NCBI RefSeq assembly: GCF_013318015.2
Contig: NZ_CP115842.1
Location: forward strand, 1,735,001 to 1,799,000
Direction of reading: 5' to 3'
DNA from: Agrobacterium tumefaciens
Lineage (GTDB): Bacteria > Pseudomonadota > Alphaproteobacteria > Rhizobiales > Rhizobiaceae
DNA length: 64,000 nt
Within the stretch, counting starts at the first letter, position 1. Every line of letters starts with the position of its first letter. The position numbers were made by a program, and so were the translations under genes. The notes beneath the pieces are model-generated. The model ran no database searches. It was not told where the DNA came from and saw only the letters and a program-made list of their open reading frames with translations. Shown piece by piece: positions 1-64,000 of this stretch.

Positions 1-943
1 CGAGCAGTTTGCCGGTGGCGCTCCAGTCCATGCCGGTAATGGCGCCCTTGCCGGGGCGGCGAAGCAGGGCTTCCTTGCCATCCGCAAGCCGCACGCCAAG
101 GATCATGCCGTCAATGAAGCCAATGGCCAGCACATCTTCCAGCGGGTGAAAAGCGACATTGGTAGCCATGATGTTGGCGCGGCTGCCGAGTTCTTCGGGT
201 GCCTTGCCCATCGGGCCGTCCTTGCCAGAAAACGGCCAGACGATCGCGGCCGGGGCACCTGATGAGGCGAGCCACTTGCCCTTTGCCGACCACGAAACGG
301 ATTTCACCTTGGCGGGATAACCCGTCATGCGCATATGGCGGGCTTCCATGCCGCCCTTGGTGGCCTCCATCTTCCAGCCATGCAGGGCGTTTTCCTGCAT
401 GGTGGTGACGAGGAACTTACCGTCAGGCGAGAAGGTGACGCCGGTATGGGCACCTTTCCATTCCAGATCGACCGGATCGCCTGCACTCGCCACCCAATGC
501 AGCGTCACGCCGTTATAGCGTGCAACGGCAATGCGCAGGCCCTTGGGCGCGAAGGCTATTGCCTCCACCGTGCGTTCTTCCTTGAATTCCTTGACCGTGC
601 CGTCCGAGAGGCGCACGAAGCTGGACTTGCCGACACCATAAGCGACCGCCTTCTGCGGTCCGCCCGCAACGACGCCCACCCATTTGCGCGGCACATTGGC
701 GATCTCGCTGAGGCTGCCATCATGGCCAATGCGCAGCACGCGCCCGTCCTCGCCGCCGGAAAGCAGCGTGGCGCTATAGGGATCGCGGATGCAGGTCAGC
801 AGACCCTCATGCGCCTCAGTGACCTTCTCGCCGCCATCCAGCCGGTGAATGGTGCCGGCGGCGGTGGCAAACAGCGGAATGTCGCCGAGAAAATGGGTCG
901 AGACCACGTGGCCTTCGATATCAAGCGGGGCAACAGTCGGCAT
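1..943 (-). CDS. WD40 repeat protein, 3' end cut by window edge
   Basis: The reading frame runs leftward from ATG at 943 without a stop to base 1, so about 314 residues are visible and the C-terminus lies outside. The translation (starting MPTVAPLDIEGHVVSTHFLG) consists of repeated 40-residue blades with motifs such as FSPDGKFLVTT and WSAKGKWLASSGA, typical of a WD40 beta-propeller. No signal peptide is seen, so it is probably cytoplasmic. It lies downstream of, and on the same strand as, the COG0523 GTPase (244-bp gap). The pairing suggests a scaffold working with the metal GTPase, but this is only inferred from position. Confidence 0.85.
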   Translation of the reverse strand, partial: MPTVAPLDIEGHVVSTHFLGDIPLFATAAGTIHRLDGGEKVTEAHEGLLTCIRDPYSATLLSGGEDGRVLRIGHDGSLSEIANVPRKWVGVVAGGPQKAVAYGVGKSSFVRLSDGTVKEFKEERTVEAIAFAPKGLRIAVARYNGVTLHWVASAGDPVDLEWKGAHTGVTFSPDGKFLVTTMQENALHGWKMEATKGGMEARHMRMTGYPAKVKSVSWSAKGKWLASSGAPAAIVWPFSGKDGPMGKAPEELGSRANIMATNVAFHPLEDVLAIGFIDGMILGVRLADGKEALLRRPGKGAITGMDWSATGKLL

Positions 944-1049
944 GGGGCATCGGTCTTTCGTCTATGTGTTTGTCATTGATGGATTTCGGTCGCAGACCAG
1001 GTCGGGAAGACCCGTTGGTGCGGTTTCAACCCGTGGCGTCAAGGTCGGT

Positions 1050-1122
1050 CCTCGGGTCATACCCGGGGATCACTCGACCATCCATATGCTGGCCGCAATG
1101 GCTCCTCGGGTCAAGCCCGAGG
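1050..1122. repeat. Two short palindromes of the dispersed intergenic family
   Basis: The 244-bp spacer between the GTPase and the WD40 gene holds an imperfect palindrome CCTCGGG-TCATA-CCCGGGG (1050-1068) and a perfect one CCTCGGG-TCAAG-CCCGAGG (1104-1122). Both resemble cores at about 6.25 kb. They can fold as hairpins in RNA and may act as terminator or processing sites. No gene is seen in the spacer. Confidence 0.6.
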
Positions 1123-1187
1123 ATGACGTCGAAAGTGAGGAAGGGCACCGAAAACACCAAGGGTGACACGGTGCCCCGTCAAGGATG

Positions 1188-2312
1188 TCAAGCCGTGGCA
1201 AGGCAGGCGTTGAAGCTCTTTTCCAGCTTTTCGCGGTCGAGTTCGCGGCCGATGAAGACAAGGCGGCTTTCGCGCTTTTCGCCTTCCTTCCACGGGCGCT
1301 GGTGATCGCCCTCGATGATCATGTGCACGCCCTGCACCACGTAACGTTCCGCATCGCCCTTGAATGCGATGATGCCCTTGAGGCGCAGGATGTTCGGGCC
1401 GTCCGTCTGGGTGACCTTCTGGATCCACGGGAAGAAGCGCTCAGGGTTCATTTCGCCGCCGCGCAGCGACACCGACTGCACCGTTACGTCATGAATCGGG
1501 GAGGCGGCGCCATGGTGGTGGTGATCGTGGCCGTGGTCATGATCGTGGTGCGCGTGATCATGGTCGTGATGATGGTGGTCATGGCCGTGATCGTGCCCAT
1601 GATCATGGTGGTGGTGGTCGCAATCAGGACCGCATGCGTGATCCTCGTGGCCGTGCTCGAGGAAATGCGGATCGTTTTCGAGCGCACGTTCCAGATTGAA
1701 GGCGCCCTGGTCGAGAACGCGGGCGAGATCGACGCCGGAACGGGTGGTCTTGTAGATGCGCGCAGAGGGATTGATGGCGCGCACGATATCCTCGATGCGG
1801 GCGACTTCTTCCGGCGAAACGAGATCGGTCTTGTTGACGATAACGACATCGGCAAAAGCGATCTGGTCTTCGGCTTCGCGGCTGTCCTTCAGGCGCAGCG
1901 GCAGGTGCTTGGCATCGACAAGTGCGACCACCGCGTCAAGCTCGGTCTTGGCGCGCACGTCGTCATCCATGAAGAAGGTCTGGGCGACCGGAACGGGATC
2001 GGCAAGGCCAGTGGTCTCGACAATGATGCCGTCGAATCGGCCGGGCCGGCGCATCAGGCCTTCGACCACGCGGATGAGGTCGCCGCGCACCGTGCAGCAG
2101 ACGCAGCCATTGTTCATTTCGTAGATTTCTTCGTCGGATTCGACGATCAGATCGTTGTCGATGCCGATCTCGCCGAATTCGTTGACGATGACAGCGTATT
2201 TCTTACCGTGGTTCTCGGACAGGATACGGTTGAGAAGCGTCGTCTTGCCGGCGCCTAGATATCCCGTCAGGACGGTGACTGGAATGGGCTTGGCTGGTGC
2301 TGTTTCGGTCAT
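1188..2312 (-). CDS. yciC: COG0523 / CobW-family metal-handling GTPase with His-rich loop (YciC type)
   Basis: 374 residues. It has a Walker A motif GYLGAGKTT at 17-25, the metal-binding CxCC motif (C70, C72, C73), an NKTD guanine-specificity motif at 160-163 and a CobW C-terminal domain. Residues about 220-267 form an extreme His/Asp loop with about 26 histidines, typical of zinc-insertion members rather than the cobalamin enzyme CobW. Such G3E GTPases load or deliver Zn when zinc is scarce, and Agrobacterium has a Zur-controlled yciC. A GTTAT-N3-ATAAC palindrome lies about 125 bp upstream. There is no cobalamin gene nearby, which argues against a CobW role. Family is certain; the zinc role is inferred. 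Confidence 0.9.
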
Positions 2313-2427
2313 GGAAACCTCGCGTGGAGAAAGGCCGGTTGAGGCCTCAAGGAATAAGTGTCGACGTCCATATAGGCGCGACGTTCGGGCAGTTCAAAGG
2401 GATTCTGGCTGGTTTCGGCGCAGTTTT

Positions 2428-3228
2428 TCAAATTTTGTTATGAAATAACGTTATGTCAAAAGCGTGGACGTCTTCAAGCAGTTCGACAAGGCCCGAAACG
2501 GCATGGGAAATGATCCTTTCGCCTTTCTCGGCTGAGGCGGCGGCGGCGTTTCCGGCAACGCCATCCGGGTTCAGGTCGCCCATAAGCCAACCGAAAGCGT
2601 GTGGACCATAGGCACGCAGATGCCTGAAACGGCTGGCGAAATCGCTCTGGCGGGAGGGGAAGTTGGCGGCTTTTTCCATCGCCACCCGCTCCGGGCAAAG
2701 CGCCAGCATGACCGACGTCTCGATATCGCCACCATGGATATCGATCGCCTTGTCTTCAGGCTTCACGATATCCACCGGCACGCCGAAACGAGTCCAGCTG
2801 GTGGCGACCGCCAGCATACCGAAGCGGGCGCGCGCCTCGGTGGCGACGATGGTCATCAATGGCGAATTGCCGCCATGGGCGTTCAACATCACGAATTTGC
2901 GCACGCCTTTTTCATATTCGGCCTTAGCAATGCCGAGCCAGCGCTCAACGGCCTCATCGTAACGCAACGACTTCGTGCCCGGCACATTCATGTGCTCGAT
3001 GGAATATCCAACGGGCTCCACCGGCAGGAAGGAGACCGGCAGACTGGCGGGCAAAACAGCAGCCAAACGGGAGACAATGCCCGCCGCAATCAGCGTGTCT
3101 GTCTCGAAGGGCAGGTGCGGCCCGTGCTGTTCGTGCGCACCGAGCGGCAGCACTGAAATTGCACCTGTTGCGCGAAGATGAGGGTCTGTTACGTTTTCGT
3201 CGTGATAATGCGTGTATGAGTTTGGCAT
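2428..3228 (-). CDS. Creatininase-family amidohydrolase
   Basis: 266 residues from ATG 3228 (MPNSYTHYHDENV). The open frame extends further upstream but only through the MarR gene's leader, and homology-like sequence begins here. Metal-ligand motifs of the creatininase fold are visible: PLGAHEQHGPHLPFETDT near the N-terminus, then LNAHGGNS and IHGGDIETS. Members hydrolyse cyclic amides such as creatinine, or formamidopyrimidine-type substrates; the substrate here is unknown. It is divergent from the MarR gene with an 80-bp shared promoter region, suggesting control by that regulator. It is followed on the same strand by yciC after 115 bp. Confidence 0.85.
   Translation of the reverse strand: MPNSYTHYHDENVTDPHLRATGAISVLPLGAHEQHGPHLPFETDTLIAAGIVSRLAAVLPASLPVSFLPVEPVGYSIEHMNVPGTKSLRYDEAVERWLGIAKAEYEKGVRKFVMLNAHGGNSPLMTIVATEARARFGMLAVATSWTRFGVPVDIVKPEDKAIDIHGGDIETSVMLALCPERVAMEKAANFPSRQSDFASRFRHLRAYGPHAFGWLMGDLNPDGVAGNAAAASAEKGERIISHAVSGLVELLEDVHAFDITLFHNKI
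2437..2449. promoter_or_regulatory. Possible Zur operator GTTATGAAATAAC
   Basis: The palindrome GTTAT-GAA-ATAAC matches the outer half-sites of the alphaproteobacterial Zur box core (GTTATAnTATAAC); the two flanking inner bases differ. It overlaps the last codons of the creatininase-family gene and precedes yciC by about 125 bp. It could be a chance palindrome in coding sequence. Confidence 0.4.
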
Positions 3229-3307
3229 CTGGCAGTCCGCGCGTGCATTCGGTAAGGATTTCCAGCAACATATATCGGTTCCGCCACAGGGTAAAAGGCA
3301 CTCGCAT

Positions 3308-3817
3308 ATGAGCAAGGACAAAACTGGGCATAAGGACAAGGGCGCCAAAAAGGACAAGGGCACCAAGAAAGTAAAGGACGCCAAAAAGAGGGATGAGAAT
3401 TTCAACCCTGAGGAACTGGCGCAATCCATCACCCAGGCCGCCCGTTCCATGCGCACGGCGCTGAGCCACAGCCTTGCCGAAAGCGGCCTTTATGCCGGGC
3501 AGGACGGCGTTATTCTGGCGTTGGCGCAGGAAGGCAGCCTCACGCCTGGGCAGATCGCCCAGAAACTTGGTGTCAAGGCGCCGACCATGACGCGAACCAT
3601 CGGCCGCATGGAAGCCCAGGGCTTCGTGGAGCGCAGTGGCGATGACGAGGATGGCCGCGTAACACTGGTGAAACTGACGGAGACGGGCCTGAAAAGCGTC
3701 GAACATATCAACGTATCCATCGCAAATTGCGGTGCGCGGGCGATTGAGGGGCTTTCGGCCAAGGACATCAGGACGGTGGTTAAACTTCTCAAGGTGATCG
3801 ATACCAACCTTCAATAA
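3308..3817 (+). CDS. MarR-family transcriptional regulator with Lys-rich N-terminal tail
   Basis: 169 residues from ATG 3308. Residues 2-30 are a highly charged tail built from repeated K/D units (KDKG-like). A winged-helix MarR domain follows, with LTPGQIAQKLGVKAPTMTRTIGRMEAQGFVERSGDDEDGR as recognition helix and wing. It probably binds the 80-bp gap it shares with the divergent creatininase-family gene. The Lys-rich tail is unusual for MarR proteins and may add nonspecific DNA affinity. A start at 3212 is possible but would place the promoter inside the neighbouring gene. Confidence 0.85.
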   Translation: MSKDKTGHKDKGAKKDKGTKKVKDAKKRDENFNPEELAQSITQAARSMRTALSHSLAESGLYAGQDGVILALAQEGSLTPGQIAQKLGVKAPTMTRTIGRMEAQGFVERSGDDEDGRVTLVKLTETGLKSVEHINVSIANCGARAIEGLSAKDIRTVVKLLKVIDTNLQ

Positions 3818-3861
3818 TTTGTTGAGTTTTTAAAAAACCACTGTCTTTTTGTTGATATTCC

Positions 3862-3909
3862 TTAAACCGGTTGCGGATTTTGTTTAAATTGTTTAATTGC
3901 GATTTAAAC
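3862..3909. promoter_or_regulatory. Operator-like palindromes upstream of the LacI gene
   Basis: TTAAACCGGTTGCG at 3862-3875 contains the AACCGGTT core typical of LacI/GalR operators. A second inverted repeat has perfect 8-bp arms GTTTAAAT (3882-3889) and ATTTAAAC (3902-3909) with a 12-bp spacer. Both lie 40-90 bp before the start codon, consistent with autoregulation. Confidence 0.45.
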
Positions 3910-3949
3910 AGAAACGTCTGTCAATGACATGGGTTTGGGGAGAAATGCC

Positions 3950-4972
3950 GTGGCACAAAAGATCAAACTGTCGACGATCGCCGAAAGCCTCGGTCTATCG
4001 ACTGCCACCATCTCCCTTGCATTGCGCGACAGTCCGCTGGTCGCCTCTGACACTCGCGACAAGATCAAGGAACAGGCCCGGGCGCTCGGTTACATCTACA
4101 ACCGCCGGGCCGCCAGCCTGCGCACTTCGCGCTCCGGCATTATCGGCGTGGTGTTCCACGATGTGATGAACCCGTTTTATGGGGAAATTCTCAAGGCCAT
4201 CGAAACCGAGCTGGATCGCAGCCGCCAGACTTTCATTCTGTCCAACCATTATGATTCGGTTGAAAAACAGCGCACCTTCATCGAAACGCTGCTGCAACTT
4301 GGTTCTGATGGTATCATCATGTCGCCCGCCATCGGCACGCCGATCGAGGACATGACGCTGGCTGAGGAAAACGGCATGCCCGCCATTCTGGTGGCCCGCT
4401 CGCTCGAGGGCGTCGACATGCCGACCTATCGCGGCGACGACAGCTATGGCATTTCGCTTGCGACCAATCATCTGATCAGTCTTGGCCATCGCACCATCGC
4501 CATGGTTGGTGGTACCGACCAGACCTCGACCGGCCGCGATCGTTATCAGGGTTATGTCAACGCGCTGCGCAAGGCGGGAATCGAGGTCGATCCGAACCTG
4601 CGTATTCCCGGCCCACGCTCCAAGCAGGGCGGTTTCGAGGCCGCAGTGCATTTCCTGTCGCTGCCGCAGAAGCCCACCGCTGCCGTCTGCTGGAACGATC
4701 TGGTCGCCATCGGCCTGATGAACGGCATTTCGCGCGCCGGACTGGTGGCGGGCGTGGATATTTCCGTGACGGGTTACGACGATCTGGAGGAGGCGGCCAT
4801 CGCCACGCCGGCGCTGACCACGGTGTCCAATGGACAGGCCGAGGTGGGGCGCCTTGCGGCGCGCGCGCTTCTGGATAGGCTGGCGGGCAGCCACGAGCCG
4901 GATGGCGTGCACCTCATCAAGCCGGAAATGCGCATCCGCCAGTCGACAGGGCCGGTGCGTCCGAGGGTTTGA
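3950..4972 (+). CDS. LacI-family transcriptional regulator
   Basis: 340 residues if started at GTG 3950, which has GGGGAG at 3937-3942 six or seven bases upstream. ATG 3929 (seven codons longer) lacks a Shine-Dalgarno. The N-terminal helix-turn-helix is KLSTIAESLGLSTATISLALRDSPLVASDTRDKI, followed by a hinge (YIYNRRAASLRTSRSG) and a type I periplasmic-binding-protein effector domain. This is the standard length. The next gene on the strand is a 2-hydroxyacid dehydrogenase 299 bp away, a possible but unproven target. The effector is unknown, probably a sugar or sugar acid. Confidence 0.9.
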   Translation: MAQKIKLSTIAESLGLSTATISLALRDSPLVASDTRDKIKEQARALGYIYNRRAASLRTSRSGIIGVVFHDVMNPFYGEILKAIETELDRSRQTFILSNHYDSVEKQRTFIETLLQLGSDGIIMSPAIGTPIEDMTLAEENGMPAILVARSLEGVDMPTYRGDDSYGISLATNHLISLGHRTIAMVGGTDQTSTGRDRYQGYVNALRKAGIEVDPNLRIPGPRSKQGGFEAAVHFLSLPQKPTAAVCWNDLVAIGLMNGISRAGLVAGVDISVTGYDDLEEAAIATPALTTVSNGQAEVGRLAARALLDRLAGSHEPDGVHLIKPEMRIRQSTGPVRPRV

Positions 4973-4992
4973 GCAGCGTTTCCCTCTCTTTC

Positions 4993-5089
4993 GTCATTCC
5001 GGCCTTCAGCCTAAAGCCAGCCAGCTCAAGCCCTTGAGCTGGAAAGACTCTTTGCGCCCCGCCGACGCGCGCCTCAAGTGCGGCATGAC
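4993..5089. repeat. Dispersed mosaic palindromic element in spacer
   Basis: A GTCATTCCGGC...GGCATGAC element with inverted ends and an internal AGCTCAAG-CCCTTGAGCT palindrome fills the 299-bp gap between the LacI gene and the hydroxyacid dehydrogenase. Its CCGACGCGCG segment is shared with the element at 46.6 kb. No gene is seen in this gap. Confidence 0.6.
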
Positions 5090-5271
5090 GGAGGCGGGCG
5101 CGTAAAAAAACGGCATGAAACTTCCGTCTGCCCCCATAGCTTCCCCTTATTGCCCTTTTCACGGCCGCCGTTGTTTGAAAAGATCGCGGCCCAGAAGAGC
5201 GGGATGGCGAGTGGTTCGCCCATGAATCCGCTCTGACGATATCGGAATGCAATCAGGAGGAATATCCACCC

Positions 5272-6234
5272 ATGTCTGACAGACAAGCCGTCGTTCTCGT
5301 TCCCGGCAAGATCAACCCGCGCGTGCTCGAACGCCTCGAAGGCAAAGTCGAGATCGTGACAGTGCCCGCCGGTGCTGAGCCGGTTCTGCCTGATGGTGCG
5401 GCTGAGCGCATTAATGCCATCGCCGTTTCAGGCGTCGTCAACGCCAAATGGATCGATGCGCTGCCGAAACTCGAGATCATCGCCAATTTCGGCGTCGGTT
5501 ATGATGGCGTTGATGCCAAACATGCCGCCACGCGCGGTATCGTGGTGACCAATACGCCCGACGTGCTGAACGACGAAGTTGCGGACACGACGATTGCGCT
5601 GCTGATCAACACGGTTCGCCGTCTCTATCAGGCCGAAACCTGGCTGCGTGAGGGTAAATGGGTTGGCGAAGGGCCCTTCGCGCTTTCGCCGTTTTCCCTG
5701 CGCGGCCGCAAGGTCGGCCTGTTCGGTATGGGCCGCATTGGCCAGGAAATCGCCAAGCGGCTGGAGCCATTCAAGGTGGAGATCGGCTATCATACCCGCA
5801 GCAAGCGCGATGGCCTGCCCTATACCTATTACGGTTCGCTAAAGGAGATGGCGCAGGCTGTCGACACGCTGATCTGCATCGTGCCCGGCACCCCTGAAAC
5901 GCACAAGGCGATCAACGCGGAAATCCTCTCGGCACTTGGTCCGCAGGGCGTGTTCATCAATGTCGGACGCGGCTCCAGCGTCGATGAGGATGCGCTTTTG
6001 CAGGCCCTCAAGAGCGGTGCGGTGGGTGCTGCCGGTCTCGATGTGTTCTACGCCGAACCGAAGGTGCCGGAAGCATTCCTGTCACTGCCGAACGTTTCCC
6101 TGCTGCCGCACGTCGCCTCTGCGTCCATCCCGACGCGCAACGCGATGGCCGATCTGGTGGCCGACAATATTCTCGGCTGGTTTAGGGATGGCAAGGTGCT
6201 GACGCCGGTGCCGGAAACGCCGGTTAAGGGATAA
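5272..6234 (+). CDS. D-isomer-specific 2-hydroxyacid dehydrogenase (glyoxylate/hydroxypyruvate reductase-like)
   Basis: 320 residues, ATG 5272 preceded by AGGAGG. The fold is visible: an N-terminal catalytic half, the NAD(P)-binding motif LFGMGRIGQEIAKRL near residue 150, the catalytic Arg in INVGRGSSVDE, and the Glu-His relay (AEP near the middle of the C-terminal half, then LLPHVASAS in place of the common HIGSAT). It likely reduces glyoxylate or hydroxypyruvate with NAD(P)H. The gene stands alone between two mosaic repeats; the upstream LacI gene may control it. Substrate is not decidable from sequence. Confidence 0.88.
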   Translation: MSDRQAVVLVPGKINPRVLERLEGKVEIVTVPAGAEPVLPDGAAERINAIAVSGVVNAKWIDALPKLEIIANFGVGYDGVDAKHAATRGIVVTNTPDVLNDEVADTTIALLINTVRRLYQAETWLREGKWVGEGPFALSPFSLRGRKVGLFGMGRIGQEIAKRLEPFKVEIGYHTRSKRDGLPYTYYGSLKEMAQAVDTLICIVPGTPETHKAINAEILSALGPQGVFINVGRGSSVDEDALLQALKSGAVGAAGLDVFYAEPKVPEAFLSLPNVSLLPHVASASIPTRNAMADLVADNILGWFRDGKVLTPVPETPVKG

Positions 6235-6246
6235 CACCTCTCCGCC

Positions 6247-6331
6247 GTCATCCTCGGGCTTGTCCCGAGGATCCAACCACGTAGCGTTAAATCAATCGGT
6301 TGCAGATGCTCGGGACAGGCCCGGGCATGAC
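6247..6331. repeat. Dispersed mosaic palindromic element between convergent genes
   Basis: The element begins GTCATCCTCGGG-CTTGT-CCCGAGGATCC and ends GGGACAGGCCCGGGCATGAC. It shares the AGGATCCAA-CACG and GCATGAC landmarks with the element at 19.8 kb. It lies between the convergent hydroxyacid dehydrogenase and Gfo/Idh genes and may serve as a bidirectional terminator. Confidence 0.65.
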
Positions 6332-6367
6332 GAAAGAGGCAAAGTTCCGCGCTAACCCCGCCTCCGC

Positions 6368-7495
6368 CTATTCCGCAATCTCACTCGTCGCGACCCATCG
6401 TCCCTCGGCGAAGGACCGGGCCATGGCATGAATGCTGCGCTCGATCTTCAGGCCTTCCTCGAAGTCGATGATATGCGCCGTCTTGCCCTCGATGGCCGCG
6501 ATCAGTTCCCGGCACTCGATCACCTTCAGATCGTTGAAGCCGAGCCCGTGGCCGGGGGCGGGGATGAAGCGGTCATACGGCTTGTGGCGAGGGGCGGCGA
6601 GAACGGTTCTGAAACCCTGCTCCTCCGGGCGCCCGTCCGTGGTGTAGAGCTGGAATTCGTTCATCCGCTCCTGGTCGAAAAGGATCGAGCCGGTGGAGCC
6701 GTAAATCTGGATGGCGATACGGCCCTTGCGACCCCAGGCCGAGCGGTTGGCGATCAGCACCGCCGAAATGCCGCCTTCGAGCTTCAGAAGCACGCTGGCA
6801 AGATCATGCGTTTCCACAGCGCGCTCGCCGCCGCCACTTAGCGGCCGCGTCTCGTAAGGCTTCACCATATCGGTGATCGCGCTTTCGGCATGGCCGAAAA
6901 GGGAAAACAGAAGTGACAGCGGATGAACAGCGAAATCATCCAGCGCGCCATAGCCGGAGGAGGCTTCACTCTTCCAGTAGAAGGGCTGGGTGGCATCCGC
7001 CATGAAGTCCTCATCCATTTCCGCACGTACATGGTAGACATTGCCGATCGCGCCTTCGTCGATAAGGCGGCGCATATGGCGGATGACAGGGTTCTGGATG
7101 TAGTTGTAGCCCATGGCCGCCGCCTTGCCCGAACGGCGGGCCGCATCGCGCATCTTCACGGCATCCGTGAAGGCAGGCGCCATCGGCTTTTCGCACCAGA
7201 CGTGTTTGCCGGCATCAAGGGCGGCAATCGCCATTTCGGGGTGAAAGGCATTGGGTGTGGTGACCGAGATCACATCGATTTCAGGGTCGGCAAGCAGATC
7301 GCGCCAGTCGCCGGTCGAGCGGGCGAAACCGAACTCGGCAGCTTTCTTCGCCGCAAGCTCGGGATTGACCTCTGCCAGTGTGACCAGTCGTGGACGCTCC
7401 ACATCGCCGAAAACGCTGGTGACGTTGTTCCACGCCAAAGCGTGGCACTTGCCCATGTAACCCGTGCCAATAAGGCCAACGCCAAGAGCGGCCAT
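6368..7495 (-). CDS. Gfo/Idh/MocA-family oxidoreductase, iol operon tail
   Basis: 375 residues, ATG 7495 with AGGGGAG upstream. The N-terminal Rossmann motif is VGLIGTGYMGKCHA, followed by the family signature CEKPMA and a C-terminal alpha/beta substrate domain. It oxidises a sugar or cyclitol hydroxyl using NAD(P). It follows iolC-D-E-B in the same direction (145-bp gap with a palindrome), so an inositol-type substrate such as scyllo- or D-chiro-inositol is plausible. It differs clearly from the canonical IolG encoded at 50.2 kb. Confidence 0.88.
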   Translation of the reverse strand: MAALGVGLIGTGYMGKCHALAWNNVTSVFGDVERPRLVTLAEVNPELAAKKAAEFGFARSTGDWRDLLADPEIDVISVTTPNAFHPEMAIAALDAGKHVWCEKPMAPAFTDAVKMRDAARRSGKAAAMGYNYIQNPVIRHMRRLIDEGAIGNVYHVRAEMDEDFMADATQPFYWKSEASSGYGALDDFAVHPLSLLFSLFGHAESAITDMVKPYETRPLSGGGERAVETHDLASVLLKLEGGISAVLIANRSAWGRKGRIAIQIYGSTGSILFDQERMNEFQLYTTDGRPEEQGFRTVLAAPRHKPYDRFIPAPGHGLGFNDLKVIECRELIAAIEGKTAHIIDFEEGLKIERSIHAMARSFAEGRWVATSEIAE

Positions 7496-7584
7496 GGTCT
7501 CTTCTCCCCTAAATCATTACGATGAAATCAATACGTTCGATTGCTTTTTTCTCTACGGCAATCGCGACGCGGACCTTCCTCGCC

Positions 7585-7615
7585 CCTCATTCCTGTGACA
7601 GGCACAGGGATGAGG
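7585..7615. repeat. Intercistronic palindrome (CCTCATTCCTGTG type)
   Basis: CCTCATTCCTGTG-ACAGG-CACAGGGATGAGG forms a 13-bp stem with one mismatch in the spacer between iolB and the Gfo/Idh gene. It is almost the same as the hairpin between iolE and iolB (8510-8542). Confidence 0.7.
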
Positions 7616-7640
7616 AGGGTGCCGTGGACGCTGGCATGCC

Positions 7641-8453
7641 TCAGGGATTGTCGCGCTTGAAAATCCAGTCGTGATCGGGGTGGTTCTTGAAGCGCCATTT
7701 GCGCATCGGCCCGGCCATCACGTTCAGATAATACATCTCGTAGCCATAAGGCGCGCCGCAGGGGTGGTGTCCCTTGGGAACCAGCACGACATCGCCGTCC
7801 GCCACAGCCATGGTCTCGTCCAGCGATCCATCCTCGGTGAAAACGCGCTGGAAACCGAAACCCTGCGCCGGGTTGAGCCGGTGATAATACGTCTCTTCCA
7901 GATAGGTCATATCGGGGTAATTGTCTTCGTCATGCCGGTGCGGCGGATAGGACGACCAGTTGCCCGACGGGGTGAACACTTCCGTCACCAGGAGACTATC
8001 GGCGACATCGCGTTCTTCCATGGCGATGGGGAAAATGTAGCGCGTATTGGCGCCTTTGCCGCGCTCGGTCAGTTGCACGCCATCGGGACCGATCTGTTGC
8101 GCTTCGCGGCTACCTTTTTCACCCGGTGCGGTGCAGACACCGACGGTGCAATCCGTCGTGGCCGTCAGCGACCATTCGGAGCCGGCGGGGACATAAACGC
8201 AGTGCGGCGGCTTGCGCTCGAACACGTTCATGCGGTCGCCGAGTTCACCGAACTCCTTGCCCCCGGCGGAAATCTTCGCCTTGCCTTCGACAAGCACCAG
8301 AATGACTTCCGTATCGCCAGTCTTCTCGGCTGCGGTTTCACCGGGCTTCAGACGATAAAGGCCGAAACCGACATAACCCCAATCCGCGCTTTGGGGCGTG
8401 ATGTCGTGCACCTTGCCGCTTGTCGCGACCGGCTTGCGCAGAAGTGAGGTCAT
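7641..8453 (-). CDS. iolB: 5-deoxy-glucuronate isomerase
   Basis: 270 residues with AAGGA before ATG 8453. IolB converts 5-deoxy-D-glucuronate to 2-deoxy-5-keto-D-gluconate, the fourth step of myo-inositol breakdown. The double-cupin fold is seen; the C-terminal half carries the metal-ligand cluster PPHRHDEDNYPDMTYLEETYYHR (H172, H174, E186/187, H191). Length and sequence are typical. It sits in the iolCDEB operon downstream of iolE, separated by 100 bp that contain a strong hairpin. Confidence 0.96.
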   Translation of the reverse strand: MTSLLRKPVATSGKVHDITPQSADWGYVGFGLYRLKPGETAAEKTGDTEVILVLVEGKAKISAGGKEFGELGDRMNVFERKPPHCVYVPAGSEWSLTATTDCTVGVCTAPGEKGSREAQQIGPDGVQLTERGKGANTRYIFPIAMEERDVADSLLVTEVFTPSGNWSSYPPHRHDEDNYPDMTYLEETYYHRLNPAQGFGFQRVFTEDGSLDETMAVADGDVVLVPKGHHPCGAPYGYEMYYLNVMAGPMRKWRFKNHPDHDWIFKRDNP

Positions 8454-8509
8454 GTTGGTGTTCCTTTTTGGTCAGTCGTTCAATTTTTCGGGCGGCTATT
8501 CCCGCGTTT

Positions 8510-8542
8510 CCCTCATCCCTGTGCTTGTCACAGGGATGAGGG
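8510..8542. repeat. Perfect intercistronic hairpin between iolE and iolB
   Basis: CCCTCATCCCTGTG (8510-8523), loop CTTGT, then the exact reverse complement (8529-8542): a 14-bp perfect stem. It belongs to the same family as 7585-7615 and the left part of the 46.6-kb element. It could attenuate iolB or protect the upstream transcript. Confidence 0.75.
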
Positions 8543-8553
8543 AGTAAAGGGCC

Positions 8554-9462
8554 TCAAGCCGCCTGAGCCTTGTCCAGTCCGGCCTCACGCGCAAAAGCCT
8601 TCAGCGATTTCAGGCCGAGGCTCTGATATTCGAAGGGGTTGCGCACATCCGGGTCCTGTTCGGCCTCGATGACCAGCCATCCGCTGTAATTGTGCTCGGC
8701 GGCAATTTTCAGAACCGGCGGGAAGTTCACGCCGCCCTCGCTGTCACCCGGCACGGTGAACACACCGCGGCGAACGCCTTCGAGGAAGGAAAGCCGCTCG
8801 TTCCGAACCTGATCGGCAATCACCGGCCGCACGTTCTTGGCGTGGATATGGCCGACGCGGTGCATGTATTTCTGCGCGACGCGCACGGGATCTCCGCCGC
8901 CGAACAGGCAATGGCCGGTATCGAGCAGCAGATGGGTCTTCGGCCCGGTATGCTTCATCAGAAGATCGATTTCGTCTTCGCTCTCGACCACGGTTCCCAT
9001 GTGGTGATGGTAGACGAGGGTGATGCCCTGTTCGGCAGCATAGGCCGCCAGCGCCTCCACACCCGCGCCGAACTTCGCCCAGTCCTCGGCCGCAAGGCGA
9101 GGACGGTCAACCAGCGCCGTGTCGTCGGCACCGTGAATGGCGTTCGAGGTCTCGCAGACGATGATGACTTTCGAGCCCATGGCTTTCAGCAGATCGAGCG
9201 CCGGCTGCATGGCCTTCTTTTCGGATTCGATGCTGTCGGTCAGAAGGTTCAGCGAATGCCAGCCGGAGACGAAGGAAAGGCTACGCGGCGCAAGCACACC
9301 CTTCAGGCCTTCCGGGTCAGTCGGGAACTTGTGGCCCTTCTCGATGCCGTCGAAGCCGATCTTGGCGGTTTCGTCGAGGCATTGTTCAAGGCTGATATGG
9401 GCGCCCAGCGTGCGGTCGTCGTCGTTGGACCAGGCAATCGGGTTGGTTCCGTAACGGATCAT
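8554..9462 (-). CDS. iolE: myo-Inosose-2 dehydratase
   Basis: 302 residues from ATG 9462, one base after the iolD stop, so the two are translationally coupled. IolE dehydrates scyllo-inosose (2-keto-myo-inositol) to 3D-trihydroxycyclohexane-1,2-dione. The xylose-isomerase-like TIM barrel is clear: [15 protein letters not shown] at the start, LVYHHHMGT and HLLLDTGHC as metal-site strands, GHIHAKNV, and a C-terminal EAEQDP. A longer upstream extension of the open frame lies inside iolD and is not used. Confidence 0.96.
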
Positions 9463-9463
9463 C

Positions 9464-11290
9464 TTACTGTCTTTCCTTGATATGGTTTTCGTAGCGCGCG
9501 CGCGCCGGTCCGATTTCGGCCCGGTCGGAAACTTCGGGTACCGCCACATCCCACCAGTGGCCACCGGCCTGCGGGGTCGGATAGGGGTCGGTATCGATGA
9601 CGATGACAGTCGTGCGGCTGGATTCGCGAGCGGCCGCAAGCGCCGCTTCCAGCTCGGCGATGGTGGAAACCTTGCGCGCATCCGCGCCCATAGAGCCGGC
9701 ATGGGCGACGAAGTCGATGGCGATGGGGTTGACGTTGGTGTGGGCGTAAAGGTTGTTGAACTCCGCGCCGCCGGTTTCCATTTGCAGCCGGTTGATGCAG
9801 CCGTAACCCCTGTTATCGGTGATGACGAGGGTGATCTTGACGCCCATGGCAACCGATGTCGCAAGCTCGGAATTCATCATCATGTAGGAGCCGTCGCCGA
9901 CCATGACGATCACGTCCCGGTCCGGTTCCGCCATCTTGATGCCGAGGCCGCCGGCAACCTCATAGCCCATGCAGGAGAAGCCGTATTCCATGTGATAGGA
10001 AAGCGGCAGCTTGGATTTCCACAACTGGTGCAGCTCACCCGGCATGGTGCCCGCCGCGCACATGACGACGGTATTGTCGCGTGACTGGCGCTGTACGGCG
10101 CCGATCACCTGCATGTCGGTGGGCAGGCTGTTGGCATTGTCCTCACCCGGTGCTGCCGTATCGGCATCGGCCTTCTCGAACCATGCCGCCTTGAGCTTGG
10201 CATCCGGTGCCGTGAAGCGGTGGCTGCCAAGGGCGGCCGACAGTTTTTCGAGACCGATCTTCGCATCCGCCGTCAGGCTGATCGCATCATGCTTGGCGCT
10301 GTCATAGGGCTGCACGTTGAGGGCGAGGATCTTGCGGTCAGGGTTCTTGAACAGCGCCCAGGAACCGGTGGTAAAGTCCTGAAAGCGGGTGCCGACGCCG
10401 AACACCAGATCGGCTTTCTCGCTTATGATATTGGCGCTTTCGGCACCCGTGACGCCGACCGGGCCGAAATTGAGATCGTGATCCCACGCCAGTGCCGATT
10501 TGCCGGCCTGGGTTTCGACGACCGGGATGGAATGGGTTTCCGCAAAACGCTTCAGCGTTTCGGTGGCGCCGGAAAAATGCACACCGCCGCCGGCAACGAT
10601 GACGGGGTTCTTCGCAGCCTTCAGCGCGGCGACGGCCTCTTCGAATTCCACCACATCCGGTTCCGGGCGGCGTTGCCGCCAGACGCGCTTTTCAAAGAAG
10701 CTGACGGGATAATCGTAAGCTTCCGCCTGCACGTCCTGGCAGAAAGCCAGCGTTACCGGGCCGCAATCGGCCGGGTCCGTCATGGTGCGCATGGCGCGGG
10801 GAAGGGCGGTCAGCAATTGTTCCGGGCGCATGATACGGTCGAAATAACGGCTAACTGGGCGGAAGCACTCATTCACCGTCATCGTGCCGTCGCCGAAATC
10901 CTCCAGCTGCTGGAGCACGGGGTCGGGACCGCGATTGGCGAAGACATCGCCGGGGATGAGAAGAACCGGCAGGCGGTTGACATGGGCGAGCGCTGCCGCT
11001 GTTACCATGTTGGCAGCACCGGGGCCGATGGAGGAGGTGACCGCCATTGCCCGCCGGCGACGCAGCTGCTTGGAATAGGCAATCGCCGCATGCGCCATGG
11101 ATTGCTCGTTCTGGCCGCGATAGGTCGGCAGTTTCTCGCGAATGCCATAAAGCGCCTCGCCGATGCCGGCGACATTGCCATGGCCGAAGATGGCCCAGAC
11201 ACCGGCAATATAGGTCTCGCCATGCTCATTCATCTGCGCGGCGAGGTAACGAACCATAGCCTGCGCAGCCGTCAATCTGATTGTCTTCAC
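9464..11290 (-). CDS. iolD: 3D-(3,5/4)-trihydroxycyclohexane-1,2-dione acylhydrolase, ThDP-dependent
   Basis: 608 residues. IolD opens the diketone ring to 5-deoxyglucuronate. It has the three domains of ThDP enzymes: N-terminal Pyr domain ([17 protein letters not shown]), central domain, and C-terminal PP domain with the [19 protein letters not shown]...NRGYG motif that binds Mg-ThDP. ATG 11290 overlaps the iolC stop by four bases (ATGA), and the stop abuts iolE. Length is typical of the family. Confidence 0.96.
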
Positions 11291-13203
11291 GCTGCCTCTC
11301 CCTTTTTGGCGCGCGCCTCATCCCATATGCGGCACAGGCTGGTATAGCGCTGCGCCATGTCCTTCACCGCTTCCTCATCGGTGATCTTGCCACCGAGCCA
11401 ACCCCGCGCGGCGTCGGCGAAAATCGTGCGGCCAACCGCGAAACCTTTGACCAGATCGAAACCGGCGGCAAGGCGGAAGCTCTCCTCCAGCTCGCTTTGC
11501 GGTGCGTCGAGACCAAGAACGACGATGCCGCGCACGTAAGGATCGTTGCGATGCACGGCGTCGCAGGCATTTTTCCAGGCGGCTCTGGTTTTCATCGGCT
11601 CCAGTTTCCACCAGTCGGGATAAACGCCGATCTCGTAGAAGCGTTCGATGATGCGCGCGGCGGTCAGATCGTCGGTCGGGCCGACCTTGGAGGGAATGAC
11701 CTCGAGCAGCATTTCCAACCGGTTGCGGCGTGTCGCCTGGAACAGACGCATCACCGTCTCCTCCTGCGCGGCGCGCATTTCGTCGGTATCATCCGGGTGA
11801 TAGAAGCACAGAACCTTGACGACATTTTCCAGCGGCCATTCGGAAAGCCCGCCGAAATCCTTGCCGAGTTCCGGTTCCAGCGTCAGCGGGCGCGAACCCG
11901 GCCATTCCACCGGCCTGCCGATCCACAGACCGGAGCCGCTGGCTGCGAAAAGCGCATCGCGTCCGAGGCGGCCATCGCAGAGAATGCCGTAACCCGCCTT
12001 GCCACCGGCGACCGTTTGCGCGGCCTCGAGGCAGAGCTTCTTGAAGGCGCCGATGCGCTCATGTTTAATGCCGAGTTCGTCGGCGATCGCTTCCAGTTGC
12101 ATGCGATGGTCGAAGGCGAAGACGCGCATTGTGTCCCATTCGCCCTTGCGATTGGTTGACCAATGCACCTGTTCCAGCGCCTCGTCCTTGCGCAGCGCCT
12201 TGTTGCGGATGCCGGCCTTGAAGAAATATTGCAGCTCTTCCCAACTCGGATAGGCGGGCGTGCAGCCGTGGCGGGAAACGGCAAAGGCGCCACAGGCATT
12301 GGCGTATTTCAGCGTTGTCGGCCAGTCCTCGCCGCGCAGCCAGCCACGGAAAAGCCCGGCCATGAAACCATCGCCCGCGCCGAGAACATTGAAGACCTCG
12401 ATCGGGAAACCTTCGCCCGTCTCGCCATCGTCCAGGCTTGCCGGAATTTCGCCGGCGAAAACCGAAGCACCCATCGGGCCACGCTTGCACACCAGCGTCG
12501 CGTTCGACACCTTGCGTACGGCGTTCAGTGCGGCCAGCGTATCGGTCGAGCCGCCGGCAATGTGGAATTCTTCTTCCGTGCCTACAATCAGATCGAAGAG
12601 ATGCAGGGTGGATTGCAGCTTGGCGGTGACCTTCTGCGATTCCACGAAGCGGCTTTCGCCATCGCCATGGCCGGCAACACCCCAGAGATTGGGTCGATAG
12701 TCGATGTCGAGCGCTGTTTTCGCACCGTTTTCGCGGGCAAGTTTCAGCGCCTTCAGTACGGCCGCTTCCGTCTTCGGATGCGACAGATGCGTGCCGGTGG
12801 CGCAGACACAGCCTGCTTCGGCAATAAAGGCGGGATCGATGTCGTCTTCGCTGAGCGCCATGTCGGCACAGTTCTCGCGATAGAAAATCAGCGGAAACTG
12901 GTTCTGGTCGCGAATGCCGAGAAGCACCAGCGCCGTCAACCGCTCCGGGTCGGTTTTCACGCCGCGTACGTCCACGCCTTCGCGCACCAGCTGTTCACGG
13001 ATGAAGCGGCCCATATGCTCGTCACCAACGCGGGTGATGACGGCACTGGCAAGGCCGAGCCGCGCAGCGCCGGCCGCAATATTGGTGGGGGAGCCGCCAA
13101 TATATTTGGCAAAGGAGGCCATGTCCTCCAGCCGGCCGCCGACCTGTGAACCATAAAGGTCGACCGACGAGCGCCCGATCGTGATAAGGTCAAGTTTTTT
13201 CAA
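11287..13203 (-). CDS. iolC: Bifunctional 5-dehydro-2-deoxygluconokinase / DUF2090 aldolase-like protein
   Basis: 638 residues from a TTG start at 13203, chosen because GGAGGAAGC sits just upstream; the open frame further upstream has no better site. Residues 1-about 325 are a PfkB sugar kinase (IGGSPTNIAAGAARLG near 36-50; catalytic GAGD at 275-278) that phosphorylates 2-deoxy-5-keto-gluconate. Residues about 330-638 are a DUF2090 domain, with an aldolase-type fold that may supply the IolJ aldolase step. This fusion is common in rhizobia. It is the first gene of the iolCDEB operon, with an IolR-like site upstream. Confidence 0.94.
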   Translation of the reverse strand: MKKLDLITIGRSSVDLYGSQVGGRLEDMASFAKYIGGSPTNIAAGAARLGLASAVITRVGDEHMGRFIREQLVREGVDVRGVKTDPERLTALVLLGIRDQNQFPLIFYRENCADMALSEDDIDPAFIAEAGCVCATGTHLSHPKTEAAVLKALKLARENGAKTALDIDYRPNLWGVAGHGDGESRFVESQKVTAKLQSTLHLFDLIVGTEEEFHIAGGSTDTLAALNAVRKVSNATLVCKRGPMGASVFAGEIPASLDDGETGEGFPIEVFNVLGAGDGFMAGLFRGWLRGEDWPTTLKYANACGAFAVSRHGCTPAYPSWEELQYFFKAGIRNKALRKDEALEQVHWSTNRKGEWDTMRVFAFDHRMQLEAIADELGIKHERIGAFKKLCLEAAQTVAGGKAGYGILCDGRLGRDALFAASGSGLWIGRPVEWPGSRPLTLEPELGKDFGGLSEWPLENVVKVLCFYHPDDTDEMRAAQEETVMRLFQATRRNRLEMLLEVIPSKVGPTDDLTAARIIERFYEIGVYPDWWKLEPMKTRAAWKNACDAVHRNDPYVRGIVVLGLDAPQSELEESFRLAAGFDLVKGFAVGRTIFADAARGWLGGKITDEEAVKDMAQRYTSLCRIWDEARAKKGEAA

Positions 13204-13311
13204 AAGCTTCCTCCTTCGGACCCCGCATTGAGGGAGCCTGATGTCAGTGGGCCTCCTCCGCCCACTTTCTGTCTCACCACCTTCGGGTGCATTCACGAGA
13301 CGGACAATTAT

Positions 13312-13325
13312 GGAATGCCCGTTTC
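13312..13325. promoter_or_regulatory. Near-match IolR site upstream of iolC
   Basis: GGAA-TGCCCG-TTTC differs by one base from the rhizobial IolR pattern GGAA-N6-TTCC and lies about 110 bp before the iolC start, in the 170-bp gap between iolC and the end of iolR. Confidence 0.4.
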
Positions 13326-13373
13326 ATGAATTTGGATCATAAATTCTATTTTTTATGTTTTCAATAAAAATAT

Positions 13374-14189
13374 TCAGGCTGTTTTGCGCGTTCCCACAGC
13401 GACAGCGAGTGTAATGGCGAGACAGAGCGTGGCGGAAAGCGAGCGGAATGCGCCAAAATCGATTTCCGTTACCGTGAGTAGCGTCGCGCCGGACTTGCGC
13501 AGCGGATTGACGGCCGAATCGGACATGGCGACGACCGGAATACCATTGGCGCGGGCCATTTCCGCCAGTTCCAGCGTTTCAGCCGAATAGGGGGAGAAGG
13601 TGATCGCAATCAGCGCGTCATCGCGGGAGATGGCGCTGAGGTTGCCGAGGCCACCGACGGCGCTGTGCAAAACCGCAGGTACCTTCATTTTCTCGAAGGC
13701 GTAAGCGAGGTAACTGGCAATGGGGAAGGAGCGCCGCAAACCGATGATATGCACGGTGCGCGCCTGTGCCAGCGCCGAGACCGCCTCGTCAAGCTGCCGT
13801 GTATCGACCGATTTCAGCAGCATTTCCAATGAAGAACGGCCAGCCTCCACGAACTCCGCCAACAGGCCCGACGCGCTCTCGTCGCCCTTTTCGCGCAGGT
13901 GGTCCAGCCGGGTCGCATAATCCGGCCAGCCGCCGACATAGGAATCGCGAAACAGGCGCTGCATCTCCGAAAAGCCGGAAAAACCCATGATCTGGCAAAA
14001 GCGCATGAATGCAGACGGCTGCACGCCGGCACCTTCTGCCATTTCGGCGACGGTGGAAACGGCAATGCGATCCTGATTGGACGCGACATAATCCGCACAT
14101 TGACGTAATCGTTTCGGCAGGCCTTCCGCGACCTGAAGCAACCGCTCCTCAAAAGCCTTCACGGAGTCTGGCGCATCGATTGCCGTCAT
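13374..14189 (-). CDS. iolR: RpiR-family regulator of inositol catabolism
   Basis: 271 residues. The N-terminal RpiR helix-turn-helix (about residues 25-75; VSTVAEMAEGAGVQPSAFMRFCQIMGFSGFSEMQRLF) is followed by a SIS sugar-phosphate-binding domain (about 130-250; VHIIGLRRSF, ITFSPYSAET). The gene is directly upstream of and co-oriented with iolCDEB, separated by 170 bp. A perfect CAATGGAA-N6-TTCCATTG palindrome in its own promoter fits the IolR operator, suggesting autorepression. The inducer is probably 2-deoxy-5-keto-gluconate-6-phosphate by analogy. Confidence 0.88.
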   Translation of the reverse strand: MTAIDAPDSVKAFEERLLQVAEGLPKRLRQCADYVASNQDRIAVSTVAEMAEGAGVQPSAFMRFCQIMGFSGFSEMQRLFRDSYVGGWPDYATRLDHLREKGDESASGLLAEFVEAGRSSLEMLLKSVDTRQLDEAVSALAQARTVHIIGLRRSFPIASYLAYAFEKMKVPAVLHSAVGGLGNLSAISRDDALIAITFSPYSAETLELAEMARANGIPVVAMSDSAVNPLRKSGATLLTVTEIDFGAFRSLSATLCLAITLAVAVGTRKTA

Positions 14190-14232
14190 TGTCGTTCCTT
14201 TGTGCAGATTGAAATCGTGTGCACTTTAACTG

Positions 14233-14254
14233 CAATGGAATTTTTATTCCATTG
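14233..14254. promoter_or_regulatory. IolR operator palindrome upstream of iolR
   Basis: CAATGGAA-TTTTTA-TTCCATTG is a perfect inverted repeat with 8-bp arms, containing GGAA-N6-TTCC, the pattern described for rhizobial IolR. Its near edge is 44 bp before the iolR start codon. Confidence 0.7.
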
Positions 14255-14322
14255 TGTTTTTTACGAACGGATCATGAAGCGGGATCGGGGTTTGTTGCGG
14301 TGTGTGATCGGGTTAACTTTCA

Positions 14323-14350
14323 TCATTCCGGCTCGAGGCCGGAACGATGA
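14323..14350. terminator. Hairpin between livF end and iolR promoter
   Basis: TCATTCCGGC-TCGAG-GCCGGAACGATGA forms a GC-rich stem just downstream of livF. It resembles the ends of the mosaic repeats and probably ends the liv-type operon. There is no clear U-run. Confidence 0.45.
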
Positions 14351-14375
14351 AGAGGGGGTGATTGACGCTTTTGGG

Positions 14376-15092
14376 TCAGTGCAATCCACCCACACCAAGA
14401 TGCGTATCAACAATATCCGGGTTCGCCGCAAGATCGTCGGACGGTCCTGACCAGACGATGCGGCCGCGTTCCATGATGATGGCGTGGTCGGCGAAGTCGA
14501 TGGCCATCTGGATGCGCTGTTCGATGAGAAGAATGGTCATTTCGCCCGATTGCGCGAGTTTCGAGAAGGCCGCCATCAGTTCCTCGCAGATAACAGGGGC
14601 GAGACCTTCGAGCGGTTCATCGAGAAGCAGCACCTGCGGCTGGCCGAGGATGGTGCGAGCGGTGGAAAGCATCTGCTGCTCGCCACCGGAGAGTTGCGAG
14701 CCGAGATTGCGGCGTCTTTCCTTCAGGCGCGGAAACAGCGTGTAGGCTTCCTCGATGGCTGATTTCGGCCGGCCCTTGAGGCCGACGAAGAGGTTTTCTT
14801 CGACTGTGAGTGTCGGAAAGACATCGCGGGTCTGCGGCACGTAACCGAGACCGGCGAGGGCGCGGGCAGCACTCGGCAGGGCGGTGATGTCCTGCTCGCC
14901 GAGATGGATATCACCGGCAAATCGTTTCGTCTGCCCGGCAAGCGTGGCAAACAGGCTCGTCTTGCCAACGCCGTTACGCCCGAGCACCGCGAAACGCGAA
15001 CCGGCGGGAACGGAGAGCGACAGACCCTCGATGACACGGGTGGGGCCGTAACCGGCGGTCAGGTTGGCGATTTCAAGCGGCGCTGCGGGCAT
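14376..15092 (-). CDS. Branched-chain-type ABC transporter ATPase (LivF-like)
   Basis: 238 residues from ATG 15092 (MPAAPLEIANLTAGYG), overlapping the end of the LivG-like gene by 20 bp. ABC motifs: Walker A GRNGVGKTS, Q-loop VPQTRDVFPTLTVEENL, signature LSGGEQQML, Walker B VLLLDEPLEGLAP. Last gene of a five-gene HAAT-family operon. It powers uptake of the ligand bound by the LivK-like protein; given the PcaQ-like box before the operon, this may be protocatechuate or a related aromatic acid. Confidence 0.92.
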   Translation of the reverse strand: MPAAPLEIANLTAGYGPTRVIEGLSLSVPAGSRFAVLGRNGVGKTSLFATLAGQTKRFAGDIHLGEQDITALPSAARALAGLGYVPQTRDVFPTLTVEENLFVGLKGRPKSAIEEAYTLFPRLKERRRNLGSQLSGGEQQMLSTARTILGQPQVLLLDEPLEGLAPVICEELMAAFSKLAQSGEMTILLIEQRIQMAIDFADHAIIMERGRIVWSGPSDDLAANPDIVDTHLGVGGLH

Positions 15093-15837
15093 TGGCGTAA
15101 CTTCCGAGATAGGCTTGGCGGACTTCTGCGTTGCTGGTGACTTCGCCAGGCGAACCGTCGAATATGACGGCGCCTGCGGCGAGCACGACCACACGTCTGG
15201 CGAAACGGAAGACCAGATCCATGTCGTGTTCGATCATCAATATGGCGAGGTCGGCGGGCAGGCGATCGAGCGCCTGTTCGATACGCGCCGTCTCCGTCGA
15301 GGGAACGCCGGCGGCAGGTTCATCAAGCAGCAGGATTTTGGGCCTGAGCGCCATGGCAAGCGCGATCTCGATCAGCCGCTGCTGGCCATAGGCGATTTCA
15401 CGAACGCGGGTTTCGGCGATGGCAAGCAGGCCAAGCGTTCCGAGAATGTCGCGCGCCTCGCTCATCACCGTTGGCATGGCGCGGTAACGGCCGAAAATCC
15501 GGCCCGTTCTGCCTTCCCTTTGCAGAATGGCGAGTGCGACATGTTCCTCCGGCGTCATGTCCTGGAACAGCCGCGTCACCTGAAACGAGCGGACAAGTCC
15601 GCGCTTCACACGCTGACTGGCGCTGAGCCCCGTCACGTCTTCTCCGGCAATCCGCACGGTTCCGGCGGATGGCTTGATGTTTCCGGTAACGAGGTTGACG
15701 AATGTGGTCTTGCCGGCGCCGTTGGGGCCGATCAGCACGGTGCGATCGCCGGGCGAAAGCGACAGCGAGACATTGTTGGTAACGACGAGACCGCCGAAAT
15801 TTTTCTGCAGGCCGGAAACTTCGAAAATAGCGCTCAT
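15073..15837 (-). CDS. Branched-chain-type ABC transporter ATPase (LivG-like)
   Basis: 254 residues. Walker A GPNGAGKTT, Walker B ILLLDEPAAGVP, and the LivG-type degenerate signature AYGQQRLIEIA in place of LSGGQ. It has the extended loop after the Q-loop (SFQVTRLFQDMTPEEHV) normal for this subfamily. Its ATG overlaps the permease stop by four bases (15834-15837). It works as a heterodimer with the LivF-like ATPase. Confidence 0.92.
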   Translation of the reverse strand: MSAIFEVSGLQKNFGGLVVTNNVSLSLSPGDRTVLIGPNGAGKTTFVNLVTGNIKPSAGTVRIAGEDVTGLSASQRVKRGLVRSFQVTRLFQDMTPEEHVALAILQREGRTGRIFGRYRAMPTVMSEARDILGTLGLLAIAETRVREIAYGQQRLIEIALAMALRPKILLLDEPAAGVPSTETARIEQALDRLPADLAILMIEHDMDLVFRFARRVVVLAAGAVIFDGSPGEVTSNAEVRQAYLGSYANARSAA

Positions 15838-16841
15838 TTGCGATCTCCCCGCAGGCGCGCGATGATCTGTTCGCCCGCGCCATAAAGGCCGCGTGGCGCA
15901 AACAGCACGACGGCGATCAGAAGCAGGCCGACGATTGTGAGCCAGTGGAACGGGTTAGCGGCGGAAACGACGTCCTCGAACCACATGAAGGTGACGGTGC
16001 CGATCAGCGCGCCATAAAGCGAGCCCGCGCCACCGAGAACCAGCATGACTAGCGCTTCGGCAGACAGCGTGAAGCTGAGGCTGTCGAGGCCGACCACCTG
16101 CGTGGAGATGGCGTTCAGCGCGCCGCCGATTCCGGCGACGATGCCTGATATCACGAACATCTTCAAAATCGTGCCATTGACCGAACCGCCCATGGCCTGA
16201 ATGCGGATGCTGTCCTGCTTGACGCCGCGACACAGCATGCCGAAGGGCGAATTGACGACGACGCGAAGTGCCAGAAAAACAAGAAGCAGCAGGCAGACGC
16301 CGTAGATATAGGCGGTGCGGCCGTAAAGATCGAATTCGAAGGTGCCGAACAGCGCATCGGGCGAGACGCCGGCAAGCCCGTCGCTGCCGCCCGTCCAGTC
16401 CGACGCCTTGTTGGCCGCCTCATGGAAAAGATGGACGACGGCGATGGACAGCACCAGTTGCGGCAGGCCGTGCGCGCGCAACAGAATGGTGCCGGACAGC
16501 AATCCCGCGATGCCGCCCACTGCTGCGCCGATGAGGGTCATGAGAAGCGGGTCCGTGATACCGTAGTGGGCAGCGGCAATGCCGGCGGCATAGGCGCCAG
16601 CACCGAAAAGGGCCGCATGGCCAAGTGTCGCCACGCCGCAATAGCCGGTAACGAGATCGATGGAGAGCACGAGAAGCGCTATCGCGATGATGCGCGTCAA
16701 CAGCGCCAGATTATCCGGAAACAGGAAGTAACCGGCGATGGCGGCGATGATGATGAGCAGCGGACCGCCAATCGCGCGCAGGGGCGAGCGGGCCTTCGGC
16801 GGTTTTGCCGTTTCAGTGAGGTCGTTCATGAGCACCGCCAT
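15834..16841 (-). CDS. Branched-chain-type ABC permease (LivM-like)
   Basis: 335 residues if started at ATG 16841; a TTG at 16859 and an in-frame ATG at 16829 are alternatives, and GGAAGGGCG upstream favours 16841. About nine hydrophobic segments are present, with the conserved LivM pattern GYCGVATLGHAALFGAGAYAAG and the cytoplasmic coupling loop MLCRGVKQDSIRIQAMGG. It overlaps livG by four bases and follows the LivH-like gene by two bases. Confidence 0.92.
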   Translation of the reverse strand: MAVLMNDLTETAKPPKARSPLRAIGGPLLIIIAAIAGYFLFPDNLALLTRIIAIALLVLSIDLVTGYCGVATLGHAALFGAGAYAAGIAAAHYGITDPLLMTLIGAAVGGIAGLLSGTILLRAHGLPQLVLSIAVVHLFHEAANKASDWTGGSDGLAGVSPDALFGTFEFDLYGRTAYIYGVCLLLLVFLALRVVVNSPFGMLCRGVKQDSIRIQAMGGSVNGTILKMFVISGIVAGIGGALNAISTQVVGLDSLSFTLSAEALVMLVLGGAGSLYGALIGTVTFMWFEDVVSAANPFHWLTIVGLLLIAVVLFAPRGLYGAGEQIIARLRGDRK

Positions 16842-16842
16842 C

Positions 16843-17706
16843 TCATTTCGCCCTTCCAAGAAGGCCGCGCGGAAACAGCGTGATGATCACGATGACCGCC
16901 AGATAGAAGAAGAATTCGCCATATTCGGGGGCAAGATACCGCCCGGTCGTATCGATGGCGCCAAGCAGCAGACAGGCGATCAGCGCGCCGGGGATCGAGC
17001 CTGCGCCGCCGACTGATACGACCACCAGGAAGGTGACCATGTAGCGCAGCGCATAATAGGGTTCGACCGGCAGCAATTCTGCGCCGATGACGCCGCCCAT
17101 GGCCGCAAGGCCGACGGCGATGGCGAAGCTTACGGCATAGATGATTTCGGTGCGCACGCCGAGGGCTGCTGCCATGGCCGCATTGTCCACCGCTGCCCGC
17201 AGCTTGATGCCGAAGGCGGTCTTTTCGAACGTGAACCAAAGTGCCGCCGCCACCACGAGGCCAGCGACGATGGCGAAGATGCGGTGGGTGGCGATGGTGC
17301 GAAACCCGAGATCGGTGGGACCGGCCAGTTCCTGCGGCAGCGGAATGGTTTTGAGCGTTGGCCCGAACACGAAATTGGCGATGCCGATGATGCAGAAGGT
17401 GATGCCGATGGTCATCAGCACCTGCGTCAGTTCAGGTGCGCCGTAGATGCGCCGGTAGAGAAACCGTTCAAGCGGTATGGCGATCACGATGGTGCCGACA
17501 ATCGCAACGAGGATTGCCGCCGCGTAACCAAGGCCGAGGCCATGGGCGGCATAGGAGGCGAGATACCCGCCGATCATGGCGAAGGCGCCGTGGGCGAGAT
17601 TGACCACACGCATCAGCCCCATTGTCACGGATAGGCCGATGGAGATGATGAAAAGCACCATGCCATAGGCAAGCGCATCGACAAGGATGCTGAAGACCGT
17701 CTGCAT
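16843..17706 (-). CDS. Branched-chain-type ABC permease (LivH-like)
   Basis: 287 residues from ATG 17706 with GGAGGAGC upstream. It is highly hydrophobic, with the LivH signature MGLMRVVNLAHGAFAMIGGYLA near the N-terminus and the coupling region GIKLRAAVDNAAMAAALGVRTEIIY. It forms the membrane channel with the LivM-like subunit. An intercistronic hairpin at 17742-17770 separates it from the binding-protein gene, which may lower its expression relative to that gene. Confidence 0.92.
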   Translation of the reverse strand: MQTVFSILVDALAYGMVLFIISIGLSVTMGLMRVVNLAHGAFAMIGGYLASYAAHGLGLGYAAAILVAIVGTIVIAIPLERFLYRRIYGAPELTQVLMTIGITFCIIGIANFVFGPTLKTIPLPQELAGPTDLGFRTIATHRIFAIVAGLVVAAALWFTFEKTAFGIKLRAAVDNAAMAAALGVRTEIIYAVSFAIAVGLAAMGGVIGAELLPVEPYYALRYMVTFLVVVSVGGAGSIPGALIACLLLGAIDTTGRYLAPEYGEFFFYLAVIVIITLFPRGLLGRAK

Positions 17707-17741
17707 GTTCGAAAGCTCCTCCCGATGCGTTTGCGCCCGTG

Positions 17742-17770
17742 CCGGAGCCGCCCGCAAAAGGCGGCGCCGG
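17742..17770 (-). terminator. Intercistronic hairpin after the LivK-like gene
   Basis: CCGGAGCCGCC (17742-17752), loop CGCAAAA, GGCGGCGCCGG (17760-17770): an 11-bp stem with one mismatch, 18 bp past the binding-protein stop. Such hairpins often stabilise binding-protein mRNA or partly terminate. Confidence 0.6.
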
Positions 17771-17788
17771 TCATTTCCGTCTCAATAC

Positions 17789-18961
17789 TTACTTGGCGGC
17801 GGCAAGGCCCGGATCGCCCTGTTTTTCGAAAGTCTGGACTTCCTTGTTGTAATAATTGCCGTCATCGCCCTTGGAGACTTCGCGCAGATAGATGTTCTGC
17901 GTGATGTGGCGGCTCTGCGGATCGATGCTGACAGGGCCGCGCGGGCTTGTCCAGGAAAGGCCCTTCACCGCCTCGACAGCCTTTTCCGCATCCTGTTTGC
18001 CGCCGGTCGCCTCGATCATCTTGGTGATGACATACATGCCGTCAAACGCGCCGACCGCGGGGAAGGACAGTTCCTTCTGATTGCCAATGGCCTTGGTTGC
18101 GGCCTCCACGAAGGTCTTGTTTTCGGCTGAATCGTGGGAGACGGCATAGTGGAAGGTAGTCTGCATGCCGAGTGCTGCTTCGCCAAGGGCCGGCAGATCC
18201 GATTCCTGTGTAAGATCGCCCGGCGCGAAAAGCTTGATGCCTGATGATTTCAGGCCGTTGTCGTTGAAGGCCTTCACGAAGCCGAGCGTCGTCGGGCCGG
18301 AGGGCAGGAAGGCGAAGACGCCTTGTGCGCCGGAATCCTTCACGCGCTGCATGATGGGGCTGAAATCATTGGTGGAAAGCGGCATGCGAATGCTCTCCAC
18401 AACTTCGCCGCCAGCGGCGGTGAAGGCTGCCTTGAAGGCGTTCTCCGCGTCAACGCCCGGGCCGTAATCGCTGACCAGCGAAATGACCTTCTTGACGCCG
18501 CCATCGAAAGCCACCTTGGCTATCGGCGTGGATGTCTGCCATGTCGTGAACGAGGTGCGCACCACATAGGGGCTTTTGGTAACGATGGCCGATGTGGCCG
18601 CATTCATGATGACCATGGGCACATTGCCCTGTTTCAGAAGCGGCGTAACCGCCATGGCGTCGGGCGTAAAATAGAAGCCGGCGAGATATTGCACGCCTTC
18701 CTTTACAACCAGCTCCTGCGCCAGCGCCTTGGATTGCGCCGGATCGGCCTGCGGCACATCGCGGTAGACGACTTCGACAGTGTCATTGCCCACCTTGTTG
18801 CCGTGAAGCGAAAACCAGGCGTCTATGCCGGCCTTGAAGTTCTTGCCCTGCAGCGCGAAGGGGCCGGAGAACGGGCCGACCACGCCGACCTTGATCGTCT
18901 CGGCATAGGCAACGGAACTGAAGCAGATGGCCGCGATTGCGGCGGTGATCCGTAATTTCAT
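17789..18961 (-). CDS. Periplasmic binding protein of HAAT-type ABC transporter, probable aromatic-acid (protocatechuate) importer
   Basis: 390 residues with a clear Sec signal peptide (MKLRITAAIAAICFSSVAYA, cleavage before ETIKVG) and a type I periplasmic-binding fold (VGVVGPFSGPFALQGKNFKAGIDAW). It heads the operon SBP-LivH-LivM-LivG-LivF. A perfect ATAACC-N4-GGTTAT palindrome 99 bp upstream matches the PcaQ-binding pattern; in Sinorhizobium meliloti PcaQ controls a protocatechuate-inducible transporter of this same class. I therefore infer protocatechuate uptake, but amino acids remain possible. Confidence 0.85.
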   Translation of the reverse strand: MKLRITAAIAAICFSSVAYAETIKVGVVGPFSGPFALQGKNFKAGIDAWFSLHGNKVGNDTVEVVYRDVPQADPAQSKALAQELVVKEGVQYLAGFYFTPDAMAVTPLLKQGNVPMVIMNAATSAIVTKSPYVVRTSFTTWQTSTPIAKVAFDGGVKKVISLVSDYGPGVDAENAFKAAFTAAGGEVVESIRMPLSTNDFSPIMQRVKDSGAQGVFAFLPSGPTTLGFVKAFNDNGLKSSGIKLFAPGDLTQESDLPALGEAALGMQTTFHYAVSHDSAENKTFVEAATKAIGNQKELSFPAVGAFDGMYVITKMIEATGGKQDAEKAVEAVKGLSWTSPRGPVSIDPQSRHITQNIYLREVSKGDDGNYYNKEVQTFEKQGDPGLAAAK

Positions 18962-19340
18962 GATTTCCTCCCAATTGATCCGTGGCTCCCTCCACCGATC
19001 CAGCCAGTCAAACTGGTAAGTGCGATGGCCAAAGTAAAATGAAAAAAAGGGGGCAATAAATAACCTGATGGTTATGGATCGCCGCCTTATCCGGTTCTGC
19101 CCGATATTGGATCATACAATAGGGATAGTCTGGCGATTCTCAATTGCCGCAGCCGCTGCAGCCATCACGAATGGTCCCGTTTCAGCATGCTGCTTCCAAA
19201 TGTCGCCGTTATGAAAAATGCCCTGCGCCACGGGGCCGGAAAATGACGATAATATGCGCGTAATCCCGGTGCCTTAACCAGTTCTAAGGGGATTGTCCGT
19301 AGTCTCCCGAAGCATATTTTGAATTTCATTTGGTGTCTTG
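18962..19340. other. 379-bp divergent intergenic region
   Basis: This gap separates the LivK-like gene (leftward) from a small rightward gene. Apart from the PcaQ-like box at 19060-19075 I see no gene, repeat or convincing terminator. It must carry promoters for both sides. Confidence 0.5.
19060..19075. promoter_or_regulatory. PcaQ-like LysR box upstream of the liv-type operon
   Basis: ATAACC-TGAT-GGTTAT is a perfect inverted repeat with a 4-bp centre, matching the reported PcaQ pattern ATAACC-N4-GGTTAA. It lies 99 bp before the LivK-like start. A second match lies between pcaD and pcaQ at 39851-39866. Confidence 0.65.
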
Positions 19341-19712
19341 ATGGGCGAATACCAGAATAAAGCCGTTGATCTTATGCGGAATCGCGTTGGCGACAGTATA
19401 CTCAACAACAAGATCGAGCGCCGCGAAGCTTTTCTCCGCAAGGCGCTGGCGCTGTATCACGTCATGGGCGGCGAGGCGGATGGCATGCGCGCCGCGGTGG
19501 AAGATGTTGTGCACCTGCCGAAGCCGAGCGTCGATGTCGCTGTTGGCGACGTGATGCATGAACTGGCAGCAATCGGTCACGTCGCCGATCTCGATATTAT
19601 TCAGGCCGGATATAACAAACTCGATGCCGCCAATCTGCATATTTTGAGCAAGGGCAAGCGGCTTTTGCAGAAGCAGCAGGAAAAGAAGCTTGCCGCCACG
19701 GCTGAGAAGTAA
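19341..19712 (+). CDS. Small conserved-looking hypothetical protein
   Basis: 123 residues from ATG 19341 (a TTG one codon earlier is possible). The product is soluble and mostly helical, with many charged residues and a Lys/Gln-rich C-terminus (KGKRLLQKQQEKKLAATAEK). I recognise no domain. Codon use matches the neighbours, and the opposite strand also has an open frame, so coding status is likely but not certain. The Shine-Dalgarno is weak (GGTG). No neighbour suggests a role; it is followed by a mosaic repeat. Confidence 0.5.
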   Translation: MGEYQNKAVDLMRNRVGDSILNNKIERREAFLRKALALYHVMGGEADGMRAAVEDVVHLPKPSVDVAVGDVMHELAAIGHVADLDIIQAGYNKLDAANLHILSKGKRLLQKQQEKKLAATAEK

Positions 19713-19760
19713 GCCGTACAAGGCAACTGAGGGTGATGACAAAGCTCCCTCACACCCGGC

Positions 19761-19844
19761 GTCATCGCTGGATTGCCCCAAGGATCCAATCACGTCCAAC
19801 TAGACCAAGACGTTGCAGCTGCTCCGGACAAGTCCAAGCATGAC
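19761..19844. repeat. Dispersed mosaic palindromic element
   Basis: GTCATCGCTGGATTGCCCC...GGACAAGTCCAAGCATGAC. It shares AGGATCCAA-CACGT and GTTGCAG plus the GCATGAC end with the element at 6247-6331. It separates the convergent 123-residue gene and the M14 peptidase gene. Confidence 0.6.
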
Positions 19845-19904
19845 GGACGAGGGCTTCGGGACTTCGTCATCATTCTGAGGCCCCCAATCGGGGGCGCTTC
19901 AAAA

Positions 19905-21638
19905 TCAGGCAACGTCCGCGACGAAAATATCCTGCCAGGCGTCGTAAGCGGAAAGAACCGTTTCCATCTGCGCCGTGTGGCCGGTGATGAAGTCATCGCC
20001 GTAGATCGTCTCATCAGGATATTCGGTAATCAGCGTCATCGGCACTGTGTGGCGGTCGTCGATGGACGACAGGCACGGGAAACCGTTGATGATGCGGAAA
20101 CCGGTTTCACCGGCGTGAATCTCATAAAGCGCGATCTGGCGGTTGTTGTAATCCAGCAGGCCCGGAATGGCGCCGAGATGGCGGGTAACCCGGTCGAGCA
20201 GGGCTTCCGCCTGCTTTTCCCAATCCGCATGGTGGCGGATGATGAGGAAGAAACCCTTCGGCAGGGTCCACATGGCGAAATTGCGCGGCACATAACCGGA
20301 AAGCGGACGGGTCCATTCGTGCGAGGGATAACCGTGCAGGTTCACATGCAGGCTCGCGCCGCTCATCTCCTGCGCGCTGAAACGGATTGCCTTCTCGTTG
20401 AGATGGACGCCCGAATTTTCCCGCGTGCGATATTCGAGATCGTCGCCGAGCGCCGTGTACCGCGCCGCATGGTGCATGTGGCGTGGATTGTCGGCGCGCA
20501 GCCGCTGGTGCAGGGCATAACCATCGGGGTTTTCCAGCGGCGAAATGGTGAAATGCGCGCCCTGTCTTTCCGCAAGTTTGCAGGCGGCGCGGACGGCGCC
20601 AACGATGCCGGTGGTTTCATTGGGATGCTGGCCGCCGCTGATCATCACGGCGGCATCGCTGCCCGCGACATAACGGGCGGCAAGAACGCGGCCCGACCGC
20701 GAGCGGGCCTCGAACGCCTCGCCGTCGATCTCGGCAAGCATACGCGCGATCTGACCCGCCGCCACCGGTTCGCGGGCCTCGTCGATCCGCTGTTCGCCGC
20801 CATCCAGGAAAGCGGTGGTGAGTGCACGGGTCTCGATACGGACCGAAACGTCGCCGTTGCTTTTGACGACTTCCGGAACGATCTGGCCGGGTTTCAGGCC
20901 GCGGTCGCCCAGCGGCCGGCCGGACTTCTTCTGGAAGAATTCGAGGAGGGAGAAATAGAAATCCTCATGCAGCGCTTCACGCAGGCTGACCACCTCTTCC
21001 CCGACCGGCAGCGCCATGTCTTCGGACGGGTGCGTGACGCGGATGTTCAATTCCTCGAAATAGGGTTCTTCATCGCCCCAGCCGTGATTGGCAACGGCAT
21101 TGATTGCCGCTTCGAAAAGCTGCTCGTAATCCGTCTCCAGCCGCTCGCCCGTAGCGTCACCGGCCGGACGGAACCAGCCGGTTGGCGAGACATTGGTTTC
21201 GCCGACGATATCGGTATGAACCCGGTTGGGAGCGAGAACCTTCAGGGTTTCCTTCTTGCCGTTGCGGCTCAGCGTAACGTCATAATGAAGGGCGTCGTCG
21301 TCGCGGGCGATAAAATCGATCTTCGCGTCGCCGGCTAGTGCCGCCAGCGGATAGGCCTCCAGCCGGAAACGATTGGCGGGTGCATTGGCGTGCACCGGGT
21401 AATGCACCTCGATGGCATCGACGCCACCAAGATTGATCTCTTCCAGAAAGGTGAAGAGAAGTGGCTTGTAGGCGCTGCGGATGCGGGCACTGACGCCTTT
21501 TTTCTTCAGCCTTTCTTCGGCCTCGCGGCGGCTTTTGGCGTCATCGAACGTCCATGCCTCGAAGGACTGGCCGGGCGCGGCATTGGCGAGAAGCACATCC
21601 AGAGTACGCTTGAAGGTCTGGTCGAAAATCTGGCTCAT
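19905..21638 (-). CDS. M14-family zinc carboxypeptidase-like protein
   Basis: 577 residues from ATG 21638 (AAGGTG upstream). The C-terminal half carries the M14 zinc-ligand motif HxxE in GGQHPNETTG (H338, E341) and a later SLHVNLHGYPSHEW that can give the third His ligand; the N-terminal 300 residues are an extra domain I do not recognise. There is no signal peptide, so it should act in the cytoplasm. It is the last gene of an oligopeptide-type ABC operon, five bases after the DppC-like gene, which suggests it trims the imported peptide or amino-acid conjugate. Substrate unknown. Confidence 0.82.
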   Translation of the reverse strand: MSQIFDQTFKRTLDVLLANAAPGQSFEAWTFDDAKSRREAEERLKKKGVSARIRSAYKPLLFTFLEEINLGGVDAIEVHYPVHANAPANRFRLEAYPLAALAGDAKIDFIARDDDALHYDVTLSRNGKKETLKVLAPNRVHTDIVGETNVSPTGWFRPAGDATGERLETDYEQLFEAAINAVANHGWGDEEPYFEELNIRVTHPSEDMALPVGEEVVSLREALHEDFYFSLLEFFQKKSGRPLGDRGLKPGQIVPEVVKSNGDVSVRIETRALTTAFLDGGEQRIDEAREPVAAGQIARMLAEIDGEAFEARSRSGRVLAARYVAGSDAAVMISGGQHPNETTGIVGAVRAACKLAERQGAHFTISPLENPDGYALHQRLRADNPRHMHHAARYTALGDDLEYRTRENSGVHLNEKAIRFSAQEMSGASLHVNLHGYPSHEWTRPLSGYVPRNFAMWTLPKGFFLIIRHHADWEKQAEALLDRVTRHLGAIPGLLDYNNRQIALYEIHAGETGFRIINGFPCLSSIDDRHTVPMTLITEYPDETIYGDDFITGHTAQMETVLSAYDAWQDIFVADVA

Positions 21639-21643
21639 CACGA

Positions 21644-22492
21644 TCACCTTGAGGTTCTGCCGGTGGGGTCGAGGCTGTCGCGCAGCCAGTCACCGAGAAG
21701 GTTGAGGCCAAGCACGGTCAGAAGGATGGCAAGACCGGGGAAGACGCTGACCCACCATGCCGTCTGCAGATAGGTGCGGCCATCCGCCAGCATGCCGCCC
21801 CAGCTCGGAATGGTCGGATCGACACCGAGGCCGAGGAAGGTGAGGCTGCTTTCCAGCAGGATGTTGTTGGCGACGTTGAGCGTCATCAGCACGATGACCG
21901 GGCCGATCAGGTTCGGCAGAAGGTGCTGGAGGATGATGCGCCAGTCCTTCACGCCAATGGCGCGGGCGGACAGGATGAATTCCCGTTCGCGCAGCGTCAG
22001 CACCGAGCCGCGCACCAGACGGGCATATTGTACCCATTGCGAGACGATCAGGAGGATGATGGTGTTGGTGAGGCTGCCGCCAACAATTGCGATGAAGGTG
22101 ATCGCCAAGAGAATGAAGGGCATGGCGAGCTGGATATCGGCAAAGCGCATGACCAGCATGTCCCAGAAGCCGCGATAATAACCGGCGACCAGGCCGACGA
22201 TCACGCCGAAGACCACGGCCCCGATGACCGAGGTGAAACCGACGAGCAGCGAAATCTTGCCGCCGGCCACGACACGGGCCAGTACGTCACGGCCGAGCGG
22301 ATCGGTGCCGAGCGGATGGGCGGCGCTAGTGAAGGGCTTGGCAAGGCGCGCCATCAGGTCGATCTTTTCGGCACCGCCCGGAAACAGCACGTCGGAAAGA
22401 AGAACGGCAAGGCAGATGACGACGGTAAGCAGGGCGCCGAGGATGAATTCGAGATTGTTGAAGCGCGACAGGCGCGAGGTTTTGGCAGCCAT
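21644..22492 (-). CDS. Oligopeptide/dipeptide-type ABC permease (DppC-like)
   Basis: 282 residues with about six membrane segments. It shows the DppC/OppC hallmarks HPLGTDPLGRDVLARVVAGGKISL near the first periplasmic loop and the EAA-like coupling loop REFILSARAIGVKDWRIILQHLLPNLIGP. It is separated from the DppB-like gene by six bases and pairs with it in the membrane. Confidence 0.93.
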   Translation of the reverse strand: MAAKTSRLSRFNNLEFILGALLTVVICLAVLLSDVLFPGGAEKIDLMARLAKPFTSAAHPLGTDPLGRDVLARVVAGGKISLLVGFTSVIGAVVFGVIVGLVAGYYRGFWDMLVMRFADIQLAMPFILLAITFIAIVGGSLTNTIILLIVSQWVQYARLVRGSVLTLREREFILSARAIGVKDWRIILQHLLPNLIGPVIVLMTLNVANNILLESSLTFLGLGVDPTIPSWGGMLADGRTYLQTAWWVSVFPGLAILLTVLGLNLLGDWLRDSLDPTGRTSR

Positions 22493-22498
22493 CGTCAG

Positions 22499-23422
22499 TT
22501 ACTCCGTGCGGATGCGCGGATCGACCAGCCCGTAGGCGATATCGACCAGAAGGTTGATGCCGACGATCATCAGCGACAGCACGGTGATGACGGCCTGAAG
22601 CACGGGATAGTCGCGCGCGCCCACCGCATCGAAGGCGAGCGTGCCGAGACCCGGCCAGTTGAAGACGCGCTCGATGACGACGATGCCGCCGAGAAGTCCG
22701 CCGAATTGCAGGCCGAAATAGGTAATCAGCGGAATGGCGCAGTTACGCAGCGTATGCTTGTAAAGCACCTTGTTTTCGCTGAGGCCCTTGGCGCGCGCCA
22801 CCATGACATATTGCGAGCGCAGCGTATCGAGCATCGCCGTGCGCACCAGACGCACATTGGTAGCCGTCAGGATAACGCCCATGGTGACCGATGGCATGAT
22901 GTAGCTTGCAAAGCCGCCCATGCCGCTTGGCGGCAGCCAGCCGAGCGTGATGGAGAAAAGCAGCACCAGCATGGTGGCCAGCCAGAAATTGGGGAAGGAC
23001 AGGCCGACGAGCGAGAAGATACGGATCACCTGATCGGCCGTCTTGCCGCGCGAGGTCGCGGCCTTGATGCCGAGCGGAATGGAAAGCGCAATCGACACCG
23101 CCATGGAGATGAAGGCGAGAAGCAGCGTGGCGGGCAGGGCATCGGCGATGAGCCGCGATACCGGCGTGCTGCCGGTGAAGCTGCGGCCGAAATCGAGCGT
23201 AACCAGGCCTTTCAGGAAGCTGAAATATTGCACGAAGAACGGCCGGTCGGTTCCAAGCGCCGCACGAATGCGCGCCAGATCGTCTTCCGTCATGCTGCCG
23301 CCGCCCTGGAACATGGTGACAGCCGGATCGCCCGTCAGGCGGATGGCGAAGGAAACGAGAAGGGTGATGGCGATGACGACGAAAATCGCCTGCAGCAATC
23401 GCTTGATGAGGAAACCGGCCAC
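22499..23422 (-). CDS. Oligopeptide/dipeptide-type ABC permease (DppB-like)
   Basis: 307 residues from a GTG start at 23422, with AAGG eight bases upstream. It shows the DppB pattern: a first membrane helix, a long periplasmic segment (LTGDPAVTMFQGGGSMTEDDLARIRAALGTDRPFF), DFGRSFTGSTPVSRLI, and the coupling loop QYVMVARAKGLSENKVLYKHTLRNCAIPLI. It follows the binding-protein gene after 76 bp containing a strong hairpin. Confidence 0.93.
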   Translation of the reverse strand: MAGFLIKRLLQAIFVVIAITLLVSFAIRLTGDPAVTMFQGGGSMTEDDLARIRAALGTDRPFFVQYFSFLKGLVTLDFGRSFTGSTPVSRLIADALPATLLLAFISMAVSIALSIPLGIKAATSRGKTADQVIRIFSLVGLSFPNFWLATMLVLLFSITLGWLPPSGMGGFASYIMPSVTMGVILTATNVRLVRTAMLDTLRSQYVMVARAKGLSENKVLYKHTLRNCAIPLITYFGLQFGGLLGGIVVIERVFNWPGLGTLAFDAVGARDYPVLQAVITVLSLMIVGINLLVDIAYGLVDPRIRTE

Positions 23423-23448
23423 GTTTTTTACCTTGAAGAGAGACCCGA

Positions 23449-23474
23449 CCTTGCCCGCGGGATGGCGGGCAAGG
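23449..23474 (-). terminator. Intercistronic hairpin after the DppA-like gene
   Basis: CCTTGCCCGC (23449-23458), loop GGGATG, GCGGGCAAGG (23465-23474): a perfect 10-bp stem between the binding-protein and permease genes. It resembles the hairpins after the other binding-protein genes in position. Confidence 0.65.
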
Positions 23475-23498
23475 CGCTTTTTGGGAGGATAAGCCTGA

Positions 23499-25034
23499 TT
23501 ATTCGACGGTGACGTCGGTCAGCTTCAGGCGGTTATCCGGCGGTGCCACGAAACCCTTGACCCGCTTGTTGATGCCGTAAATGGCATTGGTGTTGTAAAG
23601 CGGAATTTCCAGCGCGCGCTCGGCGGCATAGGCGCCGACTTGCTTGAGGATCTTTTCGCGCTCGGCTCGGTCAGTCAGCGGGCGCTGCGATTCCAGCAGC
23701 TTGTCCAGCTTCTCGTCCTTGTCGTAAGGATTCCACTTTTCACCCGAGTGGTACATGGAATAGGCTGTGTTGTCGTAATCGAAGGTCCAGCCGCCCCACT
23801 TCTGCTGGAACATGGCGCCGGTCTTGCCCTGCGGGATGATGTCGTTCAGGAGCACGTTGGTCTCATAGGGCTTGATGGTGGCGGTGATGCCGACCATGGA
23901 CAGATAGCTGGAGATGACCTGCGCGACTTCGTTCATCGTCGCATCGTTGCCTCTGATATCGATCTGCAGTGCCGCACCCGGCTTGACGCCGGCTTCCGCG
24001 AGCAGCTTCTTTGCGCCTTCCGGATCATAAGGCAGCGGCTTCAGATCGGCGTCGTAACCGAAGGACAGCGCGCTCTGGAAGCTGGCGATTTCCGAGGCCT
24101 GACCGGCAAGGATCGACTTGACGATCGTGCCGCGATCAACGGCCATGATGATGGCCTTGCGCACCTTGGGATCAGCGGTGATGCCGTCACGAGTGTTGAA
24201 ACGCAGCGCATCCACCGTCGGGCCTGGAACGCTGACGATCTCCAGCTTGGAATCGCCTTCGATGACCGGGATCATGCCGATCGGGATGGTGGGCGGAATG
24301 ACGAGATCGACGCGGCCGGCCTGCAATTCGGCAACCGCAGTCGCCGGCTCGGCGATGAAGCGGAATTCCAGTTCGGAGAGCTTTGGTGCGCCGCCCCAGT
24401 AATCCGGGTTGGCTTCAAGCTTGATGTTGGTCTTCGGCGCATAGGAGACGAATTTGAACGCGCCGGTGCCGACCGGGTTGAGGTTGAAATTATCCTCACC
24501 CTTTTCCTGAATGTATTTCGGCGGCACGATCATGCCGCCATAACCGGCAAGCTTGGTCAGAAGCACCGGATCGGGCGCCTTGAGCTTCATGTCGACGGTG
24601 TAGTCGTCAATGACGTCGACGCTTTCGATGGCGACATAGTTGGAGCGCTGCGGGCCCTTGGCACCCTGTTCGCCGAGAAGGCGCTCGAAGGTGAACTTGA
24701 CGGCGGCGGCGTTGAAGGGCTCGCCATTATGGAACTTGACGTTCTGGCGCAGCTTGAAGCGGATGCGCTTGCCTTCATCAAGCTCTTCCCAGGATTCGGC
24801 AAGGCCGGGCACAAGTTTCAGGTCCGGACCGCGATAGGTCAGGCCATCGAAGATGTTGGTGGCGACAGCTGCCCATTGCACCAGGAAGGTGTCGATCGGA
24901 TCCCAGCTGCCGGGGTCCTGCGGGCTGGAAATGGTCATCTTGCCAGCGGCGAAAGCCGGCGCTGCGGTGAAGGCCGTGCCGGCCAGCGCAAGCGCGACGA
25001 ACGTTGCCGTCATCCCCTTTTTGATTTTTGTCAT
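23499..25034 (-). CDS. Peptide-type ABC transporter binding protein (SBP family 5)
   Basis: 511 residues with a Sec signal peptide (MTKIKKGMTATFVALALAGTAFTAAPAFA, then AGKMT). It has the family 5 features: GLAESWEELDEGKRIRFKLRQNVKFHNGEPFNAAAVKFTFER and NPVGTGAFKFVSYAPKTNIKLEANPDYWGG. Ligands of this family include peptides, opines, glutathione and heme-like compounds. In Agrobacterium such systems often carry plant-derived conjugates, and the linked M14 carboxypeptidase supports an amide-bonded ligand. It is placed after the ATPase gene in the operon. Confidence 0.92.
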   Translation of the reverse strand: MTKIKKGMTATFVALALAGTAFTAAPAFAAGKMTISSPQDPGSWDPIDTFLVQWAAVATNIFDGLTYRGPDLKLVPGLAESWEELDEGKRIRFKLRQNVKFHNGEPFNAAAVKFTFERLLGEQGAKGPQRSNYVAIESVDVIDDYTVDMKLKAPDPVLLTKLAGYGGMIVPPKYIQEKGEDNFNLNPVGTGAFKFVSYAPKTNIKLEANPDYWGGAPKLSELEFRFIAEPATAVAELQAGRVDLVIPPTIPIGMIPVIEGDSKLEIVSVPGPTVDALRFNTRDGITADPKVRKAIIMAVDRGTIVKSILAGQASEIASFQSALSFGYDADLKPLPYDPEGAKKLLAEAGVKPGAALQIDIRGNDATMNEVAQVISSYLSMVGITATIKPYETNVLLNDIIPQGKTGAMFQQKWGGWTFDYDNTAYSMYHSGEKWNPYDKDEKLDKLLESQRPLTDRAEREKILKQVGAYAAERALEIPLYNTNAIYGINKRVKGFVAPPDNRLKLTDVTVE

Positions 25035-25075
25035 CTACCTGTTCCTCTTCAGATGGTTACGGTTTTGGTTATTGT

Positions 25076-26896
<1,821 letters not shown>

Positions 26897-27419
26897 GTCA
26901 GCGTCTCCGGCTTGGCATGCGCGGCAATGCCGGCGCGGCCATCTGAAATAGTGAGGGGGCAAGGGCGTGGGGCAGGCGCGCGGGATGAAACGCTGTGCCG
27001 GAGGATGGGAGTGTCAAAAAGAAAGCGCATGGCGTTTCAGGCGCGATGTAGATTGGCTGCTGCCGGTCGATACGGAAATTGCGACCTGGTCGAAGTGCTA
27101 CGGGCGACCTCACCGGTGCCGGTAAAATGCCTGTTGCCAGTCTCAGAATCGATGATGCGCATGAACTTGTATTCCCCACCCCTTGTTTTACAAAAAAGCT
27201 AACAAAACAGGACAATCATGTCCAGAGTGTTGAACAATTTTTGTATACTGCTCTACAAATACGCAAGTGCATTTATTTTGGGCGCGGGTGTGCCGAAGGG
27301 CCGGACCCCGATTAAGGGATGTTTTTAGTCTGTATTGAGGATGTATCGATTTCAGTGGTTGTGGGTGCCGCTGCCCGTGATACAGGCCGGACGAAGACCA
27401 TTGAAAAAGGATACCGGGT
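26897..27419. other. 523-bp divergent intergenic region
   Basis: This gap lies between the leftward peptide transporter operon and the rightward ABM gene. An AT-rich stretch at about 27180-27265 includes TTGTA-N8-TACAA (27239-27256), a possible operator. No ORF with good coding character is seen; a 105-residue leftward frame here has no recognisable features. Confidence 0.4.
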
Positions 27420-27713
27420 ATGACGAATAGAACGGGTGCGGTCAGGCTATCCGGCTTCCTGCGTTGTGCATCGGTGCGGGATGTCCAACTTGTAGAAAGC
27501 CACCTACCCGATCACATTCGCCTGACCAGAGCGGAGCCGGGCTGTATTTCTTTTGAGGTATCGCAGACCGAAGACCCCCTGATCTGGAGGGTGGAAGAGC
27601 TTTTTGTGGACCGCGCTGCTTTCGATTTTCATCAGCAGCGCACGCGCGCATCTAAGTGGTTTGTTGCCACCTCCGCCATTCCACGGGACTATGAGATAGT
27701 GACGCTGGCGTAA
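27420..27713 (+). CDS. Antibiotic biosynthesis monooxygenase (ABM)-domain protein
   Basis: 97 residues with AAAGGA before ATG 27420. The single ABM ferredoxin-like fold is suggested by the length and by motifs EPGCISFEVSQTEDPLIWRVEELFVDRAAFDFHQQ...KWF, typical of YgiN-like quinol monooxygenases and heme-degrading relatives. It may act on a quinol or aromatic intermediate, which would suit the neighbouring aromatic genes, but no catalytic residue proves this. A hairpin follows immediately. Confidence 0.8.
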   Translation: MTNRTGAVRLSGFLRCASVRDVQLVESHLPDHIRLTRAEPGCISFEVSQTEDPLIWRVEELFVDRAAFDFHQQRTRASKWFVATSAIPRDYEIVTLA

Positions 27714-27719
27714 ATAAAG

Positions 27720-27758
27720 ACAGGGGCCGCAGCGGCATTCCTGCTGGCTGCGACCTGT
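27720..27758. terminator. Bidirectional terminator-like hairpin
   Basis: A long stem with arms ACAGG...CCTGT enclosing CGCAGC...GCTGCG, followed by TTTGGATTTTTG. It lies between the convergent ABM and dehydroshikimate dehydratase genes. Confidence 0.65.
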
Positions 27759-27795
27759 TTGGATTTTTGAAGCACCAGTGGACTGGTGTCTGCGC

Positions 27796-29733
27796 CTATT
27801 CCTTCGGCATGCCGATCGGTGGCGCAAGACGCCGCTGCGCAGCGATGCGGAAGGGGGCGTTCATCGCGCCATATCCGCCGTAGGCACGGCGCCTTTCGAC
27901 GATTTCGAAGAAGAACCCTTCGCCGAAGGTGCGGCTGTAGATCTGGAAATATTCGCCGTTGTCGTCCCTGTCGTAGAGGATGCTTGCTTCCCGGAGTGCG
28001 TCGGAGAATTCCGGTTCCAGCCCGAAGCGGGCCTCCAGATCGTCATAATAATTGCGCGAGATCGGCAGGGCGTGAAAGCCGCGCGCATGCAGAGCCTTGG
28101 CGGTGGCGAAGATATCGTCCGTGGCGAACGCGATGTGCTGGATGCTGGTGCCGAAACCTTCCGCCAGAAATTTGCCGGCGAAGGTCTTTCGGTTGTCGGC
28201 GCCGTTCATGGTCAGGCGGAAACGCGGGGAGGGCACGCTTTCTATGGCCTGGCTGCGCACCAGACCGCCGGGATCGACCACATCCACCATCGGCGTGCGG
28301 CGCGTTGAAAACAGCGATGTGTAAAACAGAAGCCAGGTCAGCATTTCATCGTAATGCGTTGTTTGCGCAAGATGGTCGATGCGGGTCAGTCCGGTATTGC
28401 CTGCCGGTGCCGTCGCATCTACCGGTGCGAATTCATTGTCCCAGATGGAGGCGAGCGCCGTGGACCCGTCGAGGAAATAGATGACGCCATTGCCCACGCC
28501 CTGAATGGCTGGAACCGCGACTTCGCCGGATTTGCGCGGTTCGGCGAATGTCGGCGCGCCCAGCGCTGCCGCACGCGCAAGCGCTGCCTGCGCATCATCG
28601 ACCTTCAGGCCGAATGCATAGGCATTGGTGCCGTGGATGGAGTAGGATGCACCGGCGAAACTCTCACCGGTACCGCCGGTATTGATGACGATGCGAATGT
28701 CGCCCTGCGTATAGAGATCGACATCGCGATTGCGGTGCCTCGCGGTTTTATCAAAACCGAGTGTGGCGAGCAGCGCTTCCAGATTGGCCTTTTCCTCCGG
28801 CGCCGTTGTGAACTCGACAAACTCCACGCCTTCCGTCTGCACCCGCTCAGGCATGGCGGGCGCCTCGATGCGGATGTCGGGCTCCAGACGGCGCACCTGA
28901 TCCATGAGGTTGATGAGCGAACGATGGCCGTCCTCAGCCAGCAGGCGCGCCGAGCCACCGCGGAACTGGTCGTTGAAGATTTCGAGCGACAGCGGGCCGC
29001 TATAACCGGTTGCCGCGACAGCGCGCATGAAATCCACCACCGGCAGATCGCCTTCGCCGGGCATGTTGCGGAAATGGCGGCTCCAGTACAACAGGTCCAT
29101 GTCTATCAGCGGTGCGTCGGCCAATTGCACGATGAAGATCTTGTCGCCGGGAATGGAGCGGATGGAGTTGGGATCGATCTTGCGCGACAGCGTGTGGAAG
29201 CTGTCGAGGATGATACCGACATTGGGGTGATCGGCGCGGCGCACCACTTCCCACGCATCGCGATGATCGCTGATGTGCCGGCCCCAGGCCAGGGCCTCGT
29301 AACCCACGCGAACACCATGCCTGGCCGCAAGTTCGCCAAGCTCATGGAAATCGGCGGCGGCGCGGTCTATGCCACCCAGCGACACCGGCGAGACATTCGA
29401 GCAGATCAGCATCAGATCGGTCCCGAGTTCGCCCATGATGTCGAATTTACGCCCTGCGCGCTCGAAGGCGCGGGCGCGGTGCGGTTCCGGCATGCCTTCG
29501 AAATCGCGGAACGGCTGGAAAAGCGTGATATCCAGCCCATGATCCGCCGCAAGGGCCTTCACCTCGCGCGGCGAGGCGTCGTAGGTCAGGAAATCGTTCT
29601 CGAAAATCTCCACACCCGTGAAGCCGGCCTTGGCAATGGCCGCCAGTTTCTCCGGGAATTCGCCGCTGATGGAGACGGTGGCGATGGAAGTACGCATTGG
29701 CACGCCCTGTTTGCCTGTGTCATAGCTCGCCAT
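27796..29733 (-). CDS. 3-Dehydroshikimate dehydratase, fused TIM barrel and HPPD-like VOC domains
   Basis: 645 residues from ATG 29733 (AAGGA upstream). An internal ATG 29697 (MRTSIATVSISG) is an alternative. Residues about 13-290 form a sugar-phosphate-isomerase-type TIM barrel (metal-site strands VGYEALAWGRH, GIILDSFHTL, FIVQLADAP, LSLEIFND). Residues about 310-640 form a tandem VOC region like 4-hydroxyphenylpyruvate dioxygenase (IDHLAQTT, SIQHIAFATDDI, FFFEIVERR). This is the architecture of QsuB/QuiC-type dehydratases, which turn 3-dehydroshikimate into protocatechuate. It is divergent from a TetR gene and close to aroE/aroQ and the pca genes, which fits well. Confidence 0.9.
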   Translation of the reverse strand: MASYDTGKQGVPMRTSIATVSISGEFPEKLAAIAKAGFTGVEIFENDFLTYDASPREVKALAADHGLDITLFQPFRDFEGMPEPHRARAFERAGRKFDIMGELGTDLMLICSNVSPVSLGGIDRAAADFHELGELAARHGVRVGYEALAWGRHISDHRDAWEVVRRADHPNVGIILDSFHTLSRKIDPNSIRSIPGDKIFIVQLADAPLIDMDLLYWSRHFRNMPGEGDLPVVDFMRAVAATGYSGPLSLEIFNDQFRGGSARLLAEDGHRSLINLMDQVRRLEPDIRIEAPAMPERVQTEGVEFVEFTTAPEEKANLEALLATLGFDKTARHRNRDVDLYTQGDIRIVINTGGTGESFAGASYSIHGTNAYAFGLKVDDAQAALARAAALGAPTFAEPRKSGEVAVPAIQGVGNGVIYFLDGSTALASIWDNEFAPVDATAPAGNTGLTRIDHLAQTTHYDEMLTWLLFYTSLFSTRRTPMVDVVDPGGLVRSQAIESVPSPRFRLTMNGADNRKTFAGKFLAEGFGTSIQHIAFATDDIFATAKALHARGFHALPISRNYYDDLEARFGLEPEFSDALREASILYDRDDNGEYFQIYSRTFGEGFFFEIVERRRAYGGYGAMNAPFRIAAQRRLAPPIGMPKE

Positions 29734-29758
29734 ATTGCGTTCCTTTTCAGCGTTATGT

Positions 29759-29768
29759 ACTAATTGGT
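29759..29768. promoter_or_regulatory. Candidate TetR operator ACTAATTGGT
   Basis: In the 85-bp gap between the dehydratase and TetR genes, TGTACTAATTGGTT contains ACTAATTGGT, which fits the self-complementary pattern ACYAATTRGT. A related site (TGTACCAGTTAGTT) precedes the transporter-aroE-aroQ operon at 35.9 kb, suggesting one regulator controls both. Confidence 0.55.
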
Positions 29769-29818
29769 TAATAATAGGGGTGCGGCGGCAAGCCGTATAC
29801 CCTGCTGATGGATGGATC

Positions 29819-30514
29819 ATGACAAAAAGCGCAACTTCGAACGGCACCAGCGAAACCCGGCAGGCGAAGCGCGATCCGGAAGGCGTGCGCCGAGACATTC
29901 TTTCCGTTGCGATGGAGGAGTTTTCGCAAAACGGCCTGTCGGGGGCGCGCATCGACGAGATCGCCGCCCGCACGCGCACGTCCAAGCGGATGATCTATTA
30001 TTATTTTACCGACAAGGAAGGGCTTTACCAGCGCGTTCTTGAAGAAGCCTATGCCAAGGTGCGTGGCGGCGAGAGCGATCTGGAGCTGGATGGTCTGGAG
30101 CCGGTTGCGGCGCTCGAAAAGCTCTGTCGGTTCACCTTCGATCACCATCGCCGCAACCCGGCTTTCATCCGCATGGTGATGATCGAGAACATTCATCACG
30201 GCCGGCACATGCAATCGTCCGGAACGATCCGCCAGCTCAACCGGCCGGCCATCGATGCCCTGGAAAGCGTGCTGCTGCGCGGCCAGAAGAGCGGCATTTT
30301 CCGCAACGGCATCAACGCGCTGGAACTGCACTGGCAGATCAGCGCGCTGTCCTTTTTCAACGTCTCGAACGTCGCAACCTTCTCTTTCATCTTCGGCGAC
30401 GGGCTGTTTACCGAGAAGGGTCAGCAAACATTGTCGCATCACGTCAGCGACATGGTGTTGCGATATGTGCTGAGCCCGGACCATATCACGAAGATCGGGA
30501 AAGACGGCCGATGA
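29819..30514 (+). CDS. TetR-family regulator of the hydroaromatic genes
   Basis: 231 residues from ATG 29819 (the open frame extends upstream into the divergent promoter). The N-terminal TetR helix-turn-helix is [45 protein letters not shown]. The C-terminal ligand domain includes a run of [17 protein letters not shown]. It is divergent from the dehydroshikimate dehydratase gene and its 3' end overlaps aroQ's by 29 bp on the opposite strand. Its ligand is probably shikimate, quinate or dehydroshikimate (inferred). Confidence 0.9.
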
Positions 30515-30929
30515 GGTGGCTGAGCGCCACCCCGTAACCTTCGATGCCGAGACCGGCGATCACGCCTTCGGCGCGCGTCGAGATATAGGAATGGTGGCGG
30601 AAGATCTCCCGTTTGTGGATGTTGGAAATGTGAACCTCGATCACTGGTGCCTCGAAGGTGTTGAGTGCATCGAGGATCGCCACCGAGGTATGGGTAAAGG
30701 CACCGGGATTGATGACGATGCCTGCCGATGTGCCGCGCGCCGCATGGATCCAGTCGATCAGCTCGTATTCCCGGTTGCTCTGGGCAAAGAATATCTCGTG
30801 GCCCGCCGCCTCGGCAATCGCGCGGCAATTGGCCTCCACATCGGCCATCGTTTCGTAGCCGTAGATTTCCGGCTGGCGTTGGCCGAGCAGGTTGAGGTTC
30901 GGTCCGTTAAGTATGGTGAAAAGGCTCAC
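30486..30929 (-). CDS. aroQ: Type II 3-dehydroquinate dehydratase
   Basis: 147 residues from a GTG start at 30929, fixed by the GTGA overlap with the aroE stop and a GAGGG upstream. Type II motifs: [21 protein letters not shown] (with the catalytic Tyr), [17 protein letters not shown] (His near 80), [16 protein letters not shown] [17 protein letters not shown], and GIEGYGVAL. It interconverts 3-dehydroquinate and 3-dehydroshikimate. In this operon it should act catabolically, feeding quinate-derived carbon to the dehydratase. The biosynthetic copy would be elsewhere. Confidence 0.93.
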
Positions 30930-31813
30930 GCCACACCCTCTTTCGTGCAAATTTCGGTAAAATGTGCCGTCATGCGCTCGGCATCAGGTTCACGGCCGCA
31001 GAACAGCCGAAACGCGCCAACAGCCTGAAACACCGTCATGCCGCCGCCGGGCAGGGTGCGACAGCCTTTTTGGGCCGCCGTCGCAAGAAGCTCGGTCACC
31101 AGCGGCATATAAACGATATCGGCCACCCAGTGCCGTTGTTCAAGGAGGTCGGCCTTGACCGGCATGCCGGGATGGGCGGGCATGCCCATCGGTGTGGCGT
31201 GGATCAACCCATCCGCGAAGGGCAGGGAATCTGCCGGGTCTTTCACGGCAAAGGCGTGGCCTTCGCCAAAACGGGCGTTGAGTTCGGCAGCCAGATGATC
31301 TGCGCGGCTGAAATCGCGGTCGCAGATATCGAGATGGGTAATGCCGAGTTTCAGCGCCGCATGGGCCACCGCAACGCCTGCACCACCAGCACCGACCAGC
31401 AGCGCCCGGTCGCGTTTCGCATCCGGCAGGCCGCGCATGAAGCTTTCGTAAAATCCGTACCAGTCCGTATTGTGCCCAATGCGACGTCCGTCCTTGAAGA
31501 CGACGGTGTTGACCGCGCCGAGCATGCGGGCATCATCAGACAATTCATGCAGGTGCGGAAGTACCGCCTGCTTGAATGGATGGGTAATGTTGGTGCCAGC
31601 AAAGCCGCGCGATTCCAGCTCATTGAGCAGATCGGGAAGCGCGCTTTCCGGCAGCTTGCGCGCCACGACATCGACAAGCTCATAGGAATAATCGAGGCCG
31701 TGGGCAGCCCCTTCGCGCATGTGCAGCGCGGGAGATTTGGAAAGCTGGATGTCGGCGCCAATCAGGCCGACCTTGAAGGATTTGGTGTCTGTCATGTTCA
31801 GGTCATCGCTCAT
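30926..31813 (-). CDS. aroE: Shikimate/quinate dehydrogenase (AroE family)
   Basis: 295 residues. Substrate-binding SKS motif at 25-27, catalytic Lys in THPFKQ (K81), NTDW at 115-118, and the NAD(P) loop [15 protein letters not shown]. It oxidises shikimate (and perhaps quinate) to the 3-dehydro compound. ATG 31813 is taken as start; ATG 31795 is also possible and neither has a strong Shine-Dalgarno. It lies after the ABC ATPase gene (58 bp) and overlaps aroQ by four bases, so it is a catabolic paralogue. Confidence 0.92.
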
Positions 31814-31871
31814 CGAACGTGGTGGGAGAGGCGGGGGTCATCCCCGCCTGCCTGTCGGCTCCGGGTGAGCC

Positions 31872-32633
31872 TCAGTGATGGGCGAGAATTTCGCCGAGGA
31901 ATGTGCGGGTACGCTGGTGCTTGGGATCGCGGAAGAACTCGTCCGGCGGGCCTTCCTCGATGATTTCGCCTTCCGACATGAAGACCACACGGTCGGCAAC
32001 CTGCCGGGCAAAGCCCATTTCATGGGTCACGCAGATCATCGTCATGCCGTCGCGGGCAAGACCGATCATCGTGTCGAGCACTTCCTTGACCATTTCCGGA
32101 TCAAGCGCCGAAGTCGGCTCATCGAACAGCATGGCTTTTGGCTCCATGCAGAGCGCGCGGGCAATCGCTGCGCGTTGCTGCTGGCCGCCGGAAAGCTGCG
32201 CCGGATATTTATCGGCCTGATTGAGAATGCGCACGCGCTCCAGATATTTGCGCGCGGTCGCTTCCGCATCGGCTTTCGACAGGCCCTTCACCCGCATGGG
32301 CGCCAGGGTGCAGTTTTCCATGATGGTCTTGTGCGGGAAGAGATTGAAGCTCTGGAACACCATGCCCACTTCACGGCGAACCGCATCGATGGCGCGGGTC
32401 GAATCCGAAAGCGTGGTTCCCTCGACCGTGATCTTGCCCTCCTGGATTTCTTCCAGATGGTTGATGCAGCGGATAAGGGTGGATTTTCCTGAACCCGACG
32501 GGCCGCAAAGAACGATTTTTTCGCCTTTGCGAACCGTCATGTTGACGCCTTTCAGCGCATGGAAGGCTCCATACCACTTTCCAACCCCTTCAAGGGCGAT
32601 CAGCGGAGCCTGTGCGGCGGAGGATTGCGACAT
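31872..32633 (-). CDS. Polar-amino-acid-type ABC ATPase (GlnQ/HisP family)
   Basis: 253 residues from ATG 32633 (AGGAAA six bases upstream); an ATG five codons earlier lacks this. Walker [11 protein letters not shown]-loop [12 protein letters not shown], signature [15 protein letters not shown], Walker [15 protein letters not shown]-loop VTHEMGFA. It completes the transporter encoded by the four genes upstream and lies directly before aroE, suggesting hydroaromatic uptake rather than amino-acid uptake. Confidence 0.93.
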
Positions 32634-32662
32634 GGAACTTTCCTTCATGCTGGGAAGCAGCG

Positions 32663-33502
32663 TTAGTTAACGGTGTAGGGAATGTCAGGAAGCGAGGCCG
32701 GGAAGTCCGGAACCGGGCGCTTCATCCATTTGGCATAGACTTTTGCGAGCTCGCCATTGGCCTTGGCTTTGTCGAGCCAAGCGTTGAGTGCCTCGTTCCA
32801 GTCCTTTTCACCGGGGCGTGTGGCGGCGCTGTTGTAGAGGGTCACGAGGTCGAACTTTACCTCGTAATCCTTGCCGCCAGCGGCTGCGAGACGGTCACCA
32901 TAAAACTGGTTGCCGCCGATTGCCTCGATCTGGCCCGACAGGATCGCCTGAATGGTGGCGGCGTCATCGTCGAAACGCAGAATTTTTGCCTTGGTACCGG
33001 CACCTGCGGTCAAAGCCGTGTCCATCGGACTGGATTTCGGCGCGCCGACGGTCATTCCCGTGAGATCGTCGAAGTTGGCGATCTTCTTGTCCTTGGTGGC
33101 ATAGACCGACATGACGTTATGCGCGTAAGGCTGCGCATATTGTACGTTTTTCGCGCGTTCCGGCGTCATCCCCATCGACGCGAACAGGGCATCGACCTTT
33201 CCGGTGCGAAGCGACGGGATGCGGTTGGCGACTGCAAGCGGTACGAACTCCACTTTCAGTCCAAGATAGTCCGCAAACCCGCGGGCCAAATCCGCATCAT
33301 AACCTTCCTGAACACCAGAGGAATTTATGAAGCCCCAGGGCGCGTTGTCGCCCTGAATGCCGATGATGATCTTGCCGCTGGACTTTGCTTCTTCAAGTGT
33401 TCTGGCTTCTGCGCCTGCGGGTGTGAGGATTGGCAGCAAAGCTGCTGCCAATCCGACGGCGATGGCTGTTCGCCAACGCGTCTGTCTGTTAAAGATTCCC
33501 AT
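32663..33502 (-). CDS. ABC transporter binding protein, SBP family 3 (second of tandem pair)
   Basis: 279 residues with a Sec-type signal peptide (about residues 1-34, ending AGAEA). Family 3 features: [69 protein letters not shown]. It is a close paralogue of the next upstream gene (roughly two thirds identical by eye, including the C-terminal LPDIPYTVN), so it arose by tandem duplication. It may have different ligand preference, for example shikimate versus quinate. Thirty bases precede the ATPase start. Confidence 0.92.
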
Positions 33503-33536
33503 TGGTTACTCCTCCCAATCCAGCCTCTTCCGGTCT

Positions 33537-34373
33537 TCACTTCACTGTGAAAGGAATATCCGGCAGGCTTTCCGGGAAAGCGGGAACTTCGCGCTTCATC
33601 CACTTGTCGTAGATCTTGGCAAGCTGACCATCCGACTTGATCTTGTCGAGGAAGGCGTTGACGGTCTCGTTCCAGTCCTTTTCACCCGGACGGGTGCCGG
33701 CGCCGTTGTAAAGCGTCGTCAGGTCGAACTTCGGCTCGTATTTGCCGTTGGCAGCCTGATTGAGGCGGTCGCCATAAAACTGGTTGCCACCGACAACCTC
33801 GACCTGGCCGGAAATCAGCGCCTGAATGTTGGCGGCATCATCGTCAAAGCGCAGGATCTTGGCCTTGGAGCCTGCACCTGCCGTGATCGCCGTGTCCATG
33901 GCGCTGGACTTCGGAACGCCGACGGAGACGCCGGTCAGATCGTCATAGTTGCCGATCTTCTTGTCCTTGGGGCCGTAGACGGAAAGCACGTTACCGGCAT
34001 AGGGCTTGGAATACTGGATGGTCTTGGCGCGCTCGGCGGTCATTCCCATGGTTGCGAACAGCAGGTCGACCTTGCCCGTCAGAAGGGCCGGAATGCGGTT
34101 TGCCACGGCAAGCGGTACGAATTCGACCTTGACGCCGAGATATTCGGCAAACGCCTTGCCGATATCGGCATCGAGGCCGTCCTGAACGCCGCTCGAATTG
34201 ACGAAGCCCCATGGCGAATTGTCGCCCTGAATGCCGATTACGACCTTGCCCTTGGCCTTGGCCTCATCCACCGTGCCGGCGAAGGCGTCGACCGGTGCGA
34301 TAAAGGGCAGGGCGACCGTTGCTGCGGCGAGCGCGAGCAGGGTGCGACGTGAGAATTTACCGTTGGATTTCAT
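33537..34373 (-). CDS. ABC transporter binding protein, SBP family 3 (first of tandem pair)
   Basis: 278 residues. The signal region has a twin arginine, FSRRTLLALAAATVALP, close to a Tat motif, unlike its paralogue. The mature domain is family 3 (GIQGDNSPWGFVNSSGVQDGLDADIGKAFAEYLGVKVEF). It is placed after the two permeases and before the paralogue, 34 bp apart. Ligand inferred as a hydroaromatic acid from the operon, not from binding residues. Confidence 0.92.
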   Translation of the reverse strand: MKSNGKFSRRTLLALAAATVALPFIAPVDAFAGTVDEAKAKGKVVIGIQGDNSPWGFVNSSGVQDGLDADIGKAFAEYLGVKVEFVPLAVANRIPALLTGKVDLLFATMGMTAERAKTIQYSKPYAGNVLSVYGPKDKKIGNYDDLTGVSVGVPKSSAMDTAITAGAGSKAKILRFDDDAANIQALISGQVEVVGGNQFYGDRLNQAANGKYEPKFDLTTLYNGAGTRPGEKDWNETVNAFLDKIKSDGQLAKIYDKWMKREVPAFPESLPDIPFTVK

Positions 34374-34416
34374 CTTTTGCTCCTCCTTACAAAGCTTGAT
34401 GACATGTTGATGGGTA

Positions 34417-35067
34417 TTAGCGGGAAGCGGCTTGCATCCGCTTTTCTACACTGGCGCCCCACAGGGAAAGCGGCCAGCAGATCAGGAAATACATGATGCC
34501 GACGATGGCAAAGACCGTCAGCGGACGGAACGTCTGGTTGGAGACGATCTGGCCGGCGCGGGACAGTTCGACGAAGCCGACAATGGCGGCAAGCGACGTG
34601 CCCTTGATGAGCTGCACCAGAAAACCGATGGTGGCGGGCAGCGAAATCTTGAAGGCCTGCGGCAGAACCACGTCCTTCATTCGCGACACGTAGTGCAGGC
34701 CAAGCGCGTTGGCGGCTTCGGTCTGACCCTTCGGCACAGCCTGGATGCCACCGCGCCAGATTTCACCCAGAAAGGCGCTGGCATGCAGGGTGAATGCGAT
34801 GGCGACCGCAATCCAGGCATCCACATTCAGGCCCGCAAGCGCCACGCCGTAATAAACGACGAAAAGCTGCATCAGGAGCGGGGTGCCCTGGAAAATCGCG
34901 ATGAAGCCGGTGCTGGCGCGCTGGATCGCCGGGGTTTCGGCAACGCGGCCAAGCGCGACGCAAAGGCCGAAAATGCCGCCGCCGATGAAGCCGATCAGTG
35001 TCAGCGCAAGGGTCCATTTCAGGCCCTGCAGCAGGAAGAACAATTCGTTGGAACCGATGGATGCCAT
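34417..35067 (-). CDS. Polar-amino-acid-type ABC permease
   Basis: 216 residues with about five membrane helices, GAGGAAAA before ATG 35067. HisMQ-family features: FQGTPLLMQLFVVYYGVAL and the coupling loop GIQAVPKGQTEAANALGLHYVSRMKDVVLPQAFKISLP. It follows the first permease by ten bases and is its heterodimer partner. Confidence 0.93.
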   Translation of the reverse strand: MASIGSNELFFLLQGLKWTLALTLIGFIGGGIFGLCVALGRVAETPAIQRASTGFIAIFQGTPLLMQLFVVYYGVALAGLNVDAWIAVAIAFTLHASAFLGEIWRGGIQAVPKGQTEAANALGLHYVSRMKDVVLPQAFKISLPATIGFLVQLIKGTSLAAIVGFVELSRAGQIVSNQTFRPLTVFAIVGIMYFLICWPLSLWGASVEKRMQAASR

Positions 35068-35077
35068 TGTCTTTTCC

Positions 35078-35746
35078 TCACTTGACCGGATAGCTGAACG
35101 ATGTGCGGGAGATAAGGGAAAATACCCCCATCATCAGCGAGGAAATGACCAGATAAAGCAGCGTGATCGAGAAATAGACCTCAAAGGAGCGGAAGGTGTC
35201 CGCTTCGATCTGCTGGGCCACCGAGGTCAGCTCGTAAGCCGCAATCGAGGTACAGACCGAAGTGGTCAGCGTCAGCATGATGAACTGGCTGGTGAGTGAC
35301 GGATAGACTGCGCGAAGCGCCGGTTTCAGAATGATGTGCCGGAAGATCTGCGCCCGGTGCAGGCCAAGCGCCAATCCCGCCTCAACCTGGCCCTTGGGAA
35401 TGGAATCGACGCCGCCGCGAATGATTTCAATGGCATAGGCGCCGCCGTTCAACGCAAGCGCAATGATGGCCGTGACCGTGGGGTTAAGCTTGATGCCGAT
35501 TTGCGGCAGGGCGAAGAAGATGAAGAATATCTGCACCAGAAACGGCGTGTTGCGAATGGCTTCCACGAACCCGATGACCAGACCGCGCAGCAGCTTGAAG
35601 CGCGAGCGGCGGGCCACGACGCCGAGAACCCCGATGACGGTGGCAAGCGACATGCCGGCGATTGCAAGGCCGATCGTTGCAAGACAGGCCAGAAGCAGCT
35701 CGGGCAGACGGTCTATGACCGCCGAAAAATCGAGACTGTAAGACAT
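35078..35746 (-). CDS. Polar-amino-acid-type ABC permease, first gene of operon
   Basis: 222 residues from ATG 35746 with GGAGGAAAT immediately upstream; a longer frame to 35863 is not used. It has about five membrane helices, RNTPFLVQIFFIFFALP and the coupling loop GVDSIPKGQVEAGLALGLHRAQIFRHIILKPALR. The promoter region contains the TetR-like site at 35899-35908. Its seven-gene operon is permease-permease-SBP-SBP-ATPase-aroE-aroQ. Confidence 0.93.
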   Translation of the reverse strand: MSYSLDFSAVIDRLPELLLACLATIGLAIAGMSLATVIGVLGVVARRSRFKLLRGLVIGFVEAIRNTPFLVQIFFIFFALPQIGIKLNPTVTAIIALALNGGAYAIEIIRGGVDSIPKGQVEAGLALGLHRAQIFRHIILKPALRAVYPSLTSQFIMLTLTTSVCTSIAAYELTSVAQQIEADTFRSFEVYFSITLLYLVISSLMMGVFSLISRTSFSYPVK

Positions 35747-36114
35747 ATTTCCTCCCAACCCGTTCGGGTCCGAACAGACGTTTCGCCTTGTTCGCATCGC
35801 TTTGGAAAGCCTGTGGCTCCAAAGCCCTCCGTTTGTTTTTACCGTGCCGGGGAAGCTCCACACTTCTGTGCCAGCATAGCGTTAACCTGAATGTTTGTAC
35901 CAGTTAGTTCAATTTTGTGTCAAGCGCCAACTCCGGTTAGAAACAGCTTAAAGATCACTTTTTCTTCATTCATCTTGTTCAAGAAAGTCGTTTTTTATCA
36001 ACGACTAATGTGACTAATGGCAAGCGTTTTCATCGCACGCCCGCGCCATTCCCATCTCGCTGGCAAAAGCGCCCGAAGGCCGCTCAGTCCTCGCGAAAAT
36101 CTGTCATTCCTTCT
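35747..36114. other. 368-bp intergenic region between pcaB and the transporter operon
   Basis: Besides the operator-like site it contains AGTCGTT-N7-AACGACT (35986-36006), a perfect 7-bp inverted repeat in AT-rich sequence, followed by two ACTAATG direct repeats (36003-36020 region). It may hold the pca operon terminator and the transporter promoter. No gene is seen. Confidence 0.45.
35899..35908. promoter_or_regulatory. Second candidate TetR operator ACCAGTTAGT
   Basis: TGTACCAGTTAGTTCA is an imperfect palindrome that shares 11 of 13 bases with GTACTAATTGGTT at 29757-29769. It lies about 150 bp upstream of the first permease start codon. Confidence 0.55.
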
Positions 36115-37176
36115 TTATTCTTCGCTTGCTCCCAGCCGGTCGATCTGCCCCGCGAGGCGCTCGGCGATCAGGAGTGAGGACCCCGTTGCCGTCACCATTT
36201 GCGGCAGCGACAGCCATTCGAGCATCCAGCCCGCGCCCGAACGTTCCTGTTCGTGAACGAGAGACTGGTGCAATGCCGAAATCTGCACGGCGTTGAAGCG
36301 TGCCAGCGTCACCAGCGTTTCCGCATTGACCGGGTTCTGCTTGTGCGGCATCGCCGAGGAACCACCCCCGCCGCTCATGCGAATTTCGGCGCCGACTTCG
36401 GCCAGAAGCGCGATATCCTGCCCGAACTTGCCAAGCGTGCCGGTGACGAGCGACAGCAGATTGGCAAGCTCGGCGATACCGTCGCGCTGGCTGTGCCACT
36501 GCGGCCTGTCAGAAAGGCCGAGGCGCTTTGCGAGATCGGCGCGGACAGTGCCGGCATTGTCGCCGAGCTTTTCCAGCGTGCCGGCCGCGCCGCCGAACTG
36601 GACGGCAAAACCGTGCTGCAAAAACGTGTCGATCCGAACCAGATGCCGTTCCAGCGGATCGATCCAGCTTGCCACCCTGTCGCCGACCGTGATGGCGATG
36701 GCGGCCTGCATGCGGGTATATCCCGTCAGCGGGTTGCTGCCATCGCGGGCCGCAATATCACCCAGCGTATCGATGAGGCGGCCGAGCCGTGCCGCGATGA
36801 TTTCCGCTGCCGCCTTCAGCCGGAGCATCAGGCTGGTATCGATGACATCCTGGCTGGTGGCGCCGAAATGCAGCTTTTCCGCCGCAGTACCGGCAACCGC
36901 CGCCCGCATCTGCCGGACAAGTTCCGGCACCACAACGCCGTCCTTGGCGACGCCATGCCGAAGCGCGGTGGTATCGGCGGCAAAATCGGAAAGGCGGGAG
37001 ACGATCGCATCCGCCGCATCCGCTTCAATGACGCCCGCCCCGGCTTGCGCCTGCGCCAGCGCCGTCTCGAAACGGATCATGGCATCGATATCCGCTCTGG
37101 CCGAAAACAGCTCAACGATTTCGCTGTCGCCAAAAAGGCCGGAGAGAAACGGATGTTCGAAGGGGGAAAGGCTCAT
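36115..37176 (-). CDS. pcaB: 3-Carboxy-cis,cis-muconate cycloisomerase
   Basis: 353 residues, fumarase/aspartase superfamily. The signature SGGGGSSAMPHKQNPVNAE (near 265-285) and FGATSQDVIDTSL are visible. It lactonises 3-carboxy-cis,cis-muconate to 4-carboxymuconolactone. The length is that of the shorter alphaproteobacterial PcaB, lacking the C-terminal extension of adenylosuccinate lyases. Last gene of pcaDCHGB, 18 bp after pcaG. Confidence 0.96.
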   Translation of the reverse strand: MSLSPFEHPFLSGLFGDSEIVELFSARADIDAMIRFETALAQAQAGAGVIEADAADAIVSRLSDFAADTTALRHGVAKDGVVVPELVRQMRAAVAGTAAEKLHFGATSQDVIDTSLMLRLKAAAEIIAARLGRLIDTLGDIAARDGSNPLTGYTRMQAAIAITVGDRVASWIDPLERHLVRIDTFLQHGFAVQFGGAAGTLEKLGDNAGTVRADLAKRLGLSDRPQWHSQRDGIAELANLLSLVTGTLGKFGQDIALLAEVGAEIRMSGGGGSSAMPHKQNPVNAETLVTLARFNAVQISALHQSLVHEQERSGAGWMLEWLSLPQMVTATGSSLLIAERLAGQIDRLGASEE

Positions 37177-37194
37177 CTCAGGTTACGGCTCCGC

Positions 37195-37815
37195 TCAGAT
37201 ATCAAAAAACACGGTTTCGCCCTCGCCCTGAAGGCGGATATCGAAACGATAGATGTTTCCTTCCTCCTTTTTGGCGACAAGGGTGGCGATGCGGCTTTTC
37301 TGCTCGACGCGGGCAAGGACCGGATCGGCGGCATTGGCCTCCTGCTCCTCGGGAAAATACATGCGGGTTTGCAGGCCGATATTGATACCGCGCGCCACGA
37401 TCCAGAAAGTGATGTGCGGCGCCATCCACCGGCCGTCGCGGAAGGGCACCTTGCCGGGCTTGATGGTGTCGAATATGAATTCGCCGGTATCCATGTCGCC
37501 GGGCGAGCGGCCCCAGCCGGTGAAATTCGGATCCGCCTTGCCGCGTGTTTCGCTGGGGCTGTTGTAATAACCGTCCGTATCCGCCTGCCAGATTTCGATC
37601 AGGGCGTCTTTCAGCGGCATGCCAGCGCCGTCGTAGACCGTGCCACGCACGCTTATGCGTTCGCCGCGAGCCTTGTCGTTATAGAGCGCGCCGGAGCCCA
37701 GGTCCTTTTCGAACACGCCCTCGATGCCAACGAAATTGGGGGTGCAGCCGATATGGACATATGGACCTGCCGTCTGCGACGCTGATTCCTTGAGATAACC
37801 GAGCGGCTGGACCAT
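37195..37815 (-). CDS. pcaG: Protocatechuate 3,4-dioxygenase alpha subunit
   Basis: 206 residues from ATG 37815, two bases after the pcaH stop. The intradiol dioxygenase beta-sandwich shows IGCTPNFVG, VRGTVYDGAGMPLKDALIEIWQADTDGYYNSP and MAPHITFWIVARGINIGLQTRMYFPEE. As usual for alpha subunits it lacks the full set of Fe ligands and pairs with PcaH. An upstream extension of the frame is internal to pcaH. Confidence 0.97.
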   Translation of the reverse strand: MVQPLGYLKESASQTAGPYVHIGCTPNFVGIEGVFEKDLGSGALYNDKARGERISVRGTVYDGAGMPLKDALIEIWQADTDGYYNSPSETRGKADPNFTGWGRSPGDMDTGEFIFDTIKPGKVPFRDGRWMAPHITFWIVARGINIGLQTRMYFPEEQEANAADPVLARVEQKSRIATLVAKKEEGNIYRFDIRLQGEGETVFFDI

Positions 37816-37817
37816 GA

Positions 37818-38558
37818 TCAGTTGCCTTCCTTGCGATTTTCGAAAAACGTGGAGCGGCGGCCGCGAAGCACGATGTCGAACTTGTATGCCAGCATGTCCA
37901 TGGGAATGTTTGAATTCATATCCAGCGGCGCGATCAGCCGCTTGATCGCATCCTCGTCCGGGATGGTTTTGACGATCGGACATTTCCAGATCAGCGGATC
38001 GCCTTCGAAATACATCTGGGTTATCAGCCGCTGGGCAAAACCGTGGCCGAAGACCGAGAAGTGGATATGGGCAGGCCGCCAGTCGTTGACGCCGTTCGGC
38101 CAGGGGTAAGCGCCAGGCTGGATGGTCTTGAACCAGTAATAACCGTTCTCATCCGTGATCGTGCGGCCGACGCCGCCAAAATTCGGATCGATGGCGGCGA
38201 GATAGGTTTCCTTCTTGTGGCGATACCGCCCGCCGGCATTGGCCTGCCAGAATTCCACGAGCGCACCGTCCACGCCGCGGCCGCGCTCGTCCAGCACCCG
38301 GCCGTGGACCAGAATACGCGGGCCAATCGGCATTTCGCCAGGGCGGGCATAATTGAGGATCAGGTCGTTATCCAGCTCGTTCAGCAGGCTGTGGCCGAAA
38401 ACCGGCCCGGTGATCTCGCTTTTGGTGCCTTCCAGCGAAATCAGGGCGCGCTGCGGAGAACGCAGGACAGAGGTCTTGTACCAGGGAGCATAGGCTAGCG
38501 GATGAATGTCGCGGTCGCGTGCGAAGAACGGCCCGGTTTCGGGCTTTGTATTACTCAT
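37818..38558 (-). CDS. pcaH: Protocatechuate 3,4-dioxygenase beta subunit
   Basis: 246 residues. It carries the nonheme Fe(III) site: Tyr in GGRYRHKK, Tyr in ENGYYWFKT, and two His in [24 protein letters not shown]. It cleaves protocatechuate between the hydroxyls to 3-carboxy-cis,cis-muconate. Its ATG overlaps the pcaC stop by four bases. Confidence 0.97.
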
Positions 38559-38977
38559 TTCGTCTCCTCCTCGTCGCGGGAAGTATCGGCTTTCATGCCG
38601 GCCAGAGCAAGCTTGGCGGTCTTGAAAGCGTGGTTGGCGGCGGGAACGCCGGCATAGATTGCGACATGCAGCAGCGCTTCGCGAATATCCGCTTCGGTGG
38701 CGCCGGTATTGGCGGTGGCGCGCACATGCATGGCAAGTTCCTCGTCCTGACCGAGTGCGGCAAGCAAGGCGATGGTGACAATCGAGCGCTCGCGCTTCGT
38801 CCAGTGGTTACCGGACCACACCGTGCCCCAGGCCGCTTCGGTGATGAGCTGCTGAAACGGCTGATCGAACCCCGTCGTCACCGTCTGCGCGCGGTCAACA
38901 TGCGCGTCACCGAGCACGGCGCGGCGCGTTTTCATGCCCTGCTCAAATCTCTCGTTCTTGTCGATATTGTCCGCCAT
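38555..38977 (-). CDS. pcaC: 4-Carboxymuconolactone decarboxylase
   Basis: 140 residues, single CMD domain: [75 protein letters not shown]. It yields beta-ketoadipate enol-lactone. The gene is separate from pcaD rather than fused. Three bases follow pcaD and four overlap pcaH. Confidence 0.97.
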
Positions 38978-38980
38978 CTG

Positions 38981-39778
38981 TCAGTGCTCCGGCAAGGTCT
39001 TCAGAAAATCACCGACCGCCTGCGCATAGGCGAGCGGTTGTTCAAGGCAAGGAATGTGGCCGCAGCGTGCAATGGTGGCGAGACGGCTTGCGGGAATGAG
39101 GTCCGCCAGCGATTGCACCAGTGCTGGCGGTGTCGACCCGTCTTCATCGCCCGCCACGCAGAGCGTCGGAACAGCGATGCGGCCCGCTTCGTGAGTGAAA
39201 TCGGCATCGCGTATGGCGGCGCAGGTGCCGCTGTAACCGGCATCCGGCTGTTGGGAAAGCATGTTGCGTGCACCCGCATAAACCACGTTGTCCGGCTGGC
39301 GAAAGGCTGGTGTGAACCAGCGCTCCATCACCGGATCGATCAGCGAGGCAAGGCCGTCAGCGGCGATCTTGTCGATGCGCGCGTTCCACATCTCGGCGGT
39401 GCCGATCCTGTGGGCGGTATTGCTGAGCACAAGGGCACGCACGAGATCGGGACGCCGCGCATAAAGTCCCTGTGCAACCAGTCCACCGACCGACAGACCC
39501 CAGATGACCGCATTGTTGACGGAAAGATGATCGAGGATGGCAATCAGGTCGTCCGCGTGATCGTCTATCGAATAGGCAGGGCGGCCGATATCGGACAGGC
39601 CATGGCCACGTTTGTCGTGCAGGACGAAAGCATATTTGTCGCCAAGTTCCGCAATCACCGCATGCCAGATACGGAAATCGGTGCCAAGCGAATTGATAAA
39701 GGCGATGACCGGCTTGCCGCTTTCCAGTTCGTGCGCACGATAATGGATCGCGTTTTCGCCACAGCGCAGAAAATGCAT
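38981..39778 (-). CDS. pcaD: 3-Oxoadipate enol-lactonase
   Basis: 265 residues, alpha/beta hydrolase. Nucleophile elbow GLSVGGLVAQ (Ser about 100), an acid in GDEDGSTP and His in ARCGHIPCLEQP. It hydrolyses the enol-lactone to beta-ketoadipate. First gene of pcaDCHGB; GGAGGACG lies before ATG 39778, and the PcaQ box is 73 bp upstream. Confidence 0.96.
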   Translation of the reverse strand: MHFLRCGENAIHYRAHELESGKPVIAFINSLGTDFRIWHAVIAELGDKYAFVLHDKRGHGLSDIGRPAYSIDDHADDLIAILDHLSVNNAVIWGLSVGGLVAQGLYARRPDLVRALVLSNTAHRIGTAEMWNARIDKIAADGLASLIDPVMERWFTPAFRQPDNVVYAGARNMLSQQPDAGYSGTCAAIRDADFTHEAGRIAVPTLCVAGDEDGSTPPALVQSLADLIPASRLATIARCGHIPCLEQPLAYAQAVGDFLKTLPEH

Positions 39779-39850
39779 GATGTACGTCCTCCTGTTGACG
39801 ATATTGCAAGCACGTTCCGGTTAAGTAAAATGACATTATCGGTGAAAAAT

Positions 39851-39866
39851 ATAACCAATGGATTAT
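39851..39866. promoter_or_regulatory. PcaQ-binding site in the pcaD-pcaQ gap
   Basis: ATAACC-AATG-GATTAT fits the PcaQ pattern ATAACC-N4-GGTTAA with small changes. It ends eight bases before the pcaQ start codon, so binding would activate pcaD and block pcaQ. Confidence 0.7.
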
Positions 39867-39873
39867 ATGTTCG

Positions 39874-42994
<3,121 letters not shown>

Positions 42995-42996
42995 CC

Positions 42997-43758
42997 TCAG
43001 GCAAGCATTCTTCCCAGTTCACGCTGAACGGAAAGCAGTGCCGGCAGATAACGCTCCACCAGATCGTCCATCGACGCTACCGAGGCGGCAAGCCCGACAT
43101 TGAGTGCTGCGACCGTCTGCCCGCGCACGGTTTTCACCGGCACGGCAATGGAGCGAAGGCCGATCTCCACCTCCTGATCGATCAGGGCATAACCACGATT
43201 GCGGGTCGCCTCGAGTTCGTCGAGCAGGGCGTCGATACCGGTCATCGTCTTCTCCGTCCGTGCCACCAGCCGCGAGTGTTCCAGGATCTCGCGCTGCCGT
43301 TCCGGTGTAAGGGCTGAGAGGAGAACGCGGCCCATGGACGTGCAATAGGCGGGCAGGCGCGAGCCGGGCATGAGGGCGATGGACATGACCCGCTGCTGGG
43401 CGGCGCGCGCCACGTAGACGATTTCGGTATCGTCCAGAATGGAGACTGATGTGCTGTGGCCGATCTCTTCCGAAAGACGGTCGAGAAGGGGCTGGACGAT
43501 GCGCGGCAGCGGCATGGTGGCAAGACAGCCGGTTCCAAGCCGCAGAACCTTGGGCGTCACAGTGAAGAACTTGCCGTCATAGGCGGCGTAACCCATTTCC
43601 GACAGTGTCAGCAGACAGCGCCGCGTGGTGGCGCGGTCAAGGCCTGCGATGTCAGCGGCATCTGATATGGACAGGCGTGGACGCTCGGCACTGAACGCCT
43701 CGATCACCTTCAGCCCCTTGGCGAGACCGCCCATCATATCTCTTTCATTGACGGCCAT
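42997..43758 (-). CDS. pcaR: IclR-family regulator of pcaIJF
   Basis: 253 residues from ATG 43758 (GGAGCG upstream); longer starts run into the divergent promoter. IclR helix-turn-helix (LSISDAADIAGLDRATTRRCLLTLSEMGYAAYDGKFFTVTP) followed by the effector domain (YVARAAQQRVMSIALMPGSRLPAYCTSMGRVLLSAL). It matches the PcaR/PcaU/PobR subgroup that senses beta-ketoadipate. Divergent from pcaI, with a PcaR-type palindrome between. Its 3' end meets pobR with two bases between stops. Confidence 0.93.
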   Translation of the reverse strand: MAVNERDMMGGLAKGLKVIEAFSAERPRLSISDAADIAGLDRATTRRCLLTLSEMGYAAYDGKFFTVTPKVLRLGTGCLATMPLPRIVQPLLDRLSEEIGHSTSVSILDDTEIVYVARAAQQRVMSIALMPGSRLPAYCTSMGRVLLSALTPERQREILEHSRLVARTEKTMTGIDALLDELEATRNRGYALIDQEVEIGLRSIAVPVKTVRGQTVAALNVGLAASVASMDDLVERYLPALLSVQRELGRMLA

Positions 43759-43772
43759 GTCACGCTCCATTT

Positions 43773-43787
43773 GTGCGATATACGAAC
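43773..43787. promoter_or_regulatory. PcaR operator GTGCGATATACGAAC
   Basis: This imperfect palindrome matches at 13 of 15 positions the reverse complement of the Pseudomonas PcaR box (GTTCGATAATCGCAC). It lies between pcaR and pcaI, 15 bp from the pcaR start and 108 bp from pcaI. A partial second half ATAACGCAC follows at 43797-43805. Confidence 0.65.
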
Positions 43788-43894
43788 AAAAATCATATAA
43801 CGCACAAAATTGTTGCCGTCGAGGCGGATTCGGATTTAGCTCTGCGCCAAGCAGCCTTGCGAGTTCCCATTGCTGGGCTGGATGGAGGATTGAT

Positions 43895-44602
43895 ATGGAC
43901 AAGACAATCAAAAGCGCGGCTGATGCCATTTCCGGTATTGGCAACGGCGCGACGGTGATGATCGGCGGTTTTGGTGGCTCCGGCGCGCCCATCGAGCTGA
44001 TCCACGCCCTGATCGACAAGGGACCGAAAAACCTGACGGTCATCAACAACAACGCCGGCAATGGCCGTATCGGCATTGCCGCAATGATCGATGCGGGCAT
44101 GGTCAAGAAGATGATCTGCTCGTTTCCGCGCTCTTCCGATCCGCGCGCTTTCACCGACAGATATCTGGCCGGCGAAATCGAGCTGGAACTTGTGCCGCAG
44201 GGCACGCTTGCCGAGCGTATCCGTGCCGGTGGCGCCGGCATTCCGGCATTCTACACCCCGACTGCCTTTGGCACGGAGCTTGCCAATGGCAAGCCGATCG
44301 CCGAATTCGACGGCCGGTCGTATGTTCAGGAACGCTGGCTGAAGGCGGATTTCGCCATCGTCAAGGCTGAGCTTGGCGATACCTACGGCAATCTCACCTA
44401 CAACAAGGCGGGGCGCAATTTTAACCCGCTGATGTGCATGGCGGCAGCCACCACCATCGCCCAGGTCTCGAAGATCGTCGCTGCCGGCGAGATCGACCCC
44501 GAGCATGTCGTCACGCCAGGCATTTTCGTCAACGGCGTCGTGGAAATCGCCAATCCGCAACAGGAAGAAATTCTCATTCGCGCGGGAGTAGCCTACGCAT
44601 GA
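43895..44602 (+). CDS. pcaI: 3-Oxoadipate CoA-transferase alpha subunit
   Basis: 235 residues from ATG 43895 (GGAGGAT upstream). Class I CoA-transferase alpha features: VMIGGFGGSGAPIELIHALID and NNNAGNGRIGIAAMIDAGMVKKMICSFPRSSDP. With PcaJ it moves CoA from succinyl-CoA to beta-ketoadipate. ATGA overlap with pcaJ. Confidence 0.97.
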   Translation: MDKTIKSAADAISGIGNGATVMIGGFGGSGAPIELIHALIDKGPKNLTVINNNAGNGRIGIAAMIDAGMVKKMICSFPRSSDPRAFTDRYLAGEIELELVPQGTLAERIRAGGAGIPAFYTPTAFGTELANGKPIAEFDGRSYVQERWLKADFAIVKAELGDTYGNLTYNKAGRNFNPLMCMAAATTIAQVSKIVAAGEIDPEHVVTPGIFVNGVVEIANPQQEEILIRAGVAYA

Positions 44603-45294
44603 CCCAGCCAATCAACACTCGCGACGATATCAAGCTTTCCAACGCCCAGATCGCCTGGCGCGCGGCGCAGGACATCGAGGATGGCGCTTACGTCAATCTC
44701 GGTATCGGTTTTCCCGAAATGGTCGCCCGTTACCAGCCGCCCGGCCGTCAGGCTATCTTCCACACCGAAAACGGCATCCTGAATTTCGGCGAAGCGCCGC
44801 CGGAAGGTGAAGAGGACTGGAACCTCATCAATGCTGGCAAGAAGGCCGTGACGCTGAAGCCGGGTGCCTCCTTCTTCCACCATGCCGACAGCTTCGCCAT
44901 GGTGCGCGGCGGGCATCTGGATGTGGCGATCCTCGGCGCCTATCAAGTGGCGCAGAATGGTGATCTCGCCAATTGGCGCGTTGGCTCCAAGGGCGTGCCC
45001 GCCGTTGGCGGCGCCATGGATCTGGTGCATGGCGCCAAGCAGGTTTTCGTCATCACCGAACATGTGACGAAGAACGGCGAGCCGAAGCTTGTCGAAAAAT
45101 GCGCCTTTCCGCTGACCGGCGTCGGCTGCATCACCCGCATCTACACCAGCCATGCGGTGATTGACGTCGTGGATGGCCGTTTCGTTTTGCGCGAACAGCT
45201 GGCGGCGATGAGCTTCGATGAATTGCAGGCCATGACCGGCGCGCCTCTCCATGTCGATGGCGAAGTCGCCGATCTTGTCGCCCCGGAACTTTGA
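44599..45294 (+). CDS. pcaJ: 3-Oxoadipate CoA-transferase beta subunit
   Basis: 231 residues. It has the beta-subunit active-site region with catalytic Glu in HTENGILNFG, preceded by YVNLGIGFPEMVARY. GGHLDVAILGAYQVAQNGDLANW is typical of the family. It overlaps pcaI by four bases and precedes pcaF by ten. Confidence 0.97.
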   Translation: MTQPINTRDDIKLSNAQIAWRAAQDIEDGAYVNLGIGFPEMVARYQPPGRQAIFHTENGILNFGEAPPEGEEDWNLINAGKKAVTLKPGASFFHHADSFAMVRGGHLDVAILGAYQVAQNGDLANWRVGSKGVPAVGGAMDLVHGAKQVFVITEHVTKNGEPKLVEKCAFPLTGVGCITRIYTSHAVIDVVDGRFVLREQLAAMSFDELQAMTGAPLHVDGEVADLVAPEL

Positions 45295-45304
45295 GGAACA
45301 ACCG

Positions 45305-46510
45305 ATGACCGATGCATTCATCTGCGACTATATCCGCACACCGATCGGCCGTTTCGGCGGTGCATTGTCTTCAGTGCGGGCTGACGATCTCGGTGCTGTG
45401 CCCTTGCGGGCGCTTGTCGAGCGTAACCCGTCCGTGGATTGGGAAGCCGTTGAGGACGTGATCTTTGGCTGCGCTAACCAGGCGGGCGAAGATAACCGCA
45501 ATGTTGCCCGCATGTCGCTGCTGCTGGCCGGCCTGCCGGTTTCGGTGACCGGAACCACGATCAACCGGTTGTGCGGTTCGGGCATGGACGCTGTCATCGC
45601 CGCTGCCCGTGCCGTCAAATCCGGCGAGGCGGAATTGATGATCGCAGGCGGCGTGGAAAGCATGAGCCGCGCGCCCTTCGTGCTGCCCAAGGCCGAAAGC
45701 GCCTTTTCACGCAACGCCGAAATCTACGACACGACCATCGGCTGGCGTTTCGTCAACCCGCTGATGAAGGCGCAATATGGCGTCGATTCCATGCCGGAGA
45801 CCGGTGATAACGTCGCCGTCGATTATCAGGTCTCCCGCGAAGATCAGGACGCCTTTGCCGTTCGCAGCCAGCAAAAGGCAGCCAACGCGCTGGCCAATGG
45901 CCGCCTAGATAAGGAAATCGTCTCGGTCACGATCCCGCAGCGCAAGGGCGATCCGCTGGTGGTGTCTAAAGACGAACATCCGCGCGCGACGAGCCTTGAA
46001 GCTCTTGCAAAGCTGAAGCCTGTCAACAAGCGCGACGGCGCGACAGTGACGGCGGGCAATGCATCCGGCGTCAATGACGGTGCGGCGGCCCTCATCATCG
46101 CTTCGGCTGAAGCCGCAAAGAAATACGGCCTGACGCCGATTGCCCGCATTCTCGGCGGAGCAACTGCCGGCGTTCCGCCGCGCGTCATGGGCATCGGCCC
46201 TGCGCCTGCCTCAGCCAAGCTTCTGGCGCGTCTCGGCCTGAAACAGGAAGAGCTTGACGTGATCGAGCTGAACGAAGCCTTCGCTAGCCAGGGTCTCGCA
46301 ACGCTTCGCCAGCTCGGCATTGCCGATGACGATGCGCGGGTGAATGCAAATGGCGGCGCGATTGCGCTTGGGCATCCGCTTGGGATGTCCGGTGCGCGCA
46401 TTGCCGGCACCGCAGCACTCGAGCTTTCTCTGACCGGCAAGCGTTATGCGCTTTCGACCATGTGCATCGGCGTCGGGCAGGGCATTGCCGTGGCGCTCGA
46501 TCGGGTCTGA
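45305..46510 (+). CDS. pcaF: 3-Oxoadipyl-CoA thiolase
   Basis: 401 residues from ATG 45305. Thiolase signatures: nucleophile Cys90 in INRLCGSGMDAV, NANGGAIALGHPLGMSGAR with the His, and CIGVGQGIAVAL with the second Cys. It splits beta-ketoadipyl-CoA into succinyl-CoA and acetyl-CoA, ending the pathway. Last gene of pcaIJF. Confidence 0.97.
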   Translation: MTDAFICDYIRTPIGRFGGALSSVRADDLGAVPLRALVERNPSVDWEAVEDVIFGCANQAGEDNRNVARMSLLLAGLPVSVTGTTINRLCGSGMDAVIAAARAVKSGEAELMIAGGVESMSRAPFVLPKAESAFSRNAEIYDTTIGWRFVNPLMKAQYGVDSMPETGDNVAVDYQVSREDQDAFAVRSQQKAANALANGRLDKEIVSVTIPQRKGDPLVVSKDEHPRATSLEALAKLKPVNKRDGATVTAGNASGVNDGAAALIIASAEAAKKYGLTPIARILGGATAGVPPRVMGIGPAPASAKLLARLGLKQEELDVIELNEAFASQGLATLRQLGIADDDARVNANGGAIALGHPLGMSGARIAGTAALELSLTGKRYALSTMCIGVGQGIAVALDRV

Positions 46511-46632
46511 CGGGACCGCGGCATTCGGTTCTGTTGAACGGTCCGGATGCCGCTGCCGCCGTGTCTTCACCTATGTCGGCAGGTGCTCAGGAACTCCACG
46601 CATGATTTTCTCGCGGTGGTGCATTCCAACTC

Positions 46633-46751
46633 CCCTCATTCCTGTGCTTGTCACAGGAATCCAGCCGACGCGCGTCTGCGCGGCGGAGGGAGCCTTTTCG
46701 GCCCAAGGATTTGGGCTGGCTGGATCTCTGTGACAAGCACTAAGATGAGGG
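46633..46751. repeat. Large mosaic element with long inverted ends
   Basis: The left end CCCTCATTCCTGTGCTTGT... and the right end ...GTGACAAGCACTAAGATGAGGG are inverted repeats around an inner CCAGCC...GGCTGG pair. The left portion matches the hairpins at 7585 and 8510; the centre shares GACGCGCG with 4993-5089. It occupies most of the 403-bp gap after pcaF; no gene is seen there. Confidence 0.7.
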
Positions 46752-46839
46752 ACGTGGAAAAGCAGGCCTCGCACCAGACACCCCAGCCATCAATATTTAT
46801 GCCGCGTGCTATGGCACCCCTCGCCGAAATCTCGGTTTG

Positions 46840-46854
46840 CGTTGGATTCTATCA
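46840..46854. promoter_or_regulatory. LacI-type half operator before the inositol-locus regulator
   Basis: CGTTGGATTCTATCA matches 12 of 15 positions of the perfect palindrome at 47948-47962 and shares GATTCTATCAT with it. It is 60 bp before the regulator start codon, suggesting autoregulation. Confidence 0.5.
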
Positions 46855-46913
46855 TGATCCGTGACATGTTTTGCGGGGTATGACAGGATTCTTTCCGTGT
46901 AAGGGGTGTCTTC

Positions 46914-47942
46914 ATGAAGCGTCCGACAATCACAGATGTTGCAAACGCCGCCGGCGTCAGCGTTGCGACTGTCGACAGGGTATTGAATGGTCGCCTGCCG
47001 GTGCGGGAGGAAACCTCGCGGCGGGTGTTCGAGGCGGCGGAAAAGATCGGTTTCCATGCCACCAACATCATCCGCCAGCGCATGCTGGCCGATCTGCCGT
47101 CCTATAATCTCGGAATCATTCTGCGGAAAGAACGGCACTCCTTTTACCAGGCATTTGCCGATGAGCTGGAGCTTGCGGCGCGTAACGTGAGGGATCGCCA
47201 TCTGAACCTGCGCATCGAATTTGCGCAATCGGGCGAGCCGAGCGAGCTTGCGGCCCTTCTGACGGCCATGAAAGGTCGGGTGCAGGCCGTTGCGGCCACC
47301 GGGCCTGACCATCATGACGTTACGGCGGCCGTTGAGGCGCTGAAGGCGAAGGGTATTCCCACCTTTTCGCTGCTTTCCGATTTCGCGCAGGGTGTGCGGG
47401 AGGCCTATCTTGGCGCGAATAACATGAAGGTCGGGCGCACTGCGGCCTGGATGATCTCGCGGCTGGCGCGCAGCAAGGGCAAGGTGCTGCTATTGCTCGG
47501 TGGCCACCGTTTTCACGGTCATTCGCTGCGGGAAACCGGCTTTCGCAGCTATATCAGGGAATATGCGCCGGAATTCGAGGTGATGGACGCGCTGATCACG
47601 TTGGAAACGCGGCGGCTGACCTACGAGCTTGTCATGGACACCATCGCCAAACACCAAGATCTCGTCGGCATCTATTGCATCGGCGGCGGCATGGAAGGTG
47701 TGATCGAGGCCTTGCAGCAGGAGAACCGCCAGGAAACCATCGTCTGCCTCGTCAACGAGTTGACGCCGGAATCCCGTCAGGCGCTGCTTGAGCGGCGTAT
47801 TACCGGCGTGTTCCAGACACCGCTTCGCGAACTATGCACGGACCTCGTTGCCACGATGGTTCACACCATCGAACACGGCATGGCGGAAACGCCGGGACAG
47901 AGATTTGTGCCCGCTCATCTATGGGTTCCTGAGAGCCTTTGA
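46914..47942 (+). CDS. LacI-family regulator of the second inositol locus
   Basis: 342 residues. Helix-turn-helix PTITDVANAAGVSVATVDRVLNGRLPVREETSRRVFEAAEKIGFHATN, then a periplasmic-binding-type effector domain (GIILRKERHSFYQAFADELELAAR; VGIYCIGGGMEGVIEALQQ). It is just upstream of and co-oriented with the binding-protein and iolG/iolI genes. Matching operator-like sites occur before it and before that operon. The effector is likely a cyclitol or a metabolite of it (inferred). Confidence 0.9.
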   Translation: MKRPTITDVANAAGVSVATVDRVLNGRLPVREETSRRVFEAAEKIGFHATNIIRQRMLADLPSYNLGIILRKERHSFYQAFADELELAARNVRDRHLNLRIEFAQSGEPSELAALLTAMKGRVQAVAATGPDHHDVTAAVEALKAKGIPTFSLLSDFAQGVREAYLGANNMKVGRTAAWMISRLARSKGKVLLLLGGHRFHGHSLRETGFRSYIREYAPEFEVMDALITLETRRLTYELVMDTIAKHQDLVGIYCIGGGMEGVIEALQQENRQETIVCLVNELTPESRQALLERRITGVFQTPLRELCTDLVATMVHTIEHGMAETPGQRFVPAHLWVPESL

Positions 47943-47947
47943 TCGTT

Positions 47948-47962
47948 TGATAGATTCTATCA
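47948..47962. promoter_or_regulatory. LacI operator TGATAGATTCTATCA
   Basis: A perfect 15-bp palindrome starting six bases after the regulator's stop codon and 262 bp before the binding-protein gene. A third partial copy TTTCTATCA lies at 47978-47986. The remaining leader to 48224 holds no gene. Confidence 0.6.
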
Positions 47963-48224
47963 TAAATGCCGCGTCTATTTCTATCAGCCATGATGGTTTT
48001 GCCCGCCGAAGACGCGTTGACGCCGGCCCCGGACTAGGATCATGTTGCCGGCATGTGGAGCGGGCAGGAGGCTGATCCACGACAATAACGATGTTTCAAG
48101 GTTGCCAAACGCCGCAGATTTCCATCTTCGGCGACGGGTATCCTTTTGCCGGCGATCGGCTGTGGCGCGATGCACTTGCGGCTGTGCAACCGGTTTCTTT
48201 TCAAGAGTTTCGGAGGAGGATGAC

Positions 48225-49166
48225 ATGAAAAGACATTTTGCGATTGCGGCTCTGGCCACCATGCTGGCGACCACGGCTTCGGCTCAGACCATCGGCGTTT
48301 CGATGGCCCTGTTCGACGACAATTTTCTGACCGTGCTGCGTAACGGCATGATCGACTATTCGAAGGGCATGAACGGTGTCTCGCTGCAGATCGAGGACGC
48401 CCAGAACGATGTCGGCAAACAATTGAGCCAGGTGCAGAACTTTGTCGCGGCAGGCGTCGACGCCATCATCGTCAATCCCGTCGATACGGATGCGACGGTG
48501 GCGCTTTCGCAGGCGGCTGCCGCAGCCGGCATTCCGCTTGTCTACGTCAACCGCCAGCCGGTCAATCTCGACAACCTGCCGGACAAGCAGGCCTTCGTCG
48601 CTTCCGATGAAAAACAGTCGGGAACCTTGCAGACGCAGGAAGTCTGCCGGCTTCTGAAGGCTGCCGGCAAGACGGAAGCCAAGGCCGTGGTGATGATGGG
48701 CGAGCTCTCCAACCAGGCAGCGCGCATGCGGACTGAGGACATCAAGGAGGTCGTCGCCACTCCGGATTGCAGCTTCATCAAGCTCGTTGAGGAGCAATCA
48801 GCCAACTGGTCGCGCACGCAGGGGTCGGACCTGATGACCAACTGGCTCTCGGCTGGCGTTGAGTTCGATGCGGTGATTTCCAACAATGACGAGATGGCGA
48901 TAGGCGCGATCCAGTCGCTGAAGGCGACCGGCCGGCCGATGGACGGCGTCATCATCGCGGGCATCGACGCGACCCAGGATGCACTTGCCGCGATGGCGGC
49001 GGGCGAACTGGATGTCAGTGTTTTCCAGAATGCCGCCGGCCAGGGCAAGGGCGCGGTGGATGCCGCGCTGAAACTCGCCAAGGGCGAGACGATCGACAAG
49101 AAGGTCTTCGTGCCCTTCGAACTCGTCACGCCCGCCAACCTCAAGGATTATCAGGCGAAGAACTGA
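48225..49166 (+). CDS. Sugar/inositol-type periplasmic binding protein
   Basis: 313 residues from ATG 48225 (GGAGGAGG upstream). Signal peptide about residues 1-21 (ATTASA-QTIGVS). The type I ribose-binding-like fold shows VSMALFDDNFLTVLRNGMIDY, VDAIIVNPVDTDATVALSQAAAAAGIPLVYVNRQPV, and VISNNDEMAIGAIQSLKA. Linkage to iolG and iolI points to a myo-inositol or related cyclitol ligand, like IbpA. No ATPase or permease gene follows; the gene is an orphan within this window. Confidence 0.88.
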   Translation: MKRHFAIAALATMLATTASAQTIGVSMALFDDNFLTVLRNGMIDYSKGMNGVSLQIEDAQNDVGKQLSQVQNFVAAGVDAIIVNPVDTDATVALSQAAAAAGIPLVYVNRQPVNLDNLPDKQAFVASDEKQSGTLQTQEVCRLLKAAGKTEAKAVVMMGELSNQAARMRTEDIKEVVATPDCSFIKLVEEQSANWSRTQGSDLMTNWLSAGVEFDAVISNNDEMAIGAIQSLKATGRPMDGVIIAGIDATQDALAAMAAGELDVSVFQNAAGQGKGAVDAALKLAKGETIDKKVFVPFELVTPANLKDYQAKN

Positions 49167-49229
49167 CTTCGGCATTCACTGGGAAAGCCAGGAATAAACC
49201 AAGGGGCCGCTCATGGACAAGCAGGCCCA

Positions 49230-49261
49230 AGGCCGCGGTCTCTTCTCCCGGACCGCGGCCT
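49230..49261 (+). terminator. Strong hairpin after the inositol-type binding protein
   Basis: AGGCCGCGGTC (49230-49240), loop of ten, GACCGCGGCCT (49251-49261): a perfect 11-bp stem, 63 bp after the stop. No U-run, so partial termination or 3'-end protection is likely. Confidence 0.65.
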
Positions 49262-49309
49262 AACCTGTCCGCAACGACCTCAACAGATACCGACGACAAG
49301 GAAGCGTAA

Positions 49310-50209
49310 ATGCGCATCGCCATCGACCCGTTCATGCACCGCCATCTCAGCCTCGAAGCCCTTCCCGCCAAAGTTAGGGAGCTCGGCTACGACTGGATCG
49401 AGCTCAGCCCGCGCGCCGATTTCCTCGAATGGTTCAAGGCGCCACGCGTGTTTCCCGAAAGAATCCGCTCGTTCAAGAAGGCGCTGGCGGCCGAAAACGT
49501 CAAGATTGCCTCGCTGCTGCCGATGTATCGCTGGGCCTCCAATGACGAGACCGAGCGGCAGGCGGCAGTGAAGCACTGGAAACGCGCCATCGAGATCGCC
49601 GTCGAACTGGAGGTCGATACGATGAACTCGGAATTCGGACGGGGTCCACACCCCGACAAGGGTTCATGCTATTGCTGCCATACCGGCTCGATGATCGAAG
49701 CCTGCGAGGACGCCTGGTGGCGCTCGATGGAAGAGCTTGTGCCGATCTTTGAACGTGAGGGCATCCAGCTCAATGTCGAACCGCATCCGGAAGACTGGTG
49801 CGAGACGCTGCAGCCAGCGCTCGACATCATCCGCACCGTCAATTCGAAGAATGTGAAGTTTCTCTATTGCGCCCCGCACACCTTCTATTTCGGCGACGAC
49901 ACCAAGGCGATGCTGCGCGAGGCAAAAGATGTTCTTGCCCACGTTCATGTCGGCGACACCTTCAATCACAAGGCAAGCTCCGGCCTGCGTTATATCCTCA
50001 ATCCGCCCGGGACCCAGGCGCGTGTGCATCAGCATCTCAACATCGGCCAGGGTGAGGTGCCGTGGGACGACTTCTTCGGCACGCTTTCCGAAATCGGCTT
50101 CGACGGCATCATGACCTCCTGTGTTTTCGCGTGGGAGGACAGGGCCGATGAATCGGGCAGGTTCATGTGCGCCGAGATCAACAACTATATCGAAAAGTAC
50201 CGCAAGTGA
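49310..50209 (+). CDS. TIM-barrel sugar phosphate isomerase/epimerase, IolH-like
   Basis: 299 residues. It shows the AP-endonuclease-2-type TIM barrel: [65 protein letters not shown] (metal-site Glu), [10 protein letters not shown]. The segment RWS-ER-AVK-WKR-IEIAVE resembles Bacillus IolH, whose exact reaction is unsettled. There is no signal peptide. It precedes iolG by ten bases, so it is in one operon with iolG and iolI. Confidence 0.83.
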
Positions 50210-50219
50210 GGTTTTTCCC

Positions 50220-51230
50220 ATGACTGTGAGAATTGGTGTCATCGGCACCGGCGCGATTGGCCGTGACCATGCCCGCCGCATCAACAAGGTCCTCGGAGGC
50301 GCAAAGGTCGTGGCGCTGAGTGACGTCAACCCTGCATCCGCCGAGGCGGTGAAGAACGACATTGCTCCGGACGCCGTCATTTTCGCCACCGGCGAGGAAC
50401 TGATTGCATCGCCCGATGTGGACGCGGTGCTCATCACCTCCTGGGGTGCAACGCATGAGCAATATGTGCTGGCGGCCATTGCCGCCGGCAAGCCCTGCTT
50501 TTGCGAAAAGCCGCTGGCGACAACGGCGGAAGGGGCAAAGCGCATCGTTGACGCCGAGGTGGCGCAGGGCAAGCGGCTGGTTCAGGTGGGCTTCATGCGC
50601 CGTTATGACGCCGGTTATGTGGCGTTGAAACAGGCCGTCGACACCAAGATCGGCGCGCCGATCATGGTGCACGCCGCCCATCGCAATCCGGCGGTTCCGG
50701 AGCAATATGTGACTGCTATGGCCATCCACGACACGATGATCCACGAGATCGACGTGCTGCGCTGGCTGCTCGACGATGATTATGTTTCGGCGCGGGTCCT
50801 CTTTCCCCGCTCGGCGGCCAGAAGCCATGCGCGGCTGAAGGATCCGCAGATCGTCATTCTGGAGACCGCCAGGGGCACGATCATCGACATCGAAATTTTC
50901 GTCAATTGCCATTATGGCTATGATATTCAGTGCCAGGTGGTGGGAGAGGATGGCATCGCCAGCCTGCCAGAACCGATGTCCGTCCAGACCCGCCTTGGCG
51001 CCAAGGTGCAGAACGATATACTGACAGACTGGAAGGATCGCTTTATCGCGAGCTATGATGTCGAGCTGCAGGATTTCATCCATGCGGCGGCGAAGGGGAC
51101 TGCGGCCGGACCGAATTCCTGGGACGGTTACGTGGCCGCCATCACATCCGATGCCTGCGTCGCCGCGCAGGAAACCGGTGGCGCTGCGGTCGCCATCGAC
51201 CTTCCCGCGCGTCCTGCCCTTTATAAGTGA
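50220..51230 (+). CDS. iolG: Inositol 2-dehydrogenase
   Basis: 336 residues from ATG 50220; the frame extends upstream into the preceding gene. Rossmann motif [25 protein letters not shown] signature with catalytic Lys, and the IolG-type active-site region [18 protein letters not shown]. It oxidises myo-inositol to scyllo-inosose with NAD+, the first pathway step; the product is used by IolE encoded 41 kb away. Nine bases precede iolI. Confidence 0.93.
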
Positions 51231-51239
51231 GGATATCTC

Positions 51240-52025
51240 ATGCGTTTTGCCATCAACCACATCACCGCACCAAAACTCTCCCTCGAGGACTTCTTCGCGA
51301 CAGCGCGCAATCTTGGCCTTAGCGAAGTCGAAATCCGCAACGACCTGCCTGACATCGTCGGCACGGTGGACCCGGCTGCCGTGAAGGCTGCGGCCGAAAA
51401 GGCCGGTGTGACGATCATCTCCATCAACGCGCTATACCCATTCAACGTCTGGTCGGGTGATCTGCCAAAAAGGGCAGTCGTGATGGCTGATTACGCCGCC
51501 GCAAGTGGCGCGAAGGCGCTTGTCATGTGCCCGCTCAACGAGGGCCGACAGGTACCCTTCGACGATCTCGTGGCCGCGCTGAAGGCCATGAAGCCCATCC
51601 TTGAGGAACGTGGGCTGACCGGCCTTGTCGAACCACTCGGTTTCCCCGTCTCGTCGCTGCGCACCAAGGCTGAGGCCGTCAAGGCCATCGACGCGGCAGA
51701 TGGAGGCGATGTCTACAGGCTGGTGCACGACACTTTCCATCATCATCTGGCAGGAGAGACGGTGTTTTTCCCCGAACGCACCGGCCTCGTCCACATATCA
51801 GGCGTGACAGACCCCGCTGTCTCCGTCGCCGACATGCTGGACGCCCACCGCGTTTTGGTGGATAGCGACGACCGGCTGGAGAATTTTGCCCAGATCAGGA
51901 CGCTGGAGGCCGCTGGCTACAAGGGGCCTTACAGCTTCGAGCCTTTCGCGGCTGAGGTGCATGAGTTGAAAGACCCGGCTGCTGCCGTCAGAGACAGTAT
52001 CGACCATATCTCCCAGGCGCTATGA
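51240..52025 (+). CDS. iolI: Inosose isomerase-type TIM-barrel protein
   Basis: 261 residues, AP-endonuclease-2 TIM barrel: MRFAINHITAPKLSLEDFF, LVEPLGFPVSSLR (metal Glu), YRLVHDTFHHHLAGE, LVHISGV. IolI interconverts 2-keto-myo-inositol and 1-keto-D-chiro-inositol, letting D-chiro-inositol join the pathway. Its end position in the IolH-like/iolG operon fits. A hairpin follows at 52032. Confidence 0.85.
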   Translation: MRFAINHITAPKLSLEDFFATARNLGLSEVEIRNDLPDIVGTVDPAAVKAAAEKAGVTIISINALYPFNVWSGDLPKRAVVMADYAAASGAKALVMCPLNEGRQVPFDDLVAALKAMKPILEERGLTGLVEPLGFPVSSLRTKAEAVKAIDAADGGDVYRLVHDTFHHHLAGETVFFPERTGLVHISGVTDPAVSVADMLDAHRVLVDSDDRLENFAQIRTLEAAGYKGPYSFEPFAAEVHELKDPAAAVRDSIDHISQAL

Positions 52026-52031
52026 CCGCCT

Positions 52032-52059
52032 CACCGCCTGCGGTTTGCTGCAGGCGGTG
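52032..52059 (+). terminator. Terminator-like hairpin after iolI
   Basis: CACCGCCTGC-N8-GCAGGCGGTG, a perfect 10-bp stem seven bases after the iolI stop. No long U-run follows. The rest of the 220-bp gap before the next LacI gene shows no gene. Confidence 0.6.
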
Positions 52060-52245
52060 CTTGCGTTCGAATACAGGCTGATTGGTAGAAAACACAGAGA
52101 AATCAATTCCGCTTTTACGGATGATGCTGTAATCTTTGCGTGACAAAATAGAGCAGCAATCGGGCTCGGGTATTCTTGAAATCAACTGCTTTGTGCCGGT
52201 TTCTTGCCCGCCCCATCCTTAAAAGAGTGGGTGAATTTCCCTTTT

Positions 52246-53292
52246 ATGAAAATAGACAGGAAAACGACGCTTAAGGATGTGGCGCAGCAGGCGAATGTTT
52301 CGCTCAGCACCGCTTCGCACGCCCTTAACGGCACGGCCCCCTTGACCACGCTGGTGCGCGAGCGGGTGCTGGAAGCGGCCCGTTCGCTCGGTTATCTCGA
52401 AAACCGCCGACAGAAGGCGACGATTGCGACCCTGCGCGTGGTGTTGCTGGCAATGACCAACGATGCGGCTCCGCAAAGTGATCTCAACATGGTCAGCTGG
52501 ACGATGCTGAACGGCTTCCGGCGCGAATGTGAACGGCGCGGCATTCGCATCGTTCCCTTCGTCAGCGCCACAAGCCGGCTTGACCCTGTCGCGGTGGTGC
52601 AGGCGGCGGATGCCGACAATGTGGATGGCATCGTGGTGTTGAACGATGACCGGTCGCAACTGGTTCAGGCGCTTTCGGCGCTCGGCAAACCGGTGGTGCT
52701 GATTAATGGCGAGGACCCGGCCATGATCGTCGATACGGTAACGGCCGAGAACCGTTTCGGCGCCCGCCTCGGCATCGAGCACCTGCTTTCCCTTGGGCAT
52801 CGCAATATTCTGCACATTACCTGGAAGGGGCGCACGACGATCCGCCGCCGTTACGACGGCTATAGCGACGCATTTCTTGCGGCGGGGTTTCCGGTGCCTG
52901 CGGATATGGTCATTGAGGTGGAGAGTTATGAACCCCAATGGGGCGAAACCGCCATTCGTCGCCTGCTGGCCGAGGAGCGCCCGCTCAGAAATGCAACGGC
53001 GATTTTCTGCGCGGCCGACAATCTGGCACTCGGCTGTCTGAAAGCACTGACAGAAGCCGGTGTCCGGGTTCCCGATGACGTTTCGGTATTGGGTTTTGAC
53101 GATATCATGCCGGCGGCCTTCAGTGCGCCGCCGCTCAGCACCATTCAATTGCCCGCCGACAGGCTGGGTGGTGCGGCACTTTCCCTGCTGGAGCAGCGGC
53201 TTGTCGCCGCCGACCCGACCCGGCCTGCGCACCGGCTGGAACTTGGCTGTCGACTTGTGCTGAGGGGCAGCATCGCACCGCCCCCCAAGTGA
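52246..53292 (+). CDS. LacI-family regulator of the pectin-oligosaccharide locus
   Basis: 348 residues from ATG 52246; GTG 52231 (AAGAG upstream) is an alternative. Helix-turn-helix TTLKDVAQQANVSLSTASHALNGTAPLTTLVRERVLEAARSLGY, then an effector domain. It converges with the MalG-like permease gene (ten bases between stops) and so sits at the far end of the locus from the divergent promoter it may control. Effector probably a galacturonate-containing oligosaccharide (inferred). Confidence 0.9.
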   Translation: MKIDRKTTLKDVAQQANVSLSTASHALNGTAPLTTLVRERVLEAARSLGYLENRRQKATIATLRVVLLAMTNDAAPQSDLNMVSWTMLNGFRRECERRGIRIVPFVSATSRLDPVAVVQAADADNVDGIVVLNDDRSQLVQALSALGKPVVLINGEDPAMIVDTVTAENRFGARLGIEHLLSLGHRNILHITWKGRTTIRRRYDGYSDAFLAAGFPVPADMVIEVESYEPQWGETAIRRLLAEERPLRNATAIFCAADNLALGCLKALTEAGVRVPDDVSVLGFDDIMPAAFSAPPLSTIQLPADRLGGAALSLLEQRLVAADPTRPAHRLELGCRLVLRGSIAPPPK

Positions 53293-53302
53293 TACCGAGC
53301 TT

Positions 53303-54361
53303 TTACTTCATGCCCGTCCCAGCAATGCCTGTCGTGATATAGCGTTGCAGGAACAGGAACACGACGGTAACCGGCGCCAGGCTGAGGAAGGTCATGGCAA
53401 GAATATAGTGCCATTGCACCGAGAACTCGCCCTGGAAAGCGTTCAGGCCCACCTGCAGTGTGAAGTTCTCGCGGCTGCTGAGGACGATCAACGGCCAGAG
53501 GAAGTCGTTCCAGCGCCACAGCACCGAGAAGATTGCGAGAACCGCTAGTGCAGGTGCCGTCAGCGGCAGGATGATGCGCCAGAAGATGCGGAATTCGCTG
53601 GCCGCATCGACGCGTGCGGCTTCGATCAGTTCGTCCGGGATCGTCAGCATGTATTGCCTGAGCAGGAACACGCCGGTTGGCGTCGCGACGGTGGGAATGA
53701 TGACACCCCAGAGATTGTCGACGAGGCCGACACCGACGATAACAAGATAGGCTGGCACCATGACGACGGTAAGAGGGATCATCAGCGTGGAGATGATCAG
53801 CACGAAAATCGCCTTCTCGCCGCGGAAGCGGTATTTCGAGAGAGCAAACGCCGCCATGGCGTTGACGATCAAGGTTAAAACGGTCGCGACAACGGTGACG
53901 AAGACCGAGTTTTTCAGGAAAGTCAGGAAGTTGAACTGGGTCAAGGGATCGGTGAAATTCTGCGTCGCGATCGTCAGTTTCTGGACGGGCGACATTTCGC
54001 GTGTGTCGACGCTGACCGGCGGGCCGGGATTGGCCGGATCCACCATCTGCGCCTTGATGCCAACGCGCCGGACCATGGCCATCTCCCGCTCCATGCCGTC
54101 GATGGTGACGGTCCAGAGGCTGAGCGGCCTGTCATAACCTGGAACTTCCACCTGCACGGCGGCGCGCGGCAGAAGGCTCGGCGGAAACCGTGTGATCTCG
54201 GCTTCCGGCTTCAGCGAGGACATGGCGGCCCAGACAACGGGTATGAGCACCGCGAGCGTTCCGCCAATGAGCCACACCCAGGAGAGAATATCGGTGAGAC
54301 CGATCCTGCCGGGGCGGCGGGTTCGCGTCAGGAAAGTGACTGCGTTCATATTGCCGGACAT
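53303..54361 (-). CDS. Carbohydrate ABC permease (MalG-like)
   Basis: 352 residues with GGAG before ATG 54361. Six membrane helices with a long periplasmic loop between helices 1 and 2 (residues about 55-145, unusual in length for the family, with a DRPLSLWTVTIDGM segment). Coupling loop DELIEAARVDAASEFRIFWRIILPLTAPAL. Two bases follow the MalF-like stop. Last gene of the six-gene operon. Confidence 0.93.
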   Translation of the reverse strand: MSGNMNAVTFLTRTRRPGRIGLTDILSWVWLIGGTLAVLIPVVWAAMSSLKPEAEITRFPPSLLPRAAVQVEVPGYDRPLSLWTVTIDGMEREMAMVRRVGIKAQMVDPANPGPPVSVDTREMSPVQKLTIATQNFTDPLTQFNFLTFLKNSVFVTVVATVLTLIVNAMAAFALSKYRFRGEKAIFVLIISTLMIPLTVVMVPAYLVIVGVGLVDNLWGVIIPTVATPTGVFLLRQYMLTIPDELIEAARVDAASEFRIFWRIILPLTAPALAVLAIFSVLWRWNDFLWPLIVLSSRENFTLQVGLNAFQGEFSVQWHYILAMTFLSLAPVTVVFLFLQRYITTGIAGTGMK

Positions 54362-54363
54362 GA

Positions 54364-55359
54364 TCAGGACTCCATCTTTTTGCCGAGGCGCAGTTGCACG
54401 AGCGTCAGCGCGAGAAGAACAAGGCCCATCAGAACCGATGCGGCGGATGCGAGGCCGAAGAGCCTGAGATCGCTGCCAAAGGCCATCTGGTAGATATATT
54501 GCACCACGAACGTGTTGGCCGTGCCCGGACCGCCGCCATTGGTCAAAACCCAGGCTTCATCAAATATTTGCACTGAGCGGATCATCAAAAGGATCAGTAC
54601 GACGAGAAGGTTGGGAGCCAGCAGCGGCAGGGTGATGCGCAGCAATGTGCGTCGGGGCGAAGCGGCGTCGATTGCGGCTGCTTCATAAAGGTCTTTGGGA
54701 ATGGCCTGCAGCCCTGCCAGCAGGATGAGCGTGTAAAAGCCCATGTGGAACCAGACGGATACGACCACGACGAAGAAGCGCGACCAGCCGACATCCAGCA
54801 GGAAGATTTCCGGCGGCACGCCGAGCATCTGGAAGAAGGCGTTCAGCAGTCCGTTGCGGTCAAGAAACCATTTCCAGATGAGGCCGATGACGACAGGTGA
54901 CAGCAGCACGGGATAAAAGAACATGGCGCGGAAGAAGCCGCGCGCGGCAATCGCCCTGTTAAGAATGAGGGCCGTGACCAGCGCGACGAACAGCGTGGCG
55001 ACAACGTTGAAGCCGACAAACCAGAGCGTGTTCCAGATCGCTGTCCAGAACAGCGATTCCCGGCAGCTTCCGGGGTCCATATAGCTCTGGCAATCGAGTA
55101 GCTTGCCGAAATTCTCCAGACCGACAAACGGGCGGTCTGTGATCAGCAGCTCGGTGCCGCCGGTAAAGGCGTAACCGACGGCGATGGCAATCGGCAGGAA
55201 GGTGAAGATGCCGAAGAGAACGAGGTTCGGCATCAGGAAAATATAGGGCATGCGTCTTTTGCCGATCAGCCGCTCTATGAGGTTGAGCGGCACTTCGGCG
55301 ATTGCCATCACGGCGTCGAGTACGCGGTCGGACAGTCTCGCAAGCGTCGGATTGGCCAT
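54364..55359 (-). CDS. Carbohydrate ABC permease (MalF-like)
   Basis: 331 residues from ATG 55359 with GGGAGAG upstream, one base after the ATPase stop. CUT1-family features: PYIFLMPNLVLFGIFTFLPIAIAVGYAF and the coupling loop KDLYEAAAIDAASPRRTLLRITLPLLAPN. It partners the MalG-like subunit. Confidence 0.93.
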   Translation of the reverse strand: MANPTLARLSDRVLDAVMAIAEVPLNLIERLIGKRRMPYIFLMPNLVLFGIFTFLPIAIAVGYAFTGGTELLITDRPFVGLENFGKLLDCQSYMDPGSCRESLFWTAIWNTLWFVGFNVVATLFVALVTALILNRAIAARGFFRAMFFYPVLLSPVVIGLIWKWFLDRNGLLNAFFQMLGVPPEIFLLDVGWSRFFVVVVSVWFHMGFYTLILLAGLQAIPKDLYEAAAIDAASPRRTLLRITLPLLAPNLLVVLILLMIRSVQIFDEAWVLTNGGGPGTANTFVVQYIYQMAFGSDLRLFGLASAASVLMGLVLLALTLVQLRLGKKMES

Positions 55360-55360
55360 G

Positions 55361-56466
<1,106 letters not shown>

Positions 56467-56467
<1 letters not shown>

Positions 56468-57819
56468 TACCTGCTCCCTTCGGGCAAGGTCGTCTCTGCG
56501 ACGATCTCTTTTGCATTCCAGCCCTCGGGTAAGGGCATCGTTCTTCCAATGGCAACGTCGCGCGCAGAAAATCCGTGAACGCCGGACAGATAGACCGCAG
56601 GCATGCCGCCGGGGTAATCTTCAAGTCCGACGATCCTGCCGTCGGCGCTGCGTGTCCAGGCATTGGCGCGGCCGGCAGCCTCCGGACTTGGCGCAATGTC
56701 CGCATTGGTAGGGCGAAGATCATATTGCAGGCCGGTGCCGAGTTTGCCGGGCTGCTGCGACAGCGAAATGCGCGCGAGCGTGACATTGTGGATGCCGGCG
56801 CTCGAGGTGGCGACGAGGTTTATCGCCCCTTCCATCGAGCCGCTCAGGTCTTCCACCACAAGGTTTTCAACCTTACCGGCCTGACGTTCCGGCCGGCGGT
56901 CTACCACGGTGACAGTCACGGCTTCGCCCGATCCCCAGAACCCGCCCGGCGTTTCGTGGCACTCCGCCTCGATCCGCGAAAAGCGGATATTGCGCATGGC
57001 GCCGCCATCGCGGGAGAAAAGGCCGATGCCGCGATTGGATGCGATGACTTTGCAGTCCTCGAACGCCACATCGGTGAAATCGCCGAAGGATTCCGTGCCG
57101 AGCTTCAAGGCGCAGCTCATGCTTGAGACAGTGCAGCGGCGAACCGTGATATCGGCGCAGGCGCCAACAGCCTTGCCATCCGGTCCGGCGCTGGTCTTCA
57201 GGCAGATACCGTCATCGGCGGTGGAGATGGAGCAATCCTCGATCAGTGCGCGCCGGCAGGCATCCAGCACGATGCCGTCGGTGTTGGGCAGGCGGCGATC
57301 GTTTTCGACACGGATGTTGCGGAAACTCAGATCTTCGCAATCGACCATGTGCAGGGTCCACATTGGCGAACCGCTGACGACGAGGTTTTCAAGGCGAACG
57401 TCGCGGCAGGATTCCAGAACCATGACACGCGGCCTCTTTTTCGCGGGCACATAGGTTCCCATGGCTTCGTCGTCACCGATGATGAAGTTCTCACCGCCAG
57501 CCTCGATACGGCCGGGGCCGGTGACGGCGATGTTGCTCGCGCCCTTTGCGACGATCATGCCGCGATCGGAATCCTCGGCGATGACAGAAACGGACGTATG
57601 GGCAAAGGCGTCGTAGTCGGAAATCGGCGCAAGCACCGCGTCTTGTGCAAGGTGAAGTTCCACGTCGCTTCTAAGATGAAGGCCGCCGCTGACATGCCGT
57701 CCGGCCAAGAGCGACACGACGCCGCCGCCTGCAGCCGATGCTGTATCTATTGCCTGCTGGATATCGGCAGTGGCGTCACGTTCCTCGGCGGCTATGGTGA
57801 TATTGGTGTGAGCACTCAT
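56467..57819 (-). CDS. GH28-like (polygalacturonase family) beta-helix glycosidase, intracellular
   Basis: 450 residues, right-handed beta-helix. Two of the GH28 active-site motifs are present: NTDG (179-182) and DD in TADDG (202-203). The usual GHG is replaced by SCA-type sequence in [18 protein letters not shown] (about 231-248) and the RIK motif is not recognisable. There is no signal peptide, so it acts on imported oligosaccharides. It resembles the plant-inducible PicA-type polygalacturonase-like proteins of Agrobacterium. The missing His suggests a different bond specificity, such as rhamnogalacturonan. It overlaps the GH105 gene by four bases. Confidence 0.82.
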
Positions 57820-58910
57820 GATGCCTGCGGCCTCTTCAGAAAGACGTCGATCAGCAGCAGCATCGTCAGCGCCTGCCCATAGGGTGTCGGCAAATTGGGA
57901 ATGCGGCGGTAGAAATCGAGGTCGTGGCCCATGGGCGTTCCGTCCGACACACCGTGCACGACGCCTTCATCATCGATATTGCCCAGCACCGCCTTCAGCG
58001 CCCGCTCGGCATGGGCGCGGTTTTCTTCGCCGAGAATACCTGCCTCGATGCCGCGCAGAATGCCATAGGCGATGCCAGCGGTTGCCGACGTCTCGACCGG
58101 CGAAGTCGGATCGTCGAGGAGCGTGTGGAACATGCCATCCTCGCGCTGATACTGGCGCAGCGAACGCACCTGGCTTGCAAGCACATTGGCGAGGAAACGT
58201 TTGTCCTTTTCGGCAAGCGTCGGCACCAGTTCGAAGAGTTCGGGGATTGCAACGGTGATCCACGAATTGCCGCGCGCCCAGAAGGCATGCGCAAAATTGT
58301 GGCGTCCGATGAAGGTCCAGCCGTGATACCACAGCCCGGTCACGGGGTCTGACAGGTAACGCGCATGGATCATGAACTGGTAGACTGCCTCATCGATCCA
58401 GTCCTGGCGTTTGCAGACCACACCGGCGCGGGCAAGGAACAGACAAGCCATGAACAGCGTGTCGTCCCAGAGTTCACCCTCGTTAAGCCGTTCCTTGACC
58501 ACGTGCTGGAAGCCGCCATCTTCGGTTTTCGGCAATTTGTGCACAAGCCAGTCGGCCCAGTCTTCCACCAGCGCCCGGAAATCCGGCCGGTCGACATGTT
58601 CGGTGAGGATGACGAGCGGCAGCATTGGCGCGGAACTGTTGATCTGGCGTGGCGGCAGGCCACGATCGATCTGCCAGCCGTACCAGGTCACGAGATCGTC
58701 CAGAGCTTTCTGGTCGTTCGCGGCAAGTGCCCGGCGCAGGAAGCCGTAAAGGCCAACGCCCACTTCCCAATCCCATTCATCGAACTGGATCTTGCCGTCG
58801 GAACTGCCGCTTGCCAGGCCTTCCTGTATGCCCTTGAGGCGGCTGAAGGCGGCGGCGACGCTGTCGATCGTCGTTCTGAGAGTGTCTTTCTCGATGCTTT
58901 GCTGGTTCAT
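57816..58910 (-). CDS. GH105 unsaturated rhamnogalacturonyl/galacturonyl hydrolase
   Basis: 364 residues from ATG 58910; the longer frame runs into the next gene. (alpha/alpha)6-barrel of the YteR/YesR type: EWDWEVGVGLYGFLRRAL, ELWDDTLFMACLFLARAG with the catalytic Asp, WYHGWTFIGRHNFAHAFWARGNSWITVAIPELFELVP, and ETSATAGIAYGI. It removes the 4,5-unsaturated uronate left by pectate or rhamnogalacturonan lyases. No signal peptide: cytoplasmic. Fourteen bases follow the 841-residue gene. Confidence 0.9.
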   Translation of the reverse strand: MNQQSIEKDTLRTTIDSVAAAFSRLKGIQEGLASGSSDGKIQFDEWDWEVGVGLYGFLRRALAANDQKALDDLVTWYGWQIDRGLPPRQINSSAPMLPLVILTEHVDRPDFRALVEDWADWLVHKLPKTEDGGFQHVVKERLNEGELWDDTLFMACLFLARAGVVCKRQDWIDEAVYQFMIHARYLSDPVTGLWYHGWTFIGRHNFAHAFWARGNSWITVAIPELFELVPTLAEKDKRFLANVLASQVRSLRQYQREDGMFHTLLDDPTSPVETSATAGIAYGILRGIEAGILGEENRAHAERALKAVLGNIDDEGVVHGVSDGTPMGHDLDFYRRIPNLPTPYGQALTMLLLIDVFLKRPQAS

Positions 58911-58923
58911 CTGGTCATTCCGC

Positions 58924-61449
58924 TTAGGAGTAAAATGGCTGTGCCACGCCGTTGCCTGCGGCGGTTTTGGCACTGTCGAAGGTGATCTGTGGCTGTGGCT
59001 GCTCGTGGTCGAAGGCCATGGCTTGCCCGCCGATGGTGAAGTTGCCGTCCCAGTTGAGGGAGAGTTCGGGGCCACCGGGCGGTGTGACAGACAGCAGGCG
59101 CCTGTCGGCGTCGAACATGACCTGCGTGGCGAGAATTCTTTCGCGGAAGTGCGCGAATGCGTTCGTATCTCCGCAGCCGATAATGCCGAGCCAGCCAGCG
59201 CGGCGGCCAGGTGATCTGATCTCGCGGTCGGCGGTGGCGCCTGCTGTTACAGGTTCAAGCCCATTGGTCGCATAAAGTGCTGCAAAGCCGCGGCCCGCGC
59301 GGGTGATGAGCCAGTTACCCTTCGTCACCACCTCGTCCAGCCCGTCGCGACCGAGATAGGCATGGGTCCAATCATTGCGGTGATCATCCGTATCGAAGAC
59401 CATCATGGCGATATCCCGGTGCTGCGCCACGCGCGGCAGGATGCCGCTGCCGGCCCAATAAGAGGGGCGCTGTGTGCCCCAGGGGTCGTCTTCGCCCGGA
59501 TGGTTGACCCACAGCCGCGCCATCGGATGGCCGGCAAGCTTGATGTCCATGACGTGCTGCTGGTGGCCCTTGCGACCTGTCTTGTGGTCCACCACAGTGG
59601 AAAGCTGGGCTGCTTCGTTCTTGAAAAGCACGAGTTTGCCCGGCTCCAGTCCCTGCGCATAACGCGCCTCCACCATGCGGCCGCCTGTCAGTTGCGACAG
59701 GGCGGTAAGATGCGGTGGCGGCAGGTAATCTCCACAGCAGAACATCGGCAGCGAGGCGACGCCATTGTTGAGCCAGCCCTGACCGAAGGCAACTTGCGCA
59801 AAAGGTGCAAGTTCCGTCAGCGGCCCGGCGCGCAGCTCCTTGTCATAGGCTCTGCCCTGGGAACCGGAGGGAACGCCACCAAGCGTATGCAGAGCGATCA
59901 TTTCGAAAATGAGATCGAGCTGGTGGCGGGCGCGGGCGGCAAGTTCCGGTTCGGCCCAATGTTCGATGGCGAGAAGGCCGATGAAATCCACGGGATAATA
60001 GGCGGCCGAATTCCATTCGGCGAGACCATGCGCCTCGACGCTGTCGAACCAGCGCTGCAGCCGCTCAGTGGCGAGTGCCGCCTGTTCTCTGCCCGTGCGC
60101 CCGGAGGCGCTGAAGATGGCGTCCGGCAGATAGTCTCCCGCGAGCAGCTGGCTGGTATGGAAGCACAGAACGTGGTTTTCGCTCCAGAACCACATGACGT
60201 CGTTGCCGGGTTCGTCCACCCAGTATCGATAGGAGAGAATAGAAGAGTGGATCCGCTCAAGCATCTGAGGGGGAAGCTGGTCACCATAGGCGCGCACCAG
60301 CCAGAGAAGCGGCACCAGCACGAAATCTGAACAATCCTCACGCCGGTCGATGGACCGCAGCGTTGCGTCGACGATGCCGGAAATCGTCTTCATGTCACCG
60401 CTGCCGGTAGCGACCATGGCCAGCGCGCGGCCGATGCGCCATGCACCAAAGCGGGCGCTGAAGGACAATGCCGCTTTCTTTCGCCCGGCAATATCGGTGG
60501 CGGCCGGTTGTGGCGCCATATCGCCCATGAAGGCTGCGTCGATGACGCGCGTTACCGTTCCGGCACCTGAACCGATGGTGATCCTGACGCCATGATATCC
60601 GTCCGAAATGCCTGCCGTCTCGGGGATCGTCAGGGTCGATTGCCCGGCTTTCAGCACGGTATCGACCTCGGCAAGGGCGGCGCGCTCGTGGCCGTGGCTT
60701 TTCACCGCAATGTGGACGGGAAGGTCGCTGGCAGGTGCTGCCCCGAAAACCAGCTCGAGGGCCGCGCCGGAAAAAACGTCGCGTGCGGGGCGAACATCGC
60801 GCACCAGTGCGGCAAGACGTTTCGTTTCTTCCCGGTCGAGCGGCACCGGCAGCACGACGGTGAGCGGCGTGGCGTCCGTAACCTCAAGCTCGAAGAACCA
60901 GATGATGTCACGTTCCGCCAGATCTTCGCAAAGCAGCAGCACTTCGTTATCGCCGGCCGCAAGTTCGAGCGTGATATCGCGGCTGCTTTCGACATTGCGG
61001 ATAAAGGGCTCAAAGCGGACCTGCTCCACGCCGCCCACCCAGATGCGCACGCCGCCGCAGGTGCGCAGCCGGAAATGCGCCTGTCTTGTGGTGTCGCTGC
61101 GGAACGTGCCCTTCAGCCAGCGCTGCACATGGGTCGGAACGTGCCAGAAACCGGTGAATTCAACGCGTCGGTTGGAACCCGGCAGGTTGAGGTGCGAAAC
61201 CGTAAAGCTGGAGTCGGGCGCGATGTCGCGGCCGATCATCGTCTGTTGAAAGGCTTTGCGGCACGGCAGGTCGCCAACATCCACAAAGCCGTTGATGAAG
61301 CGATAATTGACCCGGTCGTCCGCCGGTGCCGCAATTCCCGGAAATGAGGTTTCCACCAGATCCGAGACGATCCAGGCGGTAACCGTTTCGCCTGGCGGCA
61401 CGGTATATGTGGGCTGCGACATGCCCGTCGCCAATGGTCCATCCGTCAT
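58924..61449 (-). CDS. Unrecognised 841-residue protein of the pectin locus, possible new glycosidase
   Basis: 841 residues with GGGAGGCG before ATG 61449. No signal peptide. Residues about 1-200 look like a beta-sandwich (FTGFWHVPTHVQRWLKGTFRSD; RLRTCGGVRIWVGG) as in glycosidase accessory domains. The region about 330-620 is alpha-helical with aromatic/acidic motifs YWVDEPGNDVMWFWSENHVLCFHTSQLLAG, GLAEWNSAAYYPVDFIGLLAI and PSGSQGRAYDKEL, suggesting an (alpha/alpha) toroid. The C-terminus is beta-rich. I cannot assign a family. As first gene of the GH105/GH28/transporter operon it probably acts on a pectic oligosaccharide. Confidence 0.8.
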   Translation of the reverse strand: MTDGPLATGMSQPTYTVPPGETVTAWIVSDLVETSFPGIAAPADDRVNYRFINGFVDVGDLPCRKAFQQTMIGRDIAPDSSFTVSHLNLPGSNRRVEFTGFWHVPTHVQRWLKGTFRSDTTRQAHFRLRTCGGVRIWVGGVEQVRFEPFIRNVESSRDITLELAAGDNEVLLLCEDLAERDIIWFFELEVTDATPLTVVLPVPLDREETKRLAALVRDVRPARDVFSGAALELVFGAAPASDLPVHIAVKSHGHERAALAEVDTVLKAGQSTLTIPETAGISDGYHGVRITIGSGAGTVTRVIDAAFMGDMAPQPAATDIAGRKKAALSFSARFGAWRIGRALAMVATGSGDMKTISGIVDATLRSIDRREDCSDFVLVPLLWLVRAYGDQLPPQMLERIHSSILSYRYWVDEPGNDVMWFWSENHVLCFHTSQLLAGDYLPDAIFSASGRTGREQAALATERLQRWFDSVEAHGLAEWNSAAYYPVDFIGLLAIEHWAEPELAARARHQLDLIFEMIALHTLGGVPSGSQGRAYDKELRAGPLTELAPFAQVAFGQGWLNNGVASLPMFCCGDYLPPPHLTALSQLTGGRMVEARYAQGLEPGKLVLFKNEAAQLSTVVDHKTGRKGHQQHVMDIKLAGHPMARLWVNHPGEDDPWGTQRPSYWAGSGILPRVAQHRDIAMMVFDTDDHRNDWTHAYLGRDGLDEVVTKGNWLITRAGRGFAALYATNGLEPVTAGATADREIRSPGRRAGWLGIIGCGDTNAFAHFRERILATQVMFDADRRLLSVTPPGGPELSLNWDGNFTIGGQAMAFDHEQPQPQITFDSAKTAAGNGVAQPFYS

Positions 61450-61475
61450 AATGGATCGCCTCCCGTCGATCTTTA

Positions 61476-61495
61476 TGAAATTATTTTCACAAATC
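61476..61495. promoter_or_regulatory. Operator-like element before the 841-residue gene
   Basis: TGAAA-TTA-TTTTCACAAATC (plus strand) contains the palindrome TGAAA-N4-TTTCA. It lies 26 bp before the leftward start codon and is 17/20 identical to the reverse complement of 61610-61629. Confidence 0.6.
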
Positions 61496-61609
61496 TATTT
61501 TCGCTTTGTTGCGGCGATTTGTGCGATTTAGCCGAAACAAACAGCTTGACGTTTATTCTGTCAAGTCGCAAAACAAGCGAAATCGAATTAAGACGAGGAG
61601 CTTCAATTC

Positions 61610-61629
61610 GATTTGTGAAAAGTTTTTCA
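61610..61629. promoter_or_regulatory. Matching operator-like element before the binding-protein gene
   Basis: The minus-strand reading is TGAAA-AAC-TTTTCACAAATC, with palindrome TGAAA-AGTT-TTTCA on the plus strand. It ends 14 bp before ATG 61644 and abuts the Shine-Dalgarno. A third partial GATTTGTG lies near 61515-61522. Confidence 0.6.
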
Positions 61630-61643
61630 TTGGGAGGATGAGC

Positions 61644-62924
61644 ATGCTGAAACTGTTTTCGGGCGTCAGCGCCCTCGTATTGGCCTCTATCGCCGGCCTT
61701 TCGGTCGCAGAGGCCGAGACAAGAACGATCACGTTCCTTTTTACGGATGACGACCAGGGTTATGTGCAGCGCATGTCTGAACTCAGCAAGGAGTTCGAGG
61801 CGGCCAATCCGGGCGTGAAGATCAACTTCGTGTCTTCCGGTTATGATGCCGTTTCCAAGCAGCTGCCGGTACAGCTAGCGGTGGGCGAGGGGCCGGATGT
61901 TGCCAAGATCACCGACTGGCAGCTCGCTTCCTACTATCTCGACATGCGCCCCTACATGAAGGATGCGGATGGCTTTGCCAAACTGCACGGTTCGAGCCTT
62001 GCCCAGCTTCGTTTGCCTGGTGTCAACGATCCGCAGTCGATCAACGGTTACATGGCCTCGCAGACGCTGAACCTGCCCTTCGTCAACAAGACGCTGTTCG
62101 AGCAGGCGGGTGAACCCTTGCCCGGCCCGACCGCGAAATTGAGCGACATTGTCGAGGCGTCCGCGCGCGTTGCCAAGTCGACCGGCGTGCAGATTCCCTT
62201 CACCATGGACCGCTCCGGCCACCGCTTCTCCGGCGGCGCCTTCGCTTATGGTGCGACCTATGTGAAGGACGGCAAGTTCAGCTTCCCCGACGACGCGGCG
62301 AAAAAATACATCTCCGACATCTACTCATGGACGCAGAACGGCAGCTTCCCAAAGGAAATGTGGGGTGCTGCGGGTGGCTCGCAATACAAGAACATGGGCG
62401 ATGAATTCGTCAACGGCAATGTCGTGACCTATCTGGCCGGCAACTGGATGGTCAATCCGTTCCAGAACAAGATCGGTGACAGCTTCGAATGGACCGCGAT
62501 CAACGCCCCCTGCGGCGATGCCGGTTGCTATGCCATGCCCGGCGGCACGGCGATTGTCGGCTTCAAGCGCACCAAATATCCCGAAGATGTCGCCCATTTC
62601 GTCGAATTTCTCGGCTCTGAAAAGGTGCAGCGGGAAATCGCCGAAAATTACGTGATCCTGACGGGCGCCGAAATCGTCGATCCGCAATACAAGCTGAAGA
62701 GCGAAAACGCCAAGGCGGCGATGAAGGTCTTTCTGGACAACAAGAAGAATGTGCCGCAGGCCGCCCGCGAATTCGAGCACGCCAAGGGTGGCACTGCCAT
62801 GTATCAGCAGATCGTCCAGCGCATGAGCCAGCTCATCGTTGGCGAACTGACGCTCGACCAGACCTACAAGGTCTTGGAAGACGATGTCGCCAAGATCAAT
62901 GAGGCCGTTGCGGTCAAGAAATGA
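61644..62924 (+). CDS. Carbohydrate ABC binding protein (SBP family 1) for pectic oligosaccharides
   Basis: 426 residues from ATG 61644, placed six bases after GGGAGG (the ATG at 61638 is too close). Signal peptide about 1-24 (SVAEA-ETRTI). Family 1 features: LSKEFEAANPGVKINFVSSGYDAVSKQLPVQLAVGEGPDVAKITDWQLASYYLDM and a C-terminal GELTLDQTYKVLEDDVAKINEAV. It is transcribed away from its permease/ATPase operon, from the shared divergent promoter with twin operator-like sites. Presumed ligand: (rhamno)galacturonan oligosaccharide. Confidence 0.92.
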   Translation: MLKLFSGVSALVLASIAGLSVAEAETRTITFLFTDDDQGYVQRMSELSKEFEAANPGVKINFVSSGYDAVSKQLPVQLAVGEGPDVAKITDWQLASYYLDMRPYMKDADGFAKLHGSSLAQLRLPGVNDPQSINGYMASQTLNLPFVNKTLFEQAGEPLPGPTAKLSDIVEASARVAKSTGVQIPFTMDRSGHRFSGGAFAYGATYVKDGKFSFPDDAAKKYISDIYSWTQNGSFPKEMWGAAGGSQYKNMGDEFVNGNVVTYLAGNWMVNPFQNKIGDSFEWTAINAPCGDAGCYAMPGGTAIVGFKRTKYPEDVAHFVEFLGSEKVQREIAENYVILTGAEIVDPQYKLKSENAKAAMKVFLDNKKNVPQAAREFEHAKGGTAMYQQIVQRMSQLIVGELTLDQTYKVLEDDVAKINEAVAVKK

Positions 62925-62967
62925 TGAGCGCCCGTTCTTTCATCACGAAATAACGATGCTCTCGATC

Positions 62968-62990
62968 TGCCCGGAGTTATGCTCCGGGCA
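62968..62990 (+). terminator. Terminator-like hairpin after the binding protein
   Basis: TGCCCGGAG-TTATG-CTCCGGGCA, a perfect 9-bp stem 44 bp after the stop codon, without a U-run. The rest of the 231-bp gap shows no gene. Confidence 0.65.
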
Positions 62991-63155
62991 TACGTCACCG
63001 CTTGTTCGCCGGCTGTCGTGGCATATGCGATCTGACTTAATCAGCAAGTCGAAAAAAAACTGCAATACGCCCGGCATAAAAGCTGACGGCGAGGCGCGCC
63101 GGAAGCTGCGTGCGCGCTTCGTCACGCGTCATCCGCTGAAATCATAGGATTCGTC

Positions 63156-64000
63156 ATGGCTAAACTGAAGATGTCGTCTTTTCCGTTCGCGCGGTCGGCC
63201 TTGCTTGCCTCCGTCGCATTGCTGGTTCTTGTCCCGAACGCACGGGCATTCGAGCGCACTCAACCCGCAGGTCAGGGTTTTGCCATTACGGTACCCGAAC
63301 CCGCAGCAAGATATCCGCTGCCGCTTTCCGACACCTATCGCAACCAGACTGGCAAGAGTGCCAAGGGCGAAGACGTCCGTGCCTATGACGACCGCGACAA
63401 TCCCGTCATCGAAATCCTCTCGGGTTTTAATCGCATCTGGACGCTGGGCGATGAAAAATGGGCGGATGGCGGCGCCAATGGCGACGGTCCTGCCGATTTC
63501 AGCCATGTGAGGGCCGTCAATCCCGCTGTGTGGCAGGAAAACATGCGTTACGTGCTTTCCGTAACCGGTGAGAACCGCACCCCCGCCGCGGCCTTGAACG
63601 CCTATATGAAAGACCGTCGCTCGCAGGGTTACAGCATGATCGACGGCATGGGGCCGCTTGCTCCGTGGTATCGCGAAGGCGCGGGCGCGACGACGACCAT
63701 CAACCACACCCTGGCGGATTTCGACCCGAACGAGGTCATCACGCGCAAGGAAGAGGACAAGGGCACCGAGGCTGGAGCGGCCGATTCCGAGTTGAAGGAT
63801 GTCGTGGCCCTCATGAAGGTAATGCGTGGCCCGGAAGGCACGACGTCGCCAGCGAAATATTTCTATTCCACGCCGCGCCCATGGCGCATGAATGCCAAGG
63901 GCGAGGTGATAGAGACAGGCACCGAGACCATCGGCGACCGCAAGTTTGAAACTTACGAAACCGATCCCGGCGTCATTGTGCCCGCGCTCAAATATGCGCG
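63156..64000 (+). CDS. PAP2-family acid phosphatase, C-terminus cut by window edge
   Basis: 281 residues visible from ATG 63156. Signal peptide about 1-31 (ALLVLVPNARA-FERTQ), so periplasmic. PAP2 motif 1, K-x6-RP, is present as KYFYSTPRP (K234, R241, P242); motifs 2 (PSGH) and 3 would lie beyond the window. It probably hydrolyses phosphomonoesters (class A nonspecific acid phosphatase type). The long N-terminal segment before motif 1 is larger than in minimal class A enzymes. No link to the pectin genes is evident. Confidence 0.75.
   Translation, partial: MAKLKMSSFPFARSALLASVALLVLVPNARAFERTQPAGQGFAITVPEPAARYPLPLSDTYRNQTGKSAKGEDVRAYDDRDNPVIEILSGFNRIWTLGDEKWADGGANGDGPADFSHVRAVNPAVWQENMRYVLSVTGENRTPAAALNAYMKDRRSQGYSMIDGMGPLAPWYREGAGATTTINHTLADFDPNEVITRKEEDKGTEAGAADSELKDVVALMKVMRGPEGTTSPAKYFYSTPRPWRMNAKGEVIETGTETIGDRKFETYETDPGVIVPALKYA

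Follow-up and report, generated by a model that had tools for sequence, protein, structure and literature searches.

Rhamnogalacturonan lyases fall in families PL4, PL9, PL11 and PL26. The chondroitin AC and hyaluronate lyases, assigned to PL8, are extracellular enzymes. Known members of GH88/GH105 act on the unsaturated uronates that lyases produce, and KduI and KduD take the steps that follow the unsaturated uronate. Catalytic residues are compiled in PMC12088678, where His311, Tyr365 and His531 are given as catalytic in the PL15 structure 3A0O (Table 4). In the same table, the Asn-to-Tyr distance is 53–57 for PL12, PL15 (exo-heparinase), PL17, PL35 and PL39; it is 63 in PL23 and 59 in the chondroitin AC lyase II of PL8, and another PL8 row has Asp instead of Asn.

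The gene compared with these systems lies in a 64,000-nucleotide stretch of Agrobacterium tumefaciens DNA (hereafter the window), at 58924..61449 on the minus strand. It encodes a predicted toroid-fold lyase of 841 aa, termed TOR, on the basis of the ORF call, homologues, AlphaFold2 and Foldseek. By sequence reading, the start is the ATG at 61449, with GGGAGG 9 nt before it. When 5.8 billion proteins were searched, 533 homologues at E≤0.001 were obtained among 7996 scored candidates, and the source genome (G000:C2, 6.0 Mb) carries a single, intact copy. TOR is therefore not a chance ORF, and the 841-residue reading frame of the original prediction was recovered at its exact coordinates. Most names among the 120 homologues listed of the 533 were ‘hypothetical protein’, and other entries were unnamed. 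A few relatives carried the computer names ‘Heparinase II/III-like’, ‘PA14 domain-containing’ and ‘Alpha-L-rhamnosidase six-hairpin glycosidase’, the last being P0023 (uniprot). The nearest named genome among the loci fetched was that of an A. tumefaciens strain with 98% protein identity in TOR (L002). No signal-peptide-like segment was visible at the start of the sequence, from which an intracellular location appears plausible.

TOR gave zero matches in Pfam at E≤1 and in NCBIfam at E≤10, and relatives of TOR compared with Pfam were equally unproductive. PDB sequences searched at E≤10 with the single sequence and with two profiles (79 and 87 rows) returned chance-like rows alone, the best at E 0.007. 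At this threshold, PL15 chains (3a0o, 3afl, 6lja) were matched neither by the single sequence nor by profiles, solved members of PL17, PL35, PL39, PL12 and PL21 were not matched by sequence, and PL4, PL9, PL11 and PL26 were not among the PDB sequence matches. PL26, PL27 and PL42 did not occur among the TOR matches listed, an absence that does not exclude them. In a literature search that left subscription journals mostly outside, no title or abstract found named the protein. By sequence comparison, a described family for TOR is absent from Pfam, NCBIfam and PDB sequences, and within those libraries the earlier view that the protein has no recognised family agrees with the data. With Pfam, NCBIfam and PDB sequences as the libraries compared, TOR possibly belongs to an existing or recent PL family; at the level of the fold, it is of an already known kind.

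For a second TOR subfamily, at ~30–33% identity, 7995 candidates were scored and 752 of them were homologues at E≤0.001. Matches were present in 9/398 genomes drawn across the phylum, three of them with two copies, and in 1/385 genomes of a class-wide draw, namely the source itself (at most two first-look candidates were scored per genome in both draws). In a plasmid collection, 200 of 72,556 records matched, with hosts mainly of Rhizobium (123), Pseudosulfitobacter (40) and Sinorhizobium (12) and with Haladaptatus (3) as an archaeal outlier. The Haladaptatus relative, read in one record, was 25% identical to the query across 54% of its length. The distant archaeal relative L153 is adjoined by a sugar isomerase gene and a Gfo/Idh/MocA gene. 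In the window itself, a Gfo/Idh/MocA dehydrogenase (iolG-type by NCBIfam, scoring slightly under the cut-off) is flanked by two xylose-isomerase-like TIM barrels at 49310–52022.

The AlphaFold2 models of TOR had mean pLDDT values of 87 and 89. From the N-terminus, they comprise a PA14-like beta-sandwich (residues about 12–201; 60847..61416, minus strand as for all TOR features), an FnIII-like beta domain (about 210–309; 60523..60822), an (alpha/alpha) toroid (about 317–590; 59680..60501) and a C-terminal antiparallel beta domain (about 593–825; 58975..59673), the last two also backed by fold searches. An (alpha/alpha) toroid followed by an antiparallel beta domain characterizes the toroid-type polysaccharide lyase fold, and this arrangement is present in TOR as modelled. 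When the toroid and beta domain were searched against the PDB with Foldseek, 14/14 matches with E<0.001 were toroid-fold lyases, the top match being 3afl (PL15) at E 4.9e-7. The best VIA-align Z of this catalytic part was up to 12.4, with the PL35/PL17/PL39 group. On these models, the toroid-lyase fold of TOR is well supported. The original prediction had described a beta-sandwich, a helical toroid and a beta-rich part of the polysaccharide-active type; AlphaFold2 and the fold search agree with that architecture, and the structure prediction and fold search that it had proposed led to a toroid-type polysaccharide lyase fold.

Conservation was assessed in an alignment of 34 sequences that included the second subfamily and distant copies, among them Bacillota sequences and a single archaeal one, from the haloarchaea. 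Residues Asp372, Asp375, Trp410, Trp420, Glu424, Asn425, His426, His431, Glu478, Tyr484, Arg533, Tyr535, Gln630, Trp665 and His696 were invariant (34/34), so that the conserved acidic and aromatic motifs anticipated earlier correspond to invariant Asp, Glu, Trp and Tyr residues; His650 was kept in 33/34. Asn425-His426 (60172..60177; motif WFWSENHVLCFH) is a candidate carboxylate-binding/catalytic pair, and Tyr484 (59998..60000; motif EWNSAAYYP), 59 residues from Asn425, is a candidate catalytic Tyr. Arg533-x-Tyr535 (59845..59853; motif QGRAY) lies in a loop modelled with low confidence. A clear invariant counterpart of the beta-domain His of toroid lyases is missing from the 34 sequences, because position 629 varies between His (18), Tyr (15) and Phe (1). 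As judged from the alignment, this counts against the lyase reading of TOR.

The source-genome counterpart of the PL15 exo-alginate lyase Atu3025 is L095 (G000:C2:89170-91497), which matched 3A0O end to end in the PDB (1726 bits) and in which His311, Tyr365 and His531 keep the numbering of Atu3025. TOR profiles A1–A4 (A3 representing the second subfamily) were compared by HHalign with a set built on L095, giving E 0.018–0.18 and probabilities of up to 2.5%, values that fall short of significance by themselves. Left unforced, the local alignment spanned 66 columns and placed Asn425/His426 on Ser310/His311, with Tyr484 outside. In the extended alignments (-mact 0), which had weak scores, His426 was opposite PL15 His311 in 4/4, Tyr484 was opposite Tyr365 in 3/4 (A2, A3 and A4; not A1), and Arg533 was opposite Arg410 with A4 and A2. 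The global mode aligned 14 columns, none with the candidate catalytic residues of TOR. Column-shuffled queries reached a top score of 26.0 in 40 trials, compared with 29.06 observed in the same HHalign mode. A comparison of TOR with 10 sequences of Heparinase II/III type, selected from 31 loci, gave no signal.

TOR heads a tight same-strand run with overlaps or near-zero gaps, consisting of GH105 (57816..58910), a GH28-like protein (56467..57819), an ABC transporter ATPase of MalK/UgpC type (55361..56467) and two ABC permeases (54364..55359, with the start chosen by eye in an ORF that opens at 55422, and 53303..54361), all on the minus strand. A LacI-type regulator gene on the plus strand (52246..53292; start by eye, ORF opening at 52204) is convergent with the run, and a solute-binding protein (SBP) gene, also on the plus strand (61644..62924; start by eye, ORF opening at 61506), is divergent from TOR. 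The claim that TOR comes first, before GH105, GH28-like and importer genes, was correct for the order of the run; the SBP gene, being divergent, stands outside it. The 194 bp region between TOR and the SBP gene (61450..61643) contains an imperfect 26-nt inverted repeat (81%), whose arms at 61475–61500 and 61605–61630 flank the divergent promoter region and, from their sequence, could be a candidate site pair for the LacI-type regulator. The stretch 61400–61700 showed neither a sigma-70 promoter pattern nor a terminator pattern. Beyond the SBP gene, a reading frame that encodes a signal-like N-terminus and has zero Pfam/NCBIfam matches runs off the end of the window (63156–63998); it adjoins the SBP gene in 14 of the best 80 of 188 loci (L002–L013, L068 and L069), which are from Agrobacterium and near relatives.

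The GH105 gene starts at the ATG at 58910, after a gap of 13 nt from TOR, and its product was assigned as an unsaturated uronyl hydrolase from Pfam (PF07470, E 8e-105) and its PDB relatives. The nearest solved proteins were 3PMM, 3QWT and 4XUV, named as cytoplasmic or GH105 proteins. The W-x-D motif of the five solved relatives shown is retained in the GH105 protein of the window, and its Asp is presumably the catalytic residue. The NCBIfam equivalog name of this protein, ‘beta-galactosidase BglB’, clashes with its PF07470 family and GH105 PDB relatives; it is probably a wrong label inherited from the name of a gene. The GH28-like protein (Pfam, NCBIfam) is named ‘polygalacturonase PglB’ by NCBIfam and also touches the rhamnogalacturonidases, polygalacturonase and galacturonidase models, all below their cut-offs. 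The TOR operon is that of a pglB-type gene; a review citing Mathews et al. 2019 (PMC6683767) gives PglB as Atu4560 in strain C58 and links it to polygalacturonate degradation.

Gene neighbourhoods were counted in the best 80 of 188 loci, and the counts are not independent because these loci are mostly from Rhizobiaceae. A GH88/GH105-family gene was directly next to TOR in 76/80, GH28 was second after TOR in 73/80, a divergent SBP gene was present in 71/80 and a matching ABC ATPase gene lay downstream in 70/80. The placement in an operon with GH105, GH28 and importer genes that had been noted for this locus was kept across the Rhizobiaceae loci read. GH88 was lacking next to TOR in four loci: L066 stops 9 bases and L079 549 bases past TOR, and in L080 and L081 GH88 is missing within 10 kb of TOR.

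In more distant relatives, two loci at 40% and 39% identity (L097 and L098), from hosts of the same phylum and another class, kept the order TOR-GH88-ABC-permeases-LacI and the divergent SBP gene, with GH28 missing. The Thioclava locus (37%) had TOR-GH88-ATPase-permeases-LacI with kduD-kduI adjoining, and rhamnose ABC, rhaM and sugar kinase genes on the other side. The order was GH88-kduI-TOR-SBP-permeases-ATPase-kduD in Phyllobacterium (32%), and Pseudosulfitobacter (30%) had kduI-TOR with kduD and a GH88 gene ~6 kb off. For Subdoligranulum variabile (Bacillota, Clostridia record; 31%), the ORF after TOR was a GH88 (Pfam E 2.9e-89) that scored above the BglB NCBIfam cut-off. GH88 also adjoined TOR in L099 (~30% identity). 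Weaker cases had GH88 <1 kb from TOR (L104) or several kb away (L100 and L101), and it was not found in the stretch read around TOR in L102 and L103. GH28 is not a fixed partner, since it is missing beside several relatives. Three of the 120 listed homologues were fusions of 1189–1201 aa with a C-terminal PF07470 domain, all on 7–14 kb contigs from one source (‘lgn’).

KduI and KduD are encoded side by side in the source genome, near 295,831 of G000:C2. A second GH88-family gene lies ~14 kb from this pair, and the region G000:C2:280875-296511 is probably another uronide-use cluster. Within the window, the gene at 7644–8453 was considered as support for a KduI pathway and rejected, as it encodes IolB (TIGR04378), a 5-deoxy-glucuronate isomerase; IolB and KduI have PF04962 in common and are easily confused.

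Based on the toroid-lyase fold and the invariant Asn-His, Tyr and Arg residues, the step predicted for TOR is a beta-elimination that provides an unsaturated end for GH105. TOR is probably a cytoplasmic lyase whose family is not described in the libraries compared; it would beta-eliminate imported rhamnose-uronate oligosaccharides, likeliest from rhamnogalacturonan I, and feed GH105. Its reaction, cutting mode and substrate are what we infer from the evidence above. The ABC importer would bring in oligosaccharides bearing uronic acid. The uronate carboxylate may be bound and neutralised by Asn425 and His426 within the cleft of the toroid, and Tyr484, with His426 or Arg533/Tyr535, may take the C5 proton and protonate the leaving O4, so that the chain would be broken by beta-elimination. 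At the non-reducing end, the product would then bear a 4,5-unsaturated uronate, to be removed by the GH105 of the next gene, and the released unsaturated uronate would pass to KduI and KduD, both encoded elsewhere in the source genome. A rhamnogalacturonan-I oligosaccharide cut at Rha-alpha-1,4-GalA is the likeliest substrate, GH105 then freeing rhamnose from DeltaGalA-Rha. The preference for rhamnogalacturonan I comes from the rhamnose genes next to TOR in Thioclava and from the GH28 in Rhizobiaceae. The earlier suggestion of a key step in pectic oligosaccharide breakdown is supported in part: a beta-elimination is predicted, on a substrate that may be pectic or another rhamnose-uronate glycan.

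Alternatively, TOR may act as a lyase on a Rha-alpha-1,4-GlcA end, as in arabinogalactan-protein or gum, or of ulvan type, with GH105 removing DeltaGlcA. The GH28-like gene in the operon (in the 73 loci counted above), the rhamnogalacturonidase, polygalacturonase and galacturonidase models that its product touches, and the plasmid hosts listed, which are mainly plant symbionts, all weigh against this, and we regard such a substrate as unlikely.

Non-lyase roles were given lower probability still. TOR might be a toroid-fold hydrolase, a phosphorylase or a non-catalytic binder, with secreted lyases generating the unsaturated ends extracellularly. Toroid folds do occur in glycoside hydrolases, with GH146 and GH92 rows at E 0.005–0.07 in the Foldseek search of the catalytic part, and the relative P0023 is named as a glycosidase. 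The full-length model also placed mainly GH2 hydrolases on top (TM-scores ~0.12). These GH2 rows were set aside, because most of them align to the N-terminal beta domains and GH2 no longer occurred in the 50 rows displayed when the catalytic part was used alone, where every match with E<0.001 was a lyase. The invariant Asn-His/Tyr/Arg set is lyase-like, the strong residue conservation speaks against a binding protein, and a near-constant, sometimes fused partner would be hard to explain if the GH105 substrates were already unsaturated outside; TOR is preferred as the source of the unsaturated ends, and this group of roles is improbable. Least probable of all, and in our view very unlikely, is a C5-epimerase that inverts the uronic acid C5 in the oligosaccharide before another enzyme’s cut. 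The usual partner of TOR is GH88/GH105, with known members acting on unsaturated uronates, and the kduI/kduD genes beside distant TOR copies likewise expect an unsaturated uronate.

Beyond the preferred reading of TOR as a rhamnogalacturonan-directed lyase, a wider proposal is put forward tentatively, as somewhat less likely to hold than to fail. TOR may found a new PL family of intracellular toroid-fold lyases for rhamnogalacturonan-type oligosaccharides, forming a two-enzyme unit with GH105 (sometimes as one fusion) and cutting in the absence of the beta-domain histidine that is conserved in other toroid lyases. Such a family would have at least two subfamilies and extend from Rhizobiaceae via further Pseudomonadota to Clostridia, a haloarchaeal protein being a distant relative. 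If true, hundreds of unnamed or ‘hypothetical’ proteins would gain a testable function, and a missing intracellular step of rhizobia and agrobacteria, between the import of plant-wall oligosaccharides and GH105, would be filled. The enzymes acting on rhamnose-uronate bonds to open them would also gain a toroid-fold member, and the extent of variation in the toroid-fold catalytic set would become apparent.

Compared with known systems, PL4, PL9, PL11 and PL26 have the reaction and substrate predicted for TOR, and the Aspergillus rhamnogalacturonan lyase (3njx, 1nkg) gave E>0.04 and a TM-score of 0.09 with TOR in Foldseek. The PL8 chondroitin AC and hyaluronate lyases are compatible with TOR in their Asn, Tyr and Arg and in the spacing of 59; a sequence match is lacking, and no TOR residue was identified that would correspond to the catalytic His which PL8 has between its Asn and Tyr. 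The PL15 exo-alginate lyase Atu3025 (3A0O, 3AFL), which provided the top Foldseek match, has a toroid and a beta domain like TOR, but significant sequence similarity is lacking (best hhalign E 0.018) and its gene partners differ. Hepar_II_III_C and DUF4962, both present in the PL15 counterpart L095, are absent from TOR (Pfam E≤1), and the PL15 His motif SHSHGD has no invariant counterpart, the nearest motif by eye being GHQQH, or GYQET in the distant subfamily. Dermatan sulfate epimerase (6hzn; PMC8006597) has its fold in common with TOR, so that by fold TOR would be compatible with an epimerase as well. The PL35 GAGases/chondroitinase and the PL17 and PL39 alginate lyases (8KHV/8KHW/9O3Q, 4NEI and 6JP4) differ from TOR in their beta-domain catalytic His, for which TOR lacks a clear invariant counterpart, and in an Asn-Tyr spacing of 53–57 rather than 59; they have the same two-domain catalytic layout as TOR and, according to PMC12088678, likewise carry Asn and Tyr in the toroid.
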